From an uncultured Lachnospiraceae bacterium (GTDB lineage Bacteria > Bacillota > Clostridia > Lachnospirales > Lachnospiraceae): DNA of 40,542 bases. The notes under the pieces were generated by a model. The model saw only the letters and a list, made by a program, of their open reading frames with translations. It was not told the origin of the DNA and did no database searches. Position numbers and translations under genes: made by a program. Shown one piece after another: positions 1 through 40,542 of the stretch. Location: NCBI GenBank assembly GCA_946491665.1, contig CAMLYL010000017.1, positions 1 to 40,542 of the forward strand. The letters run 5' to 3'. How positions within the stretch are numbered: the stretch's first letter is position 1; every line of letters starts with the position of its first letter.

Positions 1-396
1 AAGCTGTTAGACGAGGCTCAGGCTGGTGATAACATCGGTGCTCTGCTTCGTGGTATTAAGAGAGAGGACATCGAAAGAGGTCAGGTTCTTGCTAAACCCG
101 GCAGTGTTACATGCCACACCAAATTTACAGCTCAGGTTTACGTTCTGACAAAAGACGAGGGTGGTCGTCATACACCTTTCTTCAACAACTATCGTCCTCA
201 GTTCTACTTCAGAACAACTGACGTAACAGGTGTCTGCAACCTTCCTGAGGGTACAGAGATGTGCATGCCTGGTGATAACGTAGAGATGACAATCGAGCTG
301 ATCCACCCGATCGCTATGGAGCAGGGTCTTACTTTCGCTATCCGTGAGGGTGGCCGTACAGTAGGATCTGGCCGTGTTGCTACTATCATCGAGTAA
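1..396 (+). CDS. tuf: Elongation factor Tu, C-terminal part (5' end outside window)
   Basis: The first 131 codons encode the C-terminal third of EF-Tu, the GTPase that delivers aminoacyl-tRNA to the ribosome in the cytoplasm. Domain 2/3 hallmarks are visible: [17 protein letters not shown] near the start, then [10 protein letters not shown], and the usual end [16 protein letters not shown]. The GTP-binding domain lies upstream of the window, so the gene is cut by the window edge, not truncated. Codon use is that of a highly expressed gene and differs from its neighbours. A strong terminator follows 34 bases after the stop, so tuf is probably last in its transcript. Identification is certain. 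Confidence 0.98.
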
Positions 397-429
397 TACG
401 ATCTGTTATTATAACTGATAATCCATTTA

Positions 430-458
430 CCCCGGAAACTCTGTGTTTCCGGGGTTTT
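430..458 (+). terminator. Rho-independent terminator of tuf
   Basis: CCCCGGAAAC (430-439) pairs perfectly with GTTTCCGGGG (445-454) around a 5-base loop and is followed by TTTT. It lies 34 bases after the tuf stop. The inner core, GGAAAC..GTTTCC, resembles the hairpin at 5440-5462. Confidence 0.93.
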
Positions 459-508
459 CTGTGCAAAAGGGAAATATTATCAAACTATATGGAAGGATAA
501 TACAAAAT

Positions 509-2062
509 ATGAGTGATACAATTCAGATTATGATTACAATGATCGTCTATATGCTGATTGTTATTGGCATCGGTCTTGGATTTGCCAGGAGAGCAAACAA
601 GAGTTCCGAAGAATACTTTCTTGGCGGACGTTCATTGGGACCGTGGGTAACCGCAATGAGTGCGGAAGCGTCTGATATGTCCGGATGGCTTCTGATGGGA
701 CTTCCGGGTGTTGCTTACTGGTGTGGAATTGCAGATGCAGCATGGACAGCCATCGGGCTTGCAGCCGGAACCTATATCAATTGGCTGATTACTTCAAGAA
801 GACTTCGGCGCTACAGTGAAAAGGCAGGAAATTCTATTACATTACCGGAGTTCTTTTCCAATCGTTTCCATGAAAATAAGAAGGTGATTATGACAATCGC
901 GGCTTTGTTTATCCTGATCTTTTTCACGGTTTACGCAGCCAGCTGTCTTGTGACATGCGGAAAATTATTTTCCACATTGTTCGGATTCAACTACATTCCG
1001 ATGATGATTGTGGGAGCCGTTTTCGTTCTTGTGTATACCATTATCGGTGGATTCCTGGCTGAAAGCGCGTCTGACTTTATGCAGGCGATTGTGATGATTA
1101 TCGCTTTGGTCGTTATCGTAATTACAGGAACTGTGGCGGCAGGAGGATTAGGTGCAGTTATTGATAATGCACGGTCTATTCCGGGATTTCTGGAATTTTT
1201 CGGAGTTGCCACTCCTGTAGTGACAGACGGCGCCCAGCAGATTGTCAATGGATCTCCGGTATTTGGAGAGGCTGGAAATTACAGCATTTTAAGTGTACTT
1301 TCCAATCTGGCCTGGGGACTGGGATATTTTGGCGTGCCTCAGGTGCTTCTTCGTTTTATGGCGATCCGGAAAGAGGGAGAGCTGAAAATGTCCCGTCGGA
1401 TAGCAACGGTATGGGTTTTGATTTCCTTATTTATTTCGGTGTTTATCGGCGTAATGGGACGGGCACTGTATCCGGCCGCTCTGACGACAGAAGTTTCTGC
1501 GGAAAATGTATTTATTTTACTGGCAACCAATCTTCTGCCGCCAATTCTGGCAGGACTTGTGATGGCAGGTATTCTTGCGGCAACAATCAGCTCCTCCGAT
1601 TCGTATCTGCTGATTGCTGCGTCTGCATTTTCCAAAAACATTTATCAGGGAATTCTTCATAAGAAAGCATCTGATAAACATGTTCTGTGGATTTCAAGAA
1701 TTACGCTGCTTCTGATTACTGTGATCGCGGTTATTATTGCATTGGATGAGAACAGTGTTATCTTCACAATCGTAAGCTTCGCATGGGCAGGTTTCGGCGC
1801 GACATTTGGACCGCTGATGCTGTTTTCATTATTCTGGAAGCGGATCAACCGGGCGGGAGCGATTGCCGGAATGGTCAGCGGCGGCGTGATGGTATTCATA
1901 TGGAAGCTGTTGGTACGTCCTGTGGGAGGTATCTGGGATATTTATGAGATTCTTCCGGCGTTCATTATTTCCAGTCTGTGTATTGTCATTGTTTCTCTGC
2001 TGACGAAGGCTCCATCGGAGGAGATGAACAGAGAATTTGAAGAAGTTCGCGTTGGAAAATAA
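509..2062 (+). CDS. putP: Sodium/proline symporter, SSS family
   Basis: The product (517 residues) is an integral membrane transporter of the sodium:solute symporter family, close in length and order of motifs to PutP, which couples Na+ entry to proline uptake. About 12-13 hydrophobic segments are visible. The family loop GGRSLGPWVTAMSAEASDMSGWLLMGLPG near residues 37-66 matches PutP, as does LAATISSSDSYLLIAASAFSKNIY in the C-terminal half. An in-frame ATG at 443 would add 22 residues, but it sits inside the tuf terminator. ATG 509 is chosen because GGAAGG lies at 491-496 and MSDTIQIMI gives a normal N-terminus. The gene stands alone between two terminators. The substrate is inferred; proline is most likely, but pantothenate or other solutes are possible. 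Confidence 0.9.
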   Translation: MSDTIQIMITMIVYMLIVIGIGLGFARRANKSSEEYFLGGRSLGPWVTAMSAEASDMSGWLLMGLPGVAYWCGIADAAWTAIGLAAGTYINWLITSRRLRRYSEKAGNSITLPEFFSNRFHENKKVIMTIAALFILIFFTVYAASCLVTCGKLFSTLFGFNYIPMMIVGAVFVLVYTIIGGFLAESASDFMQAIVMIIALVVIVITGTVAAGGLGAVIDNARSIPGFLEFFGVATPVVTDGAQQIVNGSPVFGEAGNYSILSVLSNLAWGLGYFGVPQVLLRFMAIRKEGELKMSRRIATVWVLISLFISVFIGVMGRALYPAALTTEVSAENVFILLATNLLPPILAGLVMAGILAATISSSDSYLLIAASAFSKNIYQGILHKKASDKHVLWISRITLLLITVIAVIIALDENSVIFTIVSFAWAGFGATFGPLMLFSLFWKRINRAGAIAGMVSGGVMVFIWKLLVRPVGGIWDIYEILPAFIISSLCIVIVSLLTKAPSEEMNREFEEVRVGK

Positions 2063-2078
2063 ATATAGATAATTTTTT

Positions 2079-2105
2079 GCCCGGTGAGCTGCCGGGCATT
2101 TTTTA
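2079..2105 (+). terminator. Terminator of putP
   Basis: GCCCGG (2079-2084) pairs with CCGGGC (2092-2097) over a 7-base loop and is followed by ATTTTTTAT. It lies 17 bases after the putP stop. Confidence 0.92.
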
Positions 2106-2188
2106 TGACTTTGTATGGGGTGCGGACTGCTGCTCGGCTGACTGAGAATCAGATAATGATCCGGGAGATTTTCTGTATCTTCATAATC

Positions 2189-2217
2189 TTGTGAGTCTGT
2201 GGGGGATATGCTAAAAT
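2189..2217 (+). promoter_or_regulatory. Candidate sigma-A promoter for the LysR gene
   Basis: TTGTGA (2189-2194) and TAAAAT (2212-2217) are separated by 17 bases. The pair lies 59 bases before the chosen start at 2276 and after the putP terminator. This is pattern only. Confidence 0.45.
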
Positions 2218-2275
2218 AATTAAGGATATATTTGCAATATACTGCAGGAAGAGATTGGAAAGGATCCAAACTGAT

Positions 2276-3184
2276 ATGACAATCAATCAGATAGAATGTT
2301 TTGTGGAAGTTGCGAAAGAGAGAAATATTTCCAAAGCGGCTCGAAATCTGTTTATTACCCAACAGGCAGCCAGCAATCAGATAAAAATGCTGGAAAAAGA
2401 GCTGGGTTTTCCTGTTCTCATCAGAAAAAATAAAGGTGTTTCTCTGACGAAGGAGGGAGAAATTCTTTTTGAGACATGGGCGGAAATGCAGGAAAAGTTT
2501 CGGATATCTGTGGATAAAGCGCGGGATTATCATAAGGGAAGAAGTATGCATATCCATGTGGGGCTGGAGGATATGGGAAAATGCAGTGAGGAAATTATGA
2601 GCGCTTTTTCTGAATATGAGAAAACCTATACGGATCTGTATATTGATTTTGAGATTATGTCGCCGAAGCAGATGATCACACAGTTTGAGGCCGGTACACT
2701 GGATCTGGCAATATTATATGAAAGTGAATTTGAAAATCTTCCTCAACTAAAGAGTATACCGCTTCATGATAAAATGCTGAAGGTATGCATTTACATGTCT
2801 GGAAATCATCCGTTGGTTCAGAGTGGAAAAACGGCATTAGATGATATAAAAGATGAGCCGATTGGAGTTTTGAGGAAAGATTATTCCCTGGATTTTGAAA
2901 AGAAAATAAACCGTTTTTTTGAGATAAATCATGTAAGGCCGCCGCGGATGTATCGGGAGTATGCTTCCAGAAGAGAACTGGAAATCGGACTTATTGCAGG
3001 ACGTTGTGTTACCGTTGTATATGAGACAATGTTTGATGATGAAAATAGTAAATTGTTTTCCAGGGAAGTAGCAGCTGGAAGTGAGTCCTCCCGAATAGCG
3101 ATATTCTGGAAAGAGCGGGATATGGATACAAAAGCCAGGGCGCTGGGAAATATTTTAAGGGAAAAGCTGAGACGCTGCTATTAG
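2276..3184 (+). CDS. LysR family transcriptional regulator
   Basis: The product (302 residues) is a LysR-type DNA-binding regulator. The N-terminal winged helix-turn-helix is clear: MTINQIECFVEVAKERNISK at residues 1-20, then AARNLFITQQAASNQIKMLEKELG up to about residue 60. The remainder, residues 90-300, has the length and pattern of a two-lobe effector-binding domain (VGLEDMGK, FEAGTLDLAILYE). A TTG at 2255 would extend it by seven residues, but ATG 2276 has AAAGG upstream and gives the normal LysR start. LysR regulators usually control the adjacent transcription unit. Here the next genes run in the same direction after a terminator, so the likely targets are the MFS transporter and PhlG-like gene. 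The effector is unknown. Confidence 0.93.
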   Translation: MTINQIECFVEVAKERNISKAARNLFITQQAASNQIKMLEKELGFPVLIRKNKGVSLTKEGEILFETWAEMQEKFRISVDKARDYHKGRSMHIHVGLEDMGKCSEEIMSAFSEYEKTYTDLYIDFEIMSPKQMITQFEAGTLDLAILYESEFENLPQLKSIPLHDKMLKVCIYMSGNHPLVQSGKTALDDIKDEPIGVLRKDYSLDFEKKINRFFEINHVRPPRMYREYASRRELEIGLIAGRCVTVVYETMFDDENSKLFSREVAAGSESSRIAIFWKERDMDTKARALGNILREKLRRCY

Positions 3185-3203
3185 GGAAAGAAATGTTATT
3201 CTG

Positions 3204-3250
3204 CAGTCTGTTACAAGTATTTACTTGTGACAGACTGTTTGTTTTTTGTT
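3204..3250 (+). terminator. Terminator of the LysR gene
   Basis: A 15-bp stem (3204-3218 with 3223-3237, one G-T pair) has a 4-base loop and is followed by TTTGTTTTTTG. It separates the regulator from the transporter and hydrolase-like genes downstream. Confidence 0.92.
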
Positions 3251-3284
3251 GGATTTTTTTGTAAATAATTAATAAAATATAATC

Positions 3285-3301
3285 AAGAGTACTCTTATAA
3301 T
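3285..3301 (+). promoter_or_regulatory. Palindrome overlapping a -10 element before the MFS gene
   Basis: AAGAGTACTCTT (3285-3296) is a perfect 12-bp palindrome, and its last T starts TATAAT (3296-3301). No good -35 is present; the nearest is TTAATA at 3269-3274, spaced 21 bases. A weak -35 with a dyad against the -10 fits a regulated promoter, possibly the operator for the LysR protein encoded upstream. The operator role is inference. Confidence 0.4.
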
Positions 3302-3346
3302 TATGCATGATTGACAAGGTCGGCACGCGTTTTTATGGAGGTTATC

Positions 3347-4618
3347 ATGAGTAAAAATCAAAAATATTCTCAAAGCTTAACAGACAGCCGTTTCGGGGGT
3401 TGGGGATGGAGTATGATCATATATGCGATGATCATGTATTTTTTCTTTGCGGCGCTTTCAACAGATGGTCAGAATCTGTTTCCTACAGCATTTGCCGGAG
3501 TATATGGATTTGATCCCAATACGCTTTTAGCCTATGCGACACCGGCAAGTATTGTCGGTATTATAGGCGGTTTTATATTTGCAAGACTTCTGATCAGGCA
3601 TAGTACAAGAAATATCAGTGTAATCTCTCTGATTATTACCGGAGCTGCTTTTTGCGTCTGGGGAATGTGCGGCAACATAGTGCTTTATATTCTGCTGCTG
3701 ATGGTTGTATGCTTTTTTGCTTCAGGTTTCAGTTTTGTGGCTCCCACACTTATGGCAGACTGGTTTCCGCGCAAAAAGGGTATTGCGCTTGGCTGGGCTA
3801 CTATCGGCGCCCCGTTGAGCAGTGCATTTTTTGTATCAGGATTTTCTATTCTGCTTGCAAAAGCGGGATTTAAAGCAGCTTTTATTATTGTAGGTGTGGC
3901 AATTATTATTATTGGCGTTATTTCACTGTTTTGGGTAAAAGATAATCCTGAACAGGCAGGAAGATATCCGGATAATATGCTGCCGGCGACGGCGGAAAAA
4001 TTTTCTGATGCCGGAAATATGGAAACAGTGACAGAAAGCGGCGGAATTACTTTGGGACAGGTATTAAAAACACCGAATACATGGCTGATCAGTATAGGAT
4101 ACGGACTGCTTTGGATGGTGACAGTAGGGGTTGTCAGCCAGTTTATTCCGCGTATGATTTCAGTCGGATATACACAGTCGGAGGCTTTGATGTTTCTTAC
4201 AATTTCTTCCATCATAGCGATTCCGGGATCTTATTTCTGGGGATGGCTGGATGGAAAGATTGGAACGAAGATGGCGTCTGTCATTTATTCTGTTTCATAT
4301 ATCGCAGCATTATTGATTCTCATTTTTGCATCAAGTCTGGCAATTATCTGGATCGGATGCATTTTTATAGGATTGGGTCTTGGCGGTATCTTAAATTTAA
4401 TTCCGTCAATGGTGATCAGCGCTTTTGGAAAGGAAGGTTTTAAGCAGGCCAACAGTCTGGTTACAACAATAGCTTCACTGATCCGTGTTTTGGCATTCGC
4501 GATTATGGCTGCATGTCTTACGGTTTCCGGCGGGAGTTATACCCTGCCATATACGGTATTTATTTGTGCGGATATTCTGGGAGCAGTATTTCTTCTGCTG
4601 ATCAGAAAGAAAAAATAA
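3347..4618 (+). CDS. MFS transporter (OFA/ACS-like)
   Basis: The product (423 residues) is a 12-segment major facilitator superfamily carrier in the cytoplasmic membrane. The MFS loop after helix 2 is present as GFIFARLLIRHSTRN, and its counterpart in the second half is GWLDGKIGTKM. The loop between helices 6 and 7 (about residues 200-240) is short and polar. ATG 3347 is chosen over earlier starts at 3311 and 3335 because GGAGG (3337-3341) stands 5 bases before it. The gene is 25 bases upstream of the PhlG-like gene, on the same strand and with no terminator between, so the two are probably one transcript under the LysR regulator. The substrate is unknown. An organic acid or aromatic compound acted on by the downstream protein is a reasonable guess. 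Confidence 0.88.
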   Translation: MSKNQKYSQSLTDSRFGGWGWSMIIYAMIMYFFFAALSTDGQNLFPTAFAGVYGFDPNTLLAYATPASIVGIIGGFIFARLLIRHSTRNISVISLIITGAAFCVWGMCGNIVLYILLLMVVCFFASGFSFVAPTLMADWFPRKKGIALGWATIGAPLSSAFFVSGFSILLAKAGFKAAFIIVGVAIIIIGVISLFWVKDNPEQAGRYPDNMLPATAEKFSDAGNMETVTESGGITLGQVLKTPNTWLISIGYGLLWMVTVGVVSQFIPRMISVGYTQSEALMFLTISSIIAIPGSYFWGWLDGKIGTKMASVIYSVSYIAALLILIFASSLAIIWIGCIFIGLGLGGILNLIPSMVISAFGKEGFKQANSLVTTIASLIRVLAFAIMAACLTVSGGSYTLPYTVFICADILGAVFLLLIRKKK

Positions 4619-4643
4619 ATTATAAAAGAAAGAAGGAAAAGCT

Positions 4644-5387
4644 ATGGAAAAAATGATTTTTAACGGCGGTCAGCGGCACACTTATAAGGAGGGAGAACCT
4701 ATTGAGCGATATGAGAGGGTTCCCTTTGATGTTGCAGAGGTAATTACAACAGAGCCTCCCCTGGAATTTCATCCGAAATTTGCAGATCCGGACAAAGTGA
4801 TTTACAGAGATGTCACGGAGTTTATTCCGGGCGTTGATGCGAAAATGGTAGACTGGTGGTGGGGGAACATGGAAAAGGGTTACCACATCTGGGCGCCGGG
4901 AGAGCATTATGGTTTCGACTGGATCGTACCGCCCTGTGAGGTCGGATATGAAGGGTCTGTGGAGGCGTCCTATGAATTTGATCCGAATCATCCTCTTACA
5001 ATTACCAGAAGAAGCATCACATTGTATCCTTTTACAGAATGCTATGAGCACTGCTGGATGAGTACTGCGGAGATGGGACCGGCAGAAATGATGCTGATTC
5101 ATATGCATAAGGATGTAGAAGGCGGAATTTACTGGCGTACTGTAGTTGTTACATCAAAAGCGGGTGAAGCGTTTATGAATGCGCATAAGGATGATATGCC
5201 TCTGGAGTCTCATATGGTGTATGAGTCCGGACGCTTAAAAGATTTCCTGCCGCCCTTATACAATTTGTGGAAAGATCTGCAGGATCCGTGGGAGAATGTT
5301 CACTATGATCTGACGACAGAGAGACAGCCGGACGGAACCTGGAAGCATAAATACGACAATAAACCGCATAAAAACGTGAATCTGTAA
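4644..5387 (+). CDS. PhlG/phloretin-hydrolase-like protein (DAPG hydrolase family)
   Basis: The product (247 residues, no signal peptide) resembles the 2,4-diacetylphloroglucinol hydrolase fold family. These are Zn-dependent enzymes that cleave a C-C bond between an acyl group and a phenol ring; the family includes PhlG and phloretin hydrolase of gut Eubacterium. Visible family features are WWWGNMEKGYHIWAPGEHYG at residues 71-90 (the family pattern is WW..W......IW.PE.HYG) and an H190-x3-E194 pair in SHMVYESGRLKDFLPPLY, recalling the paired His/Glu metal ligands near the PhlG C-terminus. H88 is a candidate third ligand. The protein is shorter than PhlG, which has about 290 residues. Neighbours are an MFS carrier and a LysR regulator. 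The family call rests on motifs recalled by eye, and the substrate is unproven. Confidence 0.62.
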   Translation: MEKMIFNGGQRHTYKEGEPIERYERVPFDVAEVITTEPPLEFHPKFADPDKVIYRDVTEFIPGVDAKMVDWWWGNMEKGYHIWAPGEHYGFDWIVPPCEVGYEGSVEASYEFDPNHPLTITRRSITLYPFTECYEHCWMSTAEMGPAEMMLIHMHKDVEGGIYWRTVVVTSKAGEAFMNAHKDDMPLESHMVYESGRLKDFLPPLYNLWKDLQDPWENVHYDLTTERQPDGTWKHKYDNKPHKNVNL

Positions 5388-5400
5388 TGAAATAAGGAAT

Positions 5401-5438
5401 ACTGCTCTGTCCCGTATTGTGACAGGGCAGTATTTTTT
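5401..5438 (+). terminator. Terminator of the MFS/PhlG-like operon
   Basis: ACTGCTCTGTC (5401-5411) pairs with GACAGGGCAGT (5421-5431, one G-T pair), followed by ATTTTTTTC. It lies 13 bases after the stop. Confidence 0.92.
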
Positions 5439-5470
5439 TCATGGGAAACTGTGTTTCCATGAAAAAAATA
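5431..5470. repeat. AT-flanked inverted repeat after the terminator
   Basis: TATTTTTTTCATGGGAAAC pairs with GTTTCCATGAAAAAAATA with one bulged G. The T-run of the preceding terminator forms the outer 5' arm of this second hairpin. It could terminate transcription on the minus strand. The core resembles 17342-17380 and the tuf terminator core, suggesting a small dispersed palindromic repeat. Confidence 0.6.
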
Positions 5471-5505
5471 CTTCACAGGCGGAGTTGTTTTTTTATTCAG
5501 ATAAG

Positions 5506-5533
5506 TTGAAAATTACGGGATTTTCTGTATTAT
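5506..5533 (+). promoter_or_regulatory. Candidate promoter for the phosphoesterase gene
   Basis: TTGAAA (5506-5511) and TATTAT (5528-5533) are 16 bases apart, about 94 bases before the start at 5627. This is pattern only. Confidence 0.4.
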
Positions 5534-5626
5534 AAGAGTATATGAATGAAGAGTAAAAGACTTTCCGGACTGGATGAGTTCAGAGAAGGCATGAAAGAAT
5601 TTGGGATATAATGCGGGAGGAAAAGC

Positions 5627-6172
5627 ATGAAACTGATGATTGCGTCGGATATTCACGGTTCGGCCTGTTACTGCAGAAAGATGGCAGATGCCTTTCAGAG
5701 AGAGAAGGCGGACAGGCTTCTTTTGCTGGGAGATCTTTTATACCATGGTCCCAGAAATGATCTGCCGGAAGAATACGCGCCGAAACAGGTGATATCCATA
5801 TTAAACAGTCTGAAGCAGAAGATTTTCTGTGTCCGGGGAAATTGTGACACAGAGGTAGATCAGATGGTTCTGGAATTTCCGATCATAGCGGATTATTGTG
5901 TCCTGCCTGCAGGAAACCGGCTGATTTATGCGACCCATGGGCATCGTTATCATGCAGGGGCGCTTCCGCCGATGCAGGCGGGAGATATTCTGCTTCACGG
6001 ACATACCCATATTCCTGCATGGGAAAGCTTCGGGGATAATAATCTGTATCTCAATCCCAGTTCGGTGTCCATACCAAAGGAAGGAAGTCCGCACGGTTAT
6101 ATGATATTATGCGGGAACAGGGTTTTCTGGAAAACACTGGAGGGGGAGATCTGTCATTCTCTGGAATTATAG
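5627..6172 (+). CDS. yfcE: YfcE-type metallophosphoesterase
   Basis: The product (181 residues) is a calcineurin-like phosphodiesterase of the YfcE/MJ0936 family, soluble metal-dependent enzymes that hydrolyse phosphodiesters. All metal motifs are present in order: D8-x-H10 in ASDIHG, GD36 in LLLGDLLYHGPRND, GNCD, THGHRYH, and GHTH near residue 127. The length matches the family. GGGAGG (5615-5620) precedes ATG 5627. The gene ends 32 bases before the large DUF4062 gene, on the same strand with no terminator between, so the two may be co-transcribed. The physiological substrate of this family is generally unknown. A functional link with the next gene is possible but not shown. Confidence 0.9.
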   Translation: MKLMIASDIHGSACYCRKMADAFQREKADRLLLLGDLLYHGPRNDLPEEYAPKQVISILNSLKQKIFCVRGNCDTEVDQMVLEFPIIADYCVLPAGNRLIYATHGHRYHAGALPPMQAGDILLHGHTHIPAWESFGDNNLYLNPSSVSIPKEGSPHGYMILCGNRVFWKTLEGEICHSLEL

Positions 6173-6204
6173 GACGGGGATGAATTTATATATGGGGGAA
6201 AGTT

Positions 6205-9200
6205 ATGATAAATATTTTTGTTTCCAGTACGTTTAAAGATATGCACTATGAAAGGGATCTGATTCATGAAAAGGTACTTCCGCAGCTGAACAGCATGGCG
6301 GCGGAATATGGAGACAGCGTGGCTTTTTGTGATCTGCGCTGGGGAGTGGACACCAATGATTTGGACAGTGAAGAGGGGGCGAAAAAAGTATTGTCTGTCT
6401 GCCTGGATGAAATAGACAGATGCAGGCCCTATATGATTGTAATTCTGGGGGAACGCTATGGATGGATCCCGGAAGAAAGCCTGATCTCAGAAACGATTCA
6501 GGGCAGGAAGGATTTTGAACTGGATGAACTGGAAAAAAGCGTCACGGCTCTGGAGATCGAATATGGCGCGCTGAATCATCCCGGACAGCTGGAAAAGACG
6601 TTGTTTTACTACCGGGAAGCCCGGGGCCCCATGCCGGAGATCTACAGGCAGGAGGATACGGCCCACTGGGAGAAACTTCAGGAATTGAAGAAAAGGATAT
6701 GGAAGATTGCCGGCGGAAAAGTCAGAACTTATCAGGTCCACTGGGATGAAGAATCAGGACGGCCGGTGGGACAGGAACAGTTTGCACAGCTGGTAACAGA
6801 GGATATGAAAAGCCTGCTGGAGCAGGAATGGCAGAGATACAGAGAACTGTCTGATTTTGACAGAGATCAGCTGGCTCAGTGGAATATGGTACGGGAAAAG
6901 TCTGCTCAGTTTGCAGCCAGAGAAGACTTTGTGCAGAACTGCATAAAAGAACTGGATTCGGGGAAGACGCTTCTGCAGATCCGGGGCGCCGCCGGAAGCG
7001 GGAAAAGTACGGTGATGAGCAGACTGGCGGTGTGCCTCAAAGAGCAGGGGAAAACGGTTTTACCGATCTTTTGTGGTCATACAGAAATGACCGGGAGCGG
7101 CATGTCTTTGCTGCATTATCTTACATATTTTCTGGAGGAACAGACAGGAAACGATCATCTGGAGAGTGAAAAAGACTGGAATGCGGACAAATGTGTGGAA
7201 CGGCTGGCGCATATGACTGCCTGTTATGAACAATCCGGACTTCCGAACCTGTTTGTACTGATCGACGGAGCAGATCAGCTTCCGGATGATGAGATCAGAG
7301 AGCAGCTTTTGTTTGTGCCGGGAAATTTGTCCGAAAGAATGAAAGTGATACTGTCCTGTTCGGATGATATCACTCTGTCCCGGGCCAGGAAGGATGTTAT
7401 GGAGCTTGCCCCGCTGGATATGACAGAAAGAGAAGGGTTAGTGCGGGGAATGCTGAAGTTTTCCGGACGGGAACTTCCGGAGGCAGTGATTTGCCGGATG
7501 ATCAGCAAAAAGGATTCCGCTGCGCCGCTGTATCTGAATCTGATGCTTACCAGGCTGCTGATGATGAACCGGAATGACTTTGAGGAGATTACAGATCAGG
7601 GAGATGGAATCAGCGCTATTACACAGCGTCAGATCAACATCCTGGATGAAATGCCGGAGGATATGGAACAGGCGTGTGTAGAAGTGCTGCGCACTGCCGC
7701 AGAGCGGATCGGGGGTGAAATGGTCCGGGCGGCGGCTGAGTATCTTGCAGTATCCAGGCACGGACTGCGGGAACAGGATCTGGAATGTCTTGCGCAGGAA
7801 AGGAAGATTCCCTGGAACAGCCTGGATTTCTCTCTGTTTGTAAAATATATGCATGGCTTTTTCATTCAGCGAAAGGATGGCCGCTGGGACTTTTCTCATA
7901 AAAGCATCCGTCAGGGATTTTTGAGTCAGTGCACTGATCAGAAAAAACTCCATCAAAACATTTTGACTTATCTGGAGAAACTGCCAAAAAGAGATCCGGT
8001 GAGGGTTGGGGAGCTGATGTATCATTGTATCCGGGCGGATGAAAAAGGGATTTGTGTTTCCTGTATACAGGGCGATCCGAAAGGGAGTCCGGGCAGACTT
8101 GCTGCGGCCAGGGATCTGAAAGCTGTTTCTTTGGAAGACGGAGGGGAATGGCTGGTCGGGCTTTTGAGGCAGGGAGAGAACTGGGGCGCAGGAGCATCCT
8201 TCAGCTATTTTATAAATACCGAATATCGGATTGCTTTTCTGGTTTCTCTGAAAGAACTGAAAATACGGGAACGGGTACAGACTGAAAATCAGATTTACAT
8301 GGAACAGTATGTTCTGCGATTCCCGGAAAAGAAAAATAAAAGAGCATTGAGCATCTGTTACGAAAAAAACGCTAATATCTGTATGGAATACGAAGACAGA
8401 AAACATCTGGAAAAAGCAGGAGTTCTGTATGAAAAAGCGTTGGCATTGTCTGAGGAACTGGCAGAAGAAACAGAGGAGAGCAGAGCAGATCTGGCTGTGG
8501 ATCGGGGAAATCTGGCGTCTGTTTATGAAGAACTGGGGGGAAAAGAAGATCTGCAGAAGGCTCTGAAACTGCGGATATCGGCGGTTGATCTGCGAAAAGT
8601 AAATGCAGATGAGAACCCTTCCTCACGGAATATTCGGGCCTGGACCCTGGAGCTGCGAAATCTGGGTCTCCTTTACAGTAAAATGGACGGGGCGGAAAAC
8701 AGAGAACAGGGAGAGGCATATTTGAAACAGGCCTGCCGGATTCAGGAAGATCTGTGCAGCAGGGAGCGCACGCGCGAAAACCGGGACAGGCTGATCAGGC
8801 TTATGCTTTCCCTGGCAGATTATTATATTCGGACAGGAAAGCAGGAGGACATCCGGCAGGCGCAGACTCTCTGTGAGAAAGCGCTGCACATGCGTCAGGA
8901 ACTGACTGCAGAAAGAAACACGCCCGAAAGCCGAAGAGCCCTTGCACAGGCCTGCAGCAAGCTTGGATGGCTGTATCATGAAAAAGGTTCCCAGCAGAAT
9001 CTGAATCAGGCGGCTGAGTTATATCAGAAAGCATATCAGATCCGGAAGGAGATAGCAGAAGAACTTCAGACGCCCGGGAGCCGCAGAGAACTGGATGGAA
9101 TCTGCTACAGTCTGGGAAAGCTGTACAGCAGTTATCAGGGAGGAACATATTTTCAGAAAGCATGGGACTATTATCTGGAAGGGATTCAGATCACTGAACA

Positions 9201-10185
9201 GTTAAATGATGAACAGGAAACGACTGCCAGTAAAAAATCTCTCGGGATGAGCTGCCGGGCCGCCGCAGCGCTTCTTTACAGACAGGGCGGCCGGGAGAAT
9301 CTGCTGAAAGCAGTGATCTTCTGGGGGAGACGGGCAAGAGAGATTTATGAAGAGCTTGCGGAAGAACTGAATACGCCGGAGATCAGAAAAGAACTTTCCA
9401 GATGCTATGATCTTCTGGCAGTATGCTGCAGGGAGCTGGGAGATGAGAAGTATATAAAACAGGCTCTCGAATGGGGAGAAAAAGATATGAAGCTCAGCCT
9501 CAGGCTGGAACGGGAATTGAAGACGCTGGAGGCTCTGGATGACCTGGGATACACCTGCAGAAATCTGGGAGATCTTTATAAAGCCGGGCACCCATACCAG
9601 GATCTGGAAAAGGCGCTGAAATTGTATCAGAAAGCCTATGACATTTTCCGGGAAGCAGACCGCAGAAAGCAGACAACAGAAAGTATGGAAAATGTACAGA
9701 TCTGCCAGGAATGCCTGGCGGACATCTGCTTTGTGGCAGAGGGACTGACGGATGTCGATGAAGCTGTCCGAATGCAGGAAGAAGCCCTGGACACGTCACG
9801 AAAAAGGGCGGAAGCACTGAAAACAAAAGAGAGCAGGCAGGATTTGCTGCGTACATGTCTGCGAACCGGAGATCTGTATATGTGCCTTGAAAGTCCGGAA
9901 AAAGACTGGTGGGGCATGGCTCTGCGGCTGTATCGGGAGGCTGCCGGGGCCGCACTGCTGAATCAGGAGGAGAATGGAATGCAGGCGGATTATGATGATG
10001 TGGCTGCGGCGGCATCCAGACTGGCGGGGCATCCCTATGTTCCTGTTGATGAGAGAAAGCAGCATTTGTATCTGGTAAAAACTGTGGCAGGGATCGCGGC
10101 AAAGAAATGTCCGGATCCGAAATACAGCGACTGGATCAGTTTCTGTGAAAGGGAACTCAAAGAACTGGAGGAAGAAGGGCAGTAA
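6205..10185 (+). CDS. DUF4062-NTPase-TPR protein, STAND architecture (1326 aa)
   Basis: This is a large cytoplasmic three-part protein. Residues 1-140 form a DUF4062 domain: MINIFVSSTFKDMHYERD, then DLRWGVDT, then CRPYMIVILGERYGWIP. Residues 225-620 form a P-loop NTPase with Walker A GAAGSGKST (261-269), Walker B LFVLIDGADQ (about 349-358), a STAND-like SAAPLYL with P441, and a winged-helix-like DFSHKSIR (562-569). Residues 711-1258 hold about eleven degenerate TPR-like repeats of 50 residues with recurring (T)PESR, LG-LY and A-LY-KA positions. STAND proteins use such repeats as sensors and the N-terminal domain as effector; several are anti-phage systems. ATG 6205 follows GGGGGA. Codon use looks native. 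A role in defence or signalling is inference; no ligand or enzymatic effector activity can be read. Confidence 0.85.
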   Translation: MINIFVSSTFKDMHYERDLIHEKVLPQLNSMAAEYGDSVAFCDLRWGVDTNDLDSEEGAKKVLSVCLDEIDRCRPYMIVILGERYGWIPEESLISETIQGRKDFELDELEKSVTALEIEYGALNHPGQLEKTLFYYREARGPMPEIYRQEDTAHWEKLQELKKRIWKIAGGKVRTYQVHWDEESGRPVGQEQFAQLVTEDMKSLLEQEWQRYRELSDFDRDQLAQWNMVREKSAQFAAREDFVQNCIKELDSGKTLLQIRGAAGSGKSTVMSRLAVCLKEQGKTVLPIFCGHTEMTGSGMSLLHYLTYFLEEQTGNDHLESEKDWNADKCVERLAHMTACYEQSGLPNLFVLIDGADQLPDDEIREQLLFVPGNLSERMKVILSCSDDITLSRARKDVMELAPLDMTEREGLVRGMLKFSGRELPEAVICRMISKKDSAAPLYLNLMLTRLLMMNRNDFEEITDQGDGISAITQRQINILDEMPEDMEQACVEVLRTAAERIGGEMVRAAAEYLAVSRHGLREQDLECLAQERKIPWNSLDFSLFVKYMHGFFIQRKDGRWDFSHKSIRQGFLSQCTDQKKLHQNILTYLEKLPKRDPVRVGELMYHCIRADEKGICVSCIQGDPKGSPGRLAAARDLKAVSLEDGGEWLVGLLRQGENWGAGASFSYFINTEYRIAFLVSLKELKIRERVQTENQIYMEQYVLRFPEKKNKRALSICYEKNANICMEYEDRKHLEKAGVLYEKALALSEELAEETEESRADLAVDRGNLASVYEELGGKEDLQKALKLRISAVDLRKVNADENPSSRNIRAWTLELRNLGLLYSKMDGAENREQGEAYLKQACRIQEDLCSRERTRENRDRLIRLMLSLADYYIRTGKQEDIRQAQTLCEKALHMRQELTAERNTPESRRALAQACSKLGWLYHEKGSQQNLNQAAELYQKAYQIRKEIAEELQTPGSRRELDGICYSLGKLYSSYQGGTYFQKAWDYYLEGIQITEQLNDEQETTASKKSLGMSCRAAAALLYRQGGRENLLKAVIFWGRRAREIYEELAEELNTPEIRKELSRCYDLLAVCCRELGDEKYIKQALEWGEKDMKLSLRLERELKTLEALDDLGYTCRNLGDLYKAGHPYQDLEKALKLYQKAYDIFREADRRKQTTESMENVQICQECLADICFVAEGLTDVDEAVRMQEEALDTSRKRAEALKTKESRQDLLRTCLRTGDLYMCLESPEKDWWGMALRLYREAAGAALLNQEENGMQADYDDVAAAASRLAGHPYVPVDERKQHLYLVKTVAGIAAKKCPDPKYSDWISFCERELKELEEEGQ

Positions 10186-10248
10186 ATTCACTTGCTAGTT
10201 GAGTTTGTCGCAATTTCCCGGGAGGAAAAGCGTATCCCTGATGTGTAA

Positions 10249-10280
10249 AACTGCTCTGTGATTACAGAGCAGTTCCCTTT
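10249..10280. terminator. Bidirectional terminator between the STAND gene and ogt
   Basis: AACTGCTCTGT (10249-10259) pairs perfectly with ACAGAGCAGTT (10264-10274) over a 4-base loop. CCCTTTTT follows on plus and TTTTACAC on minus. The 3' arm overlaps the last codons and stop of ogt. Confidence 0.85.
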
Positions 10281-10795
10281 TTGGGGATAAAAAAAGAGGT
10301 CATATCAGCCTTCTCCAGCTGAAGGAGCTGGATTTTTCTTTCGATTCCTCCTGCATAACCTGTCAGGCTGCCATTTGAGCCGACAACCCGGTGACAGGGG
10401 ACAATAATGGAGATCTTATTGTGTCCGACTGCGCCGCCCACTGCCTGGGCAGACATATGGGAGACACCTCTTTCGGAGGCGAGCTGCCGGGCAATCTCAC
10501 CGTAAGTCGCAGTCTGTCCGTAGGGAATAGAGCAGAGAATATTCCATACTTTCTGTTGAAAGTCTGTTCCTGTGAAATGCAGAGGAACAGTGAAGTCCGG
10601 TTCTTTTCCGGAGAAATAAATATCAAGCCACTGCTTTGTTTTTTCAAAAACCGGAATTTCCCGTTCTTCATTCTCCCTGTCCAGATGAAGAGCAAAATAT
10701 TTTTGTCCTTCGAACCATAATCCGGTCAGGCCGGTCTGATCAGCAGCTAAAAGAATGCTGCCGAGGGGAGATTGATAATGACTGGTATACTGCAT
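10262..10795 (-). CDS. ogt: Methylated-DNA--protein-cysteine S-methyltransferase
   Basis: The product (177 residues) is the suicide DNA repair protein that transfers a methyl group from O6-methylguanine to its own cysteine. The active-site motif IVPCHRVVG puts the acceptor at C134. GTDFQQKVWNILCSIPYGQTATYGEIA at about 76-103 is the DNA-binding helix-turn-helix region. GAVGHN, just before the active site, is the usual GxAxxxN motif. Length fits the Ogt class with a short N-terminal domain (MQYTSHYQSPLGSILLAAD). ATG at 10795 has GGAGGT five bases upstream. It is a single gene convergent with the STAND gene. Confidence 0.96.
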   Translation of the reverse strand: MQYTSHYQSPLGSILLAADQTGLTGLWFEGQKYFALHLDRENEEREIPVFEKTKQWLDIYFSGKEPDFTVPLHFTGTDFQQKVWNILCSIPYGQTATYGEIARQLASERGVSHMSAQAVGGAVGHNKISIIVPCHRVVGSNGSLTGYAGGIERKIQLLQLEKADMTSFFIPKKGTAL

Positions 10796-10881
10796 TTTGT
10801 ACCTCCGCCTGTTTTGTTTTATCTGTTTATGATTTTATCACAGCAGGGGAAGAAATACTATTATAAAAAACAAAGGTTTAC

Positions 10882-10916
10882 CGTGAAAGCCGGAATGAGA
10901 CATCCCGGCTTTCACG
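10882..10916 (-). terminator. Hairpin downstream of the EFR1 gene
   Basis: CGTGAAAGCCGG (10882-10893) pairs with CCGGCTTTCACG (10905-10916). On the minus strand a T-rich tract (CCTTTGTTTTTT) follows after a few bases. It probably ends the EFR1 transcript before ogt. The T-run is displaced, so strength is uncertain. Confidence 0.6.
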
Positions 10917-10959
10917 CCAGAAGGATGAAATTTTTATCAACATAAAGATATGTGATAAC

Positions 10960-11703
10960 TTACTTATCGGCCAGATAATACCGGGTCTTGCCCTGGGTTT
11001 TATTGCCATATTCGATGGCTTCGGCAGGACATCCGGCGATACAGGCCATGCAGTGGGTACAGTCTTTTCCCCAGGAGGGCCGTCCGTTTTCAAGTTTTAT
11101 ATTATTCAGAGGACAGCGCTGTTCACATTTGCCGCAGCCGGTGCATTTGTCGGTTACGGTAAATTTTTTGGCGCTGATCATCATGGAGTACATGATGGGA
11201 TTGAGCACTCTGGACATCATTGCCTTGCCCGGCTGTTCCGCCGGAAGTCTTTTGCCGTCCCGGATCAGTCCTGCAATTTCTTCAATTCTGGGTTCGGCCT
11301 TTTTCAGAATCCTGTCATTTGCTTCCTTTGGCTGTGTACTGCCGGCAGCAATATAGTTCTGGGGCATCAGAATGGAATTGAAGCCAAGCAGTGTAAACGC
11401 TTTTTCTTCACAGAGTTTCCTGACGTAAGCGACGGTCTGCCAGGGAGTTGCCGCGCAGGTGACCGCAAAATAGGTTTTCCGGGTTCCGGTAAAACTGACC
11501 TTTCGAATATAGTCTTCCATGATCCGGGGGAGTCTGCCTCCATAAACCGGTCCTACAAAGACAAGGGGCTTTTCAGATGCTACAGGGCTGTAGTTTCTGC
11601 TTTTGATCCGCTGATTGACAGAGATGATTTCATCGCCGGAAATTTCTGCGATTTTCTTTGCTGTATACCGGCTGTTTCCTGTTCCGCTGAAATATAAAAC
11701 CAT
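10960..11703 (-). CDS. EFR1 family flavodoxin/ferredoxin protein
   Basis: The product (247 residues) combines an N-terminal flavodoxin-like domain with a C-terminal 2[4Fe-4S] ferredoxin. The FMN phosphate loop is SGTGNS at residues 6-11 (MVLYFSGTGNSRYTAKKI). VFVGPVYGGRLP is the second FMN loop region. The two clusters are CTGCGKCEQRCP (187-198) and CTHCMACIAGCP (215-226), a complete eight-cysteine set. Such proteins carry electrons in strict anaerobes; the partner is unknown. The reading frame stays open to 11898, but ATG 11703 starts exactly at the family N-terminus and has AGGAAGG upstream. The gene lies 116 bases downstream of the sensor kinase gene on the same strand and could be co-transcribed with it. 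Confidence 0.9.
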   Translation of the reverse strand: MVLYFSGTGNSRYTAKKIAEISGDEIISVNQRIKSRNYSPVASEKPLVFVGPVYGGRLPRIMEDYIRKVSFTGTRKTYFAVTCAATPWQTVAYVRKLCEEKAFTLLGFNSILMPQNYIAAGSTQPKEANDRILKKAEPRIEEIAGLIRDGKRLPAEQPGKAMMSRVLNPIMYSMMISAKKFTVTDKCTGCGKCEQRCPLNNIKLENGRPSWGKDCTHCMACIAGCPAEAIEYGNKTQGKTRYYLADK

Positions 11704-11819
11704 AATATACCATATCCTTCCTGTTACATATTTTTGAATTTGCAGACCTATTTTAGCACAGAAAGAAAAACTTACGGTAAACTCGGCGCCGGGAAAGGGG
11801 AATCTGTTACGGGTATGGC

Positions 11820-12863
11820 TCAGGTTTCTCTGGGAAGGACAACGATAAACGTACTGCCGCTGCCCGGGGAACTTTCTACCTGAATACTTCCCCGGCAAAG
11901 ATCTGTGATCCGTTTTACCAGCGCCAGGCCAAGGCCGTTGCCCTCGGCTTTATGGGAGGTCTCTCCCTGGTAAAACTTTTCGAATATATGTTTCTGCACC
12001 TCAGCTGTCATTCCTTCTCCATCGTCAGCAATGGAAACGGCAATTGATCCTGCTTTTTCACAGATTGAGATGTGAATGCTGCTGTCCGCAGGTGAATGTT
12101 TGATTGCGTTATCAATCAGGTTGATCCACACCTGTTCCAGAAGCGCTGCGCTGCCATAGTAGTTCTGCCGGGGCAGCTCCATGTCAAATTCGATGCGTTT
12201 TTCCGTCCATTTCGCTTCCAGCATAAGAATACATTTGCGGATCTGCTCATCCAGCCGGTATTCTGTTTTATCCGGAATCATTTCCTGGTTTTCCAGTTTG
12301 GAGAGCATCAGGATATTGCCGGAGAGACTGGACAGCCTGCGGGAGTTATCCAGAATTTTCTCAATATACCGGTCCTGTTTTTCCGGCGGCAGATTACGGT
12401 TCTGCAGAAGAGTGGCATATCCTTCAATGGCGGCGATGGGAGTTTTAAATTCATGGGAAACATTAGCCACGAAATCGCTGCGCAGAGTTTTGATATGGGA
12501 AAGGTCGAAGACCATGGCATTAAACTGCTGTGCCATTTCCCGCATTTCCCGGATCGGTTCGTCTTCGGACAGTCGAACGCTGAAATTTCCCGCAGAAATC
12601 TCTTTAAATGCCTGGTCGAGACGCTCAATGGGGCGGATAATCCGCTTTCCCACAAACAATGCAATTACAACTCCCAGCAGAACGCTGCCGACTGCGAAAA
12701 TAAAAATGGGTACATGGCGGATCCGGGGATCTGTGCCAGCAACGCCGAATTGATATAAAATAAATCCTAATATCGTGATCAGTATAAAAAATGCAAGTAT
12801 TGTGGCGAAGGTTACGCTGGTAAAATACAGCCAGAGCTTTGAATGAGGTTTTTTATCCGACAT
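11820..12863 (-). CDS. Sensor histidine kinase
   Basis: The product (347 residues) is a membrane histidine kinase. Two hydrophobic segments (about 10-38 and 51-72) flank a very short outside loop of roughly a dozen residues, so it probably senses a signal in or at the membrane. A HAMP linker spans 73-125. The phosphoacceptor H137 lies in VSHEFKTP. Catalytic boxes follow: N box NLIDNAIKHS, G1 DDGEG, F box KFYQGE, and G2 GNGLGLALV. It overlaps the upstream response regulator gene by 11 bases, so the two are translationally coupled and form a pair. The loop is too short for a typical ligand domain. The signal is unknown. Confidence 0.95.
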   Translation of the reverse strand: MSDKKPHSKLWLYFTSVTFATILAFFILITILGFILYQFGVAGTDPRIRHVPIFIFAVGSVLLGVVIALFVGKRIIRPIERLDQAFKEISAGNFSVRLSEDEPIREMREMAQQFNAMVFDLSHIKTLRSDFVANVSHEFKTPIAAIEGYATLLQNRNLPPEKQDRYIEKILDNSRRLSSLSGNILMLSKLENQEMIPDKTEYRLDEQIRKCILMLEAKWTEKRIEFDMELPRQNYYGSAALLEQVWINLIDNAIKHSPADSSIHISICEKAGSIAVSIADDGEGMTAEVQKHIFEKFYQGETSHKAEGNGLGLALVKRITDLCRGSIQVESSPGSGSTFIVVLPRET

Positions 12864-13530
12864 GCTTCACCGCCTTATATCCCAGTCCGCGCACCGTCAC
12901 AATTTCAAAATCCTCACAGTCCCGGAACCGTTCCCGCAGCCGGTTGATATGGGTATTGACTGTGCGTTCATCTGTTTCCGAAAACATTCCCCAGATTTCG
13001 TCCATTAACTGCTGCCGGGTAAATATCTTATTGGGATAAGATAACAGCTTGTACAGCAGATAGAATTCCTTTTGCGGAAGGGTGGTTTCCTTCCCGTGAA
13101 TGGTAACAGTCAGGGCATCGTAATTAAGTACGGTGGAGCCGGCCACAATTTTCTTTTCGCTGGCAATTTTTGCCCGGCGCAAAAGCGCTTCCACCCGAAG
13201 AACCAGTTCCTTTACATTGATCGGTTTGATCATATAGTCATCGGTTCCGGAGCGGAATCCCAGCCGGATATCGTCAAACTGATCCTTTGCGGTGATCATC
13301 AGAATCGGGAGATCACAGTCTGCTTCGCGCAGCGTTCTGGTCAGTTCATATCCGTCCATATTGGGCATCATAATGTCGGCGACAATTAAGTCAATATAAT
13401 TCTGATCCATCATTTCCAGTGCGTCCAGGCCGTCGGAAGCCGGAATCGCATGATAGCCGCTGTCTGAAAGAACCGTACAGAACAGTTCCCGCATATCTGC
13501 GTTGTCTTCTACCACAAGAATATTGAACAT
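12853..13530 (-). CDS. OmpR-family response regulator
   Basis: The product (225 residues) has a receiver domain (1-120) with acidic pocket E8/D9, phosphorylation site D52 in LIVADIMMPNMDGYE, the conserved T in MITAKD, and K in MIKP. The C-terminal winged helix of the OmpR/PhoB class (about 128-222) ends in RLRERF and VRGLGYKAV. ATG 13530 has GGAGGT upstream. It is cognate to the kinase encoded next to it (11-bp overlap). Targets are unknown; the adjacent EFR1 gene is a candidate. Confidence 0.95.
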   Translation of the reverse strand: MFNILVVEDNADMRELFCTVLSDSGYHAIPASDGLDALEMMDQNYIDLIVADIMMPNMDGYELTRTLREADCDLPILMITAKDQFDDIRLGFRSGTDDYMIKPINVKELVLRVEALLRRAKIASEKKIVAGSTVLNYDALTVTIHGKETTLPQKEFYLLYKLLSYPNKIFTRQQLMDEIWGMFSETDERTVNTHINRLRERFRDCEDFEIVTVRGLGYKAVKHVG

Positions 13531-13653
13531 GAAAGCACCTCCGTGATTTTTCTGAATTGTATCATATTTTTATGCGGAATCCATTTTACCACAAAAAGAA
13601 CACGTCAGGATAAACCGGACAGAGGGATATGGAAAATCCGGATGAACAAAAAA

Positions 13654-13681
13654 TTGTGTTTTTTTCGATTATAGTTATAAT
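13654..13681 (+). promoter_or_regulatory. Candidate promoter for mazG
   Basis: TTGTGT (13654-13659) and a perfect TATAAT (13676-13681) are 16 bases apart. The start codon is 53 bases downstream. The region is divergent from the response regulator gene. Confidence 0.55.
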
Positions 13682-13734
13682 AAAGACAGGATAAGCGCAG
13701 AAAGCTGTCTGGAAATGAATGGAAAGGACAGGAC

Positions 13735-14235
13735 ATGGACATGGCAAAATTTGAAGAACTGCAGAAGGTGGTGGAGGCTCTCCGGGCGCCGGATGGGTGC
13801 CCCTGGGACAGAAAGCAGACCCACAGCAGCCTAAAGCCCTGCTGTATCGAGGAGGCTGCTGAAGTCATCAGCGGCATCAATATTCTGGAAAAAACCGGGA
13901 ATGCTGACAGTCTGAAGGAAGAACTGGGAGACCTTCTGCTGCAGGTGGTGATGCATGCGCAGATTGCAAAAGAGGAAGGGCTCTTTACTATGGATGATGT
14001 GATTGAGGGAATCTCACAGAAGATGATCCGGAGACATCCCCATGTATTCGGAGAAGCGGCGGTTTCAGACTCAGGCGAAGTGCTTACACAGTGGGCGGAT
14101 ATCAAGAAGCAGGAGAAGTCCGGGAAGGAATGGATGGATCAGTATCTGCCGGAGGCATTTGCTGAGTCGAAGCAACTAATTGATAAAGCGGCGGAGCGGA
14201 AGGCCTGTTCCGGAAAAAAGAGCGGAGATTTTTGA
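13735..14235 (+). CDS. mazG: MazG-type nucleoside triphosphate pyrophosphohydrolase
   Basis: The product (166 residues) is an all-alpha NTP pyrophosphatase that hydrolyses (d)NTPs to monophosphate and pyrophosphate, cleaning the nucleotide pool. LRAPDGCPWDRKQTHSSLKPCCIEEAAEVI at about 16-45 is the MazG signature, with the Mg-binding EExxE (IEEAAE) followed by KEELGDLLLQVVMHA carrying ExxD. Only one MazG domain plus a short tail is present; E. coli MazG (263 residues) has two. The shorter single-domain form is common in Clostridia, so I read it as complete. Two ATGs, at 13735 and 13741, are possible; GGAAAGGA precedes both. It is a single-gene unit before the AT-rich cassette. Confidence 0.93.
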   Translation: MDMAKFEELQKVVEALRAPDGCPWDRKQTHSSLKPCCIEEAAEVISGINILEKTGNADSLKEELGDLLLQVVMHAQIAKEEGLFTMDDVIEGISQKMIRRHPHVFGEAAVSDSGEVLTQWADIKKQEKSGKEWMDQYLPEAFAESKQLIDKAAERKACSGKKSGDF

Positions 14236-14312
14236 ATGATGATAAAGTATTTGCCGAAATGGAGATCTTAATTTGATATGAAGGGAAATAATTCCCTGAA
14301 CAGCAAAATTTA

Positions 14313-14341
14313 TTGGGCGTTTTGGAAAGCTGTGGTACAAT
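14313..14341 (+). promoter_or_regulatory. Candidate promoter of the ATPase/nuclease-like cassette
   Basis: TTGGGC (14313-14318) and TACAAT (14336-14341) are 17 bases apart, with a TGG extended -10. The start codon is 124 bases downstream, leaving a leader that contains repeats of GTAAAATTT at 14401 and 14416. Confidence 0.5.
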
Positions 14342-14400
14342 GTAAATCAGAACACTTATTAGAAAATCTTTCCGAAACAAGAGAACGGGCATGAGGGAAC

Positions 14401-14424
14401 GTAAAATTTACTTATGTAAAATTT
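14401..14424 (+). repeat. Tandem GTAAAATTT repeats in the cassette leader
   Basis: GTAAAATTT occurs at 14401-14409 and 14416-14424, a 15-base pitch, and is enclosed by GAACGT (14397-14402) and ACGTTC (14429-14434), which can pair. The repeats lie between the candidate promoter and the ATPase start codon. A regulator-binding or RNA hairpin role is inference. Confidence 0.45.
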
Positions 14425-14465
14425 CAGGACGTTCTGGCAAAAATAAAGTAGAGGGGTGATCAGAT

Positions 14466-15500
14466 ATGATTATAAATAAACTTAAATTGGAAAATTTTAC
14501 GGTTTTTGAAGATCAGCAAATTGAATTTGAACCGGGTATCAATGTGCTTATTGGTGAAAATGGAACTGGCAAAACACATATTTTGAAAGTTTTGTATTCT
14601 GCCTGCCAGAGCGTTGATCAAAAAGTATCATTTCCGCATAAGCTTGTTTTGACAATGCTTCCTGACGACTATAAAATTTCACGATTACTTACAAGAAAGC
14701 CTGGAAATCGTACTGGTATCATTCGTATTGTGGCCAGTGAAGCAGAGCGGGCACCGGAGAGAGTGCTGAAGGCATCATTTAATGGAAAAACAAAAAAATG
14801 GGAAGCAGATGTAACAGGAGAAGGCGGATGGGAAGAATCTTTTCCCGGCCTGAGCAGTATCTTTATTCCTGCTAAAGAAATTTTATCTAATAGCTATAAT
14901 TTGAATGCTGCAGTTGAAAAAAATAATGTCCGTTTTGATGACACATACCTAGATATTATTAATGCAGCAAAGGTTGACATCTCTGTTGGCAGAAACAGCG
15001 ATTCTAAGAATGCGATGTTGAGAAGAATTCAGCAAATGACCCATGGTACTGTAGTTTATGACACTAAAAGAGACGAATTCTATTTAAAAAACGGAAGCTC
15101 CAGGCAGGAATTTAATCTGGTTGCAGAGGGTATCCGAAAAATGGCGCTTTTATGGCAGCTCGTAAAAAACGGAACATTGGAAAAAGGTTCCATTCTTTTT
15201 TGGGATGAACCAGAAGCGAATATCAATCCCACTTATATTTCTGTTATTGTCGAAATGCTTCTTGAATTGCAGCGACAGGGGGTACAAATATTTATTTCTA
15301 CGCATGACTATATGATTGCAAGCTATTTTGAGGTAAAGAAGCAAAAAGAAGACAGAGTAATCTTCCATTCTTTATCTCACGCTGAAGGAACAGATGTTAT
15401 TTATTATGATAAATCAAAAACCTTTGATAATTTAAAAAATAACGTTATTATAACTGCATTTAATAACCTGTTGAATGAGATTTATGATCTGGGAGTGTGA
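14466..15500 (+). CDS. AAA/ABC-type ATPase, candidate defence gene
   Basis: The product (344 residues) is a RecF/SMC-like ATPase of the AAA_15/AAA_21 type, soluble, without a long coiled coil. It begins MIINKLKLENFTVFEDQQIEF, typical of the group. Walker A is GENGTGKT (30-37). A signature-like region VAEGIRKMALLW lies near 220. Walker B is SILFWDEPEAN with D247-E248. The switch histidine is H280 in FISTHD. No OLD-type Toprim domain follows. It ends 6 bases before the next gene, so the two form an operon. The gene is clearly AT-rich (14 G/C in the 60 bases 14461-14520), unlike mazG and rib genes on either side, which suggests transfer. Such ATPases partner with nucleases in several anti-phage systems. 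That role here is inferred from layout. Confidence 0.82.
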   Translation: MIINKLKLENFTVFEDQQIEFEPGINVLIGENGTGKTHILKVLYSACQSVDQKVSFPHKLVLTMLPDDYKISRLLTRKPGNRTGIIRIVASEAERAPERVLKASFNGKTKKWEADVTGEGGWEESFPGLSSIFIPAKEILSNSYNLNAAVEKNNVRFDDTYLDIINAAKVDISVGRNSDSKNAMLRRIQQMTHGTVVYDTKRDEFYLKNGSSRQEFNLVAEGIRKMALLWQLVKNGTLEKGSILFWDEPEANINPTYISVIVEMLLELQRQGVQIFISTHDYMIASYFEVKKQKEDRVIFHSLSHAEGTDVIYYDKSKTFDNLKNNVIITAFNNLLNEIYDLGV

Positions 15501-15506
15501 GAGTAG

Positions 15507-16046
15507 ATGTCTATAGTGTATATAGAAGAGAATGGCCAATACTCTTTGGATTGTTCGAAAGCAATTTGGTCAACAGATAGAATCCACAGTTATTATCAGG
15601 ATTCCGACCATCAGTATGGATATATTGGATTTTTATGTGATGTGGATTTTGTTATAGAAAATGAAAAAAATATTTTGTTAGTGGAATATAAAAATGCCAG
15701 TATTCCCGGAGCGGCAAATCCGAATGCATTTCGGCCGGAAAATGATAATAAGCTGGATAATGTGGCGAAGAAATTTTATGATTCATTGCACTGGCTCTAT
15801 TTAAATGGAAAAGACAAGCCTAAAAAGTATATCTATATTTTAGAGTATCCAACGGGAAATTCTTCTTCCAGATTAATGATCCGGAATAAACTGAAAAAGA
15901 AGCTTCCGTTTGTGTTGCAGGAAAATTTTGCCACTATGGATCGTAAAATAATTGATGAGGTAAAAGTGGTCGATATTTCAGAGTGGAATGCAGATGAAGA
16001 ACTTGGAATATACCCGCTTCAGCCAGTTTCATCATCGACTACATAA
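15507..16046 (+). CDS. Small PD-(D/E)XK nuclease-like partner protein
   Basis: The product (179 residues) is not a family I can name. GFLCDVDFVIENEKNILLVEYKN at about 41-63 has the spacing of a PD-(D/E)XK core: a candidate D47 on one strand, a turn, then a hydrophobic strand ending E60-Y61-K62. A serine/polar tail closes the protein. There is no signal peptide or membrane segment. It starts 6 bases after the ATPase stop, with GGGAGTG upstream, and shares the low G+C of the ATPase gene, so the two probably entered together and act together. The nuclease reading rests on a short motif. It could instead be an inactive relative or a substrate-recognition subunit. Confidence 0.6.
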   Translation: MSIVYIEENGQYSLDCSKAIWSTDRIHSYYQDSDHQYGYIGFLCDVDFVIENEKNILLVEYKNASIPGAANPNAFRPENDNKLDNVAKKFYDSLHWLYLNGKDKPKKYIYILEYPTGNSSSRLMIRNKLKKKLPFVLQENFATMDRKIIDEVKVVDISEWNADEELGIYPLQPVSSSTT

Positions 16047-16053
16047 GGAGCGT

Positions 16054-16137
16054 ATGAAGGATGGCTATTCCCAAATTAAGGACGAAGCGCTTGCTCATGA
16101 AGGTGCTTCGCGAAGCACCATTTCAGATATAATATGA
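16054..16137 (+). CDS. Short reading frame after the cassette (27 aa), doubtful
   Basis: An ATG at 16054 with AAGGAG (16045-16050) upstream opens 27 codons ending ASRSTISDII. The ending resembles the recognition helix of a helix-turn-helix protein, so it may be the worn remnant of a regulator or recombinase. It contains the palindrome at 16102-16119. The SD spacing is short (3 bases). It may not be translated. Confidence 0.25.
   Translation: MKDGYSQIKDEALAHEGASRSTISDII
16102..16119. repeat. Perfect 18-bp palindrome
   Basis: GGTGCTTCG (16102-16110) is followed directly by its reverse complement CGAAGCACC (16111-16119). No T-run follows on either strand, so it is unlikely to be an intrinsic terminator. 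It marks the right end of the AT-rich cassette. Confidence 0.6.
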
Positions 16138-16143
16138 AACTGC

Positions 16144-16174
16144 TTGACTGTAAACAATGTTTATACTGTATATT
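16144..16174 (+). promoter_or_regulatory. MerR-type promoter with 19-bp spacer and dyad
   Basis: TTGACT (16144-16149) and TATATT (16169-16174) are 19 bases apart, the over-long spacer typical of MerR-controlled promoters. The spacer contains an imperfect dyad, GTAAACA..TGTTTATAC. The next gene encodes a MerR protein, so autoregulation is likely. Confidence 0.6.
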
Positions 16175-16213
16175 CCCTGAAAAGGAGGCAGCGGTTGCGC
16201 TGGAGAATAATAT

Positions 16214-17068
16214 ATGACAATAAAAGAAGCAGAGGAGAGAACCGGACTGGCCCGTTCCAACATTCGTTTTTATGAAAAAGAGGGACTGTTTTGTCCGGAG
16301 CGGAACCCACAGAACGGCTATCGGGAATATACAGAAGAAAATATTGAGGACATACGGAAAATAGCGTATCTGCGGACATTGGGAATATCCATCGAAACAA
16401 TCCGGAAAATCATTCACCATGAAGCGGAATTGGCAGAAGTTGTCCGGGAGCAGGAACAGATTCTGAACAGGCAGATCTCTGATATGGAGAAGGCAAAAGA
16501 AATATGCAGACAGATCGCTCTGGATGAAACTGTGGAGTATGATACGCTGCGTATAGAGGATTATACGGCTGATGTGCAGAAATACTGGAGGGATAATGAA
16601 AAACTGTTTCGTCTGGATTCCGCGACATTTGTTTCCGCCTGGGGAGGAACGGCGGTATGGGCAGTTATTACGCTGCTGTGCCTGGCGGCTGCAGTTTTTA
16701 TGTATCCGCATCTGCCGGAACAGATTCCGGTTCAGTACCACAACGGAGAAGTCAGTTCAGAAGCAAAAAAGATTTTTATATTTGCATATCCGGCAGCCTG
16801 TGTAATAATCCGGCTGATTTTAAGAGTTTACATCCGGGGCAGGCTGACGGCTCTGGTTCCGGAACAGCCGCGCCGGGATCTGATAACAGACTATCTCAGC
16901 AACAGTCTGTGTTTTATCGCATTGTCTGCGGAGATTTTTTCAATCCTGTATTTATATGGATTTGTAAAAAATATTGCGCCGCTTGTTATAGTAGACGCGG
17001 CAGTTTTAATGGTTATATTACTGTGCGGAATCAGAAAACAAAAATCAGTTCTTGTATTACATGACTGA
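16214..17068 (+). CDS. MerR family regulator with membrane C-terminal domain
   Basis: The product (284 residues) has a MerR winged helix-turn-helix at 1-70: MTIKEAEERTGLARSNIRFYEKEGL, then NGYREYTEENIEDI, then IAYLRTLGISIETI. A helical linker spans about 75-105. Unusually, the C-terminal half is membrane-embedded, with about four hydrophobic segments (near 142-165, 193-212, 228-253, 256-275). The loop YPHLPEQIPVQYHNGEV resembles the DUF1648/SdpI-like motif seen in immunity and regulatory membrane proteins. This suggests a membrane signal is relayed directly to DNA. ATG 16214 has TGGAGA upstream; a stronger AAAGGAGG at 16181-16188 is too far to use this start. A MerR-type promoter precedes it. 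The stop overlaps the candidate riboflavin promoter. Confidence 0.85.
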   Translation: MTIKEAEERTGLARSNIRFYEKEGLFCPERNPQNGYREYTEENIEDIRKIAYLRTLGISIETIRKIIHHEAELAEVVREQEQILNRQISDMEKAKEICRQIALDETVEYDTLRIEDYTADVQKYWRDNEKLFRLDSATFVSAWGGTAVWAVITLLCLAAAVFMYPHLPEQIPVQYHNGEVSSEAKKIFIFAYPAACVIIRLILRVYIRGRLTALVPEQPRRDLITDYLSNSLCFIALSAEIFSILYLYGFVKNIAPLVIVDAAVLMVILLCGIRKQKSVLVLHD

Positions 17069-17080
17069 CTGTGATAATAT
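17052..17080 (+). promoter_or_regulatory. Promoter of the riboflavin operon
   Basis: TTGTAT (17052-17057) and TAATAT (17075-17080) are 17 bases apart. Transcription would start near 17087, just before the FMN aptamer, which supports the call. It overlaps the last codons of the MerR gene. Confidence 0.6.
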
Positions 17081-17090
17081 AATTCCTATA

Positions 17091-17256
17091 GAAGAACTTC
17101 AGGGCAGGGTGACTGGCCTTCGGACATGAAATACCCGAACGGCGAGAAGTCCCGACCGGCGGTACAGCCCGCGAGCGCGCAAGCGTTGATCTGGTGGATC
17201 GCATCATGCAGATGTGAGTATTCCAGAGCCGACAGTATAGTCTGGATGGAAGAAGC
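17091..17256 (+). promoter_or_regulatory. FMN riboswitch (RFN element), with extended P2 and P5 loops
   Basis: The element binds FMN and turns off riboflavin synthesis genes. Conserved blocks are AGGGCAGGGTGA (17101-17112), TCCCGACCGGCGGTACAG (17150-17167), ATCTGGTG (17189-17196), TTCCAGAGCCGACAGTATAG (17221-17240) and TCTGGATGGAAGAAG (17241-17255). P1 pairs CTTC (17097-17100) with GAAG near 17252. P2 (GGG 17107-17109 with CCC 17151-17153) normally has a 6-base loop but here encloses about 40 bases with its own helix (17116-17123 with 17135-17143). P5 also carries an extra hairpin (17200-17205 with 17211-17216). The downstream terminator at 17316 gives a transcription-attenuation switch. Confidence 0.95.
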
Positions 17257-17315
17257 ATTTTATTTTGATTTTTATTTTTATATGGAAATTTTAAATGTGA
17301 ATGCATAAAAACAGG

Positions 17316-17347
17316 AACCCTGGGATTTTTCTCAGGGTTTTTTATTT
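17316..17347 (+). terminator. Riboswitch-controlled terminator
   Basis: AACCCTG (17316-17322) pairs with CAGGGTT (17333-17339), followed by TTTTATTTTT. It stands between the FMN aptamer and ribD and should form when FMN is bound. Confidence 0.88.
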
Positions 17348-17450
17348 TTCATAAAAAACTGCATTCATATGAAAAAATAAATGCTTCGTGAGGATCGTAC
17401 TACGTTGTACACTATTACACTTAGCCCGGAAAGTCTCGCTGAGTGTAATA
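17342..17450 (+). repeat. Repeat-like leader segment between terminator and ribD
   Basis: TTATTTTTCATA (17342-17353) and TATGAAAAAATAA (17368-17380) form an AT-rich inverted repeat whose core resembles the one at 5431-5470, including a following CTTC..AGG. Further on, ATTACACTTAGC (17414-17425) pairs with GCTGAGTGTAAT (17438-17449), a 12-bp stem with a 12-base loop and no T-run. No gene is visible. The segment could be a dispersed intergenic repeat or a second RNA control structure close to the ribD start at 17479. Confidence 0.45.
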
Positions 17451-17478
17451 TGTGTGCGGAAGAGAGGAAGGATGTTTC

Positions 17479-18588
17479 ATGACAAAAGAAGATTACATGC
17501 GCAGAGCGCTGGAACTGGCCCGGCAGGGATCCGGGTATACCAACCCCAATCCCATGGTAGGGTGTGTGGTGGTAAAGGACGGCCGGATCATCAGCGAGGG
17601 ATACCATGAACGATATGGTGAATTTCATGCAGAGCGGAACGCGCTGACCCGCTGTACGGGAGATCCGACGGGGGCAGATCTGTATGTGACGCTGGAGCCC
17701 TGCTGTCACTATGGAAAGACGCCGCCCTGTACAGAGATTATTATTGAGAAAAAAATTGCCCGGGTGTTTGTGGGAAGCATGGATTCCAACCCGCTGGTTG
17801 CCGGAAAAGGAGTGGGGATCCTTCAGGATGCGGGAATTGCGGTGGAGACCGGGATTCTGGAAGGGGAATGCAGGAAGCTGAATGAAGTGTTTTATCATTA
17901 TATGGAAACGGGACTTCCCTTTGTGGTGATGAAATATGCCATGTCCCTGGATGGGAAAATTGCCTGCGCCACGGGAGATTCCAAATGGGTGACCGGAGAA
18001 ACTGCCCGGAACCATGTGCATCAGCTCCGGAAGCAGTACATGGGAATTATGGTGGGAATCGGAACGGTTCTGGCTGATGATCCCATGCTGAACTGCCGGG
18101 TGGCTGAGGGGGCGGATCCGGTACGGATTGTCTGCGACAGCCATCTGCGGATTCCGCAGGAATGTCAGCTGGTGCGCACCGCTCATGAAATACCGACAAT
18201 TGTTGCCTGTACAGAAAATACATTTGAGTCTCCGGGGCAGCAGGACAGGATCCGCAGTCTCAGAGACGCCGGCGTGCAGATTATACCCACCAGCGGCGCT
18301 CATGGGGTGAATCTGAGGGCGCTGATGAAGGAACTTGGAGCAAAAAAGATTGACAGTGTACTGCTTGAGGGCGGAGGAACCCTGAATTCGTCGGCGCTCA
18401 GCGAGGGAATTGTCAGTAAAGTCTGCGCCTATATTTCCGGCAGGCTGATCGGCGGCATGGATGCTCCGACACCGGTTTCCGGGGTGGGAGCGAACCGGAT
18501 GTCTGAGGCGGTTCATCTGAAGGATATGCAGATTGAATGTCTTGAAGAAGATTTTCTGATCAGCGGATATCCGGTATATGAAGAATAG
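17479..18588 (+). CDS. ribD: Riboflavin biosynthesis deaminase/reductase RibD
   Basis: The product (369 residues) is the bifunctional enzyme for steps two and three from GTP: deamination of the pyrimidine intermediate, then NADPH reduction of its ribose. The deaminase domain (1-145) has HAERNAL with H50 and E52, and PCCHYGKTPPC with C75 and C84, the complete zinc site. The reductase domain (about 150-365) begins FVVMKYAMSLDGKIACATGDSKWVTG and contains EGGGTLN. An upstream in-frame ATG at 17452 is rejected: ATG 17479 has GAGGAAGG seven bases before it and gives the standard N-terminus. It is the first gene of the operon and sits under the FMN riboswitch. Confidence 0.97.
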   Translation: MTKEDYMRRALELARQGSGYTNPNPMVGCVVVKDGRIISEGYHERYGEFHAERNALTRCTGDPTGADLYVTLEPCCHYGKTPPCTEIIIEKKIARVFVGSMDSNPLVAGKGVGILQDAGIAVETGILEGECRKLNEVFYHYMETGLPFVVMKYAMSLDGKIACATGDSKWVTGETARNHVHQLRKQYMGIMVGIGTVLADDPMLNCRVAEGADPVRIVCDSHLRIPQECQLVRTAHEIPTIVACTENTFESPGQQDRIRSLRDAGVQIIPTSGAHGVNLRALMKELGAKKIDSVLLEGGGTLNSSALSEGIVSKVCAYISGRLIGGMDAPTPVSGVGANRMSEAVHLKDMQIECLEEDFLISGYPVYEE

Positions 18589-18639
18589 GATTTGTGAGAG
18601 CGCTGGAACTGTCATAAGAACAGGAAGGAAGGTGAAAAG

Positions 18640-19299
18640 ATGTTTACTGGTCTGGTGGAAGAAGTAGGAACAATTCAGGGGATTCGCCGGGGGCGGCGTT
18701 CCTGTGTGCTGACCATCGGCTGCCGGGAGGTGCTGAAGGGGGCGAAAACAGGGGACAGCATAGCTGTCAACGGAGTCTGCCTGACTGTGACTTCTGTGGG
18801 AAGCGGCTGTTATACAGCGGATGTTATGGCTGAAACTATGGATCGCAGTTCTCTGGGGCGGCTTTCTCAGGGCGACCGGGTGAATCTGGAGCGGGCTATG
18901 CCGGCGGACGGCAGATTCGGCGGACATATTGTGTCGGGACATATTGACGGTACCGGGACCGTGCAGCGAATCGAGGCGGATGATAATGCGGTCTGGTTTA
19001 CGGTTGGAGCGGAGCCGGGTCTCCTTCGCTATATTGTGGAAAAAGGGTCTGTTGCCATTGACGGAATCAGTCTGACAGTGGCTTATGTGGATGAGGAGTG
19101 TTTCCGGGTTTCTGTCATTCCCCATACACGGCAGGTAACGGCGCTTCAGGACCGTCAGGTGGGAGATCCTGTGAATCTGGAATGTGATATTATCGGAAAA
19201 TATGTGGAAAAGCTGCTGACTCATCCTCAGCAGCCCAGAAAGGAAGAAAAGAAAGAAAGCCGCATTACAGAAAAGTTTTTAAGACAGTGCGGGTTTTAA
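18640..19299 (+). CDS. ribE: Riboflavin synthase, alpha subunit
   Basis: The product (219 residues) catalyses the last step, dismutation of two 6,7-dimethyl-8-ribityllumazines to riboflavin plus a pyrimidine that is recycled. It has the two tandem lumazine-binding repeats of the family. The first starts MFTGLVEEVGTI and contains GDSIAVNGVCLTV; the second starts near residue 98 with GGHIVSGHIDGTG and contains KGSVAIDGISLTV. The length is normal. AAGGAAGGTG precedes ATG 18640. It lies 51 bases after ribD and 39 before ribBA. The gene is called ribB or ribC in some organisms. Confidence 0.97.
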   Translation: MFTGLVEEVGTIQGIRRGRRSCVLTIGCREVLKGAKTGDSIAVNGVCLTVTSVGSGCYTADVMAETMDRSSLGRLSQGDRVNLERAMPADGRFGGHIVSGHIDGTGTVQRIEADDNAVWFTVGAEPGLLRYIVEKGSVAIDGISLTVAYVDEECFRVSVIPHTRQVTALQDRQVGDPVNLECDIIGKYVEKLLTHPQQPRKEEKKESRITEKFLRQCGF

Positions 19300-19338
19300 A
19301 TAAACATAGAACAGTAATGAGGAAAGGTGGTTTATAAA

Positions 19339-20544
19339 ATGGCAAGGAAAGTAGGAACTGTAGAGGAAGCGCTGGAAGCGATCCGCCGGGGAAAGGTCGT
19401 GCTGGTGATCGATGATCCGGACAGAGAAAATGAGGGGGATCTGGTCTGCGCGGCTGAATTTGCCACGCAGGAGAATGTAAATCTTATGGCAAGTGAGGCA
19501 AAGGGGCTGATCTGTATGCCCATGAGCGGTGAATTATGCGATAAGCTGGAGCTGGAGCAGATGGTAACAAATAATACAGACAACCACTGTACTGCTTTTA
19601 CGGTTTCCATTGACCATGTGGATACGACAACCGGTATTTCAGCCGCTGAACGCTCTTATACTGCGCTGAAAGTTGTTGAGGACGATGCAAAGCCTTCAGA
19701 TTTCCGCAGACCCGGGCATATGTTTCCCCTTCGGGCAAAGGAAGGCGGCGTGCTTGTCCGGGACGGGCATACGGAGGCAACTGTGGATCTGTGCCGGCTG
19801 GCCGGCTTAAAGCCCTGCGGACTCTGCTGTGAAATCATGCGGGAGGACGGCACTATGATGCGGACGACGGAGCTGCTGGAGTTTGCGGAGCGTCTGGATC
19901 TGACTGTGACAACAATTGCGGATCTGATTGAGTACCGCATGAGAAATGAGAGTCTGGTTCATCGGGAGGCCACGGCAAAGCTGCCGACAAAGTACGGAGA
20001 GTTCACAATTCATGGATACAAAAATCTGGTGAATGGCGATCATCATGTGGCTCTGGTAATGGGAGATGTGGCTGACGGCGAACCGGTGCTGTGCCGGGTA
20101 CATTCTGAGTGCCTGACCGGCGACGTGTTCGGATCCGAGCGCTGTGACTGCGGAGAGCAGCTGGATCAGGCTATGAAGGCGATTGCCCGGGAAGGCCGGG
20201 GCGTACTGCTTTATCTGCGCCAGGAGGGCCGGGGGATCGGTCTGATTAACAAGCTGAAGGCTTATGAGCTCCAGGAAAAGGGGTATGATACGGTAGATGC
20301 CAATATTAAGCTGGGATTCCCGGCGGATATGCGGGAGTATGGAATCGGGGCCCAGATTCTCTGCGATATCGGCGCGAAACGGCTGCGCCTTCTGACCAAC
20401 AATCCGAAGAAGATTACAGGTCTGGCCGGATACGGCATTACCATTGAAGAGCGTGTCCCTATTCAGATCAAGGCGCAGAAGTTTGATTATTTCTATCTGA
20501 AAACAAAACAGGACAGAATGAATCATATGACGGACTATAAATAA
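19339..20544 (+). CDS. ribBA: DHBP synthase / GTP cyclohydrolase II, bifunctional RibBA
   Basis: The product (401 residues) makes both precursors of the pathway. Residues 1-200 form 3,4-dihydroxy-2-butanone-4-phosphate synthase, with [11 protein letters not shown] (acidic metal loop), [13 protein letters not shown] and [11 protein letters not shown]. Residues 205-395 form GTP cyclohydrolase II, with [21 protein letters not shown] (three zinc cysteines), [10 protein letters not shown] and LLTNNPKK. All key residues of both halves are present. A GTG 12 bases upstream is possible, but ATG 19339 sits 8 bases after AAAGGTGG. It is the third gene of the operon, followed after 24 bases by ribH. Confidence 0.97.
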
Positions 20545-20568
20545 ATTGAAAGGAAAAGGAGAGTCATT

Positions 20569-21030
20569 ATGAGAGTATTAGAAGGAAAAGTTGTTGCGGA
20601 AGGTATGAAGATCGGGATTGTGGCGTCCCGTTTCAACGAGTTCATTGTTTCCAAGCTGATCGGCGGGGCGCAGGATGCTCTGATCCGTCATGGCGTCAGC
20701 GATGATGACATTGATCTGGCATGGGTTTCCGGTGCGTTTGAGCTTCCCATTGTGGCAAAAAAGATGGCGGAATCAGGGAAATATGATGCGGTTCTCTGTC
20801 TGGGGGCTGTGATAAAGGGGGCCACCAGCCATTATGATCTGGTCTGCGCTGAAACAAGCAAGGGAATCGCAGCCGTTGGGCTGCAGACCGGCGTTCCCAC
20901 GCTGTTCGGCGTTGTGACTACAGATAATATAGAACAGGCGATTGAGCGTTCCGGTACCAAAGCCGGAAACAAGGGATATGATGTGGCATGCTCCGCTATT
21001 GAAATGGTAAACCTGATGAAAAATATGTAA
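20569..21030 (+). CDS. ribH: 6,7-dimethyl-8-ribityllumazine synthase
   Basis: The product (153 residues) condenses the RibA/RibD-derived pyrimidine with DHBP to give lumazine, the substrate of RibE. Family motifs are RFNEFI (21-26), SGAFELP (54-60), [12 protein letters not shown] (79-90) with catalytic H88, and FGVVTTDN. The length is typical of shells built from lumazine synthase. AAAGGAGAG precedes ATG 20569. It is last in the operon, and a strong terminator follows. Confidence 0.98.
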
Positions 21031-21082
21031 TTGATTTTTCGTATTTGAATGTTTTGCGCATGTACCGGGCGGAACTGTTACG

Positions 21083-21096
21083 ATTTTTCGAAAAAT
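21083..21096. repeat. Short AT palindrome after ribH
   Basis: ATTTTTCGAAAAAT is a perfect 14-bp palindrome just upstream of the ribH terminator. Its meaning is unknown; it may be an mRNA end structure or chance. Confidence 0.35.
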
Positions 21097-21100
21097 AACA

Positions 21101-21153
21101 AAACCGGCAGGACTGTATTTGCGGATCGATAAGTGCAGTCCTGTCGGTTTTTT
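21101..21153 (+). terminator. Terminator of the riboflavin operon
   Basis: AAACCGGCAGGACTG (21101-21115) pairs with CAGTCCTGTCGGTTT (21136-21150, one G-T pair) over a 20-base loop and is followed by TTT. Confidence 0.9.
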
Positions 21154-21231
21154 GTGTGTATTCCTGCCCGCGGAGGTCTGATTCCAATTCCGGAGCTGTC
21201 ACAAAAAGCGCAGAATTACAAACTGACGGGA

Positions 21232-21264
21232 TGTGACATCTCTGTGACAACTTTATACTATAAT
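21232..21264 (+). promoter_or_regulatory. PhoB-like direct repeats and -10 before the two-component operon
   Basis: TGTGACA occurs at 21232-21238 and 21243-21249, an exact 11-base pitch as in OmpR/PhoB-class sites. An inverted copy, TGTCACA, lies at 21197-21203. TATAAT (21259-21264) follows with no recognisable -35, as in activator-dependent promoters. The downstream regulator is of the OmpR class, so autoregulation is likely. The remainder of 21154-21350 shows no gene. Confidence 0.55.
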
Positions 21265-21350
21265 GAATTCCTGGAATTCCGCATATTTGGAAAGGAAATA
21301 TTCTGACAGATATGTTATGATATTACAAAAGAAAAGCAAGGAGAGGTCTT

Positions 21351-22004
21351 ATGATAAATATCTTAATTGTGGAGGATGACGCCGCAATTTCCAATCTGAT
21401 AAATCTGAATCTTACGGCGGAGGGGTATCACTGCACCTGCGCCTATGACGGAAAAGAGGGGGCTAATTATATAGAGAATAATGTTTATGATTTAGTGCTC
21501 CTGGATATCATGCTTCCGGTGATTAATGGATATGAACTGCTGGAATATATAAAGCCCACGGGGACGCCGGTCATTTTCCTGACGGCAAAGGGCGATTTGA
21601 AGGACCGGGTGAAAGGGCTGAAGCTGGGAGCAGATGACTATGTTGTAAAGCCGTTTCAGATCGGGGAACTGCTGGCAAGGGTAGAAGCGGTGCTGCGCCG
21701 TGTGCGGAAAAACAATCAGATGCTCTGTTTTGCGGATCTTGTGATTAATATGGAGTCCCGGCAGGTACAGAAGGCCGGAAAAAATGTGGATCTTACCATG
21801 AAAGAGTTTGATCTCCTGGTGGAACTGGTGAGAAATAAAAATATTGCGCTTTATCGGGACCGGCTTTATGAGAAGGTCTGGCGGGAACCCTTTGTGGGAG
21901 AGACGAGGACTCTGGATACCCATATTCAGAGATTAAGAAAGAAACTGGGAATGGAGAACCAGATTAAGACCGTATTTCGAATCGGATACCGGCTGGAAGA
22001 ATAG
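21351..22004 (+). CDS. OmpR-family response regulator
   Basis: The product (217 residues) has a receiver domain (1-115) with acidic E8/D9/D10, phosphorylation site D52 in LVLLDIMLP, T in FLTAKGD, and K in VVKPF. The PhoB-type winged helix follows (about 125-215), ending in LDTHIQRLRKKLG and FRIGYRLEE. AAGGAGAGG precedes ATG 21351. It is the first gene of a three-gene unit with the kinase at 22050 and the membrane protein at 23483. Paired TGTGACA repeats upstream suggest it controls itself. The regulon is unknown. Confidence 0.95.
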   Translation: MINILIVEDDAAISNLINLNLTAEGYHCTCAYDGKEGANYIENNVYDLVLLDIMLPVINGYELLEYIKPTGTPVIFLTAKGDLKDRVKGLKLGADDYVVKPFQIGELLARVEAVLRRVRKNNQMLCFADLVINMESRQVQKAGKNVDLTMKEFDLLVELVRNKNIALYRDRLYEKVWREPFVGETRTLDTHIQRLRKKLGMENQIKTVFRIGYRLEE

Positions 22005-22049
22005 TATTTTATCTTCCGGATCCATTTCAGGAGAGGAGGGGAGAGCCAT

Positions 22050-23486
22050 ATGCGGCTGGTTGCGAAAATTTTTCTCAGTGTAATGGCGGTATTCAGTGTG
22101 GCCTTTCTGTTTGCCGGATATTTTCTGCTGTCTCATTCCCTGGAAACCAGCGTGCAGCGGGAACTGAAATTTGCTCTGCGTCAGTACCAGTTTGATAAGT
22201 TTTCTGTGCAGTCAGATCTGATTGCCAATGAGAATCAGTTTAACAGTCTTATGGAAAATGATAACCGCGGCCCCGAATCTTATCTGAAAGAGCTGAGTCA
22301 GTCTGTGGAGGAGCCTATCTGTCTGCGGTCGGAGGATGGAGCCGTGTTGTATTCCGGAAGCAGTGTTTTTGAGGATCTTCCGTTTGAAGATCTGTCTGAG
22401 GGGGAGACAACCTATCAGGTAGTGTATGAAGACGGAGCCTGCTATATTCTGGTAGGCGGATGCATTGCGCTGTCAGAGTACAATCTGGATTTTGTGACTC
22501 AGACAGATATCACATCGGTGATCGAGCAGCAGAATATACTGAAGCGGTATTTTCTGAACTGTCTTCTTCTGGCCATGGCAGCTGCTATGGCGCTGGTTCT
22601 GGTGATTTCTGTTCTTCTTACCAGACCGTTGGAGAAAATGGCTGCCGCTGCGGATCGGATTGCAGGGGGCAGCTATCATGAACGTCTGGATATCCGGCAG
22701 AGGGGAGAGGTAGGCGATCTGGCAAAGAGTTTTAACCGGATGGCCGCCGCAGTGGAGGACAAGGTGATTGAACTGAAGGATGAAGTGCAGCGGAAGGAAG
22801 ATTTTGTGGCAAATTTCGCGCATGAGCTGAAAACTCCCATGACGTCTGTCATTGGTTATGCAGATATGCTGTATCAGAAGGATCTTTCCAGAACCGAGGT
22901 AAAAGATGCGGCCTGGTATATCTGGAATGAGGGTATGCGCCTGGAGGCTATGGCTTTGAAAATGATGGATCTGACCGTGCTGAATCATCAGGAGATTCCG
23001 CTGGTGGATATTCCGGCCGATGAGTTTCTGGAAGATGCGGTTCACGGGCTGGAGACGGCTCTGCAGGCGGAGGGAATTGTTCTGGAGTTCCGGGGAGACG
23101 CTGCCTATATACAGGTGGATTATGATCTGATGAAAACTGTGCTTTTAAATCTTATTGATAACGCCAGAAAGGCAGACTGCAGCAGGATCTTTCTGGAGGG
23201 CAGCAGGAAGGACAGGGAGTATCATATTACGGTGTCAGACGATGGAAAGGGAATTCCTGAGGAGGAGATTTCGAGGATTACAGAAGCTTTTTATATGGTG
23301 GATAAGTCCCGTTCCCGAAAACAGCACGGCGCCGGGCTGGGGCTCAGTCTGGTCAGCAGGATTGTGGAACTGCATCATGGAAAGCTCCTGATTGAGAGTG
23401 TTCTGGGAGAGGGGACCACTGTCCGTGTCATCCTGCCGTGCTGCGACAGGCAGGATGAACTTTCAGAGAAAGGAGAGCGTTTATGA
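22050..23486 (+). CDS. Sensor histidine kinase with extracellular domain
   Basis: The product (478 residues) has one N-terminal membrane segment (about 7-29), an outside domain of some 135 residues, a second segment (168-190), HAMP (191-243), and a kinase core. The phosphoacceptor is H258 in FAHELKTPMTSVIGY. Further boxes are NLIDNARKA, DDGKGIPEEE, FYMVDKSRSRKQ and HGAGLGLSLV. GGAGAGGAGGGGAG precedes ATG 22050. Its TGA overlaps the ATG of the next gene (ATGA), so the third protein is translationally coupled and probably belongs to the same signalling unit. The ligand is unknown. Confidence 0.95.
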   Translation: MRLVAKIFLSVMAVFSVAFLFAGYFLLSHSLETSVQRELKFALRQYQFDKFSVQSDLIANENQFNSLMENDNRGPESYLKELSQSVEEPICLRSEDGAVLYSGSSVFEDLPFEDLSEGETTYQVVYEDGACYILVGGCIALSEYNLDFVTQTDITSVIEQQNILKRYFLNCLLLAMAAAMALVLVISVLLTRPLEKMAAAADRIAGGSYHERLDIRQRGEVGDLAKSFNRMAAAVEDKVIELKDEVQRKEDFVANFAHELKTPMTSVIGYADMLYQKDLSRTEVKDAAWYIWNEGMRLEAMALKMMDLTVLNHQEIPLVDIPADEFLEDAVHGLETALQAEGIVLEFRGDAAYIQVDYDLMKTVLLNLIDNARKADCSRIFLEGSRKDREYHITVSDDGKGIPEEEISRITEAFYMVDKSRSRKQHGAGLGLSLVSRIVELHHGKLLIESVLGEGTTVRVILPCCDRQDELSEKGERL

Positions 23487-24391
23487 ACAGCGGGAAAAAA
23501 GAAAAGAAGCTGAAAACCCGTGTGCTTTCCTTTATCGGAATTCTGGCAGGATGCCTGATGATTTTTGCGGGATACTGGATTATGCAGCAGATGCTGGAAA
23601 AACGGCAGAATAAACTGCTGTCTCAAAACGGCAGTCTGAGTACGTCCAAAGAGGATCTGGCGGATGCGGAGGAAGAGGAGAGCCGCTCCAAACTGACAGA
23701 GGATGAGCTGGAGGATATTCTGCTCAGAGATTATATAGCGGTTGATATAGTTCCCCATGAGCCCTACGGATGGCAGATGACGATGCAGGAGGCTATGGAA
23801 ACCGGACAGACCTGGGTGGAATCTTTTTGCACGGCATATGATTTTCCGGAAGAAGGCAGTATTCTGCAGTTTGAGGAAATGTCGGCGCAGCTCTGTACGA
23901 GAGAAATGGGAAAAGAAGACTATGTGAATGAATCAATTGTATCGGGGTACGGAACCGGTTCAGCAGAGATAAGAGCATGGATGAGTGATATGGACTGGGG
24001 AGAGCGGCTTGCGGAAAGCATGTACGGATACTGGGATATTTCATTTTCGGCCAATGGTATTAACGTTAATCTGCAGATCAATGCTGTCAGCGGCCAGGTG
24101 CTGCAGGTTCGGATAGAAACGGATCCGTATGAGACCGATGAGTATTTTGACGCTATGGAAAAGCTTTCCGAACTGAAGATATTAGAGAACTTTGTAGATT
24201 CTTTTGGGTTTGGAAGCGGTTATCAGACGGAAGGTACAGACAATCGTTATGAAATGACTTATCCGGGGCAATTCGTCTTTTTTGCGGAAAAAACTGTTTA
24301 TCCGGAGGAGGAAGATCTGCAGTGGGATGAATACATAGGATGTTCTTTCGTGATGGGAGCGGAAACGGATCGTATACAGGAGGAAGAGTAA
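23483..24391 (+). CDS. Membrane-anchored protein of unknown function, coupled to the kinase
   Basis: The product (302 residues) is unrecognised. A basic start (MNSGKKEKKLKTR) leads into one hydrophobic segment at about 14-35 (VLSFIGILAGCLMIFAGYWI), so it is probably anchored with its body outside. Residues 35-80 are very acidic and likely disordered (ADAEEEESRSKLTEDELEDI). The C-terminal 220 residues look globular and are rich in aromatic and acidic residues. ATG 23483 overlaps the kinase stop by 4 bases (ATGA), with AAAGGAGAG upstream. A role as accessory sensor or modulator of the kinase is inferred from position only. A bidirectional terminator follows. Confidence 0.8.
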   Translation: MNSGKKEKKLKTRVLSFIGILAGCLMIFAGYWIMQQMLEKRQNKLLSQNGSLSTSKEDLADAEEEESRSKLTEDELEDILLRDYIAVDIVPHEPYGWQMTMQEAMETGQTWVESFCTAYDFPEEGSILQFEEMSAQLCTREMGKEDYVNESIVSGYGTGSAEIRAWMSDMDWGERLAESMYGYWDISFSANGINVNLQINAVSGQVLQVRIETDPYETDEYFDAMEKLSELKILENFVDSFGFGSGYQTEGTDNRYEMTYPGQFVFFAEKTVYPEEEDLQWDEYIGCSFVMGAETDRIQEEE

Positions 24392-24464
24392 AAAGAAAAA
24401 GGGATTCTGTCTCAGCAGATGCCGGAAATCGGAGGCGCTGCAGAGACAGAATCCCTTTTTCTTT
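24392..24464. terminator. Bidirectional terminator between convergent genes
   Basis: A 22-bp perfect stem (24392-24413 with 24443-24464), with A-rich outer 5' arm and T-rich outer 3' arm, serves the plus operon ending at 24391 and the minus HAD gene ending at 24502. Confidence 0.92.
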
Positions 24465-24501
24465 GTGTAAATGTTCAAACCGTAAGTTACAAAGCGGCAT
24501 A

Positions 24502-25158
24502 TTACAATTGAAACAGCGGAATAAGCTGATCTGCCGATGCCAGGATCACGGCAGCCTTTTCTGCCACATCGGGAGAGGGCTGCTTCAGATCCGGAATACA
24601 GACTGCCGGTATTCCCGCCGCTGCCGCGGCACGAATACCATTTTCCGAATCCTCAAGAACCAGTGCGTCGGCCGGGGAAAACTGTCCCCGGGCACAGGCG
24701 GCCAGGAAAATATCGGGATTCGGCTTGCTGCGGGACACCTCATCTCCGCCTATGATGTAGGAAAAGAAGCTGTCCAGTTCTGCCAGAGTCAGATATTGCT
24801 CCACATAAATATGCATGGTGGAGGATGCCACACAGCATACGACTCCGTGCATCCGGAACCATTTCAGAAGTGTCCGGATGCCGGGTTTGACATCCGGGCC
24901 GAATGCGTCGATGTGCGCGTTGACAGCAGCCCTGGCTTTTCTGGAAATCTCGTCTGCAGGATAATCCGGGCCGTACAGAGAAAGAAGCTTGTCCTTTAAC
25001 TGGGTCCCCGCCATCCCGACTGTCTGCAGATAATCTTCTTTCCGGGCCGGATAACCGTAAGCTTTCAGGATCTTATGTTTTTCTGTCATAAAAAGACGCT
25101 CTGTATCAAAGATAAGACCGTCCATATCAAAAATGGCAAGCCTGGGTAATTTCAGCAT
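24502..25158 (-). CDS. HAD superfamily hydrolase (beta-phosphoglucomutase-like)
   Basis: The product (218 residues) is a soluble HAD phosphatase or mutase with a helical cap. Motif I is FDMDGLIFDTE with nucleophile D11 and D13. Motif II is the S/T in VASST. Motif III K and motif IV acidic pair lie in SKPNPDIF and VLEDSENGI. A cap (about 18-85) follows motif I, as in subfamily I (PgmB, GPH, YniC). The substrate cannot be read from sequence; a sugar phosphate is likely. It starts 14 bases after the hemerythrin gene on the same strand, so the two are probably co-transcribed. Confidence 0.9.
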   Translation of the reverse strand: MLKLPRLAIFDMDGLIFDTERLFMTEKHKILKAYGYPARKEDYLQTVGMAGTQLKDKLLSLYGPDYPADEISRKARAAVNAHIDAFGPDVKPGIRTLLKWFRMHGVVCCVASSTMHIYVEQYLTLAELDSFFSYIIGGDEVSRSKPNPDIFLAACARGQFSPADALVLEDSENGIRAAAAAGIPAVCIPDLKQPSPDVAEKAAVILASADQLIPLFQL

Positions 25159-25172
25159 ATGATCTCTGTTCC

Positions 25173-25589
25173 TTACAGTCTGTACGGGTTTTCACGGATA
25201 AATCGATATTCCGCCACGGACCGGTCAAAGCCCTTGATGTGTGTGTAAAGCCAGTCGATGACCTGATTCTGCACAAGATTTATAAACTCGGGAGACTGGG
25301 TGCGGCCAAGCATCTGTTCCATTGCGGCTACAGTCTGTTTGAACTCAGCATGTTTTGCCTTATGCTCTTTGATGCCGGGATAGCTGATCTCTTCCTGAAA
25401 CTTCTCTTCTGCCTCAAAATGGAAATTTACATAGTCAGAAAGATATTTCAGCATTTCGGAGGCTTCCTCCGCACCGTTTTCCTTTTCACAGGCAGCAAGC
25501 AGGTTATTGATTTTGTCGATCAGTTCCCGATGCTGTGAATCAATCATTTCATTTCCGGTGATTAAGTTGTCGTCAAATTCTGCTCTCAT
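25173..25589 (-). CDS. Bacteriohemerythrin
   Basis: The product (138 residues) is a four-helix diiron protein that binds O2, used by anaerobes for oxygen sensing, storage or scavenging. The full ligand set is present: H20, H57, E61 (HFEAEE), H76 and H80 (HKAKH), H117 and D122 (HIKGFD). The frame is open to a GTG at 25610, but ATG 25589 has AAGGAG nine bases upstream and begins in the family register (MRAEFDDNLITG). It precedes the HAD gene by 14 bases. In a strict anaerobe it probably protects against traces of oxygen. Confidence 0.95.
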   Translation of the reverse strand: MRAEFDDNLITGNEMIDSQHRELIDKINNLLAACEKENGAEEASEMLKYLSDYVNFHFEAEEKFQEEISYPGIKEHKAKHAEFKQTVAAMEQMLGRTQSPEFINLVQNQVIDWLYTHIKGFDRSVAEYRFIRENPYRL

Positions 25590-25692
25590 AGTAGATTTCT
25601 CCTTTTGCACGTTACATATTGTCTGCGTTTATTGTAACGCAAATATTCTCCGGAAACAATAAAAGATTATCAAAAATTGGGACAGAATACAG

Positions 25693-25729
25693 TAAAAAAG
25701 CAGGCTGCCGCATTTGAAACGGAAGCCTG
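25693..25729 (-). terminator. Terminator of spoVT
   Basis: On the minus strand CAGGCTTCC and GGCAGCCTG form a 9-bp stem with one mismatch, followed by CTTTTTTA. It lies 8 bases beyond the spoVT stop. Confidence 0.8.
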
Positions 25730-25736
25730 TATGGTT

Positions 25737-26285
25737 TTATTGTTCCATCTGTTTTCCAAGGAAGCCGGCTGCTGTCTGCACCAGTTTTTCCTGAACGGCG
25801 CCGGAGGTCTCTTTATCTTCCTGGCTGCAGAGAATAACGGCGCCGATGGCGTCTCCTTCACTGATAATGGTGCTGATTGCCTGTGTCTGATAGTCGGCGC
25901 GGTCGTCCAGAGTGATTTTTACAAAGCTTTTATCGTTTTTTGCGGAAACATGGTGGCTGCGCTCTTCGATGATAGATTCCAGCTGCTGACTGATCGGTTT
26001 TCCATCGTAATCTTTCCTGCCGTTTCCCGCGGCGGCAATGATGTGATCCCGATCACTGATGCAGACCAGGCAGCCCATGGTCTGCGCAATGCTTTCTGCG
26101 TATTGACCGGCAAAAATTCCCAGTTCCCCGATGGGCGAGTATTTTTTTAATATGATTTCCCCTTCACGGTCCGTAAAAATTTCCAGCGGGTCACCTTCAC
26201 GGATCCGCAGCGTGCGCCGGATCTCCTTGGGAACCACCACACGGCCCAGATCATCTATTCGTCTCACAATGCCTGTTGCTTTCAT
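25737..26285 (-). CDS. spoVT: Stage V sporulation protein T
   Basis: The product (182 residues) is the AbrB-like regulator that shapes gene expression in the developing forespore. The swapped-hairpin DNA-binding domain is MKATGIVRRIDDLGRVVVPKEIRRTLRIREGDPLEIF at 1-37. The C-terminal half (about 55-180) is the GAF-like domain, with LGIFAGQYAESIAQTMG and AVILCSQ. The frame extends five codons further upstream, but ATG 26285 is the known SpoVT start and is preceded by GGAGGAA. Its length is close to the Bacillus protein. Its presence says the organism is, or recently was, a spore former. Confidence 0.96.
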   Translation of the reverse strand: MKATGIVRRIDDLGRVVVPKEIRRTLRIREGDPLEIFTDREGEIILKKYSPIGELGIFAGQYAESIAQTMGCLVCISDRDHIIAAAGNGRKDYDGKPISQQLESIIEERSHHVSAKNDKSFVKITLDDRADYQTQAISTIISEGDAIGAVILCSQEDKETSGAVQEKLVQTAAGFLGKQMEQ

Positions 26286-26371
26286 GCTATATTCCTCCAT
26301 TTTACAGTGCTTTCATTATCTTCATATTTTGGATAAATGTAGTATCTGTAGAATGGGAGGATTTATACACC

Positions 26372-26400
26372 TTTAAAAACAGAATCATATTTGGTAAAAT
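26372..26400 (+). promoter_or_regulatory. Candidate promoter for the gene at 26478
   Basis: TTTAAA (26372-26377) and TAAAAT (26395-26400) are 17 bases apart, with TGG just before the -10. This is pattern only. Confidence 0.4.
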
Positions 26401-26477
26401 ATATGCATAAGCAAAATACTGCGGCAGGACGGATTAATGAAATGCAGTATGAATGATAAATTCAGGAGGAAGGATTT

Positions 26478-27023
26478 ATGGGACTATTTGGAAAGAAAAG
26501 AAAACTGGTAACAATTGATGAGATTATCGGGCGGGCGAGGAATCTGAGCCTGTCTCTTCAGGAAGTTTATCAGTCGGGCAGAGGAGATGATTTCAGCGCA
26601 AGACGTAAGATATTTGAGGACAGTGGAATACATGAGTATTCGCGGGGACATTTATATAGCAATGTAAATGAGATGGACAAATCTTCTCTGGAAATCTGTG
26701 TGAAAGAAGTGTTCGGACGTATCATTTCGATCAGAGAAAACCGGAAGGCGCCAATCCCCGTCGATGATGCGGATACGGTGTCCGTATTAGTGTTTCAGGG
26801 GTATGACCGGGAGGCATCACTGACATTTAAGGTCAGTGTGGAGGCGCCCAGGAGAAAATGGGCGAAGGTTTACGGAAATTTGCAGAAAGGAGACCAGTTT
26901 TTGCTGGACGGACCGGCGAAGCTGGAGTACTCGTATTCTCCTGAGGGGGTGAAAACCTTTTTTGAATGCCCGCATCAGATGGAGGAATCTTTTATGAGCT
27001 TTCATCTGAAGATTTATCTGTAA
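26478..27023 (+). CDS. Uncharacterised protein (181 aa)
   Basis: I do not recognise a family. The product is soluble and starts with a basic stretch, MGLFGKKRKLVT. The first 60 residues look helical (IDEIIGRARNLSLSLQEVYQSG). Residues 90-180 alternate hydrophobic and polar residues, as in a beta-rich fold (DTVSVLVFQGYD, ASLTFKVSVEAP, KWAKVYGNLQKGDQFLLDGPAKLEY), somewhat like an OB-type or SH3-like barrel. AGGAGGAAGG precedes ATG 26478. It is a single-gene unit closed by a strong bidirectional terminator. It is real by ribosome site, codon use and isolation; function is unknown. Confidence 0.8.
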   Translation: MGLFGKKRKLVTIDEIIGRARNLSLSLQEVYQSGRGDDFSARRKIFEDSGIHEYSRGHLYSNVNEMDKSSLEICVKEVFGRIISIRENRKAPIPVDDADTVSVLVFQGYDREASLTFKVSVEAPRRKWAKVYGNLQKGDQFLLDGPAKLEYSYSPEGVKTFFECPHQMEESFMSFHLKIYL

Positions 27024-27044
27024 TCTGAAAATGTGCAGATCGTA

Positions 27045-27096
27045 AAAAGGATCAGCCTCACTGCAGCCGTTTTTTGGCAGTGAGGCTGATCCTTTT
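27045..27096. terminator. Bidirectional terminator
   Basis: A perfect 20-bp stem (27045-27064 with 27077-27096), with AAAA at the outer 5' arm and TTTT at the outer 3' arm, lies between convergent genes ending at 27023 and 27129. Confidence 0.93.
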
Positions 27097-27128
27097 CGGC
27101 AATTATGTTCTGGAATTATACGCAGAGA

Positions 27129-27455
27129 CTAATCTTCTGAAACAAATGAAATGGAAGCGTCCGCCGGAAGGGCGAGACTGCATTCGGCCTCAATACATTT
27201 CAGAATGCCGTTTATTACGGGACAGGCTGCGTGTACGGGGAAATGTTCTCCGGCATAGTCATAGAACACGCCCGTTCCCGGTCTGGTCAGACAGACCTCG
27301 ATGGGATCGAAGGTGTTTCCCAGATCTTCCATCATTTTGCGGATGCTTTCGCAGCCGGAAGCTACTTTTACAACAGCTTCCTCACCGTCTTCTGATTCTG
27401 CGGTTATACTCGTCACAAATCCGCAGACGCCCGGATTTACTTTTACTTTTGTCAT
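27129..27455 (-). CDS. Small six-cysteine protein (possibly DUF6951)
   Basis: The product (108 residues) has no signal peptide or membrane segment. It carries six cysteines: C11, C35, C55, C78, C87 and C92. Notable stretches are KVNPGVCGFVTSI at 5-17 and VHAACPVINGILKCIEAECSLALP at 74-97. The spacing suggests metal or Fe-S binding, but no standard motif fits. I have a weak memory of such proteins being grouped as DUF6951 in anaerobes. AGGAGG precedes ATG 27455. It starts 30 bases after the MATE stop on the same strand and may be co-transcribed with it. Function unknown. Confidence 0.75.
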   Translation of the reverse strand: MTKVKVNPGVCGFVTSITAESEDGEEAVVKVASGCESIRKMMEDLGNTFDPIEVCLTRPGTGVFYDYAGEHFPVHAACPVINGILKCIEAECSLALPADASISFVSED

Positions 27456-27485
27456 TTATACGGCCTCCTTTCTGTTTTGAATATC

Positions 27486-28853
27486 TTATCGGGTCAGTTT
27501 TTTCATCCAGGTATATTTCCGGAAATGAATAAATGTGGGAACGCATTTAAAGATCTGATCCGACTGAATGATGAGAACCACCAGCGGTACCGGAAGCTTC
27601 CACCAGAATGCCGCCATAAAAGACAGAGGCATTACAATGCACCAGGTACTGATCATATTCATCTTCATGGTGAATTTTGCGTCGCCGCCGCCCTGGATCA
27701 GTCCGAAGCTGACCGGCATCTGATAGGACATGGTCATCATGATAAAGCCCATGATAACGATCAGGGTCAGCGCCAGATCAGTGGCGGCAGCATCCAGATT
27801 ATATAAGGAAAGAAGCGGTTTGCGCAGAGCGATCAGCGCCAGTCCCAGACAGACGCCGATGGCTACGTCAATGACTGAGATAGTGCGGGCTTCCTGTTTG
27901 ATTTCGCGCAAATTACCCCGGCCAATGGCATTTCCGATCAACACAGCTGAAGTGGCGGACATGGCCAGAACCACTACCTTCAGGTATTGGTAGAAGGTGG
28001 TTGCCACAGAGTTCGCTGCAATGGCGTCTGCGGAAAGATGCCCCAGAATCGCGGTCTGCATGGGAACCGATACGCCCCAAAGTACCTGCGATATCATGAT
28101 GGGAATGTAAACCTTTGTGTAATCCCGTTTCAGTTCACGGTTATACCGGAACAGATCTTTGTGAAACAGATTCAGTTTTTTATCAACCTTTGCTATGTAG
28201 ATAATAACAATCAGGAGTTCTACAATACGTGCGATCAGGGTACTGATGGCAGCACCGCGGATACCCAGCTGCGGGAAACCCAGCTTGCCGTAGATCAGCA
28301 CATAATTGCCGAACGCGTTGATTCCCAGTGAAACAATGGAGGTATAGAAAGCAATGTTGACAGTTCCCACTGCTCTTAAAGCGGCCATCAGGATATTGCT
28401 GATGATGAACAGGGCAAAGGTCCACATAACAATCAGCAGGTAAGCCTTTCCTTCTGCAATGATTTCCGGAGAATTTGTGAAAATATGCAGGACCTGTTCC
28501 GGAAAGAAGCCGCAGATGGCAATGATCACGAAACTGACAATAATACCCAGCTTTAAAGCAATACCTGTCAGCGTACGGATCGGCTGCAGTTTTTTCTGGC
28601 CCCAGTACTGGGATGTAATCGCCACCAGAGTATTTCCGATGGACAGGGCAAACTGATCCACCATGAAGAAAACCTGGTTTACAGTGGCTGCTCCGGACAG
28701 AGCTTCCTGGCTGAGACGGCCCAGCATGATATTGTCGATCATATTGACACTGTAAGTGACAACATTCTGCAGCGCTACGATGAGCAGCATGCTGAACAGG
28801 GTCTTGTAAAAGGTTTTATCTTTTGTGAAAAATGATTCTTTTACAGCTTCCAT
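27486..28853 (-). CDS. MATE family efflux transporter
   Basis: The product (455 residues) is a 12-helix multidrug and toxin extrusion transporter that exports organic cations or other compounds in exchange for Na+ or H+. The first helix pair reads VALQNVVTYSVNMIDNIMLGRLSQEALSGAATVNQVFF, with the family's D in the VNMIDNIM position. The second half repeats the pattern: IPIMISQVLWGVSVPMQTAILGHLSADAIAANS. The length is normal. ATG 28853 has GGGGGAAA upstream, and a likely promoter lies at 28936-28963. The substrate cannot be inferred. The small six-cysteine gene follows in the same direction. Confidence 0.93.
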   Translation of the reverse strand: MEAVKESFFTKDKTFYKTLFSMLLIVALQNVVTYSVNMIDNIMLGRLSQEALSGAATVNQVFFMVDQFALSIGNTLVAITSQYWGQKKLQPIRTLTGIALKLGIIVSFVIIAICGFFPEQVLHIFTNSPEIIAEGKAYLLIVMWTFALFIISNILMAALRAVGTVNIAFYTSIVSLGINAFGNYVLIYGKLGFPQLGIRGAAISTLIARIVELLIVIIYIAKVDKKLNLFHKDLFRYNRELKRDYTKVYIPIMISQVLWGVSVPMQTAILGHLSADAIAANSVATTFYQYLKVVVLAMSATSAVLIGNAIGRGNLREIKQEARTISVIDVAIGVCLGLALIALRKPLLSLYNLDAAATDLALTLIVIMGFIMMTMSYQMPVSFGLIQGGGDAKFTMKMNMISTWCIVMPLSFMAAFWWKLPVPLVVLIIQSDQIFKCVPTFIHFRKYTWMKKLTR

Positions 28854-28935
28854 TTTGGTTTCCCCCTATACTGTTTCTGAATTAAAAAGGAGGGTTGTCG
28901 ATGAATTTCCCCTTTTTTTCCTACCTATATTATAT

Positions 28936-28963
28936 ATTATAGTTTCTATTCGGAAAACCGCAA
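28936..28963 (-). promoter_or_regulatory. Candidate promoter of the MATE gene
   Basis: On the minus strand TTGCGG (28958-28963) and TATAAT (28936-28941) are 16 bases apart, 83 bases before the start codon. Confidence 0.55.
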
Positions 28964-28967
28964 GAAG

Positions 28968-29000
28968 TTACTCTTTGGTCAAAAGATTACTGTTTGGTCA
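28968..29000. repeat. Direct repeat TTACT(C/G)TTTGGTCA
   Basis: Two 14-base copies at 28968-28981 and 28987-29000 differ at one base and start 19 bases apart. They sit just upstream of the minus-strand MATE promoter and before the plus-strand min region, so they could be a regulator site for either. Regulatory role is inferred. Confidence 0.5.
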
Positions 29001-29095
29001 TTATAAAATCTCCCCTTTGCGCATCGGTTCGGGAAGGGTATAAAAAATCATATGGATAAACCGTTTACAGGAAATGGGAGGAAAACTACCGGATT

Positions 29096-29320
29096 ATGGA
29101 TGCGATTATGTCGCATACGGACATTACTATTACCTGTATTGTTGATAATGATCAGGCTCATGCGGACAGGATCAGGCAGCAGATCGGAGATGCCGTATTC
29201 AGGAGCCCGGATAAAAAGAAAAAGCTCAGGAGACACCGTAAGGAGAACTCCCCGGTAACCGCAGAGCCGCAGATGGCGGTGGTAAAGGGCGGGGATATTT
29301 ATATCGAACCGATTGCATAA
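29096..29320 (+). CDS. Small uncharacterised protein ahead of minD (74 aa)
   Basis: The product (74 residues) is unrecognised. The N-terminal half, MDAIMSHTDITITCIVDNDQ, looks structured. The middle, DKKKKLRRHRKENSP, is highly basic. The end, PQMAVVKGGDIYIEPIA, is short and hydrophobic. GGGAGG at 29076-29081 is 14 bases from ATG 29096; a second ATG at 29108 is possible. It lies 53 bases before minD, where many Clostridia have minC, but shows no MinC domain. A competing frame at 29052-29258 is less protein-like. It may be real, but confidence is modest. Confidence 0.5.
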   Translation: MDAIMSHTDITITCIVDNDQAHADRIRQQIGDAVFRSPDKKKKLRRHRKENSPVTAEPQMAVVKGGDIYIEPIA

Positions 29321-29373
29321 GGTCTTAAGTCAGAACAGATGCGGCATTTCATGTGAATGGAGGACAGTGTAAA

Positions 29374-30165
29374 ATGGGCGAAGTGATTGTAATCACCTCC
29401 GGCAAGGGCGGCGTCGGAAAAACGACATCTACAGCGAACATCGGTACCGGCCTTGCTCAGTTACATAAGAAAGTTGTGATGATTGATACGGATATCGGTC
29501 TGCGCAATCTGGATGTGGTCATGGGACTGGAGAACCGCATAGTATATAATCTGGTGGATGTGGTAGAAGGAAACTGCAGGATCCGTCAGGCGCTGATCAG
29601 AGATAAGAAATACCCGGAGCTGTATCTGATTCCGTCTGCACAGACCAGAGACAAGTCGGCGGTGACACCTCAGCAGATGAAAAAGCTGACAGAGGAATTG
29701 AAAGAAGAGTTTGATTACATATTGCTGGATTGTCCTGCAGGTATTGAGCAGGGATTCCAGAATGCCATCGCCGGAGCAGACCGCGCTATCGTTGTGACAA
29801 CGCCGGAGGTGTCGGCAATTCGCGATGCAGACCGGATTATTGGCCTTCTGGAATCCAATCAGATCGGCCGGGTGGAACTGATGGTCAACCGTCTGCGCAT
29901 GGAACTGGTCCGGCGCGGAGAGATGATGTCTGTGGAGGATGTGTGTGAGATTCTTGCCGCTCCTCTGATCGGGGCAGTGCCGGATGATGAAAATATTGTA
30001 GTATCCACCAACCGGGGAGAGCCTCTGGCGGGAGCAGACTGTCCGGCGGGACAGGCTTATCACAATATTGCCAGGAGGGTGACCGGAGATCATGTAGATC
30101 TGATGAATCTGGAGGAAAAGAAAGGTATTTTCGGCAGATTCCGAAAACATTCCCGGAAAAAATAG
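29374..30165 (+). CDS. minD: Septum site-determining ATPase MinD
   Basis: The product (263 residues) is the membrane-cycling ATPase that places the division site. The deviant Walker A is KGGVGKTT (11-18) in MGEVIVITSGKGGVGKTTST. Switch I is MIDTDIGLRNLDVVMGLENR. Walker B is YILLDCPAGIEQGF. The C-terminal basic amphipathic helix KKGIFGRFRKHSRKK is the membrane-targeting sequence. The frame is open to a GTG at 29353, but ATG 29374 is the standard start, with GGAGG upstream. It is followed 11 bases later by minE. In most bacteria MinD recruits MinC to block FtsZ; no minC is next to it here. Confidence 0.97.
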   Translation: MGEVIVITSGKGGVGKTTSTANIGTGLAQLHKKVVMIDTDIGLRNLDVVMGLENRIVYNLVDVVEGNCRIRQALIRDKKYPELYLIPSAQTRDKSAVTPQQMKKLTEELKEEFDYILLDCPAGIEQGFQNAIAGADRAIVVTTPEVSAIRDADRIIGLLESNQIGRVELMVNRLRMELVRRGEMMSVEDVCEILAAPLIGAVPDDENIVVSTNRGEPLAGADCPAGQAYHNIARRVTGDHVDLMNLEEKKGIFGRFRKHSRKK

Positions 30166-30176
30166 GAGGCTTTGTC

Positions 30177-30461
30177 ATGGGATTTTTTAGTTTCTTAAAA
30201 AAGAAGCATTCCGGTGATCAGGCAAGGGACAGATTGAAGCTTCTGCTGGTTGCGGATCGGGCAAACTGCTCGCCGGAGGTGCTGGAAATGATTCGGAATG
30301 ACCTGATACAGGTGATTTCCAAGTATGTTGAGATTGATACAGAAGAACTGGAAATACAGATTACACAGATAAAGGACAGGAACGGAAAGGATATGGTTCC
30401 TGTCCTTTTTGCCAATATACCGATTCATGGGATGAACTGTCATTATAAACAGGTGATCTGA
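30177..30461 (+). CDS. minE: Cell division topological specificity factor MinE
   Basis: The product (94 residues) stimulates MinD ATPase and drives its release from the membrane. GFFSFLKKKHSGDQARDRLKLLLVADRANCSPEVLEMIRNDL covers the membrane-binding N-terminus and the anti-MinCD helix. The C-terminal half, with YVEIDTEELEIQI, is the dimerising topological domain. The length is slightly above the E. coli protein (88). AGGAGG precedes ATG 30177, 11 bases after minD. Presence of MinE implies an oscillating-type Min system. Confidence 0.95.
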   Translation: MGFFSFLKKKHSGDQARDRLKLLLVADRANCSPEVLEMIRNDLIQVISKYVEIDTEELEIQITQIKDRNGKDMVPVLFANIPIHGMNCHYKQVI

Positions 30462-30554
30462 TCACCCTGGTATTGTGTATTTGAACAACAAATAATCTCA
30501 TAATGTTTGAATTGTTGCAAAATTTCATAATATATCAAAAATAATCACAATTCA

Positions 30555-30584
30555 ATGACATTTTTGCCCGAAATGTGGTATACT
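30555..30584 (+). promoter_or_regulatory. Candidate promoter for the CarD-like gene
   Basis: ATGACA (30555-30560) and TATACT (30579-30584) are 18 bases apart. TGG before the -10 makes an extended element. The start codon is 39 bases downstream. Confidence 0.5.
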
Positions 30585-30623
30585 TAAACCAGACAGTTAA
30601 GTTTTGGCTAAAGGAGGGACGAA

Positions 30624-31139
30624 ATGTTTGAAAAAGGGGATTATGTTGTTTACGGGAGTAAAGGCGTCTGCCTGATCTGGGATATTGCTCCTGTGGATCT
30701 GCCCGGGGTGGATAAGAACCGGCTTTATTATATTATGCATCCGGTTCAGGACAGCAGCGGAACGGTTTATCTGCCGACGGACAGTAAGAAGGCAGTGATC
30801 CGCAGAGTGATGTCAGAGCAGGAGGCGCGTCAGCTGATTGATGAAATTCCGCAGATCGAGCAGTTATGGGTTTCGGATGACAGAAAGCGGGAAGCCAGCT
30901 ACAAAGAGGCCATGCGTTCCTGCAGCAGCCGGGCCTGGGTCAGCATTATAAAGGCGTTATACCTGCGGAAATGTGAACGGGTGGCAGCGGGCAAGAAAAT
31001 TACTGCCCTGGATGAGCGGTATCTGAAGGCCGCAGAACAGGAATTGTACGGTGAATTATCTGTTGCCCTTGGGATTCCAAAAGAAGAAATGCAGTCTTAT
31101 ATTCACGATTATATAGAAAAAAAACGGAAAAAAGTGTAA
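30624..31139 (+). CDS. CarD family transcriptional regulator
   Basis: The product (171 residues) matches the CarD/CdnL/TRCF RNA-polymerase-interacting family. The N-terminal Tudor-like domain starts FEKGDYVVYGSKGVCLIWDI and continues to about residue 60 (YYIMHPVQDSSGTVYLPTDS). The C-terminal helical domain (about 65-170) is rich in basic residues, as expected for DNA contact near the -10 element. The length is typical. AAAGGAGGG precedes ATG 30624. Such proteins stabilise open complexes at many promoters, often in growth or stress control. It is a single-gene unit between minE and the penicillin-binding protein gene. Confidence 0.9.
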   Translation: MFEKGDYVVYGSKGVCLIWDIAPVDLPGVDKNRLYYIMHPVQDSSGTVYLPTDSKKAVIRRVMSEQEARQLIDEIPQIEQLWVSDDRKREASYKEAMRSCSSRAWVSIIKALYLRKCERVAAGKKITALDERYLKAAEQELYGELSVALGIPKEEMQSYIHDYIEKKRKKV

Positions 31140-31238
31140 AACTTAAGAATTTATACGCAAAAATTTAAAAAATCGTCAAAGTAATATGATATAATTACCT
31201 ATCATTTATTTTGGCGGTTTTTTTATTCCGCCCTCCGT

Positions 31239-31267
31239 TTTACAAATATATGTTTTAACGGTATAAT
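31239..31267 (+). promoter_or_regulatory. Promoter of the penicillin-binding protein gene
   Basis: TTTACA (31239-31244) and a perfect TATAAT (31262-31267) are 17 bases apart. Transcription would begin near 31274, after the upstream in-frame GTG at 31268, which supports ATG 31358 as start. An extended -10 at 31190-31195 may be a second promoter. Confidence 0.65.
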
Positions 31268-31357
31268 GTGAACACCTGGCGAATGCAGGCTGAGCGCGGC
31301 ATGAGCCTGGTGGACACAGCAGAACAGGAAAGTATGATTGAAAGCGAGAGGATTTTT

Positions 31358-33841
31358 ATGTCGAAGAAAAAGAAACAGATAAAATCTCATGTAAAACGTC
31401 TGAAGCTTCAGCAGCAAAAACATCCGGTCAGTCAGGAAAAATACAGGAAAAAGCTCCGGATTGCCAGGAGAAAAGATTTCTTCCGGAATTTCTGGAAAAC
31501 CGTTGGAGTGATTGCGATTCTGCTGGCAGCCCTGTTTATTGCAGCCAATCTGTTAATGTATAAGAAAACCGGAGAGACGGTGATGAGCTGTGCCAGAGAA
31601 GCGAAGCAGATTGTGGAGGCCAGTACGGAGGATGATTTTAAACTGGCTCAGCCGACACATATTTACAGTGACGACGGGACAGAGATTGCCGAACTGGCGG
31701 AGGATGAGGATGGCAGCTATCTGACCTATGATGAGATTCCATCAGATATTGTCAATGCGTTTGTGGCGGTGGAGGATCGTACCTTCTGGAGTAATTCCGG
31801 TGTGGATTATAAGGGGATTCTGCGTGTGTGTCTGAATTATGTGAGAACGAGAGGCGAGGTGGCAGAGGGCGCCAGTACCATTACGCAGCAGCTGGCCAGG
31901 GGCACGTATCTGACAAATGAGAAGACCATGCTCCGTAAAATTAAGGAGATTTTTATTGCCAGAGAGCTGACGAAGAAATATTCCAAGGAACAGATTATGG
32001 AGTTCTACTGCAATACCTGCTGTTTTGCCAATGGAATTTACGGTGTGGAGGACGCGGCCCAGACTTATTTCGGAAAGTCTGTTTCAGAACTGACTTTATC
32101 TGAAATGGCATATATCTGTGCTATTCCCAACCGTCCGGAATACTATAACCCCTTAAAACAGCCGGAGAATGCGGTTACACGCCGGGACAAGATTCTGGAA
32201 GATATGGTGGAATGCGGATTTATTCAGCAGTCAGCATGTGATGAGGCGAAGGCCCAGACGATTACTGTGGCCTCAGTGGAGGAAGATGATACCTTTTATA
32301 ATTACGAAGTAACCTACGCGATTAATTGCGCGGTTCGGTATCTGATGAAGCTGGATGGATTTGAGTTCAAATATACATTTGATACGCAGGATGAGTATGA
32401 AGAGTATAATAGCCAGTATGATGAGGCTTATGCGCAGGCGCGGCATGAGCTGTATACCGGAGGATATGAGATTTACACAACGATGAATCTGACGGCGCAG
32501 AAAGAACTTCAGTCGATTGTGGATGAAGAGCTGGCGTTCAGCGATACTACAACAGAAGACGGTACTTACGAACTGCAGGGGGCTCTGACGGTTATTGATA
32601 ATGAGACAGGAAAAGTGGTGGCGATGATCGGCGGCCGTTCACAGGAAAATAACAGTAACGTTTATTCTCTGAATCGTGGTTTCCAGGGCTACGCGCAGCC
32701 GGGAAGTTCCTTTAAGCCGCTGGTAGTTTATGCGCCGGCTCTGGAGGAGGGATATTCCTCGACCTCTACTTTGAGAGAGATCGATGTGGATTCGGCAAAA
32801 ACAAAAAGTATAGCAGAGATTTCTGAGATGTCTGGTACGCAGTTTTCTTTGCGCAGTGCAGTGGAAAACAGTAAGAACGGATGTGCTTACTGGCTGATGA
32901 GCAAGATTACTCCGCAGACTGGTCTGTCTTATGTGCAGGATATGCAGTTTACGAAAATTGTCCCGGGAGACAATAATATGAGTACAGCTTTGGGAGGACT
33001 GACCTACGGAACCACAACTGTGGAGATGGCCAATGCTTACAGCACTCTGGCAAATCATGGAGAATATACTCAGACAGACTGTATTGAAGCGATTTATGAT
33101 TCCAATGGAAATGATATCTATGAGCAGCCGGGGACAAAGACTGTATACAGCAGATCAGCAGCAGATGAGATGACAGATATCCTTACGGGAGTTTTAAAGA
33201 GAGGAACCGCCAGACGGGTTGGCTGGTACAGCAATTCAGATATTGCAGCGGCCGGCAAGACCGGTACGACCAATGATAATGTGGCAGGATGGTTTTGCGG
33301 GTACACCCCTTATTATACTATATCGGTATGGGTTGGATGTGATCAGTGGAAGCATGTGACCGGTCTGGAGGGCGGCAGCTATCCGCTGTCTATCTGGAAT
33401 GCGGCTATGCTGTACATGACAGAAGACTGCGAGGCAGCAGATTTTGACCTGGAGGGCAGTTATTCACAGTCTTCGGATACAACAGAGGATCAGCAGACAG
33501 AAGATACAACGGAGGATCAGCAGAATACCGGTGATACCCAGACCAATACCGGAGATCAGACAACAAACACGCCGTCGGAGTCTACTCCGAATGTGGATGG
33601 GGATACAGGAACGACAATTCCAGGAGATGTTCCAAATACAGACACACCTTCGGATTCCGGTTCCGGAACAGAGACTCCTGATACAGGAGGGGGATCAGGA
33701 AACGGCTCCCAGGGCGGATCGGATAATGGTTCCGGCGGAGGTTCTCAGGGCGGATCGGGTGAAGAGGATTCAAATTCCTCCGGTTCCGGCGGCAATGGCG
33801 GCAGTTCTCAGACCTCCGGGGGCGGAACCGCAAATCAATAG
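31358..33841 (+). CDS. Class A penicillin-binding protein (PBP1A-like)
   Basis: The product (827 residues) builds peptidoglycan with two activities. A basic cytoplasmic tail (1-44) and one membrane segment (45-67) lead to a GT51 glycosyltransferase domain with VEDRTFW (E139), GASTITQQLARG and YCNTCCFANGIYG. The transpeptidase domain has SxxK S450-x-x-K453 in PGSSFKPL, a second motif candidate ENSKNG, and K634-T-G in AGKTGTTND. From about residue 700 the chain is a low-complexity tail, first Thr/Glu/Asp/Gln-rich and then Gly/Ser-rich, likely disordered in the wall. ATG 31358 is chosen over GTG 31268 because of GAGAGGA upstream and the promoter position. Confidence 0.95.
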   Translation: MSKKKKQIKSHVKRLKLQQQKHPVSQEKYRKKLRIARRKDFFRNFWKTVGVIAILLAALFIAANLLMYKKTGETVMSCAREAKQIVEASTEDDFKLAQPTHIYSDDGTEIAELAEDEDGSYLTYDEIPSDIVNAFVAVEDRTFWSNSGVDYKGILRVCLNYVRTRGEVAEGASTITQQLARGTYLTNEKTMLRKIKEIFIARELTKKYSKEQIMEFYCNTCCFANGIYGVEDAAQTYFGKSVSELTLSEMAYICAIPNRPEYYNPLKQPENAVTRRDKILEDMVECGFIQQSACDEAKAQTITVASVEEDDTFYNYEVTYAINCAVRYLMKLDGFEFKYTFDTQDEYEEYNSQYDEAYAQARHELYTGGYEIYTTMNLTAQKELQSIVDEELAFSDTTTEDGTYELQGALTVIDNETGKVVAMIGGRSQENNSNVYSLNRGFQGYAQPGSSFKPLVVYAPALEEGYSSTSTLREIDVDSAKTKSIAEISEMSGTQFSLRSAVENSKNGCAYWLMSKITPQTGLSYVQDMQFTKIVPGDNNMSTALGGLTYGTTTVEMANAYSTLANHGEYTQTDCIEAIYDSNGNDIYEQPGTKTVYSRSAADEMTDILTGVLKRGTARRVGWYSNSDIAAAGKTGTTNDNVAGWFCGYTPYYTISVWVGCDQWKHVTGLEGGSYPLSIWNAAMLYMTEDCEAADFDLEGSYSQSSDTTEDQQTEDTTEDQQNTGDTQTNTGDQTTNTPSESTPNVDGDTGTTIPGDVPNTDTPSDSGSGTETPDTGGGSGNGSQGGSDNGSGGGSQGGSGEEDSNSSGSGGNGGSSQTSGGGTANQ
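33470..33840 (+). repeat. Low-complexity coding repeats in the PBP tail
   Basis: This segment encodes recurring TTEDQQ and NTGDTQT-type units followed by GGSGNGSQGGS-like stretches. The DNA units GAGGATCAGCAGA and GGCGGATCG recur, so copy number may vary between strains. Confidence 0.7.
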
Positions 33842-33880
33842 AACAGAAAAATAACCGTGAAACGGGAGGACAGTTTGATT

Positions 33881-35185
33881 ATGGAAGAAGCATATGAAGT
33901 AAAAAAACTGGATCAGCCGGTACGGTGGATAGTGGAGGTGCCTGGTTCGAAGAGCATTACGAACCGGGCGCTTCTCATTGCCGCACTGACCGGCGGAAAG
34001 GTGGAGCTGAACGGAGTTTTATTCAGTGATGATTCCAGGTATTTCCTGAACGCTCTGAAGGCGCTGGGGTTTCGGGCAGATATCCGGGAAGAACAGAAAC
34101 AGGTACTCCTGACCGGCTGCGGGGGAGATATTCCCCGCAGTGAGGGAGAGGTCTATGTGGGAAGTGCAGGAACGGCGGCCCGCTTTCTCACTGCCATGCT
34201 GGGGGTGGCGGAAGGAACTTACGTGATTCAGGCATCTCCCCAGATGCAGAAACGGCCCATGAGACCGCTGTTTGAGGCTCTGCTTTCTCTGGGAGCAGAG
34301 ATTGAATGGATGGGAGAGGAATGGCATCTGCCGGTACGGATAATCGGAGCCGGAGTGACGCGGACGGCCAGGAGCGAGACAGTTCTGGAACTGGATATCA
34401 GCGAGAGCACGCAGTTTCTGAGCGCGTTTCTGCTGATTTCGCCCATGTTTGCCGGAGGACTGCGGATTCATATTACCAGCCGGAAGACGGACGGGTCTTA
34501 TATACGGATCACCCGGAAAATGATGGAAGATTTCGGTGTGAAGGTCCTCTTTGACGGAACTGACTATGTAACCGAATCCGGGGCTGTCTATGAAAGGGCA
34601 GAATATCAGATCGAACCGGATGTGTCGGCAGCCTGCTATTTTTATGGGGCGGCGGCTGTCACGGGGGGATATGCGAAGGTGAGGCATGTTCACAGTGACG
34701 GGATGCAGGGAGATCTGAAGTTCCTTGATGTGCTCAGGAAGATGGGCTGTGAGATCCGGGAAGAGGCAGACGGAATCGCCGTCTCGGGACCGGAGCCGGG
34801 GCATTTGCACGGCATAAATGTGGATATGAATGATTTTTCCGATCAGGCGCTGACTCTGGCGGCGATTGCTCCCTATGCAGGGGAACCGGTGGAAATACGG
34901 AATATCGCCCATATCCGCGGACAGGAATCGGACCGGATCCATGCGATTGTGTCGAATCTGACTCTGGCGGGGATTGCCTGTGAAGAGTACCCGGACGGCG
35001 TGCGGATCGAGCCGGGACAGCCCGGGAACTGTCGGATCAGCACTTTTGAGGATCACCGGGTAGCCATGGCTTTTTCTGTAATGGGACTCGGCGCGGAGGG
35101 GATTGTGATTGAAAATCCCGGCTGCTGCCGGAAAACTTTTGAGAATTATTTTGATATACTGGATCATCTGACCGGTAAGCGGTGA
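33881..35185 (+). CDS. aroA: 3-phosphoshikimate 1-carboxyvinyltransferase (EPSP synthase)
   Basis: The product (434 residues) adds the enolpyruvyl group of PEP to shikimate-3-phosphate in aromatic amino acid synthesis. Visible motifs are PGSKSITNRALLIAAL (substrate phosphate binding), GSAGTAARFLTAMLG, KRPMRPLFEAL, DISESTQFLSAFLL, DFSDQALTLAAIAPYA with the catalytic acidic residue, IRGQESDRI, and EDHRVAMAFSV. The two-domain layout is complete. The frame is open to a GTG at 33857; ATG 33881 has GGGAGG eleven bases before it. No other shikimate gene is nearby. It leads a co-directional set with the patatin and phosphatase genes. Confidence 0.97.
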   Translation: MEEAYEVKKLDQPVRWIVEVPGSKSITNRALLIAALTGGKVELNGVLFSDDSRYFLNALKALGFRADIREEQKQVLLTGCGGDIPRSEGEVYVGSAGTAARFLTAMLGVAEGTYVIQASPQMQKRPMRPLFEALLSLGAEIEWMGEEWHLPVRIIGAGVTRTARSETVLELDISESTQFLSAFLLISPMFAGGLRIHITSRKTDGSYIRITRKMMEDFGVKVLFDGTDYVTESGAVYERAEYQIEPDVSAACYFYGAAAVTGGYAKVRHVHSDGMQGDLKFLDVLRKMGCEIREEADGIAVSGPEPGHLHGINVDMNDFSDQALTLAAIAPYAGEPVEIRNIAHIRGQESDRIHAIVSNLTLAGIACEEYPDGVRIEPGQPGNCRISTFEDHRVAMAFSVMGLGAEGIVIENPGCCRKTFENYFDILDHLTGKR

Positions 35186-35223
35186 CCTGTGCCGGTGCAG
35201 ACGGAATACGTGGAGGATGAAAC

Positions 35224-36075
35224 ATGAAGCTGGGAGTTGTGATGGAGGGCGGCGCCAGCAGGACGATTTTTTCCTGCGGCGTCACCGATGTCTTTATGGA
35301 TGAGAATATTTATCCCGATTATCTGATCGGAGTATCCGCAGGGATTGCCTACGGCGTATCCTACGCGTCGGGGCAGAGAGGCAGAAATGAGGATTTTACC
35401 CGGAAATACATGAATGATAAACGCTATATGGGAATGCGCTATCTTCTGGATCCGAAAAAGCGCTGCTACTATAATCTGGAATTTGCATTCGGCGAAGTGC
35501 CCAATAAACTGGTGCCCTTTGATTATGATGCTCTGGCGCATTATCCGGGACGGGTGGTGGCAGCCGTTACCAATATCCGGACCGGGAAAGCGGAGTACTT
35601 TGATATTCCGCCCTATGAAAAGCATTGGGAAACAACAATTGCAAGTTGTTCGATTCCGGTGCTTTTCCCGCCGGTAAAGCTGGGGAAGAATTATTATCTG
35701 GACGGCGGACTGGCGGATCCGGTTCCCTATAAAAAAGCCCGGGAGGAGGGCTGTGATAAGATCATTGTCATTCTGACCCGGCAGCGGGAGTACATAAAAG
35801 AGCGGGAAAGAGGAACTGTGATGGTAAATTATATTTATCATAAATATCCGAGGATTGTAGAGTGTATGAAACGCCGGTCCGAGTCCTACAATCGTCTTAC
35901 AGAAGAACTTTTGAAGGAAGAAAAGAAGGGCAATATTTTCCTGATCGCGCCCCGCGATACGTACGGCGTAAGCCGGACAGAGGGCGACTGGAATCTGCTT
36001 GGAAAACTGTATCAGGAAGGGATTGATGTGGCGCGGGGACAGATGGCGGCGCTGCGGGAGTATCTGGAACAGTAG
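35224..36075 (+). CDS. Patatin-like phospholipase
   Basis: The product (283 residues) is a soluble serine hydrolase with a Ser-Asp dyad, likely acting on phospholipids or other acyl esters. The oxyanion loop is MEGGASRTIF at 7-16, the nucleophile elbow is GVSAG with S38, and the catalytic aspartate is D160 in LDGGLADPVP. Length and order fit the bacterial RssA/YjjU-type patatins. No signal peptide is seen. It lies 38 bases after aroA, probably on the same transcript. The natural substrate is unknown. Confidence 0.93.
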   Translation: MKLGVVMEGGASRTIFSCGVTDVFMDENIYPDYLIGVSAGIAYGVSYASGQRGRNEDFTRKYMNDKRYMGMRYLLDPKKRCYYNLEFAFGEVPNKLVPFDYDALAHYPGRVVAAVTNIRTGKAEYFDIPPYEKHWETTIASCSIPVLFPPVKLGKNYYLDGGLADPVPYKKAREEGCDKIIVILTRQREYIKERERGTVMVNYIYHKYPRIVECMKRRSESYNRLTEELLKEEKKGNIFLIAPRDTYGVSRTEGDWNLLGKLYQEGIDVARGQMAALREYLEQ

Positions 36076-36149
36076 CCTGACTCTGTTTTGTTATATCTGC
36101 CGATGGCAGTGTGGTTTGCAGGAAAGAAATCGGAGCGGGAGGAAAACGG

Positions 36150-36830
36150 ATGGAAATTTTGCTGGTAAGGCATGGAAAAACCCGGGGGAACCTGGAAAGA
36201 AGATATGTGGGGCGGACTGATGAACCTCTTCTGCCGGAAGAGGCTGAGCGGCTTGGAAGGTCGGAATATGGCAGCTTTCATCCGGATGTGGTGTATACAA
36301 GCAGTCTGCTTCGATGCCGCCAGACGGCGGCGCTTTTGTTTCCGGGCGTGCCGGACAGATCCGGAAGAAACAATGGCTGGACAGAACAGGGAGAAAAGGC
36401 GTATACTGATAATTCAGAAGGGCATATTATGTGTCCGGGACTGAATGAAACAGATTTCGGCGTATTTGAATATAAAAATTATGCGGAGCTGAACGGTGAT
36501 CCGGCTTATCAGAGCTGGATTGACAGCGGCGGTCAGGACGCAGTTCCCGGAGGAGAGTCCGGGGAACAGTTCCGGAAACGCTGCCGGGAGGCTTTTTGCA
36601 GCTGCGTGGCGGATGCGAAGGCGCGGCAGGCGCAGCGGGCTGCTTTTGTCATTCACGGTGGAACGATTATGGCGGTTATGGAAGCCTTCGGAAGTCCCCG
36701 AAGAGAATTTTACGGCTGGCAGGTAAAGAATGGAGAGGGATTTCTGACGGAACTGCGGGAAACGGCAGACGGAATTTTACTGGAACTTCGCAGAAAGACT
36801 GACAGTTCCGGGAAGGCTGCTGACGGATAA
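36150..36830 (+). CDS. Histidine phosphatase family protein
   Basis: The product (226 residues) is a phosphoglycerate mutase-like phosphatase. The phospho-accepting motif LLVRHGKT contains R7-H8-G9. RYVGRTDEPL follows, as in alpha-ribazole phosphatase and GpmB-like enzymes. The downstream acid region is LNETDFGVFEYKNYAEL, and the second catalytic histidine is in FVIHGGTIMA. The frame is open upstream, but ATG 36150 has GGGAGG seven bases before it and begins right at the family start. Substrate is unclear; CobC-like activity is possible, but no cobalamin gene is near. Confidence 0.9.
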   Translation: MEILLVRHGKTRGNLERRYVGRTDEPLLPEEAERLGRSEYGSFHPDVVYTSSLLRCRQTAALLFPGVPDRSGRNNGWTEQGEKAYTDNSEGHIMCPGLNETDFGVFEYKNYAELNGDPAYQSWIDSGGQDAVPGGESGEQFRKRCREAFCSCVADAKARQAQRAAFVIHGGTIMAVMEAFGSPRREFYGWQVKNGEGFLTELRETADGILLELRRKTDSSGKAADG

Positions 36831-36880
36831 TAAGGATTTTTGTCATAAAACAGAAGTAGATTCAGAGAAGGAGAGCGGCT

Positions 36881-37333
36881 ATGGTCTTTGGAAAGTTTGT
36901 AACGGAAGAAAAGGATATGGAACTGGTGCGGGAGATCTGCCAGCGGGTTTTTGTGGAAGAACTGGGGTTGAATCAGACCGGAACCATGACGGATGAATTC
37001 TGCATGAATGCTCTCGTTTATGCGGGAGATGTACCGGCGGGAATGGGCCGCATCATGTTTGACGGGGAGCGCTTTACGATCGCAGAGGTAGCTGTTCTGC
37101 CGGAGTTCCGGGGAGAAGGATACGGGGATTTTATTGCGCGGCTGCTGGTAGATAAGGCTGTGATGTCAAATGCCCGGGAAGTTCATCTGGATGCCCGGCA
37201 GGGAACGGAAGGCTTTTTTGAGAAGATCGGTTTTCAGACGGAAGGAGAAGCTTTTGAAGGCTGCGGCGGCAGGTGGCAGCCGATGGCGCTGATGACAGAT
37301 CAGATTCACAAATGCTGCAATTGCGGACACTGA
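36881..37333 (+). CDS. GNAT family N-acetyltransferase
   Basis: The product (150 residues) has the acetyl-CoA loop motif in IAEVAVLPEFRGEGYGDFIARLLVDKA (about 68-93) with the R/QxxGxG/A-like RGEGYG. Earlier YAGDVPAGMGRIMFDGERF is the beta4-beta5 region. GFFEKIGFQTEGEAF is the usual C-terminal strand and helix. The tail HKCCNCGH adds three cysteines and two histidines and could bind a metal, an unusual extension for the family. AAGGAGAG precedes ATG 36881. The acceptor substrate is unknown. Confidence 0.9.
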   Translation: MVFGKFVTEEKDMELVREICQRVFVEELGLNQTGTMTDEFCMNALVYAGDVPAGMGRIMFDGERFTIAEVAVLPEFRGEGYGDFIARLLVDKAVMSNAREVHLDARQGTEGFFEKIGFQTEGEAFEGCGGRWQPMALMTDQIHKCCNCGH

Positions 37334-37368
37334 GAGTTGCGGAACAGAAAATTTAAGGGGATGAAGAG

Positions 37369-38733
37369 ATGGCTGCTCAGCAGACCGGAGATTTTTCAAA
37401 AGGAAATATTATGCGGCTTTTACTGCGCCTGGCGATACCGCTGACCCTGGCGCAGTTTATTAACGTACTGTACAATGTAGTAGACCGCATTTATATCGGG
37501 CGGCTGGGAGGGGATTCCATTGATGCGCTGACCGGCGTGGGAGTCTGCCTTCCCATGATTACGATTGTCATTGCTTTTGCAAATCTGGTGGGGATGGGCG
37601 GCGCGCCTCTTTTTTCAATTGAGCGGGGAAAGAAAAATGATGAGGAGGCGGCTGCAATCCTGGGAAATTCTGTAATACTGCTGATCCTGTTTGCCGCGGC
37701 GCTGACAATTGCCGGGCTGATTTTCCGGAAACCGCTGCTGCTTCTTCTGGGGGCCAGTGAGGTGACGCTGCCCTATGCGCAGCAGTATATCAGTATCTAT
37801 CTTCTGGGAACCGTGTTTGTTCTTCTGAGTCTGGGGCTGAACAATTTTATTAATGCACAGGGATTTGCCAGAATCGGCATGTGTACCGTAGCCATCGGCG
37901 CGGGACTGAATATTGCCCTGGATCCGGTTTTTATTTTTGTATTTGATCTGGGTGTGCGCGGAGCGGCCATTGCAACTGTGATTTCCCAGTTTGCGGGGGC
38001 CATGTGGACCATCCGTTTTCTGACGGGGAAGCGGGCGCTGATCCGTATTCAGAAAAAGTATTTCCGGCTTCAGGCAGCGCGGGTCGGGCGGATGCTGGGT
38101 CTGGGGCTGTCGGGCTTTACCATGTCAGTGACAAACTCGGTGGTGCAGATGGTGTGTAACGCCACGCTGCAGATTCATGGCGGCGATATCTATGTGGGAA
38201 TCATGACGATCATTAATTCTGTCCGGGAGATCATCACTCTTCCGGTTACGGGCTTTACCAGTGCAGGGCAGCCGGTTCTGGGCTACAATTACGGAGCGGC
38301 AGAGTACGGCCGGGTCAAAAAGACCATACGGGATATGACGATTGTGGTGTTTCTGTATACAGTCGGGGCCTGGATCCTGGTGTCGGCTGTGCCGCAGTTT
38401 TTTATTCGTCTGTTCGGCGGAAGCGGGGAAGTGCTGACGCTGGGGACTCATTCCATGCACCTGTACTTTTTCGGATTCTGCTGTATGGCCTTCCAGTTCT
38501 GCGGCCAGTCGGTATTTACCGGTCTGGGGAAGCCGAAGCGGGCGGTATTTTTCTCCATTTTCCGGAAGGTGATTATTGTGGTGCCGCTGACGCTGCTGCT
38601 GCCGCGGCTGTTCGGTCTTGGCGTGGACGGCGTGTTTATGGCGGAGCCGATTTCCAATGTCATCGGAGGGCTGGCCTGCTTTATTACCATGATGGTTACT
38701 GTTTATATGAGGCTCGGAAAGAAACAGGTCTAA
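37369..38733 (+). CDS. MATE family efflux transporter
   Basis: The product (454 residues) is a second 12-helix MATE transporter, different from the one at 27486-28853. Its N-terminus, LRLAIPLTLAQFINVLYNVVDRIYIGRLGGDSIDALTGVGVCLPMI, has the V-D-R-I-Y-I-G pattern common in the Clostridial branch of MATE proteins. The repeated half begins near residue 240 (LGLSGFTMSVTNSVVQMVCN), and GFTSAGQPVLGYNYGA is the conserved loop after helix 8. AAGGGGATG precedes ATG 37369. It lies 35 bases after the GNAT gene. The substrate is unknown. Confidence 0.94.
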   Translation: MAAQQTGDFSKGNIMRLLLRLAIPLTLAQFINVLYNVVDRIYIGRLGGDSIDALTGVGVCLPMITIVIAFANLVGMGGAPLFSIERGKKNDEEAAAILGNSVILLILFAAALTIAGLIFRKPLLLLLGASEVTLPYAQQYISIYLLGTVFVLLSLGLNNFINAQGFARIGMCTVAIGAGLNIALDPVFIFVFDLGVRGAAIATVISQFAGAMWTIRFLTGKRALIRIQKKYFRLQAARVGRMLGLGLSGFTMSVTNSVVQMVCNATLQIHGGDIYVGIMTIINSVREIITLPVTGFTSAGQPVLGYNYGAAEYGRVKKTIRDMTIVVFLYTVGAWILVSAVPQFFIRLFGGSGEVLTLGTHSMHLYFFGFCCMAFQFCGQSVFTGLGKPKRAVFFSIFRKVIIVVPLTLLLPRLFGLGVDGVFMAEPISNVIGGLACFITMMVTVYMRLGKKQV

Positions 38734-38757
38734 ATGAAAGTGAGGGACATGTGAAAG

Positions 38758-39576
38758 ATGAAGATTACGATATTAAACGAAAACCTTACCTACAAACGAG
38801 GACTTCTCTGTGAGCACGGTCTGTCTCTGCTGATCGAGCAGGGCGGATGCCGGTGGCTGTTTGACACCGGGCAGACGGATGTGTTTTTGAGAAACGCAAA
38901 GCAGATGAAAGTATCTCTGGAGAACCTTGACGGCATCATACTGAGCCATGGTCATTACGATCACTGCGGAGGACTGCAGTCCTTTTTTCAGGAGAAGAAG
39001 CAAAATCCGCCGGTATATGTGAGAGAAGAAGCGTTTGAGAAAAAATACGCGGACAAAAGAGGCGGGGAGAAAGAAGAGATCGGAATTCCCTGGGAGAAAC
39101 AGGCGTGCCCGGGACTGACTCTGGTGAAGGATGCGAAGACGGAAATCGCGGACGGCGTGTGGCTCCTTGGCAGGATTCCATACAGGGAAGGTCTGGAGGG
39201 ATTTTCACCGGGAATGTTCGTGCTGCGTCAGACAGATTTTGAGGAGGATCCCATGGCGGACGAGCAGATGCTTGTGGTTGAAACCGACAGAGGATTATGT
39301 GTATTTGCGGGATGCAGCCATCCGGGAATCCTGAACTGTCTGAACTATGTACAGGAATGTTTTCCGGGACAGAAAATATACAGTCTTCTGGCGGGAATGC
39401 ATCTGATGCACGCCCGGGATGACCGGATTCAGTGGACCATCGGCCGGCTGAAAGAATATGGAATTGAGATGCTGATGCCGGTGCACTGTACAGGAATCCG
39501 GGCAATCAGCCGTATCCGGGAAAATTTTCCGGGACAGTATAAAAAAGCGGAGTGCGGTGATATCATAGAGATATAA
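38758..39576 (+). CDS. Metallo-beta-lactamase-fold hydrolase
   Basis: The product (272 residues) is a soluble metallohydrolase of the MBL superfamily, COG1237-like branch. Metal ligands H64, H66, D68 and H69 lie in LSHGHYDHCGG. Further ligands are likely in FAGCSHPG, with H in the third motif, and in MPVHCTG near the end. FDTG at 35-38 is the usual first turn. No signal peptide is seen. Relatives include methanopterin-pathway aminobenzene 5'-phosphate synthase, but substrate cannot be assigned. GAGGGA precedes ATG 38758, 24 bases after the MATE gene. Confidence 0.92.
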   Translation: MKITILNENLTYKRGLLCEHGLSLLIEQGGCRWLFDTGQTDVFLRNAKQMKVSLENLDGIILSHGHYDHCGGLQSFFQEKKQNPPVYVREEAFEKKYADKRGGEKEEIGIPWEKQACPGLTLVKDAKTEIADGVWLLGRIPYREGLEGFSPGMFVLRQTDFEEDPMADEQMLVVETDRGLCVFAGCSHPGILNCLNYVQECFPGQKIYSLLAGMHLMHARDDRIQWTIGRLKEYGIEMLMPVHCTGIRAISRIRENFPGQYKKAECGDIIEI

Positions 39577-39606
39577 AGGCAGGACGGAGAACTCTGAAAT
39601 TACATC

Positions 39607-39635
39607 TTGCATAATGTCAAAAACATCATTATAAT
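39607..39635 (+). promoter_or_regulatory. Promoter of the last MFS gene
   Basis: TTGCAT (39607-39612) and a perfect TATAAT (39630-39635) are 17 bases apart, 47 bases before the start codon. Confidence 0.65.
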
Positions 39636-39682
39636 AGAGTGGATGATTTTTATCAAGCATGGTAATAGTGGAGGAAAACAAT

Positions 39683-40542
39683 ATGAAGAATTTAAATCGT
39701 TGGGTCTACGCGATCGCAGGCGTGGTTGTTCTGCTGATGGCGGGACTGATTTACGCATGGTCTGTCATGTCACAGCCAATTGCTGCTTCCCGGCCGGACT
39801 GGACGGCAGCGCAGCTGTCTCTGACCTTTACGCTGGTTATGGCCTTTTTCTGCGCGGGAAGTCTGATTGCGGGTATTTTGTCGAAAAAGGTGAATCCGAA
39901 GATTTATGTGATTTTATCCGGCGTTCTGCTTCTTGCAGGTTTTATGGTGGCTTCTCTGACAAAAGAGTCTCCGGCTATGCTGTATCTTGGTTTCGGTGTG
40001 CTCTGCGGCCTCGGTTCGGGATTTGCATATAACGCCGTAATGGGAACGATCTGCGCATGGTTTCCTGATAAGCAGGGGCTGATTTCCGGTATTCTGCTGA
40101 TGGGCTTTGGCCTGAGCAGCTTTATTATCGGTAAAATTTTTGCGGCTACGACTCCTTCTGACGGAACTGATAACTGGTGCGGTACTTTCCGGATCTTCGG
40201 CATCATTATTTTTGTAGTAATGATTGTAGCCAGCTTCTTCTTTGTAAAGCCGGGCGCTGATTTTGTTCCGCCCACAGCCGGAAAGAATAAAGTGGTTCGT
40301 GAACCTGCCTGTGATGTTAACACTGGAAAAATGGTAAAGATTCCGTCTTTCTGGCTGATGTATATCTGGGCGATCATGGTGAGCGCGGCAGGTCTGGCTC
40401 TGGTAGGACAGGCCAGCGGTATTGCCACACAGGTGGGAACCGATGTGCCTCAGGGAACGATTGCCACAGTTGTAGGTCTGATTTCCATTATGAATGGTGT
40501 GGGACGTATTATTTACGGGGCGATGTTTGATAAAAAAGGATA
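39683..40542 (+). CDS. MFS transporter, OFA-like, 3' end outside window
   Basis: The first 286 codons of an MFS carrier run off the window edge. The N-terminus, NRWVYAIAGVVVLLMAGLIYAWSVMSQPI, is typical of the oxalate/formate antiporter (OFA) group. The MFS loop is GILSKKVNPKIYVILSG. GLGSGFAYNAVMGTICAWFPDKQGLISGILLMGFG near 110-150 is the helix 4-5 signature of this group. About eight hydrophobic segments are within the window. GGAGG precedes ATG 39683, and a good promoter lies upstream. The substrate is probably a small organic anion. No stop is reached. Confidence 0.9.
   Translation, partial: MKNLNRWVYAIAGVVVLLMAGLIYAWSVMSQPIAASRPDWTAAQLSLTFTLVMAFFCAGSLIAGILSKKVNPKIYVILSGVLLLAGFMVASLTKESPAMLYLGFGVLCGLGSGFAYNAVMGTICAWFPDKQGLISGILLMGFGLSSFIIGKIFAATTPSDGTDNWCGTFRIFGIIIFVVMIVASFFFVKPGADFVPPTAGKNKVVREPACDVNTGKMVKIPSFWLMYIWAIMVSAAGLALVGQASGIATQVGTDVPQGTIATVVGLISIMNGVGRIIYGAMFDKKG

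Follow-up and report, generated by a model that had tools for sequence, protein, structure and literature searches.

The two adjacent genes studied here probably represent a HEC-02-type defence module, one that would once have belonged to a type I BREX operon and been left behind after the loss of that operon. They lie in the window, the whole stretch of DNA analysed, which covers 40,542 nucleotides from an uncultured Lachnospiraceae bacterium. Apparently nothing else of the former operon is intact at this site, and its broken ends flank the pair. Pairs of this kind are already known; new here is that intact pairs turned up repeatedly in apparent BREX wreckage. Loci in which the pair is intact and the BREX core genes are gone are natural test cases, predicting BREX-independent protection. 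They show how a small defence module can be orphaned where a large system once stood. Other orphan ATPase–nuclease pairs may be relics as well, and their flanks are worth reading.

Table 1. The HEC-02-type pair and the adjoining BREX-like features of the window
Feature	Position	Strand	Basis
Probable leader of the former BREX operon	14286..14350	+	DNA identity to L011, L009
pglX remnant (BREX methyltransferase): final 12 codons with stop, YVKFQDVLAKIK	14413..14451	+	Identity, HMM
HEC-02A-type ATPase (OLD/SMC-like ABC ATPase), 344 aa	14466..15500	+	ORF, PADLOC profile
HEC-02B-type putative PD-(D/E)XK nuclease, 179 aa	15507..16046	+	PADLOC profile, conservation, AF2
Schlafen/AlbA_2 + HATPase gene debris, MKDGYSQIKDEALAHEGASRSTISDII and stop	16054..16137	+	Peptide, tblastn, DNA matches

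The ATPase and its small partner

The sequence-only reading of the window had described two neighbouring genes, and both of them, with every motif that it named, were found where it had placed them, on the same strand and separated by 6 bases. Its remark that they are AT-richer than the mazG, merR and rib genes around them is borne out by the GC content, which is 35.9% for the ATPase gene and 35.0% for the small-protein gene (GC3 30% and 33%). The window as a whole has 47.4%, mazG 52%, merR 45% and the rib genes 50–54%. Low GC accompanies the module in its relatives, with 36.3%, 36.1% and 34.7% in loci L009, L010 and L011, the surroundings of which have 47.3%, 47.1% and 57.1%. The closest named relatives of the pair belong to uncultured Lachnospiraceae, uncultured Eubacteriales and Hungatella sp. 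The small-protein gene adjoins the ATPase gene in 23 of 26 loci, the exceptions being L096, L098 and the partial L005. A fused ATPase–nuclease protein was considered and rejected, as the long open reading frames of L096 and L098 are unlike fusions.

A PADLOC comparison, which had been proposed as a check, matched both proteins nearly end to end to the candidate defence system HEC-02. The ATPase corresponds to HEC-02A (PDLC04213, E 9.5e-122, residues 1–341 of 344) and the product of the neighbouring gene to HEC-02B (PDLC04226, E 2e-74, residues 1–175 of 179). General ATPase-domain families aside, the profile matches that span the proteins are to candidate defence families. We take HEC-02 to be an Hma-embedded candidate, first found embedded in an Hma system, whereas the window's pair sits in BREX-like debris. 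The name reportedly goes back to a 2024 preprint by Payne et al. on Hma-embedded candidates. The preprint is cited in the available parts of PMC12988326 and PMC13092281, the first of which states that several such candidates, including HEC-06, showed antiviral activity. A search of the available literature by the name HEC-02 returned no paper on the system, only an unrelated one.

The combination of the two proteins is also in print. In the accessible text of a 2026 survey (PMC12839542), OLD-type ABC ATPases with PD-(D/E)XK nucleases are described as BREX backup effectors, a role likewise proposed there for the many extra nuclease genes of BREX operons. The protein kinds and the BREX setting are the same as at L009, L017 and L090–L092, but the pairs of that text belong to standing BREX operons, whereas the pair described here would have persisted after BREX loss, a situation absent from the accessible text. 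Of the earlier label "uncharacterised defence module", the defence-type pair is upheld; the word "uncharacterised" has to be dropped for the kind, because of the HEC-02 match and the published combination.

The structure model of the ATPase is nearest to the heads of SMC, Rad50 and PtuA. Its motifs comprise GENGTGKT at residues 30–37 (with K36), AEGIRK at 220–225, a segment at 243–248, WDEPEAN at 246–252 and STHD at 278–281 (with H280), the first three of which correspond to Walker A, a signature-like motif and Walker B, respectively. D247, E248 and H280 are invariant across 23 aligned ATPases (the window's included), and G35 and K36 are conserved in at least 90%, so the motifs go beyond chance.

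Across 23 aligned small proteins, including the window's and two fragments, E60 and K89 occur without exception and 22 proteins have K62, while position 47 is occupied by D (21 proteins) or E (2 proteins). The predicted layout consists of D47 (strand from 48), E60-x-K62 (strand 56–63) and K89 (helix 81–99). The pattern of the PD-(D/E)XK superfamily, an acidic residue followed by (D/E)-x-K, is present and kept in 21–23 of the 23. At E <= 0.1, five Pfam families were matched in all across these members. DUF6661, a family without assigned function, is matched by two of them (best E 3.3e-49), and single relatives give weak profile matches, one to Pfam NERD (E 7e-5) and one to pPIWI_RE_REase (E 0.012). 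Such motif conservation, together with the weak matches of single relatives, supports a putative PD-(D/E)XK nuclease.

The restriction-endonuclease fold, on which the sequence-only reading depended, is favoured by the same motifs and profile matches, and the fold comparisons are weak and not decisive. The AF2 model of the small protein has a pLDDT of 66.5 and a pTM of 0.69, and fold searches gave weak matches only, weakly supportive of a restriction-endonuclease-like core. Among PDB sequences, profile A3 gave three matches at E 0.75–1.6, among them the archaeal ST1444, a Holliday-junction resolvase. The sole relative in a PDB sequence search was a designed repeat protein (E 0.012), and a search of viral structures returned nothing at E <= 0.001 (best 6.4e-3). 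Weak fold matches of this sort, and the replacement of K62 by R in L092, would agree with a structural or inactive restriction-endonuclease-like sensor that is no nuclease. Such a sensor is improbable in view of the otherwise complete conservation of K62, the presence of E60, K89 and an acidic residue at position 47 in all 23 proteins, and the NERD and pPIWI_RE_REase matches.

BREX-like debris around the pair

The pair had been described as lying between housekeeping genes, a description that proved incomplete: it sits in debris resembling a BREX operon, and mazG is no fixed landmark (of 20 genomes of the genus, two, counting the window's own, have a match to the neighbouring mazG). Remnants lie directly on both sides, the tail of pglX upstream and SLFN_AlbA_2 debris downstream (Table 1). 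The pglX remnant stops 14 bases ahead of the ATPase start codon and is identical in 12 of 12 residues to the C-terminus of the L125 protein from the same family, which is PglX by PADLOC (1423 bits). In 30 dinucleotide shuffles of the whole window, the best match to the PglX end was 7/12, and a PglX C-terminal HMM matches the remnant at E 3e-4. PADLOC has type IIG and DrmMI methylase models that extend over the PglX tail as well, so the 12 codons alone are no proof of BREX; the remnant is read as BREX because of its context, including loci L011, L079 and L175.

The downstream debris consists of two joined pieces of a 485 aa protein of locus L124 (residues ~330–344 and ~470–477), followed by a stop. 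The two peptides are identical to that protein in 11/15 and 8/8 residues, the tblastn match has E 0.003 (over the window), and the DNA is 79.5% identical over 44 bp to L011 (E 3.6e-5). The gene of the L124 protein lies between pglX and pglZ of a BREX operon. The protein's SLFN_AlbA_2 and HATPase_c_4 domains fit the Schlafen-histidine-kinase genes for which the available text of PMC12839542 reports close linkage, in at least 1017 taxa, to BREX and BREX-related systems. This downstream debris also contains a perfect palindrome of 18 bases, GGTGCTTCGCGAAGCACC, at positions 16102–16119.

The probable leader shares 82% identity over 66 bp with the sequence directly upstream of the brxA start in L011, and 74% over 61 bp with a stretch of L009 upstream of the HTH gene that precedes HEC-02 and brxA. 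It holds TTGGGC-17-TACAAT at 14313–14341, a possible promoter judging by its letters, which an automatic promoter scan did not list. A remnant of an HTH end, LSETRER, is suggestive only (E 0.13). Searches for BrxA and PglX, the two BREX proteins sought, gave no match elsewhere in the window's genome, which is 84% complete and split into 171 contigs. In the history proposed here, the pair would have sat directly after pglX and before the Schlafen/AlbA_2 gene in a type I BREX operon, and the rest of the operon would have been lost at the site, leaving the HEC-02 pair behind.

HEC-02 loci with standing and decayed BREX operons

The locus search started from HEC-02, so that only relics still holding HEC-02 are visible in its 37 distinct loci, which are the sum of 26 and 13 minus two duplicates on the contigs of L009 and L013. 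L168, counted among the 37, holds only the small protein, at a contig end. BREX context was found in 10 of them, as standing genes in five (L009, L017, L090, L091 and L092) and as remnants in the other five (the window, L011, L012, L079 and L175). The remaining 27 showed neither BREX genes nor remnants with the queries used, a limited set, because of which other BREX types may be missed among them. A methylase of L096, whose match to the PglX type is weak and on the opposite strand, an upstream AlbA_2-type match in L170 and a brxC-type match in L014 (E 0.019) were excluded from BREX context.

Within standing operons, the position of the pair varies. In L009 it stands directly before brxA, brxB, brxC and pglX, the fetched stretch ending within pglX; in L017 it lies between pglX-type and brxH-type genes of an operon that also holds HEC-01. 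On plasmids it occurs between brxC and pglX in L090 (according to the annotation) and L091 (from similarity and PADLOC), or after the pglX of a type 2 BREX (L092). All of these except L009 are remote relatives, with an ATPase identity of 29–37%.

Among the decayed operons, L011 shows the brxA start joined to the last 37–40 codons of pglX, an intact pair and a broken Schlafen-type gene. L079, from another family of the class, retains the pglX end, an intact pair and the pglZ start (HMM E 4.5e-9), and in L175 the pair is preceded by a full-length brxA reading frame, a cut brxB and the final 178 codons of pglX. The breakpoints of these three loci differ from the window's, and in each the intact pair directly follows the pglX remnant. 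The pglX tail of L012 shows DNA similarity to L011 over 61 bp and an HMM match of only E 0.89. When the 700 bases upstream of the ATPase were scanned with the PglX C-terminus HMM in 35 loci (L005 and L168 left out; some ATPase starts for cutting the flanks set by extrapolation), four matched at E <= 0.01, namely L175, L011, the window and L079. In 310 control pieces of the same loci only two matches reached this threshold, both in the standing pglX of L090, and the best value for the PglX C-terminal profile in 101,233 bases of same-genus contigs was E 0.26. Twelve BREX regions reached via BrxA held no HEC-02B; they represent 12 of 18 BrxA matches, which fell in 17 of 150 genomes. A search of the available literature for BREX remnants with embedded genes returned nothing on the topic by title and start of abstract.

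The placement within BREX operons at several loci and the debris around the window's pair would also be expected if the pair were a BREX-dependent accessory, e.g., an extra nuclease, and in the window a dying leftover awaiting deletion. Decayed copies fit this picture: L012 carries a truncated ATPase beside a truncated small protein, L013 also holds a decayed copy, and the small protein is interrupted by stops in three genomes. Such dependence is nevertheless rather implausible, given the four loci that keep intact pairs beside BREX remnants, and the 27 loci without BREX matches by the queries used, for example next to AbiE in L016, on plasmids L093–L095 and L097, and in L014. The selection on the genes speaks against it as well. 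Compared pairwise with L009, L010 and L011 (dS 0.46–0.86), dN/dS is 0.072–0.086 for the ATPase and 0.085–0.146 for the small protein, and such low values indicate that the pair is maintained as protein, even if part of this purifying history may precede the BREX loss. As the pair can stay intact at sites that have lost their BREX core genes, it is probably BREX-independent. According to the available text of PMC8565348, BrxU, lodged between brxC and pglX in the BREX of pEFER, protects without pglX and alone, which makes an independent role of the pair plausible. BrxU is a single GmrSD-type protein (DUF262/DUF1524), whereas the window's system is a two-gene pair of another kind.

Several related arrangements were observed. 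The BREX operon of L127 holds, between brxC and pglX (5839–7829), an ATPase of 451 aa that is distinct but broadly similar in kind, with a partner of 212 aa; neither has a PADLOC match at E <= 1e-30, and the partner matches no Pfam family at E <= 0.001. The BREX operon of L124 is flanked by two copies of a spoVT-like regulator (31–564 and 18008–18523, the first confirmed by Pfam SpoVT_C) in the manner of direct repeats, and DNA resembling the spoVT-like gene of the window also occurs just upstream of the L011 relic. Judging from these sequences, the spoVT-like gene may mark a BREX landing site. Matches of pglX-like type were found in three genomes of the genus (G009 contig 38, G006 contig 110, G017 contig 49), one as an open frame and two with internal stops, and BREX decay thus extends beyond the window's genome.

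Distribution and proposed action

Of 98 genomes, two gave a match to the small protein, namely the window's own and, with a partial match, G064; most of the compared genomes are draft assemblies of many contigs each. Among 20 genomes of the genus it is present only in the window's own, as the strain variability anticipated by the earlier reading would have it. When 397 genomes of the family were searched with a profile built from 11 members, 24 had a match at E <= 0.001: 11 of these scored E < 1e-17 (the window's own among them), 3 fell at about 1e-8 to 1e-10, and the other 10 were at 6e-5 or weaker; in 3 of the 11 strongest, a stop lies inside the match. From these counts and stops, the small protein is rare, patchy and sometimes broken. 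DNA similarity extends over the pair and 34 (L009) or 14 (L010) bases upstream, and ends at the nuclease stop codon. A clean, defined empty site was not found; G007, a genome of the same genus, has a close match to mazG, the next gene there encodes a low-molecular-weight phosphatase, and the wider region differs.

The small protein gave no tblastn match in the phage collection, the plasmid collection or viral_contigs; small-protein genes nonetheless adjoin three ATPase relatives from viral_contigs (L016–L018). The ATPase has remote matches only in the phage and plasmid collections (2 phage-labelled and 10 plasmid records, all below 60% identity), and carriage by a phage or plasmid was set aside on these grounds. 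In the Lachnospiraceae loci L166, L167, L169 and L171, the small protein or parts of it are 45–50% identical and the ATPase 35–38%, and the reverse pattern, with the ATPase better conserved, is seen in L079, L014 and L170. Such sequence patterns suggest that the two genes may have been exchanged separately.

A two-gene unit with a nuclease-like second gene, which persists where the BREX operon is lost, could also be a selfish pair of toxin–antitoxin type, retained by addiction and not for phage defence. We consider this of low probability: the stops in 3 of 11 family genomes and the double truncation in L012 indicate that loss of the pair is apparently tolerated, and its association with defence genes recurs.

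By analogy, the pair is most likely a Septu- or PARIS-like ATPase–nuclease module that would act without BREX. In the proposed mechanism, the ATP-bound, oligomeric ATPase would serve as a sensor or clamp that keeps the nuclease inactive. A phage signal would alter its ATP state and thereby free or activate the nuclease. The nuclease would then cut nucleic acid, either DNA or, as in Septu and PARIS, tRNA, and the cleavage would halt infection, probably at a cost to the cell. It is a tentative step further, which we hold with slightly less than even confidence, that HEC-02 is an autonomous second line within BREX operons which repeatedly outlives them, with the old BREX leader driving it as a stand-alone abortive or restriction defence.

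Septu, in the available text of PMC13096335, requires its ATPase and nuclease motifs and cleaves tRNA-Tyr. Its PtuB is an HNH nuclease, whereas the window's partner is PD-(D/E)XK-like, and PtuA chains have 370–550 residues, the window's ATPase being shorter. The sequence-only reading had expected a partner unlike the HNH and DUF4435 types, and neither family was matched among the 23 members. Membership in Septu was rejected, with no HNH family at Pfam E <= 0.1 and only HEC-02 matched by PADLOC.

The resemblance to PARIS lies in the OLD-type ATPase with an effector nuclease, and PARIS also occurs in BREX operons in the accessible part of PMC12839542. AriB of PARIS is a TOPRIM/DUF4435 protein, and the window's partner has no such match. 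PARIS membership was rejected on the lack of TOPRIM or DUF4435 families among the 23 members and on the HEC-02-only PADLOC result. A PARIS-like backup or guard of BREX, in which sensing of an Ocr-like phage inhibitor (directed against BREX or restriction) would make the ATPase set the nuclease free and so abort infection, is possible, though on balance unlikely. The backup role suggested for OLD-ABC/nuclease pairs in the available text of PMC12839542 favours it, as does the match of the ATPase to the AriA model (E 2e-19); this match, however, falls on the same stretch as that to Pfam AAA_21, which is a general ATPase domain, and the TOPRIM/DUF4435 signature is missing from the partner.

Two further features of the window were recorded. 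The gene at 6205–10185 (+) encodes a protein of 1326 aa that combines DUF4062 and TPR repeats with a NACHT/STAND-type NTPase and has relatives of 42–46% identity on contigs 41 and 2 of its own genome and one of 44% in G006; from its sequence, it is a possible second immune-type gene, 4 kb upstream of the pair. An FMN riboswitch (RF00050, 80.1 bits) lies at 17091–17261 (+), ahead of the rib operon.
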